From: Tribonema minus
Lineage: Eukaryota; Sar; Xanthophyceae; Tribonematales; Tribonemataceae
DNA: 64,000 bases
Direction of reading: 5' to 3'
Assembly (NCBI GenBank): GCA_017506865.1
Contig: JAFCMP010000514.1
Span: 434,001-498,000 of the forward strand
The notes under the pieces were generated by a model. The model ran no database searches. It was not told the origin of the DNA and saw nothing but the letters and a program-made list of their open reading frames with translations. The first letter of the stretch is position 1; every line of letters starts with the position of its first letter. Positions 1-64,000 of the stretch are shown piece after piece. A program made the position numbers and the translations under genes.

Positions 1-315
1 GGGCGAGTTGGTGGATGAAAGGGAGAGGCTGGTAGGTATGTGGCAAACAAATATTGTGTGAAATGTTCATGTTGTTTGCTGCGGGCATTACTCTACAGCG
101 CAGTCAGCAGCAATGGCACGTCATGCCAGGCAATATATACACCTCGATTTCTGTGCTTGTGACAACATTCTTTTAAGACGGAAGGGACATGGGAGTGCTC
201 TGATTCGTTAGCGGCAGCACATTTGCAATGAAAGCAATCTGTGGTTCTGGTGAATTTGAGAGCTGCTGCAGCTGATGCATACTGCTGGCGACTGCCGATC
301 AGTTGGTGATTCTCG
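1..315. other. unassigned flank of repeat copy 1
   Basis: No gene is recognised here. An open frame runs through 93-416 on the minus strand, but it overlaps the better-supported repeat ORF and shows no domain. The segment adjoins the stop of the minus-strand ORF at 316. Confidence 0.3.
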
Positions 316-1011
316 TTAACGGATACCAGGACGCACCTCGTCGTACTCTTCCTCCTCGTCCTCGCTGGTGGGCTCCTCCGCCGCCGCCACGAGCCTCGCA
401 TACACCTCCATAGCAATCCACTTGCTCATCTCTCGGGGTATTCTATGAGCGACGATACTGCTCATTTGCTTGGCGGCAAGCGATGCGCGCTCCTCGTCGG
501 TCGCGTCATCTTCGTCCGCCGCGGCAGTGAAGAGCTGCTCCAAACATGCCTCCTCGACGACCTTAATATTCACTCTGGCCTGAGTGATCACCGCCTGTAT
601 CTTCTCCCTGGGCACGTGAAGGTTCACAGTCTTGGCGACTCGCTTAGTCTCCTTCACCATCGCTTCCTCCCGGTCAGCAGGGTTTGAAAGAGGTTGGGCC
701 AGGGACTGCCGCAGAGACGCGGCTAGAGTGCTGGCCCACCAAGCCGGGCTCTCTTCGCTGCCCACGCTGCCTCGCCTCCGGCCCGCAGGGCTGACCCCGC
801 CTCTCGCAACCGGGCTGATCGAAGCTGTCGGCGTCCACGTCCCTGGCATCGGCACAGACAGCGCCTTCTCCACGCGCGAATGCAAATCCTGTTGTTCCCG
901 TCGACCAGCGGATAGCTGAGCCTGCTGCTGCTGCAGCATCCTGCTATCCGCCTGGTCACGGGCGGGCCGCGTTTGCGCCATCCCTGCCTCGTTTTTTTTT
1001 CCCTCAGCCAA
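316..1011 (-). CDS. repeat-encoded coiled-coil protein, unknown function (copy 1)
   Basis: This 231-codon open frame is not a recognised family. The N-terminal third has a short Gln run (LQQQQAQL) and a Pro/Ser/Arg-rich linker. The C-terminal half is predicted to be mostly helical and charged, with a basic stretch (KETKRVAKTVNLHVPREK) and an acidic tail (SEDEEEEYDE). The first ~100 residues recur almost unchanged in the repeat copy at 4617-4943, where the frame diverges after TLAA. This makes it part of a dispersed repeat rather than a single-copy host gene. Its basic/acidic, coiled-coil and Q-rich layout resembles the ORFs at 21.0-23.3, 23.8-24.2 and 28.8-30.2 kb, though no direct alignment was seen. 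It could be an accessory ORF of a transposon. Confidence 0.4.
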   Translation of the reverse strand: MAEGKKNEAGMAQTRPARDQADSRMLQQQQAQLSAGRREQQDLHSRVEKALSVPMPGTWTPTASISPVARGGVSPAGRRRGSVGSEESPAWWASTLAASLRQSLAQPLSNPADREEAMVKETKRVAKTVNLHVPREKIQAVITQARVNIKVVEEACLEQLFTAAADEDDATDEERASLAAKQMSSIVAHRIPREMSKWIAMEVYARLVAAAEEPTSEDEEEEYDEVRPGIR

Positions 1012-1480
1012 ACGACCCGGGGGTGACTCCTTGCGTCTGCGCTGACGGGGTCGCGTGCTGCTCTCGGCTGGCGGAGATGATCCTCCCCTCAGCTACAGCT
1101 ATCGCGCCCGCTTCCGCGCAGACAACTCCTGTGCATGCGGGATGCTTGATTGATCGATCGATGCACAGAAAACTGAGGAAGGAATGTGATGATGCTCAGC
1201 GGCACACCGGCTGGCTCGGGGTCTCGCCGCCTCCTCGCGGGCGGCTGCGGCTGCAGTTGTGGCAGCGCCGCCTCTAGAGGCGCATGCGGGGAGGCCGCCG
1301 GCTACGACACTTGCAAACGCGGTGGAATGCGGCGCGCACCAAGTCCTCTTGCTGTTGAGTGAATGGGCTAAACCCAACTGCATGCAGCTCGTGAACAACA
1401 CGTGCTGCTGCTGGGCCTGGACCAGCATCGCTGGACGCCAGAGCTGGCAACGGACGCCGTCACCTGACGTTGGCGCCCAG
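666..1480. repeat. direct repeat, copy 1 (~815 bp)
   Basis: This segment matches 4610-5411 in the same orientation with only scattered substitutions and one small deletion (near 700 versus 4645). Similarity resumes in diverged form further on: 2090-2200 matches 5640-5740, and 2531-2690 matches 5987-6200. The full repeat unit is therefore about 2 kb. Confidence 0.85.
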
Positions 1481-2115
1481 TGATACTGCGCAGCCTGAGG
1501 TCGCCCGCGCCTGGCGCATGGTTGCATGCACCGCTCAGCGTTGGCGGCAGCAAAGCATCTGTGCTTCGACGTGCACGGAGTCTCAGCCACTGCGGCTTAA
1601 CACTCTGATGGCTTATCGTTGCTCCAGCAGGTCGTGGAGGCGGTGGTGGGCTACCAGCATATACGGCTTCCACGCTTCAGGTTGTCTGGGGTGCGGGAAG
1701 CCTGGACGCAGATCGCAGGAAAAGCTCCTTGCATCTACGCAGAACCGCCCGGCTTCCGGCAGCGCCCGCATCACCGGAAGCGTGCTGCCGCCGGATGCTG
1801 ATATCCCGCCATCGCCTCCACGATCTCCTGGAGCAACGAGAAGCCATCACACTATTCCGCCGCAGTGGCTGGGTCTTCGTGCGCGTCAAACCGCAACGCT
1901 GCGTTGCCGCCACTGTGCAGTGCTTGCTACCCAACCGTCACGCGGCACCCTGCGCAGTATCACCGGGTGCCAATGTCCGGTGACGATGTCTGTCGCCAGC
2001 TCTGGCGTCCATGCAATGCTGGCGTTCAGGGCCAGCTGCGCGCTGACCTTATATCACTGCTCTCGCAGCGTGGTAGCCGCGCACTCGCCGCATGCACCTC
2101 CAGAGGAGGCGCTGC
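1265..2115. repeat. nested inverted repeats (foldback structure)
   Basis: The outer arms are about 1265-1478 and about 1977-2115. The left arm begins near GCCGCCTCTAGAGGCGCATG and the right arm ends with its diverged reverse complement (CCTCCAGAGGAGGCG). Inside them lies a second inverted pair, about 1482-1690 against about 1770-1975. For example, CTCCAGCAGGTCGTGGAGGC near 1622 pairs with CGCCTCCACGATCTCCTGGAG read in reverse near 1813. Copy 2 at 5205-5655 has the outer arms but not the inner pair. The inner ~500 bp therefore look inserted into, or lost from, the centre of an older palindrome. Confidence 0.65.
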
Positions 2116-2689
2116 CAGCAACGCCGCAGCGGCCGCAGCCGCCAGAGCTGTGGCCTCAGACTGCTGTGCGCCGCCTGCTGGCCGCCACCCTGCGCATTCA
2201 CCTGCTACTGCACCAGAAGGCGCACAACATTTGCCTTCCGGACGGAGCGCAGAGAGAGCTCAGCTTCCGCCACCGCCGGCAACAACTGCGGCTGCTCCTG
2301 CACCTGTTTTATCGCTTAGTCATCGCGCAGGCCCTGCCCCAGACATTGTCGGCTTGCCTCAAACCTGCCATAATTATCTAGCTGTACGGCTACTTGCTTC
2401 GTCTTTGTCCTTTGGCTTCCTTGCCTACAGAGATGACGAATGGGTACACTTCCCATGTACTCAGACCGCTGGGGCACTGACGCTCTCTTGGGTAGAAAAA
2501 CGGGGCCTCTTTTTTCAAGAGATTCTGATCATATGAATCGCAGCCAAATGCTTCCATGGGTAAGGGTCAGGTAATGCTGTCCATAGGTAGGCCAGAAAGC
2601 TTAGCTTGATTGGTGTTGCTCCCTTGTTCTCATTACCTACTGGATGCCAGCCTTGACATCAGACGTCACATCTAAGTACAGACAAGAGC

Positions 2690-3970
2690 CTCTGAGACTG
2701 ATCTTCGACGGCGGGCGTCACACGCCACTGAGCAGGGCAAGCTTCGGTGAAATTCAATGCTGCAGGTTGTAGACGGCAATCATGGTGTGGAGGGCACGAG
2801 GTCATAACCTACGGTCAATGAAGCAGATTTGATGAAGGTCATGCACTACCAGTGCCATATCAGCAGGCATGTAACACCCAGTACATTGCAGTCAAGCATA
2901 AGTGCTGGTAGTGCAGCATTGTGTTTTGTTTTGAAGGATACTGGCAATGTGAGAGTGTGTGGCATGGCAGTGAGCAGGCCACGGCGACACAATGCAAAGC
3001 ATCACGAGGCGCACATTCGTGTACGTAAAATGGTTGGGCAGAGACTGAGCCATGAATCTGTTGCACTGCATTGGTATTGTCCAGCATTGTCACATGCCCT
3101 GCACAACTACTTGTCCACTGCATCATATGATTGCTGATCATATGATACATCCACCACGAACGCGATAAAGTTTCATAATAGGCAAATATTTATTTATATA
3201 TATTGAAAACGAATCAAAAGTTCGTAGAGCTCTAGGTGACAAGGGATGGTTAGCCGTAAGTGCCTTCCACCAATATCCGTGGTCGCCGCTGCTGCAGCAA
3301 TTGGCCACGAGTCAAACAGTACCACCGTGTCCACCAGTCAAAAAGACTTCCGTGTGCAAGCTTTTAGCGTTCGAGGCATGGGTGTTCAATATTGGAAACG
3401 TCTCACGTGTTCGGTAGGCCAGCTCCAGCCGGCAGCCCAATACATATATTGTAAGCATATGCATAGCCGCTCCAGGCTGTGTGAGCTCGGACAGTTCAGG
3501 GGGACATGGTTCAAGGACCATATGACTCTCAACGCTGAAGACTGGTGGCGTGACAGCACTCGATATGCCTTGTCGATAGGCGTCACGGTTGTGTGGACCT
3601 ATGCATTCGTTACAGATGAAAACTGCAGGACTAACAAGAGGGGCATGTTGTGCATAGCTTGCTGGCACTCGTCATAGGTCTCCTGCCGCTCAGCTTCATG
3701 ACCCATGTGGCAAGACTTGACTTCGTGGGAGTAGGAATACAAACGGTCATGAACTCCTTTGCCAACCCTAAACCATGAGACCTCTCGAGCAAATCTGCAT
3801 GTGGTGGCAGCCCAACATGGATGATCCGGTGATCCTACTGTAGCTGGTTGCCCATGTGGCAACTGCAGATGGGTAGTTTGAGGCTCCGCACGTGATTGAT
3901 TTGAAACTCCCCATGTGAATGATCACCAGGACTGAATGCGTCCACGGGTGAGGCATTCACTGATGAATTC
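2690..3970. other. no recognisable gene
   Basis: This is mixed-composition sequence with a short AT-rich patch around 3165-3225. Open frames on both strands (up to 143 codons) overlap each other and carry no recognised motif. Confidence 0.4.
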
Positions 3971-3973
3971 ATG

Positions 3974-4474
3974 TCATTTATGTTGGGACGACTTGCATGG
4001 CTGCTCTTTGATCGGATCGCCTCTCGCGCTCAGCCGCCACCCTCTGTGCGTGTCGGTCCAGAGAAACATACGAGCAGCCGCCCTGGCACGATCTGCAGCA
4101 AGTCCCTGCTCACGTTGCTGTGGTGTATCTCGCGCACGAGCATCAGACTGCCTAGCAGGATTCACAGCGAGTCGTTGCTCACGTTGCTCTGGCGTATCTC
4201 GAACAGACCGCCTAGCACTGTCAACAGCTGGCTGTTGCCAAGTTGCTCTGGTGTCTCTCACACACACCATAGCACGGGCCACAGCAAGCCGATGCTCACG
4301 CTTCGTCCGGTGTCCACGACTAGCCACTTGTGCACCTCTTCGCTTGCGACCTGCTACTGTGATGCGACGGCCGTTGGAGTGCTGCTGCTCGCTGCGGCTG
4401 CTGTTACTGCTGCTGCCACTGTCGCCGACACTGCGCCTCGCTCGTTTCTTTGTGGTGTTCATGTTCATGTTCAT
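3974..4474 (-). CDS. basic repeat-motif protein, possible Helitron-type N-terminal fragment
   Basis: This 166-codon frame starts at an ATG (MNMNMNTTKKRARRS). It has a Ser-rich, basic N-terminus followed by repeats of the pattern R-D-T-x-E/Q-Q-R-E-Q-x-L-A, for example RDTPEQREQRLA and RDTPQQREQGLA. Comparable R..ET.EQR..RL repeats are known upstream of the Rep/helicase region in many eukaryotic Helitron proteins. No Rep motif or helicase is visible downstream, so this would be a fragment. The plus-strand frame over the same bases looks like a shadow (Cys/Arg/Ser-rich, no motif). Function is inferred from motif style only. Confidence 0.3.
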   Translation of the reverse strand: MNMNMNTTKKRARRSVGDSGSSSNSSRSEQQHSNGRRITVAGRKRRGAQVASRGHRTKREHRLAVARAMVCVRDTRATWQQPAVDSARRSVRDTPEQREQRLAVNPARQSDARARDTPQQREQGLAADRARAAARMFLWTDTHRGWRLSARGDPIKEQPCKSSQHK

Positions 4475-4609
4475 CCAAGTTTCTTTTCTTCGGTTTCGAA
4501 GTTCAACTTTCCGAGGACAAACACTTGAACTTGGTTCACCATCCTCCTCGAAGTAGAAGGCGTGCGCCCGGCGCGCGCTCGCTCACGCTCGCTTGCGGAC
4601 CGGGACTTC

Positions 4610-5411
4610 CTCCCGGTCAGCAGGGTTTGAAAGTGGTTCGGCCAGGGACTGCGGCTAGAGTGCTGGCCCACCAAGCCGGGCTCTCTTCGCTGCCCACGCT
4701 GCCTCGCCTCCGGCCCGCAGGGCTGACCCCGCCTCTCGCAACCGGGCTGATTGAAGCTGTGGGCGTCCACGTCCCTGGCATCGGCACAGACAGCGCCTTC
4801 TCCACGCGCGAATGCAAATCCTGTTGTTCCCGTCGACCAGCGGATAGCTGAGCCTGCTGCTGCTGCAGCATCCTGCTATCCGCCTGGTCACGGGCGGGCC
4901 GCGTTTGCGCCATCCCTGCCTGGTTGTTTTTCCCCTCAGCCAAACGACCCGGGGGTGACTCCTTGCGTCTGCGCTGACGGGGTCGCGTGCTGCTCTCGGC
5001 TGGCGGTGATGCTCCTCCCCTCAGCTACAGCTATCGCGCCCGCTTCCGCGCAGACAACTCCTGTGCATGCGGGATGCTTGATTGATCGATCGATGCACAG
5101 AAAACTGAGGAAGGAATGTGATGATGCTCAGCGGCACACCGGCTGGCTCGGGGTCTCGCCGCCTCCTCGCGGGCGGCTGCGGCTGCAGTTGTGGCAGCGC
5201 CGCCTCTAGAGGCGCATGCGGGGAGGGCGCCGGCTACGACATTTGCAAACGCGGTGGAATGCGGCGCGCACCAAGTCCTCTTGCTGTTGAGTGAATGGGC
5301 TCAGCCCAACTGCATGCAGCTCGTGAACAACACGTGCTGCTGCTGGGCCTGGACCAGCATCGCTGGACGCCAGAGCTGGCAACGGACGCCGTCACCTGAC
5401 GTTGGCGCCCG
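4610..5411. repeat. direct repeat, copy 2
   Basis: This is the second copy of the segment at 666-1480, in the same orientation. It carries the truncated minus-strand frame 4617-4943, whose first ~100 residues match the copy-1 protein. Upstream of 4610 the two copies share nothing obvious, so a repeat boundary or breakpoint lies there. Confidence 0.85.
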
Positions 5412-5655
5412 GTGCCATCTCCGGAGCGCCAACGTCCAGTATCCGTCGCCAGCTCTGGCATCCATGCGATCATGATGCTGGTTCCCAGGGCCAGCAGCGC
5501 GCTGACCTTGTTTTGCAAGCTGCAGCTCCATTGCCTCGGTAGGCCACGTAAATGGGATCCATTCCCTCAACAGCAAGAGGTGGGCATCGCATTCCACTGC
5601 ATTTGCAGCGTCGTAGCCAGCGCCCTTGCCGTATTTGCCTCCAGAGGCGGCGCTG
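5205..5655. repeat. imperfect inverted repeat, arms ~200-220 bp
   Basis: The left arm starts GCCGCCTCTAGAGGCG. The right arm ends in its diverged complement, CCTCCAGAGGCGGCG. Pairing continues through the shared blocks around GGCTACGAC, GTGGAATGC and CTCTTGCTGTTGAG, and the centre is near 5405. It is the simple form of the nested structure in copy 1. Confidence 0.65.
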
Positions 5656-6110
5656 CCAGCCAGGCCGCGGCGGCCACAGCCCCCTGAGCTGCGGCCTGCT
5701 GCTGTGTCGCCTGCGCCGCCTGCTGGCATCCACCCTGCACGTTCATCTTCCGCACCACGTCGTATACAGCACGTATGCTCCCATTGTGCTCGTGCACGCG
5801 TTGTGGGATATCTGGAGCAAACTCAAACAGACAGGGCCTCCTCCTCTGCATTGCTTTCAGTAAGGAAGGGGCTGCAAGCGTGATTCAGATTATGACTCAG
5901 ACTTGTGTCGAGGCCTTTTCGATCATGTGAGTCACACATATGCAAGAAACCCCCAGCAATGATCAAGAGCCCTGAGAGCTCAAGTCATGAATTGCAGCCA
6001 AATGCTTTGATCAGGTAAGGGGTGGGTGAAGGTGTCCATAATAGGCCAGAAAGCCCAGCTTGACCTCCCCTGCTCTGTGGTGGTCATGGCCTACTTGATG
6101 CTAGCTGAAG

Positions 6111-6150
6111 TAGTTACCCCGGCACAACTATAGTTGTGCCGGGGTAACTA
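6111..6150. repeat. perfect 40-bp palindrome
   Basis: The half-site TAGTTACCCCGGCACAACTA is followed immediately by its exact reverse complement, with no spacer and no mismatch. It interrupts repeat copy 2 at a point where copy 1 (near 2650) has no counterpart, so it looks like an insertion. Confidence 0.95.
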
Positions 6151-6199
6151 TCACTAGCCTACTCATGTTGACATCACACGTCTCTATCTAAGTACACAT

Positions 6200-7390
6200 A
6201 AAGTGGTTGTCGTTGCGACACTTCCAGACTGTCATACGACATGTAGATTCCTTACAGCTCGATGCCAATCATCTGGCATCCAATCATCTGGCGCCCTGAG
6301 CGAGAATTAAAATGAAAAGTACACATAAAATTTGAAGTGCAGTACAGGGCTGCATACCTTGAGTACCGCAAGCGAGACATTGTGGGGTTGATATGTGTTA
6401 ATCGTGTAGAGCCAGCAGCAGACACACAGATACTTGGGAGCATGAAATGAAAACAAATGTGTTGTTATTGTCTGATACAGAATGTGGTGCATTATATGGG
6501 CGGGCGCCCTGGCCAAGGCAGGACCGCGCAGCACATCTCAGCTGCCCCCAGATTTTGCAGATCAAGCAGAGCTTCCTGACTTGAACAGCAGCACATCACA
6601 CGACCGGCTCAGAAGCCTTACAAACTCTGACACGGCTTCTACGCAGCAAAGCATGTGCTGCGGTGGCAGCGCGCCGTCGCTGTGGTCACGAGCTGCTGCG
6701 TCCCTCGTTTTGGGCAAGAGCCTCTTGCTCTGCCTTGTGTATGGCTTTGCCCATGACCTGCAGGCCAGATGCAACAAGCAAGCAGCATATGTGCGTGTGT
6801 GAGGGCTGCAGTGGCAGTGCTCCACCTTCACAACAGCTCGTGTGCCATGGTCAATGAGATTACACAAGGCTAAACACTTGGCGTTGAAGTTAGGCGAAGT
6901 TGATCACTTTACGCAAACGCGACATATGTTCCAAGAGTGGCTGCAGGTTGAAGAGGAATCTGGGTCATCACCTCAAGCAAATTGCATCGGCATTGCTGTG
7001 ATTGCTGAAGTCCTTCGCTGAGTTGCCAGACTTGAGACGCAGAGCATGACATGGTGCCATTTCAATAAACAAGCTTGTGGCCCGCAATGATCCATTTCCT
7101 TCATGACTGTAAACTCAACCAACGATGCCACTGGGTTTCAGGGATGCTGCTGAAAGCGTTCAGCAGTTCAAAGTCTTTAAAAGAAGAAGCAGGCATCCCT
7201 AGGTTTAGTTTAAGGGTTGGTGTTTAGGGTTAGGGTTAGGTTGGGTGGCATTGCGACATCGGCAACTTAAAAGAGCCATGCTGAAAATGTTGCAAGAAGT
7301 TCGACAGCCATCATGATGGAAGTGCATGCCAAGCCCTCCCCCCTGCCAACTGCCTTGCTCCATATCAGCAGGTTGGGTCTCTACACTGCC
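6200..7390. other. no recognisable gene; telomere-like tract
   Basis: No gene is recognised. Around 7201-7240 there is a degenerate run of TTTAGGG/TTAGGG-like units. The open frames here (up to 106 codons) overlap on both strands and have no motif. Confidence 0.4.
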
Positions 7391-7394
7391 GCTA

Positions 7395-7470
7395 CAGCTG
7401 AACTTCAGCATCACATGCATTATGTGACGTGCCATCGCCTCGCACAACGCAAGACGCCCTCCCCAGCACC
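7395..7470 (-). repeat. echo of the SEL1 gene's last-exon 3' end
   Basis: This is a degenerate copy of 7541-7611, the end of the SEL1 coding region. In translation it still reads ARHIMHVMLKFS against ARHIMQVMLKFS in the gene. It lies just beyond the gene's stop codon and is not part of the coding sequence. Confidence 0.8.
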
Positions 7471-7529
7471 GTTGTTGCATTGCTCTTCCTCAATCAGCCT
7501 CATGCCAAAACAGAACGTCCACCACAAAT

Positions 7530-10500
7530 TCAGCTGAACTTCAACATCACCTGCATGATGTGACGCGCCGTCGCCTCGCAGCGCGGCACCCCCTCCCCCA
7601 GCATGTGCATGGAGGCCACCTCGCGCCACGCGAGCACGTGCCCCGCCTCCGCCGCCGTCTGGTACAGCTCAAACGCGGCGCGCAGGTCTTTGTCGCAGCC
7701 CCACCCGTGGTACCTCATGACCGCCGCGCAGTAGGCTGCTTCGGCGTGCTGCTGCTGAGCTGCGGAGCGGTTGAGGGAAAGAGGGGACAAGGGTTTGAGA
7801 TAACGCGCAACACACTCTAGACCTACCGCTTACCCTAACCCTTAGCTAGGCATTTTCTGTCAGGACTGCCGGAGTTGATGGCATGCAGTGGGCCGCCTCC
7901 GCGTGCTGTTGCTGAGCTGCGGAGTGGTGACAGAGGCGGGCGCAGGGACTTGATGCTCGTCATTTAGCGCCGCAGTTCGGCATCGTGCAGCACCTGCAAA
8001 TGCTGACGGAGGTGAGGTGGGTATAGTTGCATGCTGCTTTTTCAAAGTACAGGAGGTGTCACCGGGGCCAGAAACTGGTGATAGAGTCAGCGCACATGGC
8101 AGAGAAAGAGGTGACACTGGCAGTGATCCATGGGCCTGTGAAGACTGCGTTTCACAACGCCAGTGGGTCCAGCATCACTGGACCCAGCACACAACATTGA
8201 CGTGAAGGCAGTCGCAGCTGTACCCTGTGGGCGGTTTGGAACTGGGCGAAGACAACTTGCAACAGCCAACCCTACCCCTAGATGAACCACAAACTGCGAA
8301 GACCTTTTTAACAGTTACTGTTCTCAAGTAAGGTCGACTAATCAGAACAGCAACACCGCGCTCTTCATAGCTGACACGCGGTGTTTCCTGATCACATGCT
8401 TCAACTTTGAAGTATGCAGCAGGTTGAGGAAGACCCTATTGCACAAAGGCAAAGCCGTCTTCTCATCTCACAACCTCCACGCCAGCCCACGGAACTAAGC
8501 AAGCACGACCTCCGCATGCAGCCGTGACACCTACAAAGTGGCAACAACAACTTCAAGATTAACTTCAAGAGATGAAAACCATGGGATAACCTCCCTTACC
8601 TGCAAATTCAAACCAGCGCAGCGCCTTCTCCTCGCTGCGCTCCCGCCCCGCTAGAAGCGGCAAACACAACTTCAAACTCAACTACAACTCGTGAAAACCA
8701 TGACCCCCCCCCCGCCTCACCTGCGAGTTCAAACCAGTGCAGCGCCTTCTCCTCGCTGCGCTCGCGCCCCGCGAGACCCCGCCGCCACAGGTCCCCCTCC
8801 GCGAACAGCGCGTTCGCGCTCCCCGCCGCCGCCGCGCGCGCCACCAGCTCCACATACCTACCCTCGTCGCGCTCCACGCCCGCCTCCGCATCCCCCGCCC
8901 CGTGCAGCAGCGCCAGATGGTAGAGCGCCTCCGGGTGCTCGTCAATGTCTGCTGAGCGCTGCAGATATGCGAGCGCGGCGCGCGCGTCACGCGGCAGGCC
9001 GAGTTCCGCGTCGCCCACGCTGTGCGCGTGCCCCAGCAGGAAGAGCGCCGCGGAGGAGCCCTCCGCGGCTGCGCGCTGGTAGAGCTGGGGGGGGGGGGGG
9101 GGGGGGGCAAGGCGGGGCAGCGAGCAGCGTCTTTGAAAACGTAGTTTTCACAGGTGGTTGAAAGAGGCAAGGAAGTTGACTTGAGTTGCTGCCAGTACCA
9201 TTTTGAAAGACTTTCCAAACACTACTATGTAAATTTCATAAAAGTATTGCCATTTGACCAACGAGATGCGTGGGCAATGAGTGGCGCGACTACTGGTGCC
9301 TGAGGTGCACACAAGGTGCTCCAGTTTGAAGGGGGCTCACATAGACGGGGCTGTATCATGAGGGCCATTCTTGAACCGAAGGTGCGGCGCAGAGCTGCCG
9401 CCCACGTCAGGTGCCAGGGGTACTCCTGTAGCTCGAACGCCCCTTTTTTAAGATTTAAGGCCTGAACACACCTCAAGAGCACGGACGGGATCCTCTCCAG
9501 CAGGCCCCAGCCCCTCGTGGTACACGCGCGCCAGTTGAAAGAGCGCATCGGGCAGCGGCGGCGCGCCAGCGGCAGCGCGCAGGTACCAGTGCTCAGCGAA
9601 TGGCGTGTTGGCGGCGCTCTCGCCGGGATCTTGCATCGCCATGTCTGCCACCTGGAGCATGGCCTATGGCAGTAAGGGCAGGCGACAGGAGTGAGGCACT
9701 GTCGTGGTGGTGCATATTTGGTAGCCCGTGTGTGCATTGGAACACCACTTTGCTGCGTGAAGCTGAACTTACAGGAGCATGTCTGCGGTGTTTGCATCCT
9801 GTTTATGGTAAACGATATGCCTGGTATGCAGCTGGCAACAAAAGCTTAGCATCCTGCATACACGTTTATATCACAGCACTGCACTTCACATGTCCACACA
9901 GGTGATAACATCAAATGAACAGCACGTCCAGAGATACCGCAGCAGCACGTGGGTTGCGCGCCTGAAACTGCTGCAAAAAGGGTGATCTAAAGCTGATCCG
10001 TAGCAACTTGGCACACAGCACCATGCTGTCCGCTGATGCATATCCGCTTGACACACAACAAGATGTCGATTAGCGCATTCATCATTGAGAGGTCAAAAGC
10101 CTGAGAGTCTGGGCAACAGCGACTGCCTGAACTACCTTCTTCGTTGACTACCTGAACTGCCTTCTGCATTCTAAACAGCATATGTGCTGCAAGCAACGTC
10201 ACTGAGCGAAGCTGAGTGCAATCTGACTCACCCCAGTGTGCCCCGCCTCCGCCGCTGCCATGTACCACTGGAATGCCTCCTGGTTTGTCACACGCGGTCC
10301 CATCAGCTGCGATTTAGTGTGGCTGATCACCACCCCGCCGCTTCCCTGCAAGTCCTTGGTGGCCCCGCCACCGCGCTTCCGTTTCCTGGCCTCCAGAGCC
10401 TTTCGCCTCATGGCTTTGATCTCCTGAATGACGGCCTTCGCTGCTCCCTCCGCACCCAGCGCAGCCCTCTCGGCGCTGTCCATTTCCTCCTCATAGAAAT

Positions 10501-10624
10501 AGTGCAAATTTCCCAGGGCGTACCAAATGTCAGGGCGGCAGGCGGGTTCGGCACGCAGCAACCATTGCACTGCCTCCAATGCGGCTTCCCCTGACAGCGG
10601 AGGAGGCGCTCTCGCAAGTGCCAT
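7530..10624 (-). CDS. SEL1-like repeat protein (four exons, 5' end uncertain)
   Basis: Exons in reading order are 10624-10232, 9663-9472, 9084-8721 and 7759-7530. All use GT-AG junctions and the phases close (0, 0, 1), giving about 392 aa. The protein is a tandem array of SEL1/TPR-like helical pairs of the form A..LG.....G......A..W...AA..G. Examples are EAFQWYMAAAEAG, FAEHWYLRAAAG, ALELYQRAAAEG, KALHWFELA and AFELYQTAAEAG. The family forms protein-binding solenoids, often as adaptors in ER-associated degradation or signalling. Neither a transmembrane segment nor a catalytic domain was seen, so the partner is unknown. The start at 10624 is the first ATG in the repeat-bearing frame. The frame stays open upstream, and an acceptor near 10688 would add about 20 residues. 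The gene is divergent from the FANCE-side gene about 100 bp away. Introns 2 and 3 carry degenerate copies of exon edges. Confidence 0.8.
7885..7930 (-). repeat. echo of the 5' edge of the SEL1 last exon
   Basis: Plus-strand text around 7890-7925 (GCGTGCTGTTGCTGAGCTGC) repeats 7743-7765, which is the acceptor and first codons of the last SEL1 exon. It sits inside the preceding intron, about 150 bp away. Confidence 0.7.
8599..8655 (-). repeat. echo of a SEL1 internal exon's 3' edge with donor site
   Basis: Read on the minus strand, this repeats the end of exon 3 (8721-8775): a basic RERSEEKAL stretch, Trp-Phe-Glu-Phe-Ala, then G|GTAAGG. The donor is intact in the copy. It is separated from the real exon end by about 120 bp. 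Confidence 0.8.
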
Positions 10625-10739
10625 GCCCTTTTCTGCGCATTCCTCCAGCGACCACTGTTCAGCTGCTGCAGCAGATCCAGAAAGTCGTTTGCTGAAGATC
10701 CAGTTAACGGATCCTAGACTACGACTACTATGATCGCTG

Positions 10740-11224
10740 TTGCTCCTGGTGGTCAAGCTGCGGGATCTGACTCGACACACGCAGCTGCAAGGCCGTGCCG
10801 TCGAAGCCGTGCTGCCCTCGATCTGCAAAAGATATGCCGCAACAGGCCTGATGCTCCTGGATAAGCTTCGACATGCGTACGACATTGCAGACGCGCACAC
10901 ACAAGAGATCTCGACTGGTGATTGGAAGAACTTCACCTTTGAACTCGAACTTGAAGTGCCGCGGTTGACGTTTGCCTTTGCCTACGTTGCCTTCGCCATG
11001 CTCGCCGCCCCGATGCTGCATCCTAAGGAGTCGCTTTGCCGCTGCTTCTTGGCATCAGCTACAGATCGGGAGAGCGGGCGTCGCTTTCTGCAAGGGAATC
11101 TGATGCAAGCCGCAGGCATTTTGGATGAGCTCGGGAGGGAACAGGTCGTGGTGCCTTTGTGCGCGGAGAGCCTGGAGGTGGCGGACTTGTGTGACGCAAT
11201 TCCAAACCCACCGATGCTTTTAAG
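10740..11224 (+). CDS. candidate upstream exon(s), unknown protein
   Basis: An open frame runs from the SEL1 divergent promoter region to a good donor (TTTTAAG|GTAAGAA, junction after 11224). Segments such as SGRRFLQGNLMQAAGILDEL look coding (predicted helical). It may be the 5' part of the FANCE-like gene downstream. However, the donor phase (2) does not fit the best acceptor at 11732 (phase 1), so at least one further exon or a different boundary is needed. No domain is recognised. Confidence 0.35.
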
Positions 11225-11731
11225 GTAAGAATGTTAATATAGGGGTTGGCGTTGAAAATCTCACAAACACTGCCTTCTGCTAGCTTCAACTTCACCTGGT
11301 GCAGCAGTGCCCAGAACGCATTATGCTTACGGAAACGATGCCGCTGGCTGCACGTCATCATGGCTCGCGCGTCACACCATTCTTCACGTGAGGTCTTGCA
11401 CGGGTGCTCTCTGCTAGCTGTATTTGCATAATCGGCGGGCTGCCTATACATCTGTTGCGCCAGGAACTGCTGCAGACCATGCAATTTCGCTTGATACCGA
11501 CACGCATCCATTTGACTGTAGCTCAGTCACTTCAAGAGCGAGAAGCCTCTGCTTGCGCGCATCTTTTGAGCAGCCTGAATATATGTGGCACTGCTTCAGG
11601 CCGTCAGCAAGAATCTGTACATCAAATGCCGCATGAAGTGCCATTTGTTCCGTGTACTGGTCGCAGCGGCTCTGACTCCGTAACCTCGATGTAATTGTTT
11701 TGGTGATGCTGCAGCCGCTGTCGTCTGGCAG

Positions 11732-13371
11732 GCACGACGGTGCAGCAGCAGCACAATGTGCTTGCAATCCTGGATGCGTGCGTATCTATGCTTCCGCCGC
11801 TATCAGTGGTGGACCTGATCTGCCGCTACGCCATCGGCATGGACGCGACAGAAGCAGCGCTGCTCAACAGCTCAGCTCCCTGCGCCTTCTTGATCCATGA
11901 CACAATGGCGATAGCGCTGGTGGGGGTTGTGGGGGAATCTGTACTGAGCACTGCCTCGCCATCGCAGGTCATCATCGTCAACGCCATGTCCGCAGTGCTC
12001 AAAGCCGTCGACAGCGCGCTTGACAGCGCTCCGCCGTGGCCGCCGCTGGCCTGTAGCAGCCATCTGCTGAGCGTTGTGGCAGCGGGCATAGTGGCGCGCG
12101 CTGCTGCTGCTGCCGCCGCTGCTGCTGTCAGTGCTGATGTGGCACCTGCACATCAGGCCGCTGGGGATAGTGCTGCATCTATCAGCGGCAGCAAACGCAA
12201 AGCGCGTGAGCTTGCCGCAGAGGGCATTGAAGCTCATTCTGCAGTCAAAGCTGCCAGAGGTGAGAGCCATGCTGCTGCTGCCATCAGGCAGGTTGCTGCC
12301 ACTACAGGGGCTTTCATGAGCATCGCTGCTCAGTATGAGCAGCCGTGGGATGCTGGAGGCGACAGCATCACTGGCGCACCTGAACACAAACCGCTCCAGC
12401 TGCCACCGCCGCCGCAGCTGCTGCCGCGCACGTCACAACCGCCGGCCGCCACCACGCCGCCGCCACCCGCAGCGGCGCCCCCCCGCGAAGCGGAGCCAGA
12501 GCTGCCCGCAGCGTTTCAGCGGCAGCTGGCGGCGGCGCGCGCGGCGGTGTCCGCAGCGGGCAAGCCCGGCGGCACGCGCGATGCCCCCGCCGCCGCCGCG
12601 CTGGCGTCGGAGGCGCTGCTCGCCGCAGCAGCGCTCGGCCCGGGGGCGGTGCTGTGCGCGTGCGGCGCGCTCGCCCTGGGCGCCGCCTCTGACGAGCTGC
12701 TGAGCGCGGTGTGCACGAAGGCGGTGACGCCGGCGCTGGGCCTGCGCGCGTGCACGGAGTTCGTGCGCGGCGCGCTGCTGCCACGCGCCGCAGCGCTCAG
12801 CGCGCCCGCGCCGCGCACGCTCGTGTCTGGCGTCACCGCCGCCGCCAAGCAGCGGCCGCAGGCGGTCGTGGAGGGGCTGCTGGTGCCACTGCTGCACGGC
12901 GATGCCGCCGCCGGCGACGGCAGCGCTGCTGCTGCTGGCGACAGCGGCGCTGGTGTAGGTGACAGCAGCAGCGGCGGGCGCATGGCACCTGGCAGTGCGC
13001 AATGCGAGCTGCTGCTGCGCACAGCGCGCTCCGCGCTGCCGCCGCATGCGGCAGCGCCGCTGGTGGCGGCGGCGTGCGACCCTCGCTGCGCGTGGAATGA
13101 CGGCACCGTTGCTCTCGTGACGTCACTGCTCGGCATGAAGCTGGTGCTCGACGACAGCGCCGTTGCCGCACTGGCGGGCAGAATCGAGGCGGAGGCGGAG
13201 CGCGCTGAGCAGTGCAAGTCGTTGAAGTTTGCGACGCTGCTGCACACGCTGGTGCTGAAGTACGGGCCGCAAGCCGGGCCGCACGCGGCGGTGCTGAGGA
13301 CAGCTGCCGAGAAGAACACCACCTTCATGAAGAAGAGCGCATTGTCCGCTCTGCAGCGGTTGAAAAGCTAA
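11732..13371 (+). CDS. FANCE: FANCE-like Fanconi anaemia core-complex protein, last exon
   Basis: A large open exon begins after an acceptor at 11730-11731 (TCTGGCAG) and ends with a stop at 13369-13371, about 546 codons. The C-terminal ~270 residues form an all-helical repeat region. It has the order expected of plant FANCE: a block reading ELLSAVCTKAVTPALGLRAC, then a segment with PRTL followed by KQRPQAVVEGLLVPLL, then an end block with SLKFATLLHTLVLKYGP and NTTFMKKSALSALQRL. FANCE bridges the FA core complex and FANCD2 in interstrand-crosslink repair and acts in the nucleus. Residues ~100-260 are Ala/Pro-rich, disordered, with a basic KRKAR patch that could be a nuclear signal. The identification is from recalled family pattern, not alignment. 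The 5' end is unresolved. Confidence 0.65.
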
Positions 13372-14070
13372 TCTATATCTCCAGTTCCCAAACAGGGTGC
13401 TATGTTCTTGTTTCTCCAAGTGCATGCCACTGAGCTCCTGCACCTGCAGGACCCGTTGACGTGCGCGTTAGTGACAAGTTGTCGCTGGTAGCCTCTAACT
13501 GTACATCTCTGGTGCACCTAGTATCTGGCAGCGAACGATGGCGAGTATGATAAGGTTGCTTTGTTGACACTGTGCCTATGGTGTTTGATTGGCTGTTTGT
13601 GGTGCTGCAGTCAGCAGTCGCAATGGTTTGCTGTAAGTTGGCCCTTCGTTTGGCTGTGGCTGTGTAACAATTCAAAGTGTATGATACTTGTCGTGATCAC
13701 ACTGTCGACAGCCGTTATGTGTACAAGGATTGAGAGTTATGTCAATCGTGTGCAGTGGTTGCTGTGAACAGCCCGTCTCGCCCGTTTATTCCGATGTCGA
13801 GCAGATGCGCTCATGTGCGCCCACAACTGTTTGTCACTTGAAGTTGCACCTCTGTCCTCCCCAGTAGTAGTTGGCCCAGTGTTGACAAAGCAGCAAAGGC
13901 CTGCAATGTGTTCGTATCAACAGCAACAGCGCTCACTGACATGGTCGTAGGTTTGAGGACAGGTACTCACAACAGAAAATCCGGACGCACTGCGAAGATC
14001 CAGCTCTCGGTGCCTCAAGCACTGTGCGCGTGTCAAGGTAGACGCCTATTGTCAAGGCCATCAGAATCCG
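13372..14070. other. intergenic, FANCE-like 3' side to CLC start
   Basis: This is about 700 bp with no coding evidence. It must contain the 3' UTR of the FANCE-like gene and the 5' region of the CLC gene. A TGTAA, the usual chlorophyte polyadenylation hexamer core, occurs near 13659, but its use is not shown. Confidence 0.4.
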
Positions 14071-17000
14071 ATGCTCAATAAGTTTCCATCGCTGAGCGAC
14101 AGCAATCGCTACCGACAGCTGAATGATAATCGGACTTACGGCAACGGAGCAGCAGGATCGGAGGGAGCTGCAGCGGGAGATGGCGGCGCTGCTGCTAGCC
14201 TGGAGCGTGAGTTTTCCAACGGCTCAGGTCACAGCGCGGGCGCTGCGGTTGGTGGTGATCGCAGCAGTATGGGAAGCGTCGCCAACAATGCCAGCAACAG
14301 CAGCGTCATGGGAAGCGGAGGTGTGTTACTGTTATACTGGGTGCCTTCAACTTCTTGTAGCTCACTACTTAAATATGCCGTCTAACAAAGCACATTGCAG
14401 TCGTGCGCTTTCCGAAGCAGAGCCTTAATTTGAGCAGCTGATGTGGCGCGCGAGTGGACCAGATAAAAGGCAACTTATTGCTCGCTGGACAGCAGCAGCT
14501 CCAAGGATCCAGGAATGCGCTACGTCCTATCAAAATCATGAGCATGCAAGTGAAATGTGTTGGCATGACGTTGAATACACGCCACAAAGCTCATGCTGGA
14601 GCCGATGAGCTGCAGAGCCGTGGATTCCCAAACTCGTGCAGCATTGCGCAGCACCACAAGCGCCGCGGCGGGCGAAATACCACTAGGCTAGTGCCGCCGC
14701 TGCTGCTGCTGCTGTACTGCAACAGAATATTGTTAAATATCAGCATTGTGCCACAGCAGCCGCTTTACTCCGCCGCTGCTGTTGCCAGCCGCTGCTGTTG
14801 CTACTGCCAGCAATGCAGTGCGCACTTGACTGCAGAAAAAAGACGCTGGTGCTAGATTATATGCAGCCAGGTGACTCGGTGATGAGGCCACTGCAGCCAT
14901 GCATCACACTCGGACAGTGCAAGGTGCATTCCAGCCAACATAAGTATCACAGAGCAGAAGGGGGCGGGTGGGGGGACAACTGACAAAAACAGGCGCGAGC
15001 AGTGCATATTTCTACGATGTCTGCAGCCATGACCGCCCGAACCTACGACCATCGCACAGCATGTTCATGTTCTGTTTTGAGCACTACGATCATCGATCTG
15101 CAGGCAGTAGTCCAGAGAGGGCGTTCCTGGGATCGCTGCGGCGCTTACGGCAGCGCTCCTCTCGACCACGCTGCGCCATGTGCTCAACCGAGCTCGCCCA
15201 CTGCGCTCGCGGACTCTGCAGCGCAGGCCTCCCAGGGTCAGAACTACTGTAGCGCCACACAATTCCCAACCCTTGCCCCAACTCAGCCTCACCCACGCTC
15301 ATCACCAACGCGCCCCCGATGCCCCTGGCCAGGCAGCACGCGCAAGCGCAGCCGCAACCTCTCGGAGGGCTCCGGCGGCCTCCCGGCCTTCGCCGCCGCC
15401 GCCGCCATGTCCTCGAAGGCCGTCCCCGACAGCCACGACTACGAGCCGGACGAGAGCGACGTGTGGAGGGCGCACCGCGCGCGGCGCGCGCGCGCGGAGC
15501 GCGGGGCGTGGTGGACCGTCGGTCGCCGCGTGTCGCTGCTGCGCTGGCTCGTGACGCTGGGCATCGGCGCGTGCACGGGGCTCACCGCCATGCTGGTGAC
15601 GCTCAGCACGGGGGCGCTGACGCGCTTGAAGTTCGGCGCGGTGAGGGGGGTGATGGAGCGCGAGGGGGGGCCGGGCGTGCGCGCGCTGTGCGCGTTCTGC
15701 GCGTTCAACGTCGCGTACGTCGCCATCGCGAACGCGATGGTGGTGATCGAGCCGCTGTGCGCGGGGTCGGGGATACCGGACATCAAGTGCTTTCTGAACG
15801 GCATTAATCTGCTCGGGGTCGTCAAGCCGAAGGCGCTGGTGTGCAAGGTGCGCATGAATCAGGGTTGGGGATAGGGTTAACTAGCATTGGGGTAAGGGGC
15901 AGGTTCGGGTGGGCGAAGCGGCAGTGCGGTTTGTCCATGAAATGACATGATGCCATTGACACGTTGGTATACGCTTGAAACATAGCATCATTAATGTTCA
16001 GGCTGTGAGCTTCGCAGCCGCACAGTTGAAGTGTACTGCTTGAAGCACCAAACTGCCTCTCAGATGTAGTGATTATGTACCACTTCAGGAGTACTCCATG
16101 CATAGAATATGTTGATGAATTCCACGCGCCCGCAAGGAGTTGGGTTTGGCAGTGGGGTTAGGAATCCTTAGGATAGGGTTAGCAAACTCTAGGAATCATG
16201 TACATACATCGAAGTACTCCTGACTGAGTATGTGAGCGCCTCGCGGGTGCTCTCTGCGCTCCTCCTGCAGGTAGTGGGCATCATGTTTGCGGTGGCAGGC
16301 GGTCTGCCGGCGGGAAAGGAGGGGCCTATGGTGCACAGCGGCGCCGTTATTGCGGCGACCATCAGCCAGGGGGACGCTTGCTGCTCAGATTCCAGGTACG
16401 TGTGACAGCGAGAGCTCCACTAGGGTTACAATGTGGTCAGATCGCGGCCAGATGCTACTCAGGTGCCTGTGTCAGCGTCAGCTCCACTTAGGGTCACAGC
16501 ACATTTTGATTACGGTTTGAGTGAGGGTAAGGGGTGGATCAGCATCAGCCAGGGGAATGCTTGCTGCTCAGATGCCGGTTGTCGGTGACAGCGAAGCTCC
16601 GATGAGGGCCAAGAGTAAGACCGGATTACGGAATGCATCAGTTTCACATTAAGGGCCGTTCATCCTTCTCAGTAGGGCCGCAGAAGTGCAATTTTTAGAA
16701 GTCAATGGTTTGCTGTAAAGCTCTATGATGTGGTGCAACAGAACATTGTCGCCGGTTGGCCTGGTTCCAACGTGCACGAAAAGCGCTGTGGCCGTGATTG
16801 CCGCAACATCTGGGTTGCATGTGTGATGGGGCGTCACCGCATGGGCATACTGCAATCAACCACAAGCACCAGTTTGCTGTTGCATGATGACCACACTTCT
16901 CAGCAGAGCGGTGGGTGCTTTGAAGTTCTCACACTGCTGTCACTTCAAGTTCGACGTGCTGAACAATTGTGACTGTACAGAGATGGTGCTGCAGCATATA

Positions 17001-20000
17001 GTATTTGCATATACACGCATGACCATTCTGACGTGCAGACCCTCCATCAATTCTGTCTGTTGCGTTTACTTTTGTCAATGCTCGGCGCACCTCGGAGGCA
17101 GCTCCAGCCAGTTCCAGGAATTTAGGAATGACAGGGAGAAGCGAGATTTTGTGGCCAGCGGAGCTGCAGCAGGCGTTGCAGGTGAGGGCGTCTTCTGCTT
17201 TGCTTGAAGTTTTGAGATAAAGTACAAGCAAGCCGGATGTTGTGGCCAGCAGGCCCGCAGCAGGCGTTGCAACCTGTGTGAATAGTCATGCACAGCAGCT
17301 TCTGCCAACTCAAGGCAGAGTGAACTCGCAATCCCCGCATTAAGAGTGGATGCCTCTCAGATTAAGCCATATGGTCCTGACATGTGAGCAACTGCCACTC
17401 TGACGGTTGCGCGTCTTTCATTTGCTGAAAGTGTGAAGGTGAAGTGCAGAGAAGCGGGGCACTGTAGCCAGCCAGCGCAGTCGCAGCAGGCGTTGCAGGT
17501 GGAGTGTCTCCTGTATTGCTCGAAGCGACAAGCTGCAGTACAGAAGGTCATTGAAGGTGCAGGGATGTCTGCACGTCTTCAAGGTGCCTCTACAAAACAT
17601 TTGTGTCTCGTGTTGAGGTTTCTGAGGGCTTGCTTTACTGTACGTGTATCTGCCACAAGTGCCATCCGCATATCGCCCATCAGAGGCATGCTACATCTTA
17701 CTGCCTGCAGGGGGGGGGGGGCTTGCTTTAGGAGCTTGCATTGATCCTTTACATACACAAGTGCACCACCTGTGGGATTCCTTGACAATCAGCCTCATGT
17801 ATCAATCACTTGATTGTGAAGTACCACTTTAGAGTCAGGCCGCTCGGCAGACGCATTCGGAGCGCCCATAGGCGGCGTGCTCCTCAGCCTGGAGGAAGGC
17901 GCCGCTTTTTGGAGCATGCGTCTGACGTGGCGCGCGTTCTTTGGCCATGCCATACATGGCGCACATGTCAGGATTCCTCCTGAATGCCTGATTATTTTTG
18001 CACCTTTTCTCCAGCTGCCTTTATGGCGCCCATCGGAGACGTTCTGTTCAGCGGAGGAATTCTGGAGCGCGCGCCTGACGTGTTACATGTTCGTCGACCA
18101 TACCACGCGTATACATGACGCACATGATACAATTCCCCTTGATGCCTGATTATTGTTTTTGCACCATTTTTGCAGCCGCCTTTGGAGCGCCTATCGGAGG
18201 CGTCCTGTTCAGCCTCGAGGAAGGCGCCAGTTTCTGGAGCACGCGCCTGACGTGGCGCGCGTTCTTCTGCGCCATGGTCACCGTCTTCACGCTCTACGTC
18301 GTCAAGTCCAGCGAGAATTTGTGGGGGCAGCAGGACCTCGCCAAGGTATGTTGAGCGCTGCTGCCTACGTATACATTGTGGCTATAGTTTGCGTCAAGAC
18401 TGCCACTAGTATTTGCTGTGCTGGCACATTTGGGTTAGGGTTAGGGGTTGGGTTGGAGTCATCGGCATGCATGGCGCAACTTCATGCATGCTCTAAGTCG
18501 TCAAGCCAAGGCGTGTTGAGCGCTGCTGCCACCTATGCCTCCACTTACACTTTTATATTGGTCGATTTAGTTGCGCCTCTGTTTTTGATATGGGGACGTA
18601 CGCTTCTATTTATTTCAATTGGCAGTGGTTGCTGTTGAGTGCAGCAAACAGGCAGCAGGACCCGCTATACTGAGTTGAGCACTGTCGTGTATGCATGCCT
18701 TAAAGTCAGGATGAGGACTAGGGTAACTAGTAAGGTTCAGTGAACATTCTTAGATTCGGGATAGCCTTGATATTGGTTAGGGTTAGGGTGACTGTGGTGG
18801 GAATCACATGTCGAGATCTACGCACAGCATTGGCGCATCTCTTTTTTTTAGCCCTGACCCCAATCCTTGCCCTTTGTAAACACAAGAAACTTATTCAAAA
18901 AAGCTTCTCCAAAACTGGCGGTGCCCCATGGCGCACTTAGGGTTAGGTCAGGACTAGGGTTGGGGTTAGGGCTAGGGTTAGTGCCATTGTCACCAGTGTG
19001 TCCATCAGTGAAGCAAGGGCCCGTGGGGACTTAGGTTCAAGGTTGGGTTAGGGTCAGAATATCTCCTCAAGGTGAGCGCTGCTGTCAATGTATACATGTA
19101 CATCATACCCCCCAACAAAATACGATGGTGGCTTGATGCTGGTGGAGGTGCTCATGCTAGTGCTGCACCACAGTTTTTGTACCCGCAGCGCAGCATGTGA
19201 TGCAGCACCATTTCCAATGACTGAAGAAATGATGCAACTTTTGCTTGCCTCACCCGCTTTGTGTGGTTGCCACTGCCTCAGTTATCAGACAGTTTATGCG
19301 GGTGCGGTACGCGCTTGCGGTGCCTGATCTGGCGGTTTCGCACTAGCAGTTACATACCAGCGCTGAGCACGCAGGGTGAAGTACCACAGCCATTTGAGGC
19401 TCTGAAAGCTCCTTCCACTTGTGGCATTTGGGCGCATGTAGCTGTAGAAGATGCTGGTGTCCATGTTGAGCGGTGAGGCCTGCACTGTGGATTATACCAT
19501 GCAGGTACCGTTTTTTATACTTTGTAAAGTGCATGTGATATGCAGCATATCATACATGCATACTGTTTCACATGGTATGCCGAGTGCACATGTGCTCACC
19601 ACTGCTCCCCCGCACGACTCTGCAGATGTTCTCGTTTGGGGAGTTCGGCGAGCTCACCATGGGGCACGGCAACTACAGCGTATGGGAGCTATCGCTCTTT
19701 GTGCTGCTGGGCTGCATGGGGGGTCTCGTTGGTAAGCTGCTCAACATTTTTACCTATTTAAGTGTTTGAAATATTGTTCAAGATGGTTCGTTTAAGTAAG
19801 TGTATGCATTTGGGTACATGTAGCTGGTCACATCAATCATTCCAGACACTTCACTGTGTCGTGCGGGGATGGGGGGTCTGGTCCGTGAGTAAGCATACCT
19901 ATATTTGTTGCGACTCACATCATTCATGGTTTGTATAAGAATTGACGGCGCACGAGTGGAACTGACGCGCCAAGGTGATGGTTCAATCATCCGACTGCAA

Positions 20001-21949
20001 CTGCTGACATAATTCAATTATCAGTACACTTGCGTTTCTGTATCTGTAGCTGTTGAGGGCATTCACGTGTCAGTATTCACGTGTCAGACGGTTCACTGCA
20101 GATGCTTCTGTGTGTTACATGGGGACGACAAGCAATGGCAACGCCAACCTATTATCTTACTTACCCTGCTCTGTTGCCTACATAGAGGCGGTCGTGTTCC
20201 CATGGATGGTCTGTCAGCTGACGCAGCTGCTGAACACTGTCACGGTGGCAGGCAGGGCACTGACGTCAGCGTCGATAAGCCATAACTGTGGGCATTACCG
20301 TTGAGCAGAGGAACTGCAACTGTAAAACCTTGAGTGATGATTGCTGACTCAGGCCAGTGTATACTGTAGATGCAATTGAAATTTGTCACTGGCAGTACAC
20401 TATGTTGCACTTGTGCCTTGTAAAGTTCTCATGTCATCACAACGCAGCCGTATTGCGTAGACCACATGACTGCGGGTACGGTGGCAGGATATGCACGCGC
20501 TGACCCTTCCTTTCTGTTGTTGTTTTGTCTTGTACTTCACTGGTGGTAACCCGCCTAAGCCACTCAAACTTGAATTTGAACTTGTTCTGTGACGCCTTCA
20601 GGCGCGTGCTTCAACCACTGGAACGAGAAGCTGACGCTGTGGCGGCAGCGCCACGTGTCCAAGCACAAGCGGCGGCGCTTCCTGGAGGCGGTTTCAGTGG
20701 CGGGCCTGATGAGCGTTGTGGCCTTTGTGATGCCACTGCTGTGGGGCCGCTGCTCGCCGAAGCCCGTGGACATGGAGAACTGGACGTCACAGGTGAAGTT
20801 TCGCAGAGACGCCGTATGCAAACTTCACCATCTACTGTACTTGTGTTTTTGCACACTGTTGCTGGTTTCATCAATCAAAATCAGTGCAACGTTTCGCGCG
20901 GGCTCTAAATTAAGTGCCCTTATAGCGGCACTTTATGACACAGTGCGCGGGCGGACAGGACGGGCCACGCCGTATCGCCGGAGAGGATTGCAGTGGCCTT
21001 CGCGATAGATAAAGGCCCCAGCTAGGTCTCCAAAGCTGCTTGCAGCTGCCAGTGGTGTGCATGCTTTGTATTGCGGCTGGCCATGAGGCAGAGAGCTGCA
21101 CGAAAAAAAGCTCGAGGCAAGCAGCCAAGAGAGCAGCAAGCGCTGCTGCTGAGGCTGAAGGCAACTCCAATGACTCTGACACTCGGCAACGCACTCGGCG
21201 GCCCTACAAGGCCGGTCGTCGAACAACACACGCATCCACCGAATCGGATCCCTTCGACGAGATGGGTGCGAATCCAGACTCCAGCAGCGAGCAGGAGCAG
21301 GAGCCTTCGCAGCCTGGCAATTCCACCCCCGAGTCGCCCCCCCCAAACCCTTGCAAGCGGAGGCGGAGGCGGGCCGCTTCTGCGTCCGCGACTGCGCTCA
21401 AGGCACAGAATAACGAGCTGGAGCGCTCCATCAAGCTGCGCCAGCGCCAGTTCGCCATGGACGAGCGACAGGCAGCCGTGGAGGAGAGGAGAGGAGAGCT
21501 GCTGCGCAGGCAGCACGCCAGGCAGCCGCAGAGGAGACTCGCAAAAGCAGGCTAGAAGCGCTCAGGGAGAAGCAGGCGCTCGATGAACGTGCGCACGAGT
21601 GCAAGACGGAGCTGAGGAATGTTGATGCCGCCGCCAACCAGAATGATCTGATGGCCAAAGCTCACTGACAGGCCAAGGTTAACAAACCAGCGGACCGGGC
21701 GTCCTCTCGAACGTGACCTAGAAGAGGGCGGCGTTCAGTGCGTCATGCAGCAGCTGCAGAGCCTGCGCCACAGCGACTGTGCTGCAGAATTTGAGTTTGC
21801 ACCCTACAGCTCTGCCAGCTGGTGGCGAGGAACCCTGCAAGTGGCCTGAAGGCCAATGTGCCAGTGGGGGAATGCCTGAAAGAATGGCGCCATCGCCGCC
21901 GCTGCTGCCGCTGCAGCTGATCGTGACACGCAGTGCCCCGTTGGCGTTG

Positions 21950-21985
<36 letters not shown>

Positions 21986-22412
21986 CGCGCAATCGCAGTA
22001 CCGCTGTCGCGGTTGCTTTCTTGACCCGAAAGTTGCCGCTGAGGAACCGTCGATTCAGCATTGTTAGTGCGGGTGACCGGACGCAGGAAAGGGCGCTGAG
22101 CCTGAAATTGCTGCTGCAGGTGCTCGTCGGGCGGCAGCTGTGGCTGCTGCTGCTGCTGTTGCCGCTGCTGCTGCTGCTGCATGGCGCTGAGCCAGGCAGC
22201 AGCAGGCGCTAGCAAGGCAGCAGCAAGCGCTGAAGGTTGCTCGCAGCAACTTGAAGCTGCTGCACGGCCGCAAGCTGCGGCTGCAGCTGCATTGCATCCT
22301 CCTGCTGCTGCTGCAGGTCCGGCATCTGCTATGGCTGCCACGGCTGCTGCAGGTCCTGGAAAGGCTGCGGCTGCCACTGCTGCTACTGCTGCTGCTGCTG
22401 CCACATGGCATG

Positions 22413-22447
<35 letters not shown>

Positions 22448-25400
22448 AACCGAAGGCACTCTGCTGTGTCCAAGGCTGCTGCAGCCATGGCGCCGGCTGC
22501 TGCTGCTGATGCGCAGCAGCCGCCGCTGCAAATTGCGGAGCGGTGATGGGGTACATCGGCAGCCCTGGCTGCGGCAGAGGGAAACCACCGCCGCCCGCCG
22601 CAAAAGAGCCTTGGAAGCCCCGCTCCGGAAGGAAGCCCGATCCGCCGGTTTTGTGAATCGTTGCTTGAGCTTTCGCAATGGTTTCGTCTTGTTTCGCGGC
22701 GGCAGCGGCGTTCCTGAGCTCCATCTTGTGCTCGTGCGCACGCGCATCGTGCGCCTGCTTCTCCCTCAGCACCTCTTGCCTCCGCCGCCGTGTCTCCTCC
22801 TCGGCCACCTGACGTGCAGCCTGCAGTCTGAGAGCAGCCCTTTTCTCCTCCGCGGCCGCCTGTCGCTCGTCCAGCGCGATCTGGCGCTCGCGCAGCTTGA
22901 TGGAGCGCTCCAGCTCGTCGTTCTGTGCCTTAAGCGCAGTCGCGGACGCAGAAGCGGCCCGCCTCCTCCTCCGCTTGCAAGGGTTTTGGGGGGGCGACTC
23001 GGGGGTGGAATTGCCAGGCTGCGAAGGCTCCTGCTCCTGCTAGCTGCTGGAGTCCGGATGCGCACCCATCTCGTCGAAGGGATCCGATCCGGTGGACGCG
23101 TGTGTTGTTCGACGACCGGCCTTGTAGGGTTGCAGAGCGCGTAGCCGAGTCTCCAAGTCCTCGGAGTTGCCTCCAGCCTCAACAGCAGCGCTTGCTGCTC
23201 TCTTGACTGCTTGCCTCGAGCTTTGTCGCTGTGCAGTGGTCTTCCCAATGGGAGCTGCAAAAAACAAGCAGCACGCACCGCTGGCGGCTGCAAGCAGCTG
23301 TGGGAACTTAGCTGTTGCCTTCATTTATCTCTAATGACTCCGCGATCCACTCCAGCGGCACGGCATGACCCGTTCTCCCCTCGTGCACATTGTGTGCCAA
23401 AGCGCCATTAAAAACACACTATCCCTAAGGGTTCGGGTGAGGGGTGGTTGTCCCCACCCCCAACAAATGGCGATGCTGTATGCATTGAAGCTAGTAAGAC
23501 GCAGCAACACCCTCTACTGCTGGCTGCATAATGAATGTACATCAACTAGTCTCATGTGCTTAATTAGGCCGTTTGGGCAAAGATTTGAGATGGTACAAAA
23601 CGTTTCTAAGACACTGGATAAGGATCACGCAAATCAAGCACCAGGCTCAAGTTGGACAGGGCCCGTAAAACACCCTTGGAAGTGCACTATTGTTGGTTGC
23701 GTTGAATCAAGGTCAGGGATGCTGAGAGCTTCGCACTTTTGCAGAGTTGAGCTTTGATCAACATATTGCCTTTGACAAAGTGCTTGTCTCGTAAGCTTGC
23801 ATGGGTGCATGAGGGCGCGCAGCAGGCAGGGCAAGACCCCTGCGAGGTTTGAAGAAGAGCCTGCCTTGGAAATCCAGCGAAGCAGCCGCAAGCGCTGTGC
23901 AACACGTTGTCTGCCGGCGCATGAGCCGTCTGACCCAAAATTTGCAGCTTGCTTCACCTCTGATGAGGAGGCCGAGACTGATGGAACAGAGTCGAAACTG
24001 TTTCCTCGCCCTGCGCCAAAGTGCGGCGATAGGAGCCTCAGCCACTTGGCCAAGCTGCAGGCCAAGAAGGACGCAAATGCCGCTGCAGCAGGCGTGCTTC
24101 AAGCCAAAGCCACGCTGATTGAAGCCAACACAGCAGCCGAGGTCAGGATGGCACAGCAAGTTGTCGCTGCAAAGTTGGCCCAGGCACCTCGTCCACCGAT
24201 GCCTGAGCCGGCTGACCAGGCGTGAAGGTTTTGACCAGCACTGTTTCAAGGCATCGATGATCTAGATAGGCGAGGCATCTTTCTGAATCGGAAGACAGCC
24301 ACTCCCCCCTGCCAAGTTCTTGAAGTTTAAGTTGGCTTGGCATGGCAGGTACATGATATCACAAATTGTGTCGCTGCTGGTGCTGCCGCTGCTGCGCACA
24401 GCCTGCAAGTGAGCTGCCTCATGCCTCTGAGACACACACTGGCAAATGCGGCGTCCAGTCTGCAACAGTTGTTGCCCCCTGCACGAAATTCAATTTGCAC
24501 CTGATCACCCATGTACATATGCAAAGTGGTGCGGCGCGCACTGTAGCAGCAAGCTGCAGCACAGGGCTATACTGCAAACGCAGCGATAGCATGGGTGCGA
24601 GTGCAGCACTATGTACACAGTGATCACACTAGAGCTTCCGATCGAAGTTTCGATACGATAATCGATATCGAAAGAAAACTTCGATCGATTATCGATAATT
24701 ATCGATAATTATCGAGTCTTTTCGATAATCGAACAATATCGATAATCGAACGATAACCGCCCTTTACCTACTTCAACGTGGGTGCAATTCACATGCTATG
24801 TCCCCTGGTGCCTATCACCGAACTTGGGTGTGCCTTTGTTCAGCCCAAAGTCACAATTTGAAGCCACCATACTATGCACTGCGTGGCACGTGCCACCAAC
24901 GGCTAAGCACACATGCACTTCATGACACAAACAACAACAGAAACTGCAACCTGTTACTATGAGCAAAAGCACGGTTGCATTTGGAAATCTTAACTGCAAG
25001 TTGTTGAGGTTTTTTCAGCCCTGCAAAGTGAGTGGCTGCCGCCTCAAACTGAATGTCCTGACAACCTGGTCATACGCAAATTTCTCAGCAATTGAGGAAA
25101 ATGAGGCACCCACTTGTCTCGACCCTGAGGCTGGTTCTTTTCTCATCAACGACCAGGCCTCCATCTGAGAATACGCGCTCAGATGGAGCAGAGGTAACTG
25201 GCACAGCCAACACTCGCCTTGCCAGCACTGCTATGTGGGGGAAGTGCACTGCATTATTCTTCCACCACTGCAGTGGGTTATCCTGAACGTCGATGCTGCC
25301 AACACGTTTCTTGAACTCATCAACCTCAACTTTAACTTTGATGGTGAGCATGGCTATCTCGGTCTGTTCTGACGCCCGTACCGGCTCAGGAACAAGGTTG

Positions 25401-28400
25401 GACGCCGACTCTATAGCAGCAAACAGTGAGGCGGCTTCGCAGCCTTGGTCTTAGATCTCTTGGCTACCGGCTCCTGACTGATGGTATCATCTGATGCATC
25501 AAACTCTCGTTCAGAAGTGTCAGCAGCAGCTGAAGCCGCTGTGTCTACCGCTGCTGCAGCGGCAGCGGCAGCCGCTGCGGTAGTGCGATAACTAGGGCCA
25601 ATGATGCCTGACATACTGCAAGCATTGACGGTCTGCGTTTTGATCGCACCCCACACACTGCTGTCCATGGCCACAAACTTCTTGGTGCGTGGATCTAGCG
25701 CCTCTGCCATGTGAAAAATCATAGACTGATCTGTGAGGGCGTTAGTGCCGTCACCCCATCTGCGATTGAAGTCCATCAGAATGAGAGCACAGGCTGATTC
25801 AAATGAGCCAGTGTCGGCGACTAGCTCATCATCATCGGAATTGGACTGGTCTGTGATACCCCCCTCGTCGCCGGAGAGGGCCTGAGTGTTGTTGCCCTGG
25901 GTCTCGATCAGGTCTTGCAGAGGCAGTGCATGCTTGCGCAGCTCAGCGCGCAGGTGGCGCAGAACGCCGGGCAGGAGGCTGGCCGTCACATACCTGCGAG
26001 CAAGGAGCGGTGAAAATCATGAGAATTCTTGATGATATACATAAATGAACAGTGTTCATGTACTGCTGCAGAACTTCACCAAACACCAGGGAAACAGCGG
26101 TTCACTTGGTCACATGCGACAACTTGAAATCTGGAGGCCAATGCTTCAAATGTGCGGCATTATGTGCCCCAGTGTGTGGCAGGTGTATTATAGCTGCTAA
26201 TGCAGCCTGCCAGTTACTGTAGTTACAGTAACTGAGTCAACATGTTGCAGTCCCTGCCAATGCCGCTGCTGCTCCAGCAGCGCATCATGTGATGAAGCCC
26301 AACCGAACATACTTAGTCTAAGACTCGTTGATGCACAAGTAAAGCACAAACAGGCACATAGGTCCAAACCCTAAGCTGCATGCACTACAATGTCATGTCA
26401 TCAATGATTGATACTAAATCTGAATAAACTTCAAGGCTGCAATCCCAATTGGAGTATTTATTATGCATAGAAGCTAAGACTCACTTGCTGCCCTCCAGTA
26501 CGGTCTGTGCAGTCTTGAATGGCCTCAAGAACTGCACTGCCAGTTGCATGCCCCGCTTGTCCTCCTCGGTGAGCGTGACACCCCCGACCGCTCCAACGTC
26601 TTGGTGAGGCTTCTTGCGGGAGATCTGAAGCACCTCGTAGGCAAGTAGAAGGTGCACCCAGCTCTCAAGCATGGTGCATGTAGAAGACCTGCGTGTAGGC
26701 TCATCCTGCTTCGGGGTCATGAACTTGAGGTTGCCGCCACCAGGCAGCTTCACCATAGCTGCACCAAGCTGAACAAGCATGCAAGATTATCGTAGCAATG
26801 ATTAGCAAGCGACACAGTGACTGTCACAGTGTTATGCAATGCAAGGATGTCATGTGTGATCAACGGATGGACAAGTCACCTTATCAACTACACCCTCAGA
26901 TCCAAATTTGAACTTGCAATAACCACATTTAAGAATCTGTGGTGCGCCAGGCAAATACTACTATAATAATCATAATGGACAACACAACAATTGTTAGCTG
27001 GTGACAATTGCATCATGCATGACAGTCAGGTCACCACTCACCACATGCACCCCTCAGAGCCTCCATGTCTGCGTTTGACTTCTCTATGTGGCCTGACAGC
27101 TTGCGAAGCTTTGCCAGCAGCTTGGCACATGCAACGCTTTTAAGCACCTTGCCTGTGAGACAGCAAGCAATGGAATCATTATGGTCAACAAAAATTGCAG
27201 CAATCTACATCAGATTCCCAGCAGTGGGCAATATATGAACACCAGGCAACGCCATTTTCTTCAGAGTGACATTCGTAATTGCAAATCAAAATGACAAAAA
27301 CTCTTGAACTCACCAACACTGAGCTCCAACACATGGTTGGCGCAGCCAAACCACTCGAAGGGCAGCAGACTGCCAGCCTTCTTTGCGTTGGCTGCAGTGT
27401 CAGTCGTGATGCTGAGCACATTGTCTCCGTTGATGTTGTAGCGGCCCAGGACTTCCAGCACGCGGTCCTTGATGCGCTCGCCAGTGTGCTTGCCGTCAAA
27501 CGCTGCGCACTCCAGCACAAATTCCAGCAGCTCCCACTCAGCTGTGATCAGGTGTGCAGTGACGGCCATCATGGGATGCTGCACCATGTCTGTCCAGCAG
27601 TCAGTGGTGAGTGCGACGTGCTGCTGCTCCATCAGCTGCTTCAGGTGCAGCTGGACCTGTGCTCTGACCTCCCCCATGCGCTTTTGGAGTGACTCAACAG
27701 AGGGCACCCTGGCGTGCTTCTGCTTTGCTGCCTCGATCAGCTGCTTGAAGGCTTCACTGTCTACTGTGGAAAAGGGTTGGGCAGTCTCCACCTGCAGTAC
27801 ATTGAAGCCGAAGCAAGGGCACAGAGTCTATTAGTTGGACCAATGGTGAGTACCTCTGCCAGGCAGTACCAGCACACATGACAGTTTCAATTTGGTGAAC
27901 ACCTGAGGTTATCCGAGTGCACAATCCATCATGGTGCTCAGCTCATTGACAACGCCCAAGATATTGCAGAGAGACTCACCATCCACTTGAGCAAAGCGTC
28001 CAGGAAAGGTCCGTGACTGAGTGACGCTCACAATGGGGTCCAGTGTCCCTGCCTGGGCCTTCGCGTCGTTGGCGAGGTTTACAATCTCCTTGTGATGCGT
28101 GTTGAGGTGGTTGTTCATGCCGGTGGTTGTGCCCGACTTGGTAGCCACCTCCGTCAAGCAGTGGTCGCATACAGCCACTGCAGGCATGCGGTTGTTGGAA
28201 TACACCTTGAAGTGCTTCCATACCTCCGCGCGAGCGTCCGGCTTGCCCACTCGCTCCCAGGTGCTCCTGTCCTCTGCGACGGTGTCCGCATCTGCTGTTG
28301 GAGGGCGCAACGAGACGCCGCGAGTGCGCCTCGAAGTGCGAGGTGCTGCTGCAGCAGCAGCTTCTTCAGCTTCATCTTCGTCCAGCATGCGGAAGTCATC

Positions 28401-31400
28401 GTCATCACTCATGGTGCAGCTCGCAGATGAATGGCCCGCGATATATATTAGGCTTACACAAATAGCTTAATATGGAAAGTGGCTTATGAAAACAGCTAAA
28501 TAGCAGCATTATCGAACGATAGTCGATAGTTTCGATAATCGATAATTGTTCGATAATATCGAATTATCGAACAGATTTTCGATCGATATTCGATATGATA
28601 CGATATCGATATTATCGAGCCATTTCGATTCGATCGGAAGCTCTAGATCACACCGATCAAGTCACTGACAGCGCGAACGCGGCCTCCTCCTCAGCCTGTC
28701 AGCTCCTCCCCCCCCCCCCCCCCACCGCCCTGCCCCCCCTCCCCCCCCCCCGTCATCCAGCTCACTATTCTTGGCTGCTGTCACTCACATCATCTCTATC
28801 CCCATAGACCGTGGCGAGCACGCCAAGCGCATCGCTGCCGTTCGTGTACTTCCGGATCATGCCTTCAGACCCCCCACCCGCCGCCCATATCTCCTGGAGC
28901 CAAGCGCGGGCGGCGGCGCGGTTCACCGGCGGTACGCTGTTGAAGCCTGGCAGCAGGTTGAACGCACCATCCGGTGGCCCAGTGGCAGACATGTTTCGCA
29001 TTGAATCCGGCGCTGGCCGCAGCTGCGAGTCCCGATACAAGAGAGTGGCAGCCCTTGCGGCGCTGCCGGCGCCGGCGACGCCGCTGACACAGGCGACAAC
29101 AGTTGTGGTGCCGGGGCAGCCGCCGCTTGCTGCAGCAAAGGAGGCAGCATGTCCGTGTGTGATGGCTGCTACTGCTGCTGTTGCTGCTGCTGCTGATGCC
29201 ACTGCTCAGCAGGGTGCTGCGATGGGTGCGCGTTCTGAGACATGAGCTGCTGCCGCAGCAGCTGCTGCGATGGTGGCTGCTGCGGTGGGAGGAAGAGTGG
29301 TGGCATCTGTTGCATGTTGGGAAGAGTGTGCTGCTGCTGTTGCATGCTGCTCAAGAGGGCCGCGGCCTGCTGCAACAGCTCCTGAAGCTGCAGTTGCTGC
29401 TGGCGCTGATGGCCCAGTGAGATGGCGGCAGTTGGGCTGCTGTAACAGCTGGTTTAGGGTGGCACTGTGGAAGCTGGCAACCGGAGCGGGAGGTGGCACG
29501 AAAAGAGCAGGCGCAGGAAGATAGGGGGGTGCTGCGGGGTGCCCCACGGTAGACATGGGCCTTGCCCCTGTCTCAGTTCTGCTGGCCAGGCGTTTCGCTG
29601 CCGCTGTAGACTGCTTCACCTGTGCTTGGTACTCGGCCAGCTCCAGTTTGCGCTTGTGGTTGCTGGTCTCGACCGCCTCTTTCTCTGCGCGGACTTTCTC
29701 GTCTGCCTCTTGCTTCTGCCTGAGTTGAGCAGCTTTGAGCTGCGCGGCGCGCTCCTGCTGCTCCTGCTTTGCGGCTGCCTGGGCCAACTTTGCAGCGTCA
29801 ACCTGCTGCGCCATCCTGACCTTCGCTGCTGCGTTGCCTTCAATGAGTTTTGGCTTTGGCTTGAAGCACGCCTGCTGCTGCGACATCTGCCTCCTTCGTG
29901 GCCTTCAGCTTGGCCAACTGGTTGAGGGTCCTATTGCCGCGCTTTGGCGCAGGGCGGGAAGACGCTTCCGACTCTGTTCTGGTAACGTCGCCGTCGACCT
30001 CAACTTCAGAGGCGGAAACAGCTGCAGATTCCGGGTCAGACAGCTCAGGCCTTGGCGGATGACGTGCCGCAGGCACCTGCGGCTGTTTTGCTGAATTTTC
30101 ACGGGCCGGCTTTTCTTCAGTTCTCGCAGGGCTCTTGTCCTGCCTGCTGCGCGTCCTCATGCTCCCATGCAAAACAAGCACTTTGTCAAAAACACGTTTT
30201 GATCACAATTTAACTCTCAAAAGACGCAAACCTTTCAGCGCCCCTGGAATTGATTGAAGTGCAACCGGCACTTTGTTCATCAACGAGACTTGCAATCAGT
30301 CGTGCGTTGTCACCTTTTTGACCAATTCAAACCGTCTTTAAAAAAATCACATTTATTGAAGTTGCTTCGAAGCAAACTACCACTTCTCACACTGCTAATG
30401 GGGCACTAACGGAAGCTTAAAGCAGGCTGCAGCCAGGCTCCGGACGGTCCGAACTTTTGGGAGCTTTCTTCCACATGCCGCGAGCCTCAGCAGCAGCAAC
30501 AGCAATACCACGTCAAATACACATGTTGTGCATTTCACAGTAGGGCGACCATAAGAAAGTACCACCAGGTCTACTAATGAAAGCAAAGAGAAACACCCAG
30601 GCCTACTTAGGATCGGTGACCGGTACAGTCATAATCATTGACTGACTGACCTAATTAGGCACATGCCAGCAGCGTGCTTTTGACGTAGTCCTCTGCGCAT
30701 GTGTTGAACGCAGGTGTGAACATGCGGCTTAGGGTTGAGGTGACCGTAGGCGATGGCGATTAAGCCCCACCCGTCTAGCACATTTGGGGTCGAATGCGTC
30801 ATATAATGCTAGGGGAGCCCGTCTTATACCATGTCCCCCCCGGCTTAGCGCGTCTCCGGCACGACGAGATGCGTCTCATGCGCCGGGTAATGGGCATTAA
30901 GCCGGGGTCCAATCACGCAACGCACCAAACCTTTCACGCCAGACGTTGCCTAGATTTGGACTGCAGCAACTGATCGGTCTGTGCACGCTGTCACCCATGG
31001 AGTGCTTGGACTGTTCTCCTGCGGTTTGCATAAGCTGTTTGCGAGGTAGCCATGCTGCAATGCCTGCAGCACATGGACAGCAGTGACACATGCAAGCCAA
31101 GAAGCCCTCGCATATCATGGGCAGTAACGGTGCCACCGCCATGGTGCCTTTCCCTAGGCGTCTCTCGGTAGGTGACTACACACGTTCACACGTTTCCTCA
31201 AACTTCAACGGTTCAATTGCTTGAAGTTACTGGAGAACTGCCTGACTTTAGGTCAACAATAGAAATCAGCTTATTATCGTATGGAATATGGTCTTCGGGC
31301 ATCTCACTCTGTGTGAGTGACGCATGATGGGCACTTTGTGCATGTTTGCACAGGGCGGAGGGGGGGTCTTATTCCATGTACCCCCCGTCTAAGCGCCTAG

Positions 31401-34400
31401 TGCCTGTAACATGGCCTTTAACCCCTCCCTTAATCACCATCCCCTACCCTACACCATGTGGGGGGCTTAATCGCCATCGCCTACGGTAGGCTGCTAAAGG
31501 CATTCGCGATTCAGCTTGCCAAGCTCGTAGACATGGTGAATGAGACGTCGGAAGGGTAGCTTCAAGTATATAAGTTGTCCCACACGCTTTTAGTCATGGC
31601 GTGGATACAGTCAGGTTGCTCAACCCGTAGGCAAGGTCAAATTCCTTTAAATCCTTTTCTATGATTATCAGCGCCCCAAATGTGGTGAATAGAGCACCGA
31701 CTGGGGCAGGAGGGCTGCGCTCACGTATGCCCTTACGGAATCTGTAACTGTCACAGGAGAAGCGCATGGTGGATGAACTTGTGAGCTTCAACTGCGAGCC
31801 GCACACGGAGTACAACGAGGTGGCCAGCCTGTTCTTTACAGACGCCGATACAGCCATCCGACAGCTATTCCACTTCAGGTATGCAAGCAAGTGACTGAAT
31901 GGTTGAGCAAAGTGAGTAATCCGTTCTGTACGTATGTTTCACTTCAGGTACGTGAGTCTTCAGGTTCGTGAGTGAAATGAGTGAGTATACAAGTCGAGTG
32001 AGTAACCTGTGCGACACAGCCATCCGACAGCTATTCCACTTCAGATATGTAATTGGAACGCATGACTAGACAAGCAGGCTGAAGTAAGTTTTTTGATTAG
32101 TCTGTTTCGCATGGACGCTGTCACGGCCAGCCGACAGCTATTCCGCTTCAGGTATGTGAGTGGAGTGAGTGAGAATGTGAGTCGCGTGAGTACTTCTATC
32201 TTATTTTTCATGGATGCTGACACGCCCACCTGACAGCTGCTGCCCTTCAGGTATTTGAGTGGAGTGGATGAGCAGATCAGTAGGAGAGTGAGTGGCCTGT
32301 TCTGCATGAATGCTGACACGGCCAGCTGACAGCTGTCCCACGTCTCATATGTGAGTATAGTAAGTGAGCATACGAGTAGAGTGAGTAGCCTGTTCTTCAC
32401 AGGCGCTGACACAGCCACCCCCCTTAGCTGGTCCACTTCAGGCATCAGGTATGTGGGTGAAGTGCGTGAGTGGGCAATTTGCATCAGTATACGGGTGGGC
32501 TGGCATGCTGGCAGAGGTGCCCCTGTGAATACAATAAAAACCACCTTTTGGTGACCGAGTCACACATGGGGTGCCTGTAAGTACGTTCAAAGCTGTGACC
32601 TGTAAACTTCGCGTATAGAAAGTATTCAAGCTATGCTTTCTTTCACTGCATGCTGCTCTCTCGGGTCGGTTTGACATATTAATGCATATTGGCCTCATTA
32701 TATGTTAGCCATGGCTGTCTAAATATGTTATCATTTGCTGAAATAAGAGCTCATGAGGCTCACAGAGTTGCCACCGGTACTTCTTGCTGTGCTGAATGCA
32801 CGATGATTTTGTTTCCCCCTTGCATATCTTATAGTCTTGCCTCAAACATACTGTCACAGGCAGTTCAGCAGTGAGGGCCCTCAAGGCCACGCTTAGGTTT
32901 AGGGTTAGCGTTGGGCCGGTTGGATACAGGGACCAAGCACTGTAATGCAGTGCGCGTGCTGTGCACTTCACCTCACTGAGACAAACGCGCACATGCTGCT
33001 TGACACATTCTCTGCGCTTGCGTGCGCACTTGCTGAACGAGTCGTGGTGTTGCTGGCGCGCTAGGGTTGGGGGTTTAGGGTGAGCTGTCATGTCACTATA
33101 CATGAACACCGTATGCATCACCGTCCCTTCGCGCATTTGCTGTATGACCAATGTTGGTGCGCAGGGAGGGCGGGGAGCGATCGACGACGAACAACTTCAC
33201 CTTCAGTTCTGGAGCCCTGTTCCTGTTCTGGCTGCCCTACACTGCTATGGCATGCATCACGTATGGAGTTGCGGTACCCAGGTGAGCATTCCAAATCCTG
33301 ATTGAGTTCAAGTCATTGTTAAAGGTTTCAAAGCGCCTGCTGCCCACTGAGTACGTCAGTAAGACTTCAGGTTAATGTTGAAAATGGTACTTGCCCAGTT
33401 CTGAGCTCTGATGCATGTAGTGTCGAAGTTGACACCATGGCATCGCAATACATACGACAGCTGGGGTATTCCTTATTTCCAGGCGGCTGACGTCAATGAC
33501 AGCGAACTGCTGGACCTTACACTGGCTATCGTGCACGACTCTGGAGTGTTGCATCAGCTGCCAGAATGCGCGTGGGTCGCAGCAAGTGCAAGCAGCGCTC
33601 AGCAAGTTTCAACGTCCTGGAATCTATACTCTATCAGCACACTGCAACAACGTACGGATAGTGCATCGCGCACTTGTGACCATAATCACAAGGCACGGAT
33701 GCGCTGGATGATATATATACATCATAATATATACATCATAATATTATTGCTTGGTGCAGCGGCCTGTTTGTGCTCTCGCTGATCTCGGGCGCAGCTGCAA
33801 GGCGCCTGTGCCACACCAAACAGTGCTCAGCACACGTTTCTTACCAACGCATTGGTCAACGAGAGTGCTTCATTACACTATAAGAAAGCTGATCATTACT
33901 CGAAGTACATCGCATGCATGACGCACTTTTGATTTTGTTTCCCCGCTTCTGGTACAGCGGCCTGTTTGTGCCATCGCTGCTCTCCGGCGCGGCCCTAGGG
34001 CGCCTGTGTGGCCACCTCCTGCACAAGCTTGCGGGCGGCAACGGCGCGCTGTTCGCAGACAGCGGCACGTACGCGCTCATCGGTGCTGCAGCAGCGCTCG
34101 GCGGCATGGCGCGCATGACCATATCGCTCACCGTCATACTGCTGGAGGCTACGGGCGACATGCAGTATGTGCTGCCGCTCATGCTGACACTGATGGCTGC
34201 CAGGTAAGATACCTGGTGCCTCTGCTTATGATGCGTTTTATTTAGCAATGGAAAGAGAGAGTGCGTGTTTGGGCGCTGCAGCAGCGCTCGGCGGCATGGC
34301 GCGCATGACCATACCGCTCACCATCATACTGCTGAGGCTACGGGGGACATGCAGTACGTGCTGCCGCTCATGCTGACGCTCATGGCAGCCAGGTAAATGT

Positions 34401-37400
34401 ATGAGTACGTGTATTGAATGTGCTAATTGTGACAATGCGAAGAGAGAGAGTATTAGGCGCCGCAGCAGCGCTCGGCGGCATGGCGCGCATGACCATATCT
34501 CTCACTGTCGTTTTGCTGGAGGCTACAGACGACATGCAGTATGTGCTGCCGCTCGTAGTGACGCTCACGACGGCCAGGTCAGATGACAGCCAGGTCAGAT
34601 TGTCATTGATGAGTGGTTATATGGGGCATCCTGTACGTGCTGCCCCTTGTGCTGCCCATTTAGTTAACAGCAGTAGCCGCAATGGCAGGCCTCCTTTACT
34701 GCTCACTGAGATTGGACATTGGTACAGGGCCTTTCTGCTGAAGCTATAATTCTGCCGCAAAGCTTAGCCCTTTTTGTTTTCGTACTGCAACAAAAACGTT
34801 GCCTGTCCTTTTGGCTTTCTGCCAATGTCACTTGTGAGGGAGGCTTGAACACGCTGCTGCTGCTGCTGCTGCTGTACTGCTTACTAGGAACTGCCAGAGC
34901 AGTTGAAGTGACGCCATAGGGTTTTGTTTGGCGTGCACGTGTCTTGACTGCATGCTGAGAGCTAGACCCTGTCGCTGTCCTCCTGTACTGCGTGTGTACC
35001 CCAGGTGGACTGGCAATGTATTCAACGAGGGCCTGTATGACATCCACATTCGCCTAAAACGGCTGCCTTTCTTGGAAGATGAACTTCCAGCGCTAGCAGC
35101 TAAGGTAAACTACAACTCCTTCACATCTTATTGCTGAACACGCACTTGTGATAGCTCAGTTGTCAGTGCGGCTTTCAAGTCCCTTTATCCGCGCCCTTCA
35201 GGGTTAAATTGCAGCTCAGAGTGGGGGCTAGTTTCTTCCATTCCAAACCCGGTTAACGTGCCTGCATGTGCACAATGTGGTGCGTAGCCAATCGACTGCA
35301 AGCAGCTGCGCTCCTGGATTAATTCAGTTACACAAGCCGAGTGTCAACGCCCGACTACGCCATCGCTGAGTACTTCAACGTTCGTCTGCAATGGCGGAGA
35401 GTCGCCGCAGGTTGAGCTTTGATCACTGTGGCAGGTTTCGCCGTGACTTGGTGGGGGGCGTTGGGTGCAGTACAGAGGTGGTCTGCTCCACAGTTCAACC
35501 TCGTGCGTTTGCACTGTGCTTGTAAACACCCGCGTCGGTCAGGGGGGAAGGTCAATGACTAAAGGCCACTCCAGGATTAGGGTTAGAGTTTACATGCATG
35601 AATTGTGTCTGCTTGTCATGCCACTTGGCCGCTCTACGGATACAAGGCATACACGCACTGGCTCTGTTAGGGTTTGGGTAAAAACAAATTACATTGCTAT
35701 TTCTTACTGCCAGGCCTATCGCTGTTTTTAGCAGTGGCGAGCAACACAGCATCTCTCTTCAAATGTCTCTGCACAAAGAACTCTTGAAGGATTTTGCCGA
35801 GGGACCCATCACGAGGATTTGGCCTCAAGATGAGCACTGCTGTGTGTGCATTGCTTCCGCGTGCAGGGGGAGGTTACTGCAGGCCAGATCATGACCACCA
35901 CGGTCAAGTGCCTGCGGCCCATCGAGCGGGTGGGGTATGTATATGACGCGCTAAGGTACGTAGATTTGACTTCTGACGAGCGGGTGCGGTATGTATATGA
36001 TGCGCTACGGTATGCAGGTATGTACATCTGACAAACGCGTGGGCAATGCTGGCATTTTTGTCGCTTAGCTCATTGATCATGGCGCCACTTTGCGACAAGA
36101 CACGGATACTTGTGGTAAGCATTACATCGATGGTCACGGCTTGTGTATCGTGCCTTACATATGCGCTTATTTGGCACAGATGCAGTAGCGACTGAGCACG
36201 CGTGCACATGAAGTTGGGGTTACAATTAGCCTTGCCGTGCGCGTCCGCAGTGCTGGCTGGACCCCCCGCAGCAAGCACGGCTCTCACACTATGTACCCAC
36301 TGACTTCTCCGTTTGCTGCGCCCGTACTTGACCTTTGACCAGCGTTGAACTTCAAATGACATTGAACTCCGAACAGCGTTGAACATTGAAGCGGGGACTG
36401 GAGGTGACGCCATGCAGAGTCTGCCGCTGACATTATCGCACCGTATGCAAGGGGTAGAGCACTGCTTCGATTCTGCGTCAGTTCATGCTGACTCTGTGAA
36501 GACCAAGATGAGGGGTTCAGGTCGATATATGGATTGCATCAGTGACCGGGGCTGATGACATTTCGCTTGTCAGCGTTGGCAATATCAATGCCATTGCTCA
36601 AAGAGGTATCAGGCACTCTGCCCCAGATGGCGCACCTACTTCTGAAGTTCATGTATACACCACGCTGCACCGCTCGTTCTTTCGCCGCGCGCTCCTCATC
36701 ACTCCGTCTGTTCCCTGCCCGCTGCCGCGCAGAAACACGGAGCACGACTGCTTCCCCGTTGTGGACACGCAGACCGGGAACGTTCTCATGGGGACAGTTC
36801 TCCGCAAGTGCCTCTGCGTCCTCCTGCAACGCCGGCACTTCTCGCCGAATAGGGGGTACAGCAGAGGGGAGAGGCCTGTGACGTTTGAGACACTGGAGAA
36901 GGATTATCCGCGGTATCCGACCATTCAAGAGATCACCATTGCAAATGACGACCGACAGTCGTGGCTTGATCTCCGGCCGTACATCAGCACGGCGCCGTAT
37001 GTCATCGATGGTACGTGCGTACAGTTGCACTTTGAAGGCGAAATTTCTGGTGCTGTTATAGTTCACTTGCCTGGAAAGTCATCATGGCAGTTGCCAAAGA
37101 ACCTAGAAGAAGTACAGGGATACCATTCCAAGAGTAACTCGGAGTAAAGTAGCTGTGCCGATCTGCTCTTGTATGCGTAATCGAGGCACTGATGATTCCA
37201 GGAGCTGACGCCGTACTGCACCGAGAACATATTGGCACATGCGCATCGTGTATTGGTGCCGGTGCACTTTCATGTGCAACAAGATGCGCGGCATACAGTG
37301 GTCGCGCTGCCAGACTTCACGGACGTTCTTGGCAGATTGCAGACTGTGCATAGGATGATCCGCACTGTGGCCTGTGGCCAGCAGTTGACTGGTAATAATA

Positions 37401-38299
37401 TTGATCCAGATTCCAGTAGATGTTGAATGCATGCGCAGGGCACAGTGTTTTAACTTATGATCGCCTTCCCCGGCAGGCATGCCACCACCCTCTGACCCAA
37501 CCTCCAACGCTCATCTCGCTACCATGTCTTGGCAAATTTGAGTACAGCTCCCTTAGCCAAGTACAAGCCTGCAAGTCTCTCTATTTCACTTTTGGCACAT
37601 GTTCTGTTGAACCAAGCCACATGGCGGCGGCTATGAACACAAAATCACAAGTGCTGCTCCCTTCCCCCCCCCCCCCCACATTCACCACCATATCTTTGCT
37701 GCAAGCTGCAAAGCATATGACATGGGCAACAGCGCTCATCTTGTGCTTTCCTGAGCCGTGCCTCACCAACTCCACCTGCCCCTCTGCTCTCAACTTATCA
37801 CCTCGCCCTGGCAAACTGAGCACAACTCCCTGACACCCTACCCCCCCCCCCCGCCCCCCCCACCTCATCCCCTGCTACCACATCCGATTCGGCAAACTCT
37901 GAGTCAGCAACTGCAGATTTCCCCAACACCCCCTCACCACCCAACCTGTTCCAACATGCGCTGCCCCCCGTGCGCGCAGAGTCTGCATCCATGGCGCGCA
38001 CGTACCGCCTCTTCCGCACGCTGGGCCTGCGCCACCTGTGCGTGGTCGACCACAGGAACCGTCTCGTGGGCATCATCACGCGCACCGACCTGAGCGCTGT
38101 GCAGCTCGCGCACAGACTCGGTGCCGCATCGCGCAGCAAGAAGTGGACGCCGCTTGCCGCAGCTGCGCAGGCGGCGCCGCCGCCGCTGCCGTTGCGCCGC
38201 GATTCGCCGGAGAGGGGGGGGAGCGGGGATGGCGGCGGGGGGGGGGAGGGCGTAGGTATCGGTATGGTGGGCATGGGTGCGTCTCCGCAACTGTTGTGA
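14071..38299 (+). CDS. CLC-type chloride/proton antiporter (ClC-7/plant CLC group), 14 exons
   Basis: Exons: 14071-14320, 15333-15847, 16271-16395, 17108-17181, 18176-18345, 19626-19731, 20602-20792, 31757-31878, 33165-33281, 33958-34203, 35005-35104, 35867-35955, 36733-37010, 37980-38299. All junctions are GT-AG, all phases match, and the sum is 2,703 nt (900 aa). The N-terminus is Ser/Gly-rich and cytosolic, followed by a HDYEPDES block just before the first membrane helix, as in ClC-7 and plant CLCs. Key sites are GSGIP (227-231, Ser as in chloride-selective members), GKEGP (270-274, gating Glu 272), SLEEG (334-338, proton Glu 337) and GLFVPS (558-563). Both glutamates are present, so an exchanger rather than a channel is expected, probably on an endomembrane. 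Two CBS domains follow (about 673-700 with 708-800, and 800-845), ending in a Gly-rich tail. A TGTAA lies about 15 bp after the stop. Intron 7 is about 11 kb and packed with transposons. Confidence 0.93.
16445..16600 (+). repeat. two echoes of CLC exon 3's 3' edge
   Basis: Exon 3 ends ATCAGCCAGGGGGACGCTTG...TCCAG|GTACGTGTGACAGCG. Diverged copies follow in the intron. One is near 16448-16498 (GATGCTACTCAGGTGCCTGT then CAGCGTCAGCTCC). A closer one is at 16538-16595 (ATCAGCCAGGGGAATGCTTG then GACAGCGAAGCTCC), in which the donor has changed to GCCG|GTTGT. Confidence 0.75.
17238..17500 (+). repeat. two echoes of CLC exon 4's 3' edge
   Basis: Exon 4 ends GTGGCCAGCG...GCAGGCGTTGCAG|GTGAGG at 17181. 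The intron repeats it at 17238-17273 (TGTGGCCAGCAGG...GCAGGCGTTGCAACC, donor lost). It is repeated again at 17447-17499 (GCAGCAGGCGTTGCAG|GTGGAG, donor-like site kept). Confidence 0.75.
17851..18175 (+). repeat. two tandem echoes of CLC exon 5's 5' half (triplicated acceptor unit)
   Basis: Exon 5 starts at 18176. Upstream copies start at 17851 and 18015, so the spacing is 164 and 161 bp. Each copy has its own AG acceptor and the first ~95 bp of the exon. Copy 1 still encodes [16 protein letters not shown], including the proton-glutamate motif. Copy 2 is decayed. Neither has an evident donor, so only the third copy makes a complete exon. Confidence 0.85.
19857..19893 (+). repeat. echo of CLC exon 6's 3' edge
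   Basis: The text GCGGGGATGGGGGGTCTGGT followed by CC|GTGAGTAAG repeats the exon end at 19712-19731 (GCATGGGGGGTCTCGTTG|GTAAG) about 150 bp into the intron. A donor-like GTGAGT is retained. Confidence 0.6.
20920..21700 (+). repeat. inverted duplication, left arm, with coiled-coil ORF
   Basis: This is one of two convergent copies of a repeat gene inside CLC intron 7. The plus-strand frame 21040-21555 (about 171 codons) has a basic start ([18 protein letters not shown]), a proline/serine acidic linker ([20 protein letters not shown]), a KRRRRR basic run and a coiled coil ([18 protein letters not shown]). The reverse complement of 22630-23415 aligns along its length. The function is unknown; it is probably a mobile-element ORF. 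Confidence 0.7.
21718..23415 (-). repeat. inverted duplication, right arm, with poly-Gln ORF
   Basis: This is the longer, convergent copy of the left arm. The minus-strand coding begins about 23324 and shares the [18 protein letters not shown] and [15 protein letters not shown] blocks. It is then cut by a TAG at 23040-23042 where the left arm has GAG. Downstream it continues as a charged coiled coil ([18 protein letters not shown], from 22808), then long Gln runs encoded by CAG/CTG tracts at 21950-22480, and a short end near 21718. The arms are separated by roughly 0.9 kb of this Q-rich tail. It is a broken copy of an unidentified repeat gene. Confidence 0.65.
23797..24228 (+). CDS. coiled-coil repeat protein, short copy
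   Basis: This frame of about 143 codons starts with a basic [12 protein letters not shown] segment. An acidic stretch ([12 protein letters not shown]) and an Ala/Lys coiled coil ([20 protein letters not shown]) follow. It is clearly related to the minus-strand protein at 28.8-30.2 kb ([31 protein letters not shown]). It stops before the Q-rich part present in that copy, so it looks truncated. The two copies flank the hAT transposon in opposite orientation. Confidence 0.45.
24622..24629. repeat. hAT target site duplication, left
   Basis: GATCACAC, identical to 28646-28653. An 8-bp duplication is the length typical of hAT elements. Confidence 0.95.
24630..28645 (-). mobile_element. complete hAT DNA transposon (4,016 bp)
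   Basis: The ends are inverted repeats starting TAGAGCTTCCGATCGAA at both termini. TAGAG fits the hAT terminal consensus YARNG. They are bounded by the exact 8-bp duplication GATCACAC. Subterminal regions (24650-24760 and 28500-28635) are packed with ATCGATAAT-type repeats, the usual arrangement for transposase binding. The transposase gene is on the minus strand. The element lies in intron 7 of the CLC gene, antisense to it. Confidence 0.95.
25085..28412 (-). CDS. hAT transposase (multi-exon)
   Basis: Coding blocks in order are 28412-27965 or so, 27793-27300, about 27153-27047, 26780-26485, 25990-25440 and 25440-25085. The first block has an acidic N-terminus and a BED zinc finger (W..F..., then CDHC and H...HH spacing). 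The second has LTTDCWT (first catalytic Asp region), [21 protein letters not shown] (second Asp) and CANHVLEL. The short third block ([16 protein letters not shown]) is the expected hAT spacer. The fourth has [10 protein letters not shown], where most hATs have RWNST. The fifth has ALDPRTK. The last has the dimerisation motif (PLQWWKNN, then [13 protein letters not shown]). Exon limits are approximate. A frame change near 25440 is either a small intron or an indel. The element may be recently autonomous. Confidence 0.85.
28646..28653. repeat. hAT target site duplication, right
   Basis: GATCACAC, an exact copy of 24622-24629. Confidence 0.95.
28765..30181 (-). CDS. Q-rich coiled-coil repeat protein, long copy (frame-broken)
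   Basis: Coding runs 30181-29845, then in another frame 29886-29206, with a Q-rich third frame 29375-29169, and a C-terminal part 29202-28765. The N-terminus is basic ([19 protein letters not shown]), followed by an acidic linker. A long Lys/Glu/Gln coiled coil follows ([20 protein letters not shown]), then a Pro/Gln region and a structured-looking C-terminus ([18 protein letters not shown]). Frame changes could be introns or decay. No family is recognised. It shares its N-terminal half with 23797-24228 and its general layout with the 21-23 kb copies. It is probably a repeat-family gene rather than a host gene. Confidence 0.45.
30182..31756. other. remainder of CLC intron 7
   Basis: This is about 1.6 kb with no recognised gene. 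It ends at the acceptor of CLC exon 8 (31757). Blocks such as ATGTCCCCCCCGGCTTAGCG at 30832 and ATGTACCCCCCGTCTAAGCG at 31376 are similar, as are the nearby phrases on the 'cgatggcgattaagcc' theme. This indicates an old internal duplication. Confidence 0.4.
32000..32452 (+). repeat. array of about five echoes of CLC exon 8's 3' edge
   Basis: Exon 8 ends GACGCCGATACAGCCATCCG then ACAGCTATTCCACTTCAG|GTATGC (31840-31878). Copies follow at about 32011-32046, 32112-32156, 32212-32256, 32305-32350 and 32395-32452, each about 100 bp from the next. The first keeps CAGCTATTCCACTTCAG. Several keep a TTCAGGTATGTGAG-type donor. Later copies are increasingly diverged. The intervening text is also repetitive (GTGAGTGAG...). 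Confidence 0.85.
33761..33815 (+). repeat. echo of CLC exon 10's 5' edge with acceptor
   Basis: GGTGCAG|CGGCCTGTTTGTGC at 33755-33774 repeats the exon 10 start GGTACAG|CGGCCTGTTTGTGC at 33951-33971. Similarity runs about 55 bp, and the copy encodes [12 protein letters not shown] against [12 protein letters not shown] in the exon. The conserved Pro of the anion-site motif is Leu in the copy. Confidence 0.8.
34271..34577 (+). repeat. two tandem echoes of CLC exon 10's 3' half
   Basis: The exon part 34083-34203 ([20 protein letters not shown] and onward to the donor) is repeated at 34273-34392 and 34456-34577. The period is about 187 bp and each copy ends in GCCAG|GT. Copy 2 has lost one base (CTGCTGAGGCT for CTGCTGGAGGCT). 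Copy 3 is open and reads [20 protein letters not shown]. Each has a GCAG just upstream that could act as an acceptor, so alternative use cannot be excluded. Confidence 0.9.
35979..36015 (+). repeat. echo of CLC exon 12's 3' edge
   Basis: GAGCGGGTGCGGTATGTATA repeats the exon text GAGCGGGTGGGGTATGTATA (35925 onward), 53 bp away. It ends in CGCTACGGTATGCAG|GTATGT, a possible alternative donor. Confidence 0.85.
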
Positions 38300-39640
38300 C
38301 CTGTCCTTACTTTTGTAAATGTCATGCAGTGATGCTGCATTTTTGTCGTATGTCAAGGGAGCGCGTTGTTGCTGGCGGTGTATGTTTACCGTGATGTTAC
38401 TCGTCTCCTCCTTTCCTTGATGCTGCATGCATTTACCATACTTCTAAATGTGTGCTGTATGGTGAAGAGGACTGTACTTGTAGGCAGGACCCTGTCATTG
38501 TCAATACTTAGTACTGCATTACACCAGAGTTCCTTTTTGCTGTTGTGCCCATGCGATCTGTAAGTTTGGTTGCCTTGCGCACATTACGTGAAGCTCTGCT
38601 GAAGAGCTTGGGCGGCATTGCGATGTTCATGTTATCGCTAGGGTTTCAAGTAGGTTTGTTCAAGGCGGATCAATGATGGTTGTGCCGTTCAGTTCAAAAA
38701 CAAATTGTGCGGTTGCATCTTTCCACCGGTTGCTGTCTCATTTGAGCCACCAGCATCGCAATAAGTTCGAAATTCTCGGCTCACAGCCTCGCATTCTTGG
38801 CGCGCACGCTGAGCATCGCGTTCTCGGCCGTCAGCGTCAAGGTCTCGACGTCCATCTGCGTATGCAGTGACAGCAGCATAATGTCATAAAAACTGCAGCC
38901 ATCAATTGACGGCACACAAGAGCTGCTGCTGCTAGCACAGCACCAACAGAGAGTCGCCAGTCTCAGCCACCAAAACGCCCCCGCGCTTCCGCTCAACGGC
39001 ATCAACGCCGGCTGAGTAGCAGCGGTCTCTGCAACCTTGAAACAGGCAACTCTGGTATGCTATCATGAATGCTGGCTACCAAGCTGGAAGACCATGACAA
39101 GCCTCGAGAGATAGATCATGATGTGACGTGATGAGTGATTTACCAAGGAACGCAGGGCTCACCGTGTCTTGCAGACCAAATGCGGAGAGGCCAACCGCTT
39201 GGAGCTTGTACGGAGCAGCTACAGACTGGCACACACCTGCTGCCTGGAGCTACCAGTTGGCTTCACCACAGCTGAACAGTGATGCTGTCATTGAAAGTTG
39301 CGTTTAAACCTTTAGGAATATGTACAGCGTCCCAAGCTCGTTAACGCCGAAAGGCGTGGCAGCGAATGCGGCTGGTTTGGTGGGTGGGCTGGGCTGCAGG
39401 GCTTGCAGGAGCTAGCACCAGCGGCCCTCAGGTGATGCCAGCGTGCGTAGCCCCTTCGAGAGAACTTCAAACGTGTGGTGGTGTCTCGGAAGCCCTGGCT
39501 GGCGTGCGGAGGAGGGACAGGCAGCGGCTTGGCGTGCTTGGAGAGCAAGCGGAGTCGGCTGCACGTTACGGCACCAACCACAAGTTACTCGCAGCGGTAA
39601 ATGGCAATATCTTGTCAGGCTTGCAGCCTGCGGTGAGCCG
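38300..39640. other. CLC 3' flank, no gene recognised
   Basis: The only signal noted is the TGTAA about 15 bp after the CLC stop. A minus-strand frame at 39312-39581 and the start of a plus-strand frame at 39366 overlap and neither has a motif. Confidence 0.4.
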
Positions 39641-39646
39641 TGACCT

Positions 39647-40280
39647 CGCTCATCAAGGAGGCGATGCTTTACTTAGTTATATAGCCTTTCTCTCTAGCGT
39701 CAGCGCCTGGCGCCCAGTGACTCCCTCTGCTTATCTCTATGATATCGGGGTTCACGTAGATAGCCACAATCTCCAGTTCAGGGCCCATCATGGTGACCTT
39801 GGCCTGCATGAAAACTTTGAGATGGAGTCTGCGTGGAGCTGGGTGGCCCTTAGAAGGGTCTGTCTGTGGGGGGAGAGTCTTGCAGCTTTGTTTGGTATCC
39901 CTGCTAGTGTGTGGGGGACAGTCGCTTGCGGATGCTTTGTTGGGGGTGATATGGGAGGCCCGGTGAACCACCGTCCCGCTCATCAAGCAGGCGATGCTTT
40001 GCTTAGTTATATAGCCTTTCTTTCTAGCGTCAGCGCCTGGCGCCCAGTGACTCCCTCTTCTTATCTTTATGATATCGGGGTTCACGTAGATAGCCACAAT
40101 CTCCAGTTCAGGGCCCATTATGGTGACCTTGGCCTGCATGAAAACTTTGAGATGGAGTCTGCGTGGAGCTGGGTGGCCCTAAGACGGGTCTGTCTGTGGG
40201 GGGAGAGTCTTGTTTGGTATCCCTGCTAGTATGTGGGGGACAGTCGCTTGCGGGTGCTTTGTTGGGGGTGATGTGGGGGG
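39647..40280. repeat. ~331-bp tandem duplication, open on both strands
   Basis: Two nearly identical units start at about 39647 and 39978. The plus frame runs through both (39366-40229, 287 codons). The minus frame 39669-40139 also stays open and reads AKVTMMGPELEIVAIYVNPD in each unit, a pattern reminiscent of the endonuclease of LINE-type retrotransposons. Which strand codes, if either, is unresolved. Confidence 0.6.
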
Positions 40281-40379
40281 CGGGGTGTGGCGTGCAAGCT
40301 TTGCATGCTACATCCAAGAGTGAGAATAAGGCGACACACCTACAACATGGCATTTCCACAGCCACAAGTGGAATATAAT

Positions 40380-40672
40380 AGAAGTACACTACCTTTATGA
40401 CTAAAGCCTAAACGCATAACAATTGAATCGTTTTCAATTCTACCTCTATAAGGAACCTACGCCAACAAATTGAACGTTTTTTACATATGGTAAAGATAGA
40501 CCATGAATTAAAGTTTTTAACTTCACTTGAAGGCTTCCATACAATGATGAATCTATTGATGATCGAACTACACTTAAGTATTATTCTTTTACTTTTACTT
40601 TGAAGGCTTCCATACAATGATGAATCTATTGATGATCCAACTACACTTAATAATTATGCTCACATTGATTGA
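40380..40672 (+). other. AT-rich island with a small open frame and 74-bp repeat
   Basis: Base composition falls well below the surroundings. The phrase TGAAGGCTTCCATACAATGA with the following ~30 bp occurs at about 40528 and 40602. A plus-strand frame, about 40423-40605, encodes a helical Lys/Leu/His-rich peptide (RNLRQQIERFLHMVKIDHEL). No family is recognised. It could be foreign, organellar or viral sequence, or the 3' end of an old element. Confidence 0.45.
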
Positions 40673-41210
40673 TGTGCCCTTTGGTAGTGACCTGAACTGA
40701 TTGCACCTGCCTCATCTAACGTCAGGCACAGCTCTAGGCTGACGAGAAAGGCCCTACCTTGCACCTCCAGAGGTAGGGGGCGAGGGACCCGTAGTGCGTG
40801 TGGCAGGTCAGTGCAAGTTGCGCTCGAATCGATATCACCTCAGCAAATCAACTCTTATTTTGTGCTTGCGAAAACGTGCGGCATCTCAGTATGTGTGCCA
40901 TTTGCGTGACCATGAGAGTTACCTACTGCTGGGGCGTAGAGTATGCCTTGCTAAACGGGGTTTACCCCACACAAAGATCAGTTACGCCCAACTTCAATTG
41001 ATTTTTGCTCGAATGCGCGCCGCCTGTGCAGCAACACCCACGCGCTGGAGCCAGCGTCAGTGCGCGCCCTGGAGGCAAATATCTGGTTGAAAACCCTATC
41101 AAACACCTGGGGGCAATACTGCCATTCAAGTGAATCCTGTTTGAGGTTTCAGAGGAAAACGGACACTCCGACTGATTGTGACTCAATATTGTGACCCCAA
41201 CTACTGGTAT
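40672..41210 (-). mobile_element. decayed gypsy relic: LTR end and 3' UTR portion
   Basis: The text TGATGTGCCCTTTGG with the following ~75 bp matches the intact element's LTR at about 44781-44860. Further on, 41060-41200 (the 'ggttgaaaaccctatcaaacacctggg' theme) matches the 3' untranslated part at 45080-45195. Order and orientation are the same as in the intact copy. Divergence is high. Confidence 0.7.
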
Positions 41211-41596
41211 TGCACTTGAAGTTTTTGAAGGGAGCAAACAAGTTTTTTCAATGACACAGACTCTTCCTGGCTGCGTTGTCACCAGACCATGTGCGCGCAT
41301 CTGACGAATGCTGTCCGGTCAGCTTAATAGCACATAGAACGTGTACTGCAACTTACTATTTTTTTTGAAAGAAATCATAATGATCGCTGAAGCAATTTTA
41401 CACTGCTTCAAGGCGCCGCACTTACAGCCTGATAAGAGAGGCGCTGTACCATCTTAAACCTGGTACAATCAAGTCTGGGTAATGTCAGGAAGATCTGCTA
41501 CTGAGCACAATCATTTCTTTCTGGGCTAAGCCTTGCCTCAGTCTGCGCGTTCATGGAGCAGCACTGTTGCGCTTGCAATGTGTGTGATGTGTCACG

Positions 41597-41700
41597 CACA
41601 GCAGCTTTTGCAACTGTAAGGCACACTGAACGCGTGCTTTGCAGATGCATGCCTCTCTGAAGAGGCCGTATGGTCCTAAGTTGAACATGTGAGCGGCTGC
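41597..41700. repeat. short dispersed repeat (second copy at 17283-17395)
   Basis: Both copies contain the phrases GCACAGCAGCTT.TGCCAACT-like, ATGCCTCTC.GA and ATATGGTCCT/GTATGGTCCT followed by ACATGTGAGC. They differ by about a quarter of positions. No terminal structure was made out. Confidence 0.55.
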
Positions 41701-42519
41701 TACGATCTGACAAGCAATACGCTCTCTGCATTTGGCTCTACAGCGCAATGTCACAGTGCTGTAGCTGGGGCAGACATTCTACGCTGCAGCTACTTGCATC
41801 AGCAGATTCTAGCTTTAATATTGGGTGTCATAGTGGCCAACATTGAGCTTATGTCTGCTTCAGATTGCACCCCTTAGTTCAAGTTGGTGACTACGCTGCC
41901 TCGCTGACGGCACAATTTTAGTCAGCATTGACATTGCCAGTGCCAGTGGGTTTTACCAAATTCTACTGTCAATTTACGCTTTTGACCATTTGCAATGCTG
42001 CGCCGCTGCAGTAATGAGATCAAAGAAGTGAAGAATTGATGCAATTTCAGCTTTTTATGAGCCACAGATAGCGGCGCACTCAATTTGCCCAGTACTCGGC
42101 GCAAGAAAAGTACTCTCTTCAAGAATATACTGAGGCGCTTTCTTTCCGCGGACTCAACAAGAGCGCTCTCTGTTCGAGGAACTGAAGTCATGAGCGCTCA
42201 GGCTTGTTTTGCTGGCTTTTGTTTTTATAGTCTGTCAAGCTCAAAACTTTTTCAAATGACATTTGGTGTTTTTTTGAAGTCATCTTCTGCAAGGTTTTCT
42301 CTGCTGTGCCGTCTTCTTGTGCCATTTTCACTGCTTCATTTTTACATGCTTTATGCTATGGGACGGCTAAACCAAACTTCATCTGAGCATGTGTTATAAA
42401 TACATATGCTTATAAACAACAGATGGCTGGTTGCCAATTTAGATATTCTTGCCATCTGCTGACCTATCCGCTTGGTGTGGCGTGGGCTGACAGCACTCTA
42501 ACATGGCAGTGCCTTCAAG

Positions 42520-42870
42520 TTGGTATCATATGGGAAGGCCTCAATGTCCTGTCCCTTTGCTTGGTACATGGAGTGGTATTGTGACATAGTCACAACTGCG
42601 AACCTCACCGTTCGCTTTATGAGCCATAAATCATGGCTGAGTGACTTCCTGAGCGCGCGACTGCAGCGCTTTAAACACAATTGTGTCTCTTGTCGTATTC
42701 TTGAAGGGCCAGCTGACGATTGCCACATCGTGCATAAGAGCATCATGGGGGGCAGAAAAGCTTCATGACCATAGCGCCGTGGTTCTCAACACAAATTGCA
42801 CGAGCTCAAGGCTTTCATGCCAATCTGTTGTGCTGAGCGTTGACCCAGCTGGGAGGCCTGTTAGGGGGCG
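42520..42870 (-). pseudogene. decayed gypsy integrase fragment
   Basis: This matches the C-terminal integrase coding region of the intact element (about 46240-46660). Shared phrases include ATGACATAGTCAC/GTGACATAGTCAC and AACACAAACTG..CGAGCTC, the codons for the stretch ending in VQFVLRTT. Frames are broken. With 40672-41210 it belongs to one old, internally deleted relative. Confidence 0.7.
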
Positions 42871-43920
42871 ATGTCGTGAGTGGTGTTGTTTTGAAGTGAT
42901 TTGCCAATGCGTGTTGAGAGCCTTGCAAGTTGTCAAAATTATACGTAGAATCTGGGTTGCTGAGTTCAATCATCCGAGCCCCGTATTTGGGCCAGACTGG
43001 CCCAAACTAGTATTACATGACCATCTGGGCTTTCGCGCCCTGAGCGAGGATTCATAGAAAATACATGAGCGAGAATTAATAAAAAGCACATGATGATAGA
43101 CATGGCCCTGTATTGCCCAGGTTGCTGCACAGGTTTGCAATTGACGTGAGCATCAAAGTGGTGCATGGGTCATTAAGCACTGCAGGCGCTCATGTTCCTC
43201 AAATGAGGGCGGCAAGACGATGGATGCATGGAGCGACTGTCACAGCACACAGCCAATTCGATGCAGCCCACTTGAACCAATGCAGTTTCGTAGGGGGCCA
43301 TTGATTGCAGGAGCACAGCAGGTGGCAATCGTACATCATGACAGCAAGTATGAAGACGCAACAGGACCGTCTGGGCTGGTTGTAAGTTTTCAATTCGCCC
43401 GACTAACTTGAAACACAAGCATCTGCGTATATTCATTGGAGACAAGGTCTTGGGGACCCCTACTGCAACAGCCTTAGGTTTCACCCATGAATATTCAAAC
43501 TATAGTGTACTCGCCCGCTCCTGTACTTTGCACAGCCTCCTTCTCTGCAGCACAGATCATTGTCGTCATCAACATATCCGAAGATAGCACATCCGCTTTC
43601 TGCATCTACAGATACTCTACTGCAGAGTGCAGATGGTGACTGACAGAAGCCCTTTGATAGAGCACACAATGTCATGTTCTTAATGTAAGGCCGCCCCTGT
43701 TTGCCCTCTTAATTGCTAGAAGTACTTCAACAGCATACTCTGCTGCCCTAGCGTTCGGCACATCCTGAGCGCCAGAAACAAAAAAGGACGGGTCCACGCT
43801 TCAACACTGAACTCCTAGATCCCTCAAATCATTGAAACTGCACTGCACACGTGCAGCACCTAGCGCGCCCACCACATAAGCCACTGACTATCACCCGCTC
43901 GTTGAACTTCGAGTTGACCC
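42871..43920. other. no recognisable gene, 3' flank of the oxidase gene
   Basis: About 1 kb of mixed sequence with only short overlapping frames. It should contain the 3' UTR of the minus-strand oxidase. Confidence 0.4.
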
Positions 43921-46900
43921 TCAGCCGAGGCGGCGGCGTTTCAGCTCCGCAGCAAACTCGGCGTCCGTCGCAGCGAGGTCCACGGACGAAGTGGGCGGCG
44001 CGGCGACGCCGACGCAGAACTCATTGGGCGTAAAGACGCCAGCCGGGTCAAACTTTAACTTGAGGTTGCACAGCCGCGCGTACTTGTCGCGCGACTCGTG
44101 GTAGAACGGCCACGCGACCGCCATGTTCTTCTCCTCGAGCGTCGCGTGGTACGAGCCCCACAGCACGCGCCTGTCGTAGCCGCGTGAGAAGTTGCCCGCG
44201 GGGCCCTTGAGACCTGCGTCGTTCTCCGCCTGCCAGCGCTCCGCGATCGCACGCGGGTCGCGGCGCGCGCCGACTGCCAGGAGGTCGCGGGGGTCATAGA
44301 AGGCGTCTAGGATGCATACGACGGTCGAGTCGCGCCAGCTGTAGGCGGTCGCGGCGTTCGGCCCAGAATCGTTGTTGCGAAACTGCGAGAGGCTGCCGCC
44401 CGTGTGCTGGATCTGTGGTGCGCGCGGTGTCGGGCAAAGCGGTCATGTTAATGGAACGGAATGTGTTCGAACAGCCACAAACGAATGCACTTCGCATGTC
44501 GTCCGGATAGGCAAATCAGTGGCCGGCATTGCTAGCAAGTGAAGCGGCTTACCTTGTGATGCTGTCATGAATGCAAACAAGCAAGCTGGAAGAGCAAAAC
44601 AAGTAGACACGCTTCAGAGAACTCAAATGAAATGTTATGCGAAAGGAAACGCGATGCGCTTACCGGATATTTTATTCTGTTGCTGAGAGACGGAAGGCTT
44701 GGGGCTGGACGACGGCTGGCACAGCAAGGTTCGGGCTTGCTGCTTGCAGGGGAGGTTCTGATGCTGTGCATACTACTTTGATGTGCCCTTTGGCATGTGA
44801 CCCAACTAGTTGCACCTGCCTTCAACTAAGGTCAGGCCAGCTCTCAATCACATGTCAAGGTCTACACCGACTACACAGGTCTACTGAGACCTGTGCCAAC
44901 CTGTGAGGTGTAACTGCCTGTAACTGTCTGAATACACCCCCAAGCCGTATCAGATCCCCCTTCTTTGCTGAGCATCGCCCTCGATGCGGACTTGAACTCG
45001 AAGCAGCAGATCGCGGTCCCTAGTGTAGTTGCAGCATGCTCGCACTAAGTGCACTACTAAGCATGGAGGCCAATATAGAACTGGTTGGAAACCCCATTAA
45101 AAACCTGGGAGGCAAACCTGCTAGTCAGGGAAATCCTCTCTGCAGGAAAAGGGAGTCGCCGGCCTCAGCTTTGACTCAACTTGAGTCCCCACAACTACTT
45201 CGCACTCTCCTCTGAGGATATACTACGAGCGGCGAGCACGTTCCATGATGAGTATGGGCTGTCTTTTGGCGTGCGGTAGTCACCCGGACGTAAGCGCATA
45301 CGCCTGACAGTCTTCTCACCGTCGAATAGTACATCAAACGTGAACTGCGACCTGGCGGGGTAAAACTCACCCAGGACGCCGCGGCTCCAGCCTGTTGGAA
45401 AGTGATACCAGATCACTTCACCCTCAAAGTCTGATCCGAAATCAGATGGCAGTTTGGGCAGCCTTACCAGCGAGATCTGCGGCTGAGCAGAATCTTGGGC
45501 TGAGCTTGCCTCAGAACTAGTTTGGGAAGGTGGCAGACCTCGCGTGACCTGAGAGTTGGGACTTGCACTACTCGCGCTGTCCGGCGCGCTTTGCGCCTGC
45601 AACTTCTTGGCTTTGTCACGCACTGCCTCTGCCAACTGTATGGCAGACTTGACCTGTGTACGGGTCATCTGTTCCCACTCACCATCCTCATATCTGATCC
45701 TCCAGTATGGTGACACAAAGTTCTTAACGGCCCCCCACACGTAAGTGATCGGGCCGCCCACTACCGTTCTGTGCTCCCTGACCAGCGCCGTGCCGATGGG
45801 ATAGAGTTGCAGCGCGCTCTCTCGGCGCATGCCAGCATCCTCCTTAGGTGTGGGCCTGATGGCATATGCCGGCAACCTTCCTTCGTTGCGCAGCTCATAG
45901 AGCGCGTGAAAAGCGTCTAAGGTCCATGGCGTCACTTCTTGCAGCATGTCATCCTCTGACACCCACGCATGTGACTTGCCATCTATGGACTGCCATTTGT
46001 ACTGCCACGAGCCATTGGGGCCCGCTTGGCGGTCCAGAACTCCGTATAACTTCTCACCATCTGCTAGCTCCTCCACTTGTCGGGGGCTCAGCATGGCGTG
46101 CACACCTGGCTCCAACATGGCACTAGGCCTCATGTGGAAGGGCTTCATGTTCTCAACATGAGCTGTGGTGTGTCTAACTCTTCTGCCCATCATCCTGCAG
46201 ATGAATGAGAGGCCTGATTCGCCTGTGCGAGCCTCGATCTGCCAAGGCCCCACATACCTGGCATCAAGAGCAGCCGACCTGTCTCTTTGCCTGGGTAGCC
46301 GTATCATGACATAGTCACCGACGGCGAACTTCACCGCGCGCTTAATAGCTTCATTGCGCTTGGTGATCTTCTGGGCGCGTACTTGCAGCGCCTTTGACAC
46401 CACCTTGTCTGCAAGCTCAAGCATATCTAACTTGTGCTCAATCTCTTCGTGTAGGTCCAACTTCCTGCTGCCATCCTCGTGCATAAATGCATCATGTGGC
46501 AGTGAAGCTTCCCGACCGTACACACAGAAAAAGGGTGTTAAACCTGTTTCATCTCGGGGAGTTGTCCTCAACACAAACTGTACGAGCTCTAAGCCTTCGT
46601 GCCAGTTTGTCTGCTGAGCGCTGACCCAAGATGCTAGTGCCTTCTTAGCACGACCATTTGCATGTTCTGCCACACCATTGGTCTGTGGGTGGTATGCACT
46701 GGTCTCTATGCGTTTAACTTTAAACGCTCTGCAAAGGTCACTGACCACATTGCCAAGGAAGACTTTGCCCTTGTCTGAGCATAGTTCCTCCACTAATGCT
46801 CCAACCTCAAGGAACACTGTCATGAGGTGCGGGGTAACATCGCGCGTTCCCTGGCCGTGCATGGCCGAGAGCCACACGAAGCCGGACCTTGCTTCCACTA

Positions 46901-49900
46901 TGGTCAGGACATATCTGTGCCCTGCCGTGGACTGTATACCAGGCTCTGTGATATCTATGTTGAGCCGCTGCCACATACGCACGGGCTCAGCTAACCACTG
47001 TCTGTACTGAGTGGAGCTGGCGCGTTTGCGCTCGAGGCATGTCATGCAGCTCTGCACGTACGTTCGTATGTCCGCGCCCATACCAGGCCAGAAATACCTC
47101 TCGAATATACGCGTGTGCGTAGCGCCTATGCCGCAATGCATAGCGCTTGCGTCATCATGCCCTAGACGCATGACTAGGGTTCGTAGCACCACTGGCACGA
47201 CCCACTGCAACAACACCATACCTCTCTTGGGGTGGCTCGTTGAACTGTGCACTAAGAGGCCATCTTCCTCGATGGTATACTGCTCTCTCTGTGCTAAGAC
47301 GTGAGCGGCTAGCTCCGCGCCTTCGGGTATGTCACCCTCAATGAGCATCTTGCTCACTGCTTGACAGAACCCGTCCGCTTTCTGAACTTCAAGAAATGCG
47401 GCTCTGCTGAGCATTGCTGGCGTGGCAGGCGAGTCTCCCTCGGCCACCCGTTTCAGCAACTGCACTACTTCTGGCCTTGGCAGCGTCTTCTTGCGCTTGC
47501 CTAAAACAGCTTCGCCATCCGGTGGCTCGTCTGCCTCATCTGCATCAGCAGCAGCTTCTACCTCTGGAATCTCTCCTTCTTCCAATGAGTCTGCCGCCGG
47601 CTGAGCCGTGGTGACGCTGCACTTGGCCCTCTTTGAGCTGATGCTGCGTCGCCTGTCGCATGCGATCTGCCTTAAGAGTCTCTGCGCTTGGGAATGCTCC
47701 CACGAGCCGGTGTACTTATTGACTGGCTCTGCTTATGCTGTGTTGATCTCAACTTCATCAACCTCAGCTTCCTCCACCGTGGAGTCATCTAGCCTTCTGT
47801 CCAACAACTGCGCTAGCTCCACAGCTGTCAGAGCGGCTAACCTAGCGGCCACTACGCCTGATATGGCGACGGCCTCGTTGAACTTGAACGCTGGCCCGTA
47901 ACGTGCGTCCGCCGTGTACCCACGACAGCTGTTCACGTCGGCCACTTTGTGCGTTCTCGTGGCCTCGTCCGCAAAGCGCACACCTGACGGCGGTGCGTCC
48001 ATGCTCGGGACTGCGTCTGGCCACTGTTCGTCTGCTGGCTCCGTAGAGCGCTCAGCATCTAACTCTGCCTGCTGTGGCAGCCTGGATGGGGCATCAGCAT
48101 TGGCATGCCTTTTGCCAGGCCTGTGCTGAATGGTAACGTCATACTCCTGTATGCGCATGGCCCATCTTAGTAGCTTGCCGTTGTAGTCTTGTAACGTCAA
48201 CAGCCACCTGAGCGCAGCGGCATCTGTGACCACTGTAACGGGGTTACCCCAAATGTAAGGCCTGAAGTGGTTGAGCGCCAGCACTACTGCCAGACACTCT
48301 ACTGCCGTCGCTCCTAACTTCGCGTCGGGTTCAGTTCAGCTTGCTGAAGTAGCCAACGACTACTTCTCTGACCTCCTCGCCTTCAGCTATGCGGCGCCTG
48401 CCCGTGTGAGCATATGGCTGTCCCGCTGTTGCCCTTTCGACCTCACTCACAGGTCTGAACTGTGTAAGCACACCTGCCGTCGCCGTCTTGGAGGCGTCGG
48501 TGTACAATACGAAAGGCAAACTGAAATCTGGGTGCATCACTATGCGACTGTCGCACATGGCACTCTTCAGCCGCTTGAAAGCCCGCTCTTGCGCAGACCC
48601 CCAAACCATGACTGCTTTGTTCTTGGTCAGGGCTACTATAGGCTCTGATATCGCCCCAAAGTTGGGTACATATCGCCTGTAATAGTTAAACACTCCCATA
48701 ACCACTTGTACCAACTGCTTGTCTGGTACCCCGCCTTTCAGTGGGGGGCTCATGTCAAGCATGGCCTTGACCTTGTCAGGGTCTGGTCTTGTTCCAGCGG
48801 CGCCAACTATATGGCCTAGGAACTTGACTTCAGCTTGAAACAGCTGACACTTTGGGCGAGATACACTCATGCCCGCCGCGCCTATGCGGCCAAGAACATC
48901 ATCTAACTGCTCGATGTGCTCCTCGATGTCCGTGCCATACACCAACACGTCATCTATGTACACTAGCGCGTGGGAGCCTAAGGCATCTCCCAGCACTTGG
49001 TGCATCAATCTCGTAAACTGCGCTGGCAAGTTCACCAGCCCGAATGGCGCCACCTTGTAGTGCCACAACGAGCCGTCTGGGGCTCTGAAGGCCGTCTTGG
49101 CCTTAGCCGTCTTGGCCAGCGGGATCTGATGGTAACCCGCTGCCAGATCTAACGAAGATAAGATCCTCGCACCTTGCACGGCCCGCATCATGTCATCCAT
49201 GTTGCCTAAGCCATGACTATCACGCTTCGTGACCGCATTCAACTTCCTGAAGTCTATGCAGAAGCGGATCTTGTCGCCTTGAACCACTAGTACTGGGTTG
49301 CTTGCCCATGCACTAGCTGATGGCTCAATCTGTTGGCGCTTTGCCATCATCTGAATCTGTTTCATGATGTACTCGGCTTCTTTGAAAGCCCAATGGCGTG
49401 CCTTGTCCGCCACCGGTTCGGCCGTCTGAGTGTCAACATCAATCTCAAAATGCTGAGTGACTCGAGGGTTTTTAGGGTCCTTAGCAAAGACATTCCTGTG
49501 CTTTTTTAGCATGTCAAGTGCTTTTCTTTTTAACAGTACCCCATCTTTCCCCCTTCCTTGCAAATGAGGCGCAAGCCTGCCATCTTTCACAAGGATTTCC
49601 TCCAGCTCTGCATCTGTGCAGTTCTCTAGCTGGTCATTGTGGCGCTGGCTGAGGTCTGCCAGCCGTTGCACTTCTTGTGCAACCTCTTTGGCAGTCTTGC
49701 CTATGCTAGCAGCTAATTCTGCCACTAACTTAGCATTTTCAGAGTGCCTTTTGGCTGCTATTACTAGCAGTTTGGCTTCTAGAGCCTGCTGAGTAGCTGT
49801 CTGCACTTCTAGCAGATCATCAGCCTTAATTGGAGTCACTTTTCCCCAATACGTGTTGCGGCGCACGTAAACCGGGTACATTGAAGTGTTGCTCAATGTA

Positions 49901-52900
49901 GCGTATATCGTGCCGCTGGCATTTACAGTGAGAGCGGTGATATTTGCCTTAACACCTTTGCCTCTCATCATTTCTGTAGTCACTGTTTCTTGTGGCATGA
50001 GCAATGCCTCATAGGGCTGCACGCGCTTTGGCTTTGGTAGCAGCGTGAGTTCCACAATCGTCTCCGACGATGGTGCCAGTACAGTGTTATATGCCATCCT
50101 AGCTGAGCACTGCTGAGGCTTGTCTGGTGCCTCAGTGCTCTCAGCGCTGCCATTGCCCTTGCAACTGGCTAGTGCTGCCGCATGCGCGTTCGCGTTGTCT
50201 GCGCGATTCTTGTCGTGCATGGGGCGTATGGCCACACCTTTTAGTCCTCCTGGGAAGAAGGCTGGGCTACCGCCGTGATACGAGATGACTGAGCCATGCG
50301 GGGCAAAGAAATCCGTACCTAAGAGCACGTCCATGGGTGCGTTTACCACATAGAACTTGTGCAAGAACATCTTGTTCTTAAACCGCAGCCATGCATTGAC
50401 CACACCACTGATCTGCAGCGACGTCTTGCCGTCTGCCAAGAGGATCTCAGTGTAGTCACCTTGCTGAGGTGTACATACATAGCTGTTGGGGAGCTTGTCT
50501 GCAATGCGCTTGCCCATGATGGTTACGGTCGCACCGCAGTCTACCATGGCGCGCACATAGAGTTCTTTGGGCGTCTGAGAGTTGCTTTGTACGCGTAACG
50601 ACGCGGACACAAACATCTGCCCTGGAGGTACAACACCGGCTACTGGGCGTATGTACTCCACTGGAGCCTCCGACTTGGAGCGCTCTACCGAGCTAGGCTC
50701 AGGGGACCCTACTGCAAGGTCTACATGAGGTAACTTGACTGGTTCCCTCGGTTTTGTGATCTCTTCTGTGAGATTCTTAATTGTCTCTGCCACACTCACT
50801 GGTGGGGCTGTGTCTAACTTGCTGACACCTGGCACATGGTCTAATATGCCTAGAGACTGAGCATCAAGGCCAGCGCGCCTGAGCGCTGCCTTCAACTCAC
50901 CTGGGGCAAGGCGCGGGTCTGTACCGCCGCCGAGCTTCTTGCGTGCCGCTGCGGCCGCAATGGGTGGAGCACTGATTTCTGTGTCAATGTCCATGTCGTC
51001 TGCGCTACTGCAAACGCTCATAACTGACTGTGAGTCCCACTCAGAGTCAGACCCTGAGTCAGAGTCATCGACTTCCACGATGTCAGCCATGCCGGGCTGC
51101 ACCACAGCCAAGTCTACCTCTGGCTCTTCCCATGCACTGCGCATCGGAATTATGGGTACCTCTGCATACCCTGCATCATGCGCCTTTGCATGTATGCTAC
51201 GCGCCACTGCTGCTGAGCAGTGTGCACTTGACGTGGGCGCTGCGTGTACCGCGGTAGCGGCCTGCACCAGCGAACCACTCTGACCAGCCAACCAAGATGG
51301 GGGCGGGCAGTCAACTGAATGCCTCAACGTAGAGTCTGACCTACGCGGCAAACGTACCTGTTGTTCTGGCAGTGTGCACAGGCCTGAGGCCTCAATTGCC
51401 ACGAACAAGTGAAATGCCATCTCTGGGATGAACAAGTCTGCAATGTAACGCCGTACATCACTACTGCATGCACTCGCTGGTAATTCATGATAATACGTCA
51501 TGAGCACTGCCATTTCCGCAAGCGACAGCAAGCGGGCAGATGCCACTGGACCAGCGTCTTTTGCATGTGCAACATAACTCGCAGTGGGCCTACCAGGCAG
51601 TCTGCGCACTGGGCTAGGCAACAAGCCATCAGCATCCAAAACACCAGGGTGCTGAGCACTGCGTGGTTGCAAGAAGAATGTGCGTTCGGGGCAGCGCAAG
51701 CGAGAGCGAACAGATGTGGGTCTGCTTTGTAAACGCTTGGTATTTATTACCGCACCGAACCTCTGGAGCGCCTCACGTGAGGCCACCCCTGCTGGTACTA
51801 TGACAATGTACACCCACTGCCTCCTGCAAGGTACTTCAAACTCAGAAGCCTTTAACTTGGCAATGTACAGCATGTAACCAGCCGACTTGAGAATGCGTAC
51901 TGCGCGTGCAAACGCGCGTGACACTAGCACTCCTGGCACATTCTCATACAACACCACCCGAAGCTTGGCCCGCACGATGAGCCGTGCGGCATGCACCGTG
52001 CACTCGGCAGCTTCGCCCTCGACCTTCTTGCCCTCTGCCGAAAAATCTGTGCAGGGCGGGGAGATGGTGGTGATGTCAGGTTTCTCGTCAAGAAGACGTG
52101 CAACAACCTTCGCATCAGTCATGCATGCAGTCATTGTGGGCACTTCTGGATGAACTTCATGCAGAGCCTCAATTGCCTTGACATTCTTGTCAACTGCAAG
52201 CACTGTGCGTGTTACAAAACCTGCTCTAGAGGTCAACTTACCCCCAGCTATGGCGCCTCCTAGCGCCCCACAGCAGATAGACGCGTGTTTGATAACTCTG
52301 GGTGGTGGCTCTGGCCCACCCTCAATTGCCGCCATCTGTGCGCGCAAAGAGACATCGTAAACAGCGTCAGTGGCATGCTCAGCTACCTGTGCCGAACATG
52401 CATCTGCTCTAACTACACCAGGCAATTCACTGATTGCTGATGCTGAACTTGCAGCAGGCAAGTCACTTCCTACCAAGGCAGCAGACAACTGCAAGTGTGA
52501 TTCACCTTGGCGGTGCTTTTCTGCCATCCTCTTTCGGTGCGCAATGCACTGAGGGCAGGTAGTCTTGTGCCGCATAAGTGTGTCCCAGTCTCCCTGGTTC
52601 ACTCTGCAGCCAAGACACTTGAAGTTGCTCTGGGGCTTGGCTCCGCCGCCGCCGTTATCGCCTGCGGAGCTAGCCTTGCCCTGCGGCGCGCGGTCGCTGA
52701 CTCCAAGCTGGCGACGCTCGTTAGCGCTCAGCCCCGCCAACACAGCGCGAACAGCCGAAAGCTTATTCTTCTTTTTATAGCGATGGTCGTTACTGACCAC
52801 GCTCCACCCATCCTTGGCAGGGCGCTTGCCTGTGTCAGAGTAGGGGGGGGTTGAGATGTGTGCCGCGGCCATTGCAGACACAACATTTCGAGTCTCGCGC

Positions 52901-55900
52901 TCGTCAATAGGCGCTGCCTGCCACTTTTGCTGGGCAGTTGCCACGACCTTGGGAAAAGCGGTGTTCTTTAGATCCCAGGTCTCATACATGCCGTTTACTT
53001 CTTGACGGCAGCATAATGGCAGTTCATGAACGAACTTCATACGAACAATTTGCTGGTTGTCCGCGCAGCCGGCGTCGTGCGCGGCTGCAACTACCTCCCT
53101 GCCCCACACTTCGGGGCTGGTACCGGAGGTACGCGTGAGTTCATGATACTTTTGAAGTGCTATTTGCCTGGCAGATGTGCTATCGTACGCTGCCGTAAGG
53201 CATTGCACCATCTGCTCATAAGACAAATCACTAAACGCACGAGTTTCTAGCATTCCCGTGCGCTCATTGGTGACTGCGCTGGTCAGATCAGCGTACTGAC
53301 TCTTGGTCAGACTCTGCAACAGCGCTTCTGAGTAGGCCGACTTGGGCACGCCACGCGTGTCGCAGCTACGCTCAAAAGCTCTAATGGAAGCTTCAAGCCT
53401 GCCTACTTGCGTTACAATGACGACGCCAGTGCCGCCGAAACCCCTCAAGTCAACTTTGGGTTTCCGCACCGTCATGGCAACTGAGGAGTACGAGGGTTCT
53501 ACTGCCCCCGCAGTCCTAATGCTCTCACCTAGAGCCGATGCGCTGGTGGCTACGCCGGCCACTGCGCCATCTTCACGCGGACTCGCAGCTGCGCCGGCTG
53601 CGTCGTCGTCCGACGTGTCGGAGTGCCCGTCAGTGTTGAGGAACGGGTGCGTCACCAGGCTGCGCGGGTAAGTGTCCGCAGCTAGGCGCGCCTCCTCGGT
53701 GACCAGAGGCGTGTTCTCGAACTCCCTTAGCATTCGCCAGAGTTCCGCCTCCTCACCGTCGCCTGTGCCGAAGGCGAAGCGATGCCAACTATTGGACCGC
53801 TTACGGTGTTCACCTATGGTCAGCAGCTCGCCGAACTGGCTAGCTTTGAAGTCATGACCACGTTTTTCCAGAAGTGCAACATTATGCTTGCGCACCTCTT
53901 CGGCCTGCTCCGCAGCGAACGTCCGCGCCATCGGCAGCAGTGAGTTCTTCACCATGTTCTTGCTCTCACTAGGAGCTCTGGTGACGCGAAGCTGGAGCTC
54001 GCCAAGGCGTTCGTAAAGGGCACGCTCGTGAATTTCGGCGAACGTTGCAGCCGTTTTGGCGGCCTTGGCAGCTCGCTGATGTGCCTCGACGCGAGCTTCG
54101 ATGCCCTCACGCCACTGGTCATAAGCCTCATCTGTGCCCTCAGGATCAAAGGGCACACCACCCTCATCACCAGATGACTCAGAAGACTCGAGCAGTTGCC
54201 TAACTGCCCTCCGTCGCTCTGCCGCTTGTTGCTCAACTGGCTTTCGCGGTATGACGGGCGCGCTACGTGGCACAACTGGCGCACTTTGCACGACTGGCAC
54301 GCTACGTGGCACAACTGGCACACGCCGCGCCTTACCACTTGCACCCCGACGCGGCTGCGTCACAGGCGATTTATCTGAGGCTTTAGGGGCCCTCGCTGGT
54401 GCAGTATAGTATGTGGGAGCCACTAGCCTAGCTGATGGCTTGGAGCTCTGAGGCGTCGGAGCCGCCGGTGCTACTTCAGGCGCCGCAACTGGGACCCGTG
54501 CACCGCGCGTAACCGACGTCTTGGCCGGCTGACTGCGCGCGACCTTAGGTGGGGCCACCGCGGGCGCAACTAGTGCTGCAACTGGCACTGTGGACTTCGC
54601 AGGTGCTGGCGCCGCAGACTTCGCGGGCGCTGCCGGCACAACTGGCGCGGCTACCGGCACAACTGGCGCGGTTGTTGCAGCTGCACGCGGTGTCTTGCGT
54701 GGGCTTTTGTTGGTGCGAGTTTTTTCTCAACAGCTGCACGTGCAAAAGCTTCTTCGCCTTCTGCTACCTGGGCTTCGCTAAGCATAATGCCCATTGCTGC
54801 AAGCTGTTCTCTTTTCTGCCTCAAACGTAACTGCCTTGCCACCATGGCTTCGGCTTCTGAGCCGCCACCGCTGGGCTCGTCGCTGGACTCAGCAAAATTA
54901 CGTATCATAGGCGGTGCGGCACCAGTGACTACTGATTCTGTGGGCCGTACCGAGGCAGACGTGTCGGGCGCACTGGCACCGACCTGGCTGGGTTGTGCGG
55001 ACGCTGCCGCGGGCCGGGGAGGGGGGCGTGACGGCTTGTCACCCGAGCTTGGTGCGGGGCGCGTAGCGGAGCACTGACCGCCCTTGTTGCTCTTAGCAGC
55101 AGTGCTGCCAGCAGGCCTAGCACCGCCACTAACACCTCCGCTGCGGCTTGACCCACTCGTTGGCTTCTTGGAGCCATGGTCAGTCTTGACCATTTATGGT
55201 GTATCCTGCATACGATTCACGCGCATGAAGCTGAGTGCGACGACAAAACCATGATTTTTAAATTGTCAGCGCACGAGCCGTCTATGCCCCGCACGCCTCT
55301 GCACGAGGTCTGATGCTACTAGGGCACTCTGAACTGCAAGCCAGCCAGTTTGACATAGCAGTTGTACAGATCGACCGCGTTGTCAATTCTGCAACACAAT
55401 TGCGGCCGTACAATCATGAAGCAAAATTGCATCGCTTTGCTCTTAAGCTAGACTCCTCTCCCCCTTCTTTGCAAAAAAAAGCTAGTCATATCAGCTTTAG
55501 AGCAAATTACTAAGGAAGAGCATGCGGTAGGGTTTTTATTCTAGTCATAGGCAACCGTTACAGCCAGAAAAGTGGCAGCGCATGCCCCTTTGTGCGCTTA
55601 TTCTCGAGACTTCTCGAGTGCAACCACTTAACACTGTCTATGACAAGTCACTACCGTTTCTGTGACTTCTGATACACAAGCTATCACGTGTCCCCCCTAA
55701 AGGATCTCCGCGCGTTCTCCCGGGAGACTCTGGTGCGTTCGTGACGTGATAGTGTACGGCGCGCAAGCTGGTGTACACAGCGCGCTACCGCACGGGTCTA
55801 CCCTCGATGCCCTATATGGGTCCACGTGACCACGTTCATCAACCACAGATGAGCCGCAGAATAAGGCCAGCTAAATGAAGTTGCATGTTCATTGCTGCTC

Positions 55901-58900
55901 AGACCCGTGCAGCACGCACTGCTTCGTTGACATCAAGGGGGCGGGTCACGACGTAGCGGTGCACCACTACGCCGCCCCGTCATAAGCATTCTAGTGCAGG
56001 AACCTAGCGTGATTAACGTTTAACTCGCTTCCCACGGCTGTTCTTTACGTATCGCTTTACGTAATCTGGGTCCTCGAAAGGCTTTGACACTATTCGAGCA
56101 GTGATACATTGAACAGCGATCACCACGCTGCTGCCCTTGCGGGCGGGGTTAGCACGAGGTAAGGACTGTCTTCGGGTGCCAAATTGAAGCGGCTTACCTT
56201 GTGATGCTGTCATGAATGCAAACAAGCAAGCTGGAAGAGCAAAACAAGTAGACACGCTTCAGAGAACTCAAATGAAATGTTATGCGAAAGGAAACGCGAT
56301 GCGCTTACCGGATATTTTATTCTGTTGCTGAGAGACGGAAGGCTTGGGGCTGGACGACGGCTGGCACAGCAAGGTTCGGGCTTGCTGCTTGCAGGGGAGG
56401 TTCTGATGCTGTGCATACTACTTTGATGTGCCCTTTGGCATGTGACCCAACTAGTTGCACCTGCCTTCAACTAAGGTCAGGCCAGCTCTCAATCACATGT
56501 CAAGGTCTACACCGACTACACAGGTCTACTGAGACCTGTGCCAACCTGTGAGGTGTAACTGCCTGTAACTGTCTGAATACACCCCCAAGCCGTATCACAA
56601 GCAAAGGTCGTGGAGGAGCACCTGGGCAGGCTACTGGGCAATCACCAGCAGTTTGCACCGTCGCACTGCGCCGACAACTTCCGGCTTAGCTTGTACTTGA
56701 AGTAAAGAAAGACACTACTCAGCCACTACACCTGCAAGTGCCAGTGATTCTCACGGTGCAAGAGCGACATATGATTCCGCGCTGTTTACTCTCAGCCTGA
56801 CCAGTTTGTGAGCGCTGCTGTACTAATGCTAACCCTACCCCTAACCCTTGTCCCCTGCCCTGCGCCACTCACCTGAACGGCCAAGTTGCAACCATTGGTG
56901 AGATCGCTCTGAAGCGCGTCGATTCGGTCGGCGGTGTATGCAGCCCAGCCATCCTGGTTGAGCGTTGTGGACTTGGTCACAAATGTGCGCTGGGGGGAGG
57001 GGGGGTGGGGGTGGGGGGGGGGGGGGGCATGAAGATGTGTGGGGTTGGCAGCAGTTGAAGTATATTTGACCAGAGCCACTACGTGAAAGTGCAAGAGTCG
57101 CTTCCTAGGTTTGAGGCCGTGCGTCACGCAGGACACCTGCACAGATGTTGCCCCAATGTGTTTCACTACTGAATATGTGGCAAAAGGGCTTTGTGCGTAG
57201 ACATTCAGTGGCAGTAATACTGTAATATTGGTGTCGCTTGCTCAACAACACTTTTCGTAAGGCAGCTGAAGTGCTTGTGGTAGCTTGAAGTGCACAAGAT
57301 CTGAACTTTACTGCAATGGCACCTTGGTGAACTTTCTTCTGTTTTGTTTGAGCGGCGAAACCCCTGTCATGCAGTACTCCACAGAAGTACCTGGTGAACT
57401 CAGGTGCAGACGCACATGCCGAAGCACTGGTGGATGAAAGCGGATGCAATTTTTGACCCTTAAAGTAAAAAGGACTCATGCAAGAACCTGTCACACATAA
57501 GACATGTCTTAGCATTGCCACTGCATCAAAGCACACCCGTGCAGGTAGAGTGCACTCAGTGCAACCTGTGTGCACCGGGCGCCAGTTGCTAACGGTCTGG
57601 TGTGTCTACTGCACATACCCGATGTTATACAGGGTTTTTTGCCCCTGACGCAGAGTCGATTAAGGTCAGATTTGCACAGTACAACGATATATATGCAAGC
57701 ACAAATTTCAAAACGCGCATACAGCTCAACATACTCCAAACATATAGCCATACACTAAGGGTATGTATACTTGCCGTCGTCGCACACGCTGAGACGTCAC
57801 AGTGTGCCGTCTGAATGCATGTCCTACCCGCCATGTTGAGATGGCCGATTATACCGAAGATCACGAAGCTGGCATGCTCGTGCCACTGCACAAACTGCAT
57901 CATCTTACTCCTGGTGTCGATTGCGCCAACAACAACAATTGCAATCTGCACCTGCCAAGCACAGGCAGATTCTGGGCTGTGCTGCAGTGCTGGTGTCCAA
58001 GCTAATAGCACGCAGTGCAGACTAGGCTGCTGCATTTTTTAGTGAAGCCCAGGCATACCATATACTAGGACACCCGACCTCCCTCAGGGCCTTTGTTGAT
58101 GAGTGCAAGTCCATAAGCACAGGCGAAACACACACTTCAAGCATTTACAAGCTCCAGTCTCACCTTGACATAGGGCGTCTCAAACTCGCGCACATTCTGG
58201 TACACCCACGGCTTGGTCAGCTGGGACATGGGCGTATGAACCTCATCGCGCACGATTGGAATTTCCAAGAAAGTGCCGGCGGCTTTCTTGATTGAGTCGA
58301 ACCAGGCCTTAGCCGTTGAGGTCTCGAATGTCTCGTCGTCGCCCTTGAGATTCGCCCACTGCACGTACAGCATGATAGCTGGGGGTTGCAGCAGGACGTC
58401 GACATTGCCATACTCCTCCTGCAGGGGGGGGCAATGCAGGGGGGGGTGAAGTTGAAAGAAGGTTATGATGGGGGACCGAACAGAGCAGATCATCGACACA
58501 GCAGCATTGGGGAAACGGGCATAGGGAATAGAACGTGAAGTTTCATTTATGTTACACCTCACCTTGTGCAGCGTGCGCATGTGCACGTCGATGTTGTCGA
58601 CGCCGTACAGGGCAGGATTTGCTGACCAGCGCTGACGACCGTGACGCAGAAATCGATGTCTGCCGGCAAGGCGTCGTCGCTCGCCATGTCTGCCTTGATG
58701 TCGAGCAGCTTTTTAAGGCGGTCCTTGTCGTAAAGGGACAGAAGCTGCAGGCAGAGCCACAGAGAAACAGTTTCACGGGAGTCAGGACAACATATTAATT
58801 ATTATTTTCTTGCATAGGGCGCACAAAAGCGCTATGTACACCATTTTGGCACCTGATTTATCAACAGGTACGCATATCAGACGCACAGATTGCGTCAGCA

Positions 58901-59715
58901 TTGACTGTAATTACCCTGGTCATGATTTACGAAGGTATTTTACTTCAAGGTAGGTAGTCCTCACAATCTGACAGCACTACATGAGATCATGAACTTGAAG
59001 GAATCTTTTCGCATCGCCTCACCTTCAGGCCGCGCGAGTTGGGGTGATCCTTGTCGCTGTGCGGCCGGAGCGTCACATGAGTCAGCACGCCAAAGTTGCC
59101 AGGGCTGCCGCCAAGGACGGCCCAAAACAGGTCCCGGTCGTCGTCATCGCCACTGCCACGTGCAATCTCACGGATCCTCCCGTCCGCAGTGATGACCCTG
59201 ATGGCCGTGATGTGGTCGCCGAACAGCCCGAAGGCGCGCGTGAGCTGGCCGTAGCCGCCGGTGTGCGCGTGCCCGCCAACATGCACGTGGCTGCACTGCC
59301 CGTGCGGCACGAAGTGGCCCGTCGCGCCGAGCTTCGCGTTGAGCTCCGCGAGACCGAAGCTGACGCCGACGCGCACCTCGTCGTGGGCGGCGTTCCACTC
59401 GAAATCCGTGTACGCTCGGCTCAGGTCGAGCTGGATGTTGCGGCCCGCCGTCGACGACGCGCCGCTGTACTGGTGCCCGCCCGTGCGCACAGCGACCGCG
59501 AGCGAGTTGTCAAACGCGTTCTTCATCGCCGCCCGCACGTCGCCGTCCGCGTTGGGGTGCCTTGGGGTAGATGATGGCGGCGGGGTCCATCCCACCCTCG
59601 TGGAAGTGCGAGCTGAAGGCATACTGGTAGCGACGCGCCTCGTAGTCGTGGCCACCGCCCTCTCGGCGGAAGACTTCGCCCTCGAAGAGGGGCAGGGCCG
59701 CAGTCGCTGTGACCG

Positions 59716-59764
<49 letters not shown>

Positions 59765-59794
59765 TAAGTCCGCTCCATTTGCGTTGGGAGCCAT
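43921..59794 (-). CDS. BBE-type FAD-linked oxidase (five exons, two frame breaks)
   Basis: Exons: 59794-59023, 58744-58563, 58418-58164, 56989-56873, 44412-43921, all GT-AG, joined in phase 0, about 604 aa. The N-terminus has a 15-Ala run encoded by GCC repeats. The FAD domain has RTGGHQYSGASS, whose His is the expected covalent flavin site. GQCSHVHVGGH...GGYG gives a Cys at the second covalent site. Bicovalent flavin is therefore predicted, as in berberine-bridge-like and sugar/alcohol oxidases. The last exon carries the C-terminal BBE module (YARLCNLKLKFDPAGVF, then FCVG). The substrate is unknown. Exon 1 has one extra base near 59560 (after AAIIYPK), and exon 2 lacks one base near 58625. 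These may be pseudogene lesions or assembly indels. An earlier start with a hydrophobic CVILAAGAS segment is possible. The last intron is 12,460 bp because a retrotransposon sits in it. Confidence 0.8.
44536..44539. repeat. retrotransposon target duplication, left
   Basis: CAAG, repeated at 56598-56601 directly after the other LTR. Confidence 0.75.
44540..44952 (-). repeat. 3' LTR of the gypsy element (413 bp)
   Basis: It begins TGAAGCGG and ends CGTATCA on the plus strand, so it has TG...CA ends. By eye it is identical to 56185-56597, and open frames translated from both copies are the same residue for residue. Just inside it, on the element's strand, is a purine tract AAAGAAGGGGGAT that fits a polypurine tract. 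Confidence 0.95.
45195..47732 (-). CDS. gypsy integrase with chromodomain/Tudor-like tail
   Basis: The recognisable part is the 796-codon frame from 47585. Residues ~137-185 hold the HHCC zinc module (H...H, then CMTC) with YFWPGM. The DDE core has NIDITEPG (D ~212), CSDKGK (D ~270) and NGVAEHAN (E ~306). A GPW-type module (RYVGPWQIEAR) follows near 440-460. Three further small beta-type segments come next. One at ~508-562 resembles a chromodomain (EKLYGVLDRQ, YKWQSI). One at ~595-652 resembles a Tudor fold (YWRIRYEDGEWEQMTR). One at ~718-767 also has a barrel-like pattern (WYHFPTGWSRG, FDVLFDGE). Such readers are known to guide integration in chromoviruses; their role here is inferred. The frame is continuous with the RNase H part except for one TAA. 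Confidence 0.9.
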   Translation of the reverse strand, partial: AEPVNKYTGSWEHSQAQRLLRQIACDRRRSISSKRAKCSVTTAQPAADSLEEGEIPEVEAAADADEADEPPDGEAVLGKRKKTLPRPEVVQLLKRVAEGDSPATPAMLSRAAFLEVQKADGFCQAVSKMLIEGDIPEGAELAAHVLAQREQYTIEEDGLLVHSSTSHPKRGMVLLQWVVPVVLRTLVMRLGHDDASAMHCGIGATHTRIFERYFWPGMGADIRTYVQSCMTCLERKRASSTQYRQWLAEPVRMWQRLNIDITEPGIQSTAGHRYVLTIVEARSGFVWLSAMHGQGTRDVTPHLMTVFLEVGALVEELCSDKGKVFLGNVVSDLCRAFKVKRIETSAYHPQTNGVAEHANGRAKKALASWVSAQQTNWHEGLELVQFVLRTTPRDETGLTPFFCVYGREASLPHDAFMHEDGSRKLDLHEEIEHKLDMLELADKVVSKALQVRAQKITKRNEAIKRAVKFAVGDYVMIRLPRQRDRSAALDARYVGPWQIEARTGESGLSFICRMMGRRVRHTTAHVENMKPFHMRPSAMLEPGVHAMLSPRQVEELADGEKLYGVLDRQAGPNGSWQYKWQSIDGKSHAWVSEDDMLQEVTPWTLDAFHALYELRNEGRLPAYAIRPTPKEDAGMRRESALQLYPIGTALVREHRTVVGGPITYVWGAVKNFVSPYWRIRYEDGEWEQMTRTQVKSAIQLAEAVRDKAKKLQAQSAPDSASSASPNSQVTRGLPPSQTSSEASSAQDSAQPQISLVRLPKLPSDFGSDFEGEVIWYHFPTGWSRGVLGEFYPARSQFTFDVLFDGEKTVRRMRLRPGDYRTPKDSPYSSWNVLAARSISSEESAK
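47733..48330 (-). CDS. gypsy RNase H C-terminal part (frameshifted from pol)
   Basis: The frame contains AVECLAVVLALNHFRPY, VVTDAAALRWLL and IQEYDVTIQHRPGKRHANAD, the standard RNase H end of gypsy pol. It sits +1 relative to the pol frame that stops at 48331-48333 after GYFSKLN. One extra base accounts for the break, which falls within the RNase H domain, so a mutation or assembly error is likelier than programmed recoding. It ends at a TAA (47733-47735), after which the same frame continues open into the integrase. Confidence 0.85.
48331..54726 (-). CDS. gag-methyltransferase-protease-RT polyprotein
   Basis: The frame is 2,109 codons from 54660, open from 54726. Residues 1-200 are Pro/Ala-rich. 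Residues ~200-560 are a helical gag region ending near PKVVATAQQKWQAAP. Near 685-705 is a Cys/His cluster (CLGC...H...CPQC). Residues ~785-1095 form a C5-methyltransferase: motif I ICCGALGGAIAGG (~793), motif IV SPPCTDFSAEGK (~868, catalytic Cys), motif VI YENVPG (~904) and a VIII-like CRRQWVYIVIV (~950). Residues ~1375-1385 carry the protease site VDCGATV, where most have DSG or DTG. RT spans ~1740-1990 with SLDLAAGYHQI and YIDDVLVYG (~1905). RNase H starts with YTDASKTATAGVL (~2060). The methyltransferase is embedded without any stop or splice signal, so it would be made as part of the polyprotein. Confidence 0.93.
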   Translation of the reverse strand, partial: EKTRTNKSPRKTPRAAATTAPVVPVAAPVVPAAPAKSAAPAPAKSTVPVAALVAPAVAPPKVARSQPAKTSVTRGARVPVAAPEVAPAAPTPQSSKPSARLVAPTYYTAPARAPKASDKSPVTQPRRGASGKARRVPVVPRSVPVVQSAPVVPRSAPVIPRKPVEQQAAERRRAVRQLLESSESSGDEGGVPFDPEGTDEAYDQWREGIEARVEAHQRAAKAAKTAATFAEIHERALYERLGELQLRVTRAPSESKNMVKNSLLPMARTFAAEQAEEVRKHNVALLEKRGHDFKASQFGELLTIGEHRKRSNSWHRFAFGTGDGEEAELWRMLREFENTPLVTEEARLAADTYPRSLVTHPFLNTDGHSDTSDDDAAGAAASPREDGAVAGVATSASALGESIRTAGAVEPSYSSVAMTVRKPKVDLRGFGGTGVVIVTQVGRLEASIRAFERSCDTRGVPKSAYSEALLQSLTKSQYADLTSAVTNERTGMLETRAFSDLSYEQMVQCLTAAYDSTSARQIALQKYHELTRTSGTSPEVWGREVVAAAHDAGCADNQQIVRMKFVHELPLCCRQEVNGMYETWDLKNTAFPKVVATAQQKWQAAPIDERETRNVVSAMAAAHISTPPYSDTGKRPAKDGWSVVSNDHRYKKKNKLSAVRAVLAGLSANERRQLGVSDRAPQGKASSAGDNGGGGAKPQSNFKCLGCRVNQGDWDTLMRHKTTCPQCIAHRKRMAEKHRQGESHLQLSAALVGSDLPAASSASAISELPGVVRADACSAQVAEHATDAVYDVSLRAQMAAIEGGPEPPPRVIKHASICCGALGGAIAGGKLTSRAGFVTRTVLAVDKNVKAIEALHEVHPEVPTMTACMTDAKVVARLLDEKPDITTISPPCTDFSAEGKKVEGEAAECTVHAARLIVRAKLRVVLYENVPGVLVSRAFARAVRILKSAGYMLYIAKLKASEFEVPCRRQWVYIVIVPAGVASREALQRFGAVINTKRLQSRPTSVRSRLRCPERTFFLQPRSAQHPGVLDADGLLPSPVRRLPGRPTASYVAHAKDAGPVASARLLSLAEMAVLMTYYHELPASACSSDVRRYIADLFIPEMAFHLFVAIEASGLCTLPEQQVRLPRRSDSTLRHSVDCPPPSWLAGQSGSLVQAATAVHAAPTSSAHCSAAVARSIHAKAHDAGYAEVPIIPMRSAWEEPEVDLAVVQPGMADIVEVDDSDSGSDSEWDSQSVMSVCSSADDMDIDTEISAPPIAAAAARKKLGGGTDPRLAPGELKAALRRAGLDAQSLGILDHVPGVSKLDTAPPVSVAETIKNLTEEITKPREPVKLPHVDLAVGSPEPSSVERSKSEAPVEYIRPVAGVVPPGQMFVSASLRVQSNSQTPKELYVRAMVDCGATVTIMGKRIADKLPNSYVCTPQQGDYTEILLADGKTSLQISGVVNAWLRFKNKMFLHKFYVVNAPMDVLLGTDFFAPHGSVISYHGGSPAFFPGGLKGVAIRPMHDKNRADNANAHAAALASCKGNGSAESTEAPDKPQQCSARMAYNTVLAPSSETIVELTLLPKPKRVQPYEALLMPQETVTTEMMRGKGVKANITALTVNASGTIYATLSNTSMYPVYVRRNTYWGKVTPIKADDLLEVQTATQQALEAKLLVIAAKRHSENAKLVAELAASIGKTAKEVAQEVQRLADLSQRHNDQLENCTDAELEEILVKDGRLAPHLQGRGKDGVLLKRKALDMLKKHRNVFAKDPKNPRVTQHFEIDVDTQTAEPVADKARHWAFKEAEYIMKQIQMMAKRQQIEPSASAWASNPVLVVQGDKIRFCIDFRKLNAVTKRDSHGLGNMDDMMRAVQGARILSSLDLAAGYHQIPLAKTAKAKTAFRAPDGSLWHYKVAPFGLVNLPAQFTRLMHQVLGDALGSHALVYIDDVLVYGTDIEEHIEQLDDVLGRIGAAGMSVSRPKCQLFQAEVKFLGHIVGAAGTRPDPDKVKAMLDMSPPLKGGVPDKQLVQVVMGVFNYYRRYVPNFGAISEPIVALTKNKAVMVWGSAQERAFKRLKSAMCDSRIVMHPDFSLPFVLYTDASKTATAGVLTQFRPVSEVERATAGQPYAHTGRRRIAEGEEVREVVVGYFSKLN
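51375..52305 (-). other. C5 cytosine methyltransferase domain within the retrotransposon polyprotein
   Basis: The visible motifs, in correct order and spacing, are the SAM-binding loop (ICCGALGG followed by AVDKN), the catalytic PPC with DFS-x-x-G, ENV, and a degenerate motif VIII (CRR where QRR is usual). The C-terminal end (ADLFIPEMAFHLFVAIEASG) stands where the GNSV-type motif X normally lies and is poorly conserved. Catalytic residues (Cys of PPC, Glu of ENV) are intact, so the domain may be active. Targets are unknown. The motif style does not clearly match DNMT1, CMT or DNMT3 and could be of prokaryotic or viral origin. Confidence 0.88.
54651..55193 (-). CDS. gypsy ORF1 (gag N-terminus)
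   Basis: ATG at 55193; 180 codons. The protein is low-complexity, Ser/Gly/Pro-rich, then has a helical segment (AMVARQLRLRQKREQLAAMG) before a short tail. It overlaps the long frame by 76 nt (54726-54651). The long frame lies at -1 relative to ORF1, and a run of six A (54725-54720, codons AAA AAA) sits right at the start of the overlap. This suggests -1 ribosomal slippage to make the Gag-Pol fusion. A plain indel is the alternative. Confidence 0.75.
   Translation of the reverse strand: MVKTDHGSKKPTSGSSRSGGVSGGARPAGSTAAKSNKGGQCSATRPAPSSGDKPSRPPPRPAAASAQPSQVGASAPDTSASVRPTESVVTGAAPPMIRNFAESSDEPSGGGSEAEAMVARQLRLRQKREQLAAMGIMLSEAQVAEGEEAFARAAVEKKLAPTKAHARHRVQLQQPRQLCR
55194..56184 (-). other. retrotransposon 5' leader with primer-binding site
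   Basis: This is about 1 kb between the 5' LTR and ORF1 with no convincing coding frame. The candidate primer-binding site TGGCACCCGAAGAC lies 3 nt inside the LTR boundary. Confidence 0.7.
56185..56597 (-). repeat. 5' LTR of the gypsy element (413 bp)
   Basis: It appears identical to 44540-44952. As the 5' LTR on the minus strand it should carry the element's promoter; no specific promoter motif was identified. Confidence 0.95.
56598..56601. repeat. retrotransposon target duplication, right
   Basis: CAAG, matching 44536-44539. Confidence 0.75.
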
Positions 59795-62488
59795 GATGTT
59801 CGGGCTGTCACTAGCACCTGCCGCGAGGATGACACACAACTATAAAGCGAATGGTGAGAGAAGCTTCCGTCAGCGTACTGCTAAGTGTGTGTGCCAGCGG
59901 CGCAGCGCACCATGCAATTTGCTGAAATCAATTGACAAATTGTTACAGTATTGTTCAGTACAAGTTAACTCCCACAATGTTGATGTTGGCGGATGACGTC
60001 AACTGGTGCAGCAGGGGGTCCTGCTAGATTATCTTGTTTGGTCACATGGCTGAGTACGAGTGCATTGCAACCACAAACTGTAGATAGCCACGTGCGTGGC
60101 GCATTACGCCCTGTGGTAGGCACTTCTCCTCCTGGGTTACAGCTTCAGCATGCCCAATTCAACGAGACGCGTAGCCAAGGCAACTCGTGGACAGCAAGTC
60201 GTCAGCAGCCGGGTGGCAGACACGAGGCAGATGACAAAACTTCGGTCCCTATGGAAGTCCAGGACTCGCAGAGTATACGCCCAAGAGGAAAGCAATAAGA
60301 CTTCTGTCGAGTACGTACCTCACTTCGGTTGCTGCCTCGGGACAGGTGCTCTTAAGGCTGATGCACCAGTAGCTGAGTGATCTCAGGCGAGGCGAGGTGC
60401 AGTCTTTTTCAAGAATTTGCAGAGAAATTCGCTGTGGCAGAAACGCCGAGTTTGGCTCTGAGTTTGGCCGCAGAATGATACGCACTCGAAAGTGCCTAAC
60501 CCTACTGTACTGTCGCTCGAGCACGCTCAGCCACTCCACCGCATCCCAGAAAAGCACATGACAACATCATCAACGACCGCTGCGCTTCAAAAATGTCAAA
60601 GTCTTAAAGTTACTAAGAAGGAAGAAGTTCCGGGAGCGAGCTTGACTTTTAAGGCAGCCTGTTTCGAATCGGCAACGAAGATAGCATCATTGCAGCCAGT
60701 GGGGATGCGCTGGAGCATGCAATATATCCGCATCCACACCAATTCACATTTCATTGCATTTTAAAAAAGAATAATGTAGCATATACTTGTTTGAAAACCA
60801 CAATTCAATGAATTCATGGAAAACCACAATTCAATGAATTCAACAACACTAAGTACCCACAAGCGCTGACTTGTCTTTGATGGTGCATCGTGCTCTCTCT
60901 CAGCGCAGCAACTGGTCTGTTTCTCATACAACACTGCACGCCAGGCATGCGCAAATGACTAGCTACAGAGCAAGCGCGAACGCACACGACAGAGCGACCA
61001 ACCATGAGTAACCATTGAGGTGATCTCGTTGCCTTTGTAAAGTAGTGGAGCGCTCCCGTTGAACGTCGGAAGCTCCTCCCGCCACCAAGTCGTTGTTGCG
61101 CGAGCGCAACAGGCATATGTGCCGTCGCAAGCGGTGTGTTTGCGCATGTTGTTACAGTAAGTCGCTCGTCCCCCTCCCCCTCTCATCCCCCTTAAGTTCC
61201 CACGTTTCCACCACAATTGATGTCATGGAGCCTCTTGGTGGTGTCCGGTTGTTGTTGTCAAGTGCTCGTCTTGATGGCAAGCGCATTGCGTCCGTGCAGT
61301 GTGCTTTATTCCTTGCTGTCGGATCCCTCGCCGACGGGCACAGGGTCCTGTACACAAGCGCAGCAAAACCGCAAGGACAGCATGTCAGAAGGGCATGTAC
61401 TATTCAATTTCGCTTCGAAAGGGGCGCGAAAAGTACTCTCTGTACTTTGAGGTACTTTGATGTACATGTATATGGCAATGTCAATTTTTGGCGCCCTCAG
61501 CGAAAATTGATTAAACCACAGATACTCTAGAACAGTACAGACACAGTCCCAAGCCACGAGGGGCCGAGTCAATCGCGTTCAAAAAAGCTCAACGGACGGC
61601 GTTCACCACGTGCATTTTTGCAGCCACGATACAATTTGCCACTTGCGCTGTGCCATGCCGCAGCGTGATGGCTAATGGATACTTCAAGTACTTTTTAATA
61701 CTGTCTGCGCTTGAAACTCCCGCCCAACTGCGCCTTACAAAGTCAAAGTGATGAAGGCCCGCTGCGGCCACCTCTTCAACATGGGCATACTTCCAAGTAT
61801 ACACATGCACCTAAGGCGTGCATGGGTGCTCCTTGCGTACACAGAAGGAGCGTGCCAAATCATATCGTCTAGGCGAGTTCCTGATGCCAATCTCTGCCCA
61901 CAGTTGCCAGCATTGAAGAATACACGCGCTCTGTCTTGCCAGCACTTGAGGCTGTGTTGGTGCCGCAACGCCTTTTGTACCTCAATCCTGCTCCTTGGTG
62001 TTCAAGCGCACGAATGTCAGGTGACGTACAAGCAAATGGATCTGCAGCGGAGCATGCCCTCTGCCGATGGGTAGGTGTACTCTTGCTATGGATTGAGGCC
62101 AGTAAGCACACTTCACCATGACATGCCCCTGGTCGTGCTGAACGCAACACGTGCTGTCCTCATCATAGATGCAACAACTTGCTCTCAACGTTTGAAAAAG
62201 CCATGCGTACAAGCTTGCTGCTCATTGGTGGTTAGAACTGCTGGACGCATGACAAGTGAGTTGTCAAGTGCAGCATGGTTCTGCCTCATTTCACGTCATT
62301 GCGCTTGCAGCTATGCGTCTCGCCATTGTTGCATCATCAACCACATGCCTGAGAGTCTCAGCTTCCCCAATGTACCGAAGATGGGCGCGCGCAGCTTCAA
62401 CTTCAACCACAGCCAAAGCGAAAACATACATTTTCTTCTAAAACGTGCAGGGGCACTACTTCAAAGCTGAGTTGAAGAAGTGACACAC
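59795..62488. other. 5' flank of the oxidase gene; no gene recognised
   Basis: About 2.7 kb with only short frames on both strands. It includes a 27-bp direct repeat at about 60793-60843 (AAAACCACAATTCAATGAAT twice). The oxidase promoter and the downstream part of the acidic minus-strand gene's first intron would lie here. Confidence 0.4.
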
Positions 62489-62629
62489 CTTTGTCTCCTC
62501 CTCCTCCTCCTCGTCCCTGGGCTCGCGCCAGTGCGTCTCGTCATCGCCATCGTCATCGTCATCGACGTCCGCATCCCCAAACAGGCCGCTCTTGGTCTCC
62601 GACGCCACAATCTTGGTCGCCCGCGCCAT
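62489..62629 (-). CDS. acidic first coding exon of an unidentified gene
   Basis: ATG at 62629, 47 codons, ending in phase 0 at AAG|GTGTGT. It begins MARATKIVASETKSGLFGDA and continues as an Asp run, then a Glu run (EEEEEE). An AG (GTCACAG) lies just upstream of the ATG, consistent with a 5' UTR intron. The codon pattern is too ordered for chance, but no partner exon was found downstream and the protein is not recognised. Confidence 0.5.
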
Positions 62630-62911
62630 TGCCTGTGACGCAGTAGCCGTTAGAAGTTACAATCATGATCAAGTTGTGCTTTAATTTAAAGTCACAAACA
62701 GTTGCGGCTCCATTCAAGCGGTGCCAGCAAACTGGATACACATGATAAAGCAACCTGAAAACTTCAAGTTTAAGCGTTTTTTAACAGCCCATCCACGCCA
62801 GGCATGTCCATAGTAAGGTGTCACCATTGAGTCATCTCCTGGAAGTGGTACGAGCAGTGCATGTGTGTTTGCGCACCATTCCTGCTACATCGAGCGATTT
62901 TGGCAGAATTG

Positions 62912-63426
62912 TAGAGTTATGAGCCGGCCTCCCAAACCGTCTGATTTGCAGCCGGGGTAGCTCACCGACCGCCTAAGCCGTCTAAGACGGAACTTGGTGA
63001 CTGCTACCGTCTTTGACCGTCTTTTCCGTCTTAGCCGGTTGAGCAGGTCAGCCAGCTTATCAATCAGAAGCGAATTAACCCCTTTCGCCTACCCCGATCA
63101 GTGAAGCACGCTACCAATCCCTGATGCTGCATGCATCCTGCTCAGAGCATTAAAAAAATTTCAACTTCCAGACTTCAACTTTCAGTTGAAGTGAACCAAA
63201 AAAAGATGTGGTGGTGGCTTGAGTGAGCTTGTGCTTGCTTGCTACCAGCGGCGGCGGCATCAGCATTCGTGTCTTGACATCTTACGTGAGCCACATGACT
63301 GCTGCTGCATGATATAAGCCGTGCGAGTCATTTCTGAAAAAGCCGGAAAAGACGGTCCCTCGAGATTCCGTCTTTTCGGCTGCGCCGGAGTCGAGCCGGT
63401 TCAGACGGTTCCGGCTCATAACTCTA
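62912..63426. mobile_element. hAT-type MITE (515 bp)
   Basis: The ends are inverted repeats, TAGAGTTATGAGCCGG at the left and its complement at the right, extended by diverged ACCGTCT-type blocks. The 8-bp flanks are CAGAATTG (62904-62911) and CAAAATTG (63427-63434), a target duplication with one mismatch. The interior has repeated AGACGG/CCGTCT words and no coding frame. TAGAG ends and an 8-bp duplication place it with hAT elements, but the terminal sequence beyond the first five bases differs from the hAT at 24.6 kb, so that element is probably not its partner. Confidence 0.85.
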
Positions 63427-63434
63427 CAAAATTG

Positions 63435-64000
63435 TTGATGTGATCATTTCCAATGCCCTCAACAGCACATGTGCCCAAATGCGACACCATTTTTATCTTG
63501 GGTGCGCACTGGCCTGTCACCAGCACTGCCCGCATGCTGAGTTGCAAAATGCGATCTTCAACACTTTGCGCTTTGCAGCCCATTGTGTGCTTTTCAATCG
63601 ATACCACTGAATCACTGGTGTCTCTGAGCACACGTACTTCTCAAACACCAGCAATTGCTGCCTCTTGTGTTAACAATCATGTGTACTACCAGCGATGCCT
63701 ACAACAGCGCCCTTTGTTCCGTAAACTAACTGCCAACACATTCAATTGCAGTTAGCAACAGACAACCAAGCTCTTAGGTCCATGCTTATATGTTCTTAAA
63801 GGTATACTACCCTTGGTAGCAGCCTGTGGGTCAAGCTCAGGACAAGTAAGAACTTCAAAGTATCAACGATTTTCCGTACTCTCATTATCCTCGAGCTCTC
63901 CAGCTTGAGACCTGTAACTGCGCCTTGACCCATGCTCCGGGTCGGCGATGTACTCCTGCGGTCTTTGCAGCCGTTGTGTGCTTTTCATTCAACATCATTT
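63435..64000. other. no recognisable gene
   Basis: Only short overlapping frames; a GCAGCC-ATTGTGTGCTTTTCA phrase near 63577 recurs near 63969, a small local repeat. Confidence 0.35.

Follow-up and report, generated by a model that had tools for sequence, protein, structure and literature searches.

A Ty3/Gypsy retrotransposon of a xanthophyte alga carries a predicted C5-cytosine DNA methyltransferase of likely prokaryotic type

A Ty3/Gypsy retrotransposon in the 64,000-nucleotide stretch of DNA that we analysed (the window) carries, judging from its sequence and structure model, a complete C5-cytosine methyltransferase (MTase) domain that is predicted to methylate DNA. Enzymes of this kind normally silence jumping genes, and here one is found inside a jumping gene itself. 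The explanation that we prefer is that this is a Gypsy element of a xanthophyte with a compact MTase of prokaryote or phage type, rather than a host DNMT3, which would methylate the cDNA or the insertion site. We consider the chances of this explanation being right to be about even.

The element occupies 12,058 bp of the reverse strand (44540..56597). It is bounded by two 413-bp LTRs with TG..CA ends, the 5′ LTR at 56185..56597 and the 3′ LTR at 44540..44952 (both on the reverse strand), which differ at 0 positions, and is flanked by the left (44536..44539) and right (56598..56601) copies of a 4-bp target-site duplication, CAAG. A candidate primer-binding site, TGGCACCCGAAGACAG (56166..56181, reverse strand), lies 3 nt inside the 5′ LTR and was recognized by its position and TGG start. 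A candidate polypurine tract, recognized by position and composition, directly precedes the 3′ LTR (44953..44968, reverse strand). RT, RNase H and integrase were identified by Pfam. An identity as a DIRS element was ruled out by the H2C2 and rve integrase matches and by the absence of a phage-integrase (tyrosine recombinase) match from the Pfam results. Similarly, the presence of LTRs and the absence of a Pfam endonuclease match ruled out a LINE. Nothing in the window reached the gathering score in an Rfam scan.

All coding features lie on the reverse strand. A 2131-aa open frame (48331..54726) contains a Gag-like stretch (residues 431-640, 52807..53436), a zinc-finger-like Cys/His stretch (residues 696-760, 52447..52641), the MTase domain (residues 810-1115, 51382..52299), an aspartic protease-like domain (50305..50556), a reverse transcriptase with YIDD present (48805..49275; PF00078 E 7.8e-27 and alignment) and the start of RNase H. 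The Gag-like stretch was assigned by position and the zinc-finger-like stretch by eye, and both are conserved in other copies and without a Pfam match. The protease-like domain, which is also conserved in copies, matches PF13975 with an E of 1.9e-4, below the cut-off of that profile, and reads D-C-G-A at a place where DSGA or DTGA is usual. The remaining RNase H and a linker (47733..48335; PF17917 E 3.1e-15) are in a frame that differs from the first open frame and have an in-frame stop at their end. The integrase frame (45195..47732) contains an H2C2 zinc domain (PF17921 E 4.2e-17), an rve core (PF00665 E 8e-6, below cut-off) and a C-terminal tail with a weak Tudor-like match (45648..45737; PF21743 E 0.004 to 0.04, the best being E 0.0041 with 17.3 bits vs a cut-off of 27.2). 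The structure model of this tail had a pLDDT of 41 and was discarded. No chromodomain was listed for the element at E ≤ 5 in a Pfam scan whose filters remove weak matches.

The order protease–RT–RNase H–integrase is therefore split over two frames in the window copy, and it is open in the near-identical copy L020 (protease and rve below their Pfam cut-offs). The window copy is young, yet broken downstream of RT, as the remainder of RNase H is in another frame and an in-frame stop precedes the integrase. In L020, everything from Gag over zinc, MTase, protease and RT to the integrase is open, and an adjoining stretch reaches the same C-terminus; hence, open copies of the window family exist.

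The original prediction was of an uninterrupted C5-MTase with intact PPC and ENV motifs between the Gag/zinc region and the protease of a Gypsy polyprotein, and our analysis bears it out. The domain gives a significant match to the PF00145 (DNA_methylase) profile, with an E of 1.2e-14 and 54.9 bits vs a cut-off of 22. The alignment shows that the catalytic PC, the ENV and the motif-VIII Arg are all kept. The codon of the catalytic Cys of motif IV (PPC) is at 52051..52053 and the codons of the motif VI ENV are at 51937..51945 (both on the reverse strand); they correspond to positions 83 and 119-121 of alignment A1, respectively, and are invariant in 12/12 of its rows. The AlphaFold model (pLDDT 93) has a class I MTase fold with a small DNA-recognition part, and M.HaeIII and M.HhaI were matched to it over the whole domain. 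In a Foldseek search of the PDB library, the first row had an E of 7.6e-13 and a TM score of 0.67. A PDB sequence search with a 500-residue stretch (P0001) alone gave no match at 0.01, and a profile of the retroelement MTases gave 59 matches at E ≤ 0.1, to DNMT2, HhaI/HaeIII, DNMT1, CMT and DIM2 chains.

A count of other copies, which the original prediction proposed, gave at least 123 scored PF00145 places in the genome (158 Mb), from 378 candidates of a first look, all such counts being lower bounds. The open frames at these places are at least 1000 aa long in 87 of 122 cases and at least 2000 aa long in 47 of 122 (one of the 123 rows was missed). We read 60 domains, namely that of the window and 59 of these 123 best-scoring places; as they were picked by match score, intact sites are over-represented among them. 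The set omitted L005-L008 and L029-L032, of which L006-L008 repeat longer loci and L005 is a separate place. Thirty-nine of the 60 are short stretches, for which the flanking RT was seen only if the place had also been read as a longer locus. The domain spans at least 300 of the 320 profile positions in one piece in 47 of the 60, and 29 of the 60 belong to the window family (SICCGALGG type), 22 of these being full-length in one piece. In this set of best-scoring matches the motif-IV Cys is kept in 60/60, L023 with its PPC included, and ENV in 59/60, the sole miss being L077, whose domain is in two pieces.

Three domain orders were found. The order Gag–zinc–MTase–protease–RT–(RNase H)–integrase is that of the window element and L020, and also of L021, in which the zinc stretch was not recognised. 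In L010 and L026 the order is protease–MTase–RT–RNase H–integrase with a C-terminal chromodomain, where the protease was seen in L026, below cut-off, and the chromodomain scores 29.3 bits in L010, over the cut-off of 25.1, and 22.9 bits in L026, just under it. In L080 and L081, RT, RNase H and MTase follow one another in one frame and the integrase is in the next. L014, L016, L017 and L024 have the MTase before RT, and their protease was not located. Among the loci read, RT identities set apart four lineages, each with MTase-bearing loci: window/L009/L021, which are 56-69% identical among themselves; L017/L016 with L082/L084, at 64% identity; L026/L010/L013, at 65-86%; and L080/L081/L083, whose identity to the other lineages is 18-29%. 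In L083, no MTase is present in the frame up to RNase H; in L080, a relative with 98% identity to it, the MTase comes after RNase H.

In the MTase tree, the L068 and L076 enzymes, which are the MTases of L081 and L080, adjoin the window group with support of 95/80 (64 rows) or 80/28 (with DNMT references). An RT tree that follows the MTase grouping was not rejected (p-AU 0.102 with L083 and 0.105 without), and for this reason we dropped a claim that the MTase had passed from one Gypsy lineage to another in conflict with the RT tree. One uptake with later rearrangement of the domain order, an exchange between lineages and a few uptakes of related enzymes are all possible; the three domain orders imply some rearrangement or re-insertion at the least.

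Nei–Gojobori estimates of dN/dS for the MTase domain were 0.17-0.23 in four pairs of the window family (drawn from the window copy, L019, L020 and L023), 0.20 for L010/L026, 0.19 for L011/L018 and 0.23 for L014/L017; silent sites are close to saturated in L010/L026 and L011/L018. For L010/L026 the ratio was 0.08 in RT and 0.15 in the integrase. Three further pairs (L015/L022, L011/L013 and L009/L015) gave 0.41-0.58, and three close pairs gave values near 1 (L009/L022 0.99, L010/L012 0.94 and L005/L011 0.91). Silent changes were zero in L010/L025 and L026/L027. The high-ratio and zero-silent pairs are what young or dead copies would give. On these estimates, the MTase domain is kept by selection overall, which is mostly purifying and less strict than that on RT.

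Several observations point to prokaryotes or their viruses as the source of the domain. The window MTase matched a single phage record, with 86% of the enzyme covered and 26.7% identity, and the MTases of L009, L026, L021 and L011 matched 17, 12, 20 and 55 phage records, respectively. The best phage-type match was that of the L011 type to the haloarchaeal virus HGTV-1 (95% covered, 1e-18). The window, L026, L021 and L011 types all matched MT837117.1, a human gut record marked UNVERIFIED that contains two adjacent MTase genes. In the viral library of Foldseek, the first row was a phage MTase (E 1.1e-21, TM 0.82), followed by one at 2.7e-14. When the window-frame MTase part was used as a query, no full-length relative was found at 0.001 in a set of 5.8 billion proteins, and a 12-row alignment retrieved 40 proteins from the same set, two of which (P0002 and P0003) are evidently close to these families. 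A search of viral contigs gave no match.

In a 64-row tree without DNMT references, which had few rows per family and left out P0009, P0024, P0026, P0039 and P0041, the retroelement MTases formed one group (98/93) beside the MT837117 pair (99/98). In a second tree, from which 12 of the 64 rows (long or redundant) were dropped and to which DNMT1, DNMT2, DNMT3A and HhaI were added, they grouped together with the phage pair at 98/95 and by themselves at 83/59. We conclude that a prokaryote- or phage-type origin, rather than one from a host DNMT3, is likely. It is not proven, as the references numbered only four, each a long branch, and the retroelement profile itself had been used to find the environmental rows.

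A chlorophyte host, which had been thought probable in the original prediction, does not agree with the light-harvesting genes. Among 92 LHC matches in the genome, one open reading frame is 95% identical to Tribonema minus (P0042) over 83% of the query; its further named matches are to Vaucheria (76%), Phaeothamnion (67%) and brown algae. In addition, this gene and another light-harvesting gene have PDB matches to chains called FCP, ACPI and CAC, which are names belonging to chlorophyll a/c algae. Phycoerythrin alpha, a cryptophyte marker, had no match in the genome, which is uninformative since the control genomes gave none either. Based on the one gene with the close match, the host is a xanthophyte (stramenopile), probably Tribonema or close to it. 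The available part of a published study lists DNMT5, HELLS and CDCA7 as present and DNMT1 as absent in Tribonema minus (PMC10538959).

The window family bears a mutational footprint at CpG sites. In 26 rows of this family, treated as one sample of related copies and with the distant L065, L069 and L078 left out, 32 of 126 CpG C/G columns vary by transition vs 45 of 420 non-CpG columns (Fisher p 1.1e-4). This excess fits methylated CpG, whether the methylation would be made by the element itself or by the host. The observed-to-expected CpG ratio of the element (0.80) is like that of the window (0.81).

According to our preferred explanation, the MTase would be released with the Pol proteins or remain tethered to them, and would reach the DNA in the particle or the pre-integration complex. 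There, it may methylate cytosines, probably those of CpG, in the new cDNA or around the insertion site. A DNMT5-type maintenance enzyme of the host might then keep these de novo marks. As T. minus is reported to have DNMT5 and to lack DNMT1, the marks of the element could be maintained and an insertion would thus arrive already methylated. Such an insertion could exact a lower toll on the host, the cDNA could be disguised as host DNA, or the methylation could serve as a mark for the integrase complex. A broader scenario, which we regard as possible but doubtful, begins with the entry of a phage or bacterial MTase into Gypsy elements, on one or a few occasions, and its placement at three positions in four RT lineages. 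It would act there as the de novo methylase of the retroelements, with a DNMT5-type host enzyme maintaining its marks, and in some of the elements it would later have become a non-catalytic module.

The altered versions of the domain have to be weighed against this enzymatic role. The original prediction considered a loss of catalytic residues in the other copies; the Cys is present throughout the 60 best-scoring domains, and a family found through its RNase H has lost motif IV. L082-L084 were selected through their RNase H among places for which no MTase was listed. In two of these three loci an MTase-derived domain precedes RT, and in the third (L083), read up to RNase H, none does. In L082 (C214), which has a 3455-aa open frame, motif IV is deleted and ENV is changed to ENA, and the homology of the domain is judged from an HMM match of 2e-12 and by shared motif I, motif VIII and C-terminal positions, with Pfam giving only 0.018. 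L085, a second copy of this family, has the same deletion and ENA (2/2 copies read). L084, which is 93% identical to L082 in RT, retains a Cys in the altered context STRCEGAS and keeps ENV. Between L082 and L084, dN/dS values are 0.22/1.46 for the MTase, where dS is near saturation, and 0.05/1.62 for RT. Furthermore, PPC is replaced by SSC in L061-L064 and by SNC in L076, so that the Pro of the Pro-Cys pair is changed and the Cys is kept in all. The absence of motif IV from a family with long open frames means that catalysis is dispensable in some lineages. All of this would suit a domain whose main work in the capsid or integration complex is to bind nucleic acids or to play a structural part, with catalysis being incidental. 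Binding would not require the Cys, however, and it is retained in all 60 of the PF00145-selected domains, albeit in a set biased to intact sites. We consider this explanation unlikely.

The substrate may also be RNA. DNMT2 is a tRNA enzyme, and a retroelement packages its own RNA and a tRNA primer together with Pol. The DNMT2 chains are the best solved matches of the retroelement MTase profile (E 2.8e-25), with M.HhaI behind them (1.5e-21), and RNA was suggested as a possible substrate of SymbioLINE-Dnmt in the accessible part of PMC5890265. Methylation of the genomic RNA or the tRNA primer, as DNMT2 does with tRNA, nevertheless appears distinctly unlikely to us. Another explanation, which we find rather unlikely, is that the MTase blocks or misdirects host silencing by pre-empting the host enzymes or by gene-body marking, and does not act in a step of transposition. 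The chromodomain of L010, the near-cut-off one of L026 and the weak Tudor-like match of the window element would then combine a reader and a writer in one polyprotein, and chromo or Tudor readers are present in Gypsys of related algae (PMC12477816, available part), but such domains could also serve plain target-site choice. Lastly, the domain could be a capture of the DNMT3 type, related to KnitGypsy-Dnmt3, with which the window element shares the superfamily and the general idea (PMC5890265, accessible part). Forcing DNMT3A in with the retroelement MTases costs 15.6 log units and, at a p-AU of 0.074, falls short of rejection. In the free tree, however, DNMT3A (the one DNMT3 reference) lies across a 94/98 split from them, motif IV reads PPCTDFS in the window family vs PCN in DNMT3A, and the 59 PDB chains that the profile matches at E ≤ 0.1 include none of DNMT3. 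DNMT3 was also not among the rows shown in the structure comparisons, which is uninformative by itself. A DNMT3-type capture is thus, in our estimation, very unlikely. The separate capture proposed in the original prediction holds insofar as the PDB profile and the tree, with the enzymes beside the phage pair and DNMT3A elsewhere, apparently set them apart from the published Dnmt3 ones, and is weakened by the DNMT3A grouping that four references left unrejected.

If the preferred explanation, a prokaryote-type MTase that methylates the cDNA or insertion site of its own Gypsy element, is true, MTase retrotransposons occur in a third major eukaryotic group, the stramenopiles, beside dinoflagellates and charophytes, and an apparently prokaryote-type enzyme resides inside several Gypsy families of one genome. 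The different placements of the MTase would be comparable within one host, and the element would be a source of de novo methylation where DNMT5 but no DNMT1 has been reported (PMC10538959, available part). Since intact, altered and motif-less versions coexist in one host, the question of why a retrotransposon should carry a silencing enzyme is testable by comparison.

That retrotransposons can capture MTases was recognised in the original prediction, and it is indeed known. C5-MTase retrotransposons have been published for Symbiodinium (LINE and DIRS) and Klebsormidium (Gypsy), according to the accessible parts of PMC5890265 and PMC12344493; the available parts of PMC9998398 and PMC6338049 were also consulted for comparison. 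A literature search by title and start of abstract, with subscription papers mostly outside it, returned no stramenopile or xanthophyte MTase retrotransposon. The following descriptions of the published elements are from the accessible part of PMC5890265. KnitGypsy-Dnmt3 of Klebsormidium nitens is similarly an LTR Gypsy with a C5-MTase in its Pol polyprotein under purifying selection, but the enzyme is classed there as a Dnmt3 and the repeats of the element are said to be built like those of a DIRS element. Compared by description, the element reported here differs in its ordinary LTRs, a domain unlike DNMT3, the three domain orders and the stramenopile host. SymbioDIRS-Dnmt3 of Symbiodinium also has a C5-MTase in the Pol frame and occurs in two domain orders, but it is a tyrosine-recombinase element with a Dnmt3, whereas here there are a DDE integrase and LTRs. 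SymbioLINE-Dnmt of Symbiodinium resembles our case in that an orphan, non-Dnmt3 MTase is carried by a high-copy retrotransposon, and it is set apart by description as a LINE without LTRs that has the MTase in ORF1. In a yeast assay, SymbioDIRS domains methylated CG, and the result for SymbioLINE and KnitGypsy was inconclusive.

In the same algal group, Gypsys with C-terminal chromatin readers have been described from Ectocarpus and Tribonema minus in the available part of PMC12477816, which reports a Tudor-domain Gypsy homolog (Gypsy-10_Ec32 type) in T. minus, chromodomain Gypsys, and Ectocarpus Gypsys with a NADAR domain; a term search of that text found no cytosine MTase in them. Among the enzymes themselves, M.HaeIII and M.HhaI share the fold and motif order of the window MTase, but are stand-alone bacterial enzymes with 15-18% identity to it. 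The MT837117.1 pair, the nearest relatives of the retroelement MTases in the tree, have the same compact domain and P-x-TIRG-type region, but are separate phage genes with about 24-27% identity. In summary, as far as we have seen, the host group, the non-DNMT3 character of the enzyme, the three domain orders in one genome and the keeping of a motif-less version are new.

Silent divergence is uneven along the window family of Gypsy elements. Between its copies, dS is 0.03–0.13 in the methyltransferase (MTase) and reverse transcriptase parts, far below the 0.29–0.50 obtained when the integrase part of the window element (window:46686-47198) is compared with that of the copies L020 and L023. With this contrast between the parts, the copies look as if they were mosaics. 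The C-terminal tail of the window polyprotein (window:45198-46067) gives a weak Tudor-like match and could possibly be a chromatin reader beside the writer, the MTase. Minus-strand frames (window:25411-28466) also resemble, by eye, a hAT-type DNA transposase with a BED-like zinc finger. In a further Gypsy family, whose open frames reach 3455 amino acids, an MTase-derived domain (L082:2600-3560, and in L085) is retained although the catalytic PPC motif is gone and ENA stands in place of ENV.

The genome (G000) also contains free-standing C5-MTase open frames of the SGIGGL type, 367–390 amino acids long (L001, L002 and L003, contigs C223 and C181), which had its top PF00145 scores among the matches listed in the profile search. 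In the MTase trees, L001 and L002 are placed with environmental proteins, apart from the MTases of the retrotransposons.

Two environmental MTase fragments from JGI metagenomes resemble the latter: P0002 is 81% identical to L026, a protease-MTase-RT-RH-integrase element, and P0003 58% identical to the window MTase domain. By sequence, both probably belong to the same element families, carried by uncultured relatives. The closest tree neighbors of the retrotransposon MTases are two adjacent cytosine MTase genes (L033:1943-3795) of a gut phage record, MT837117.1, which is marked UNVERIFIED.
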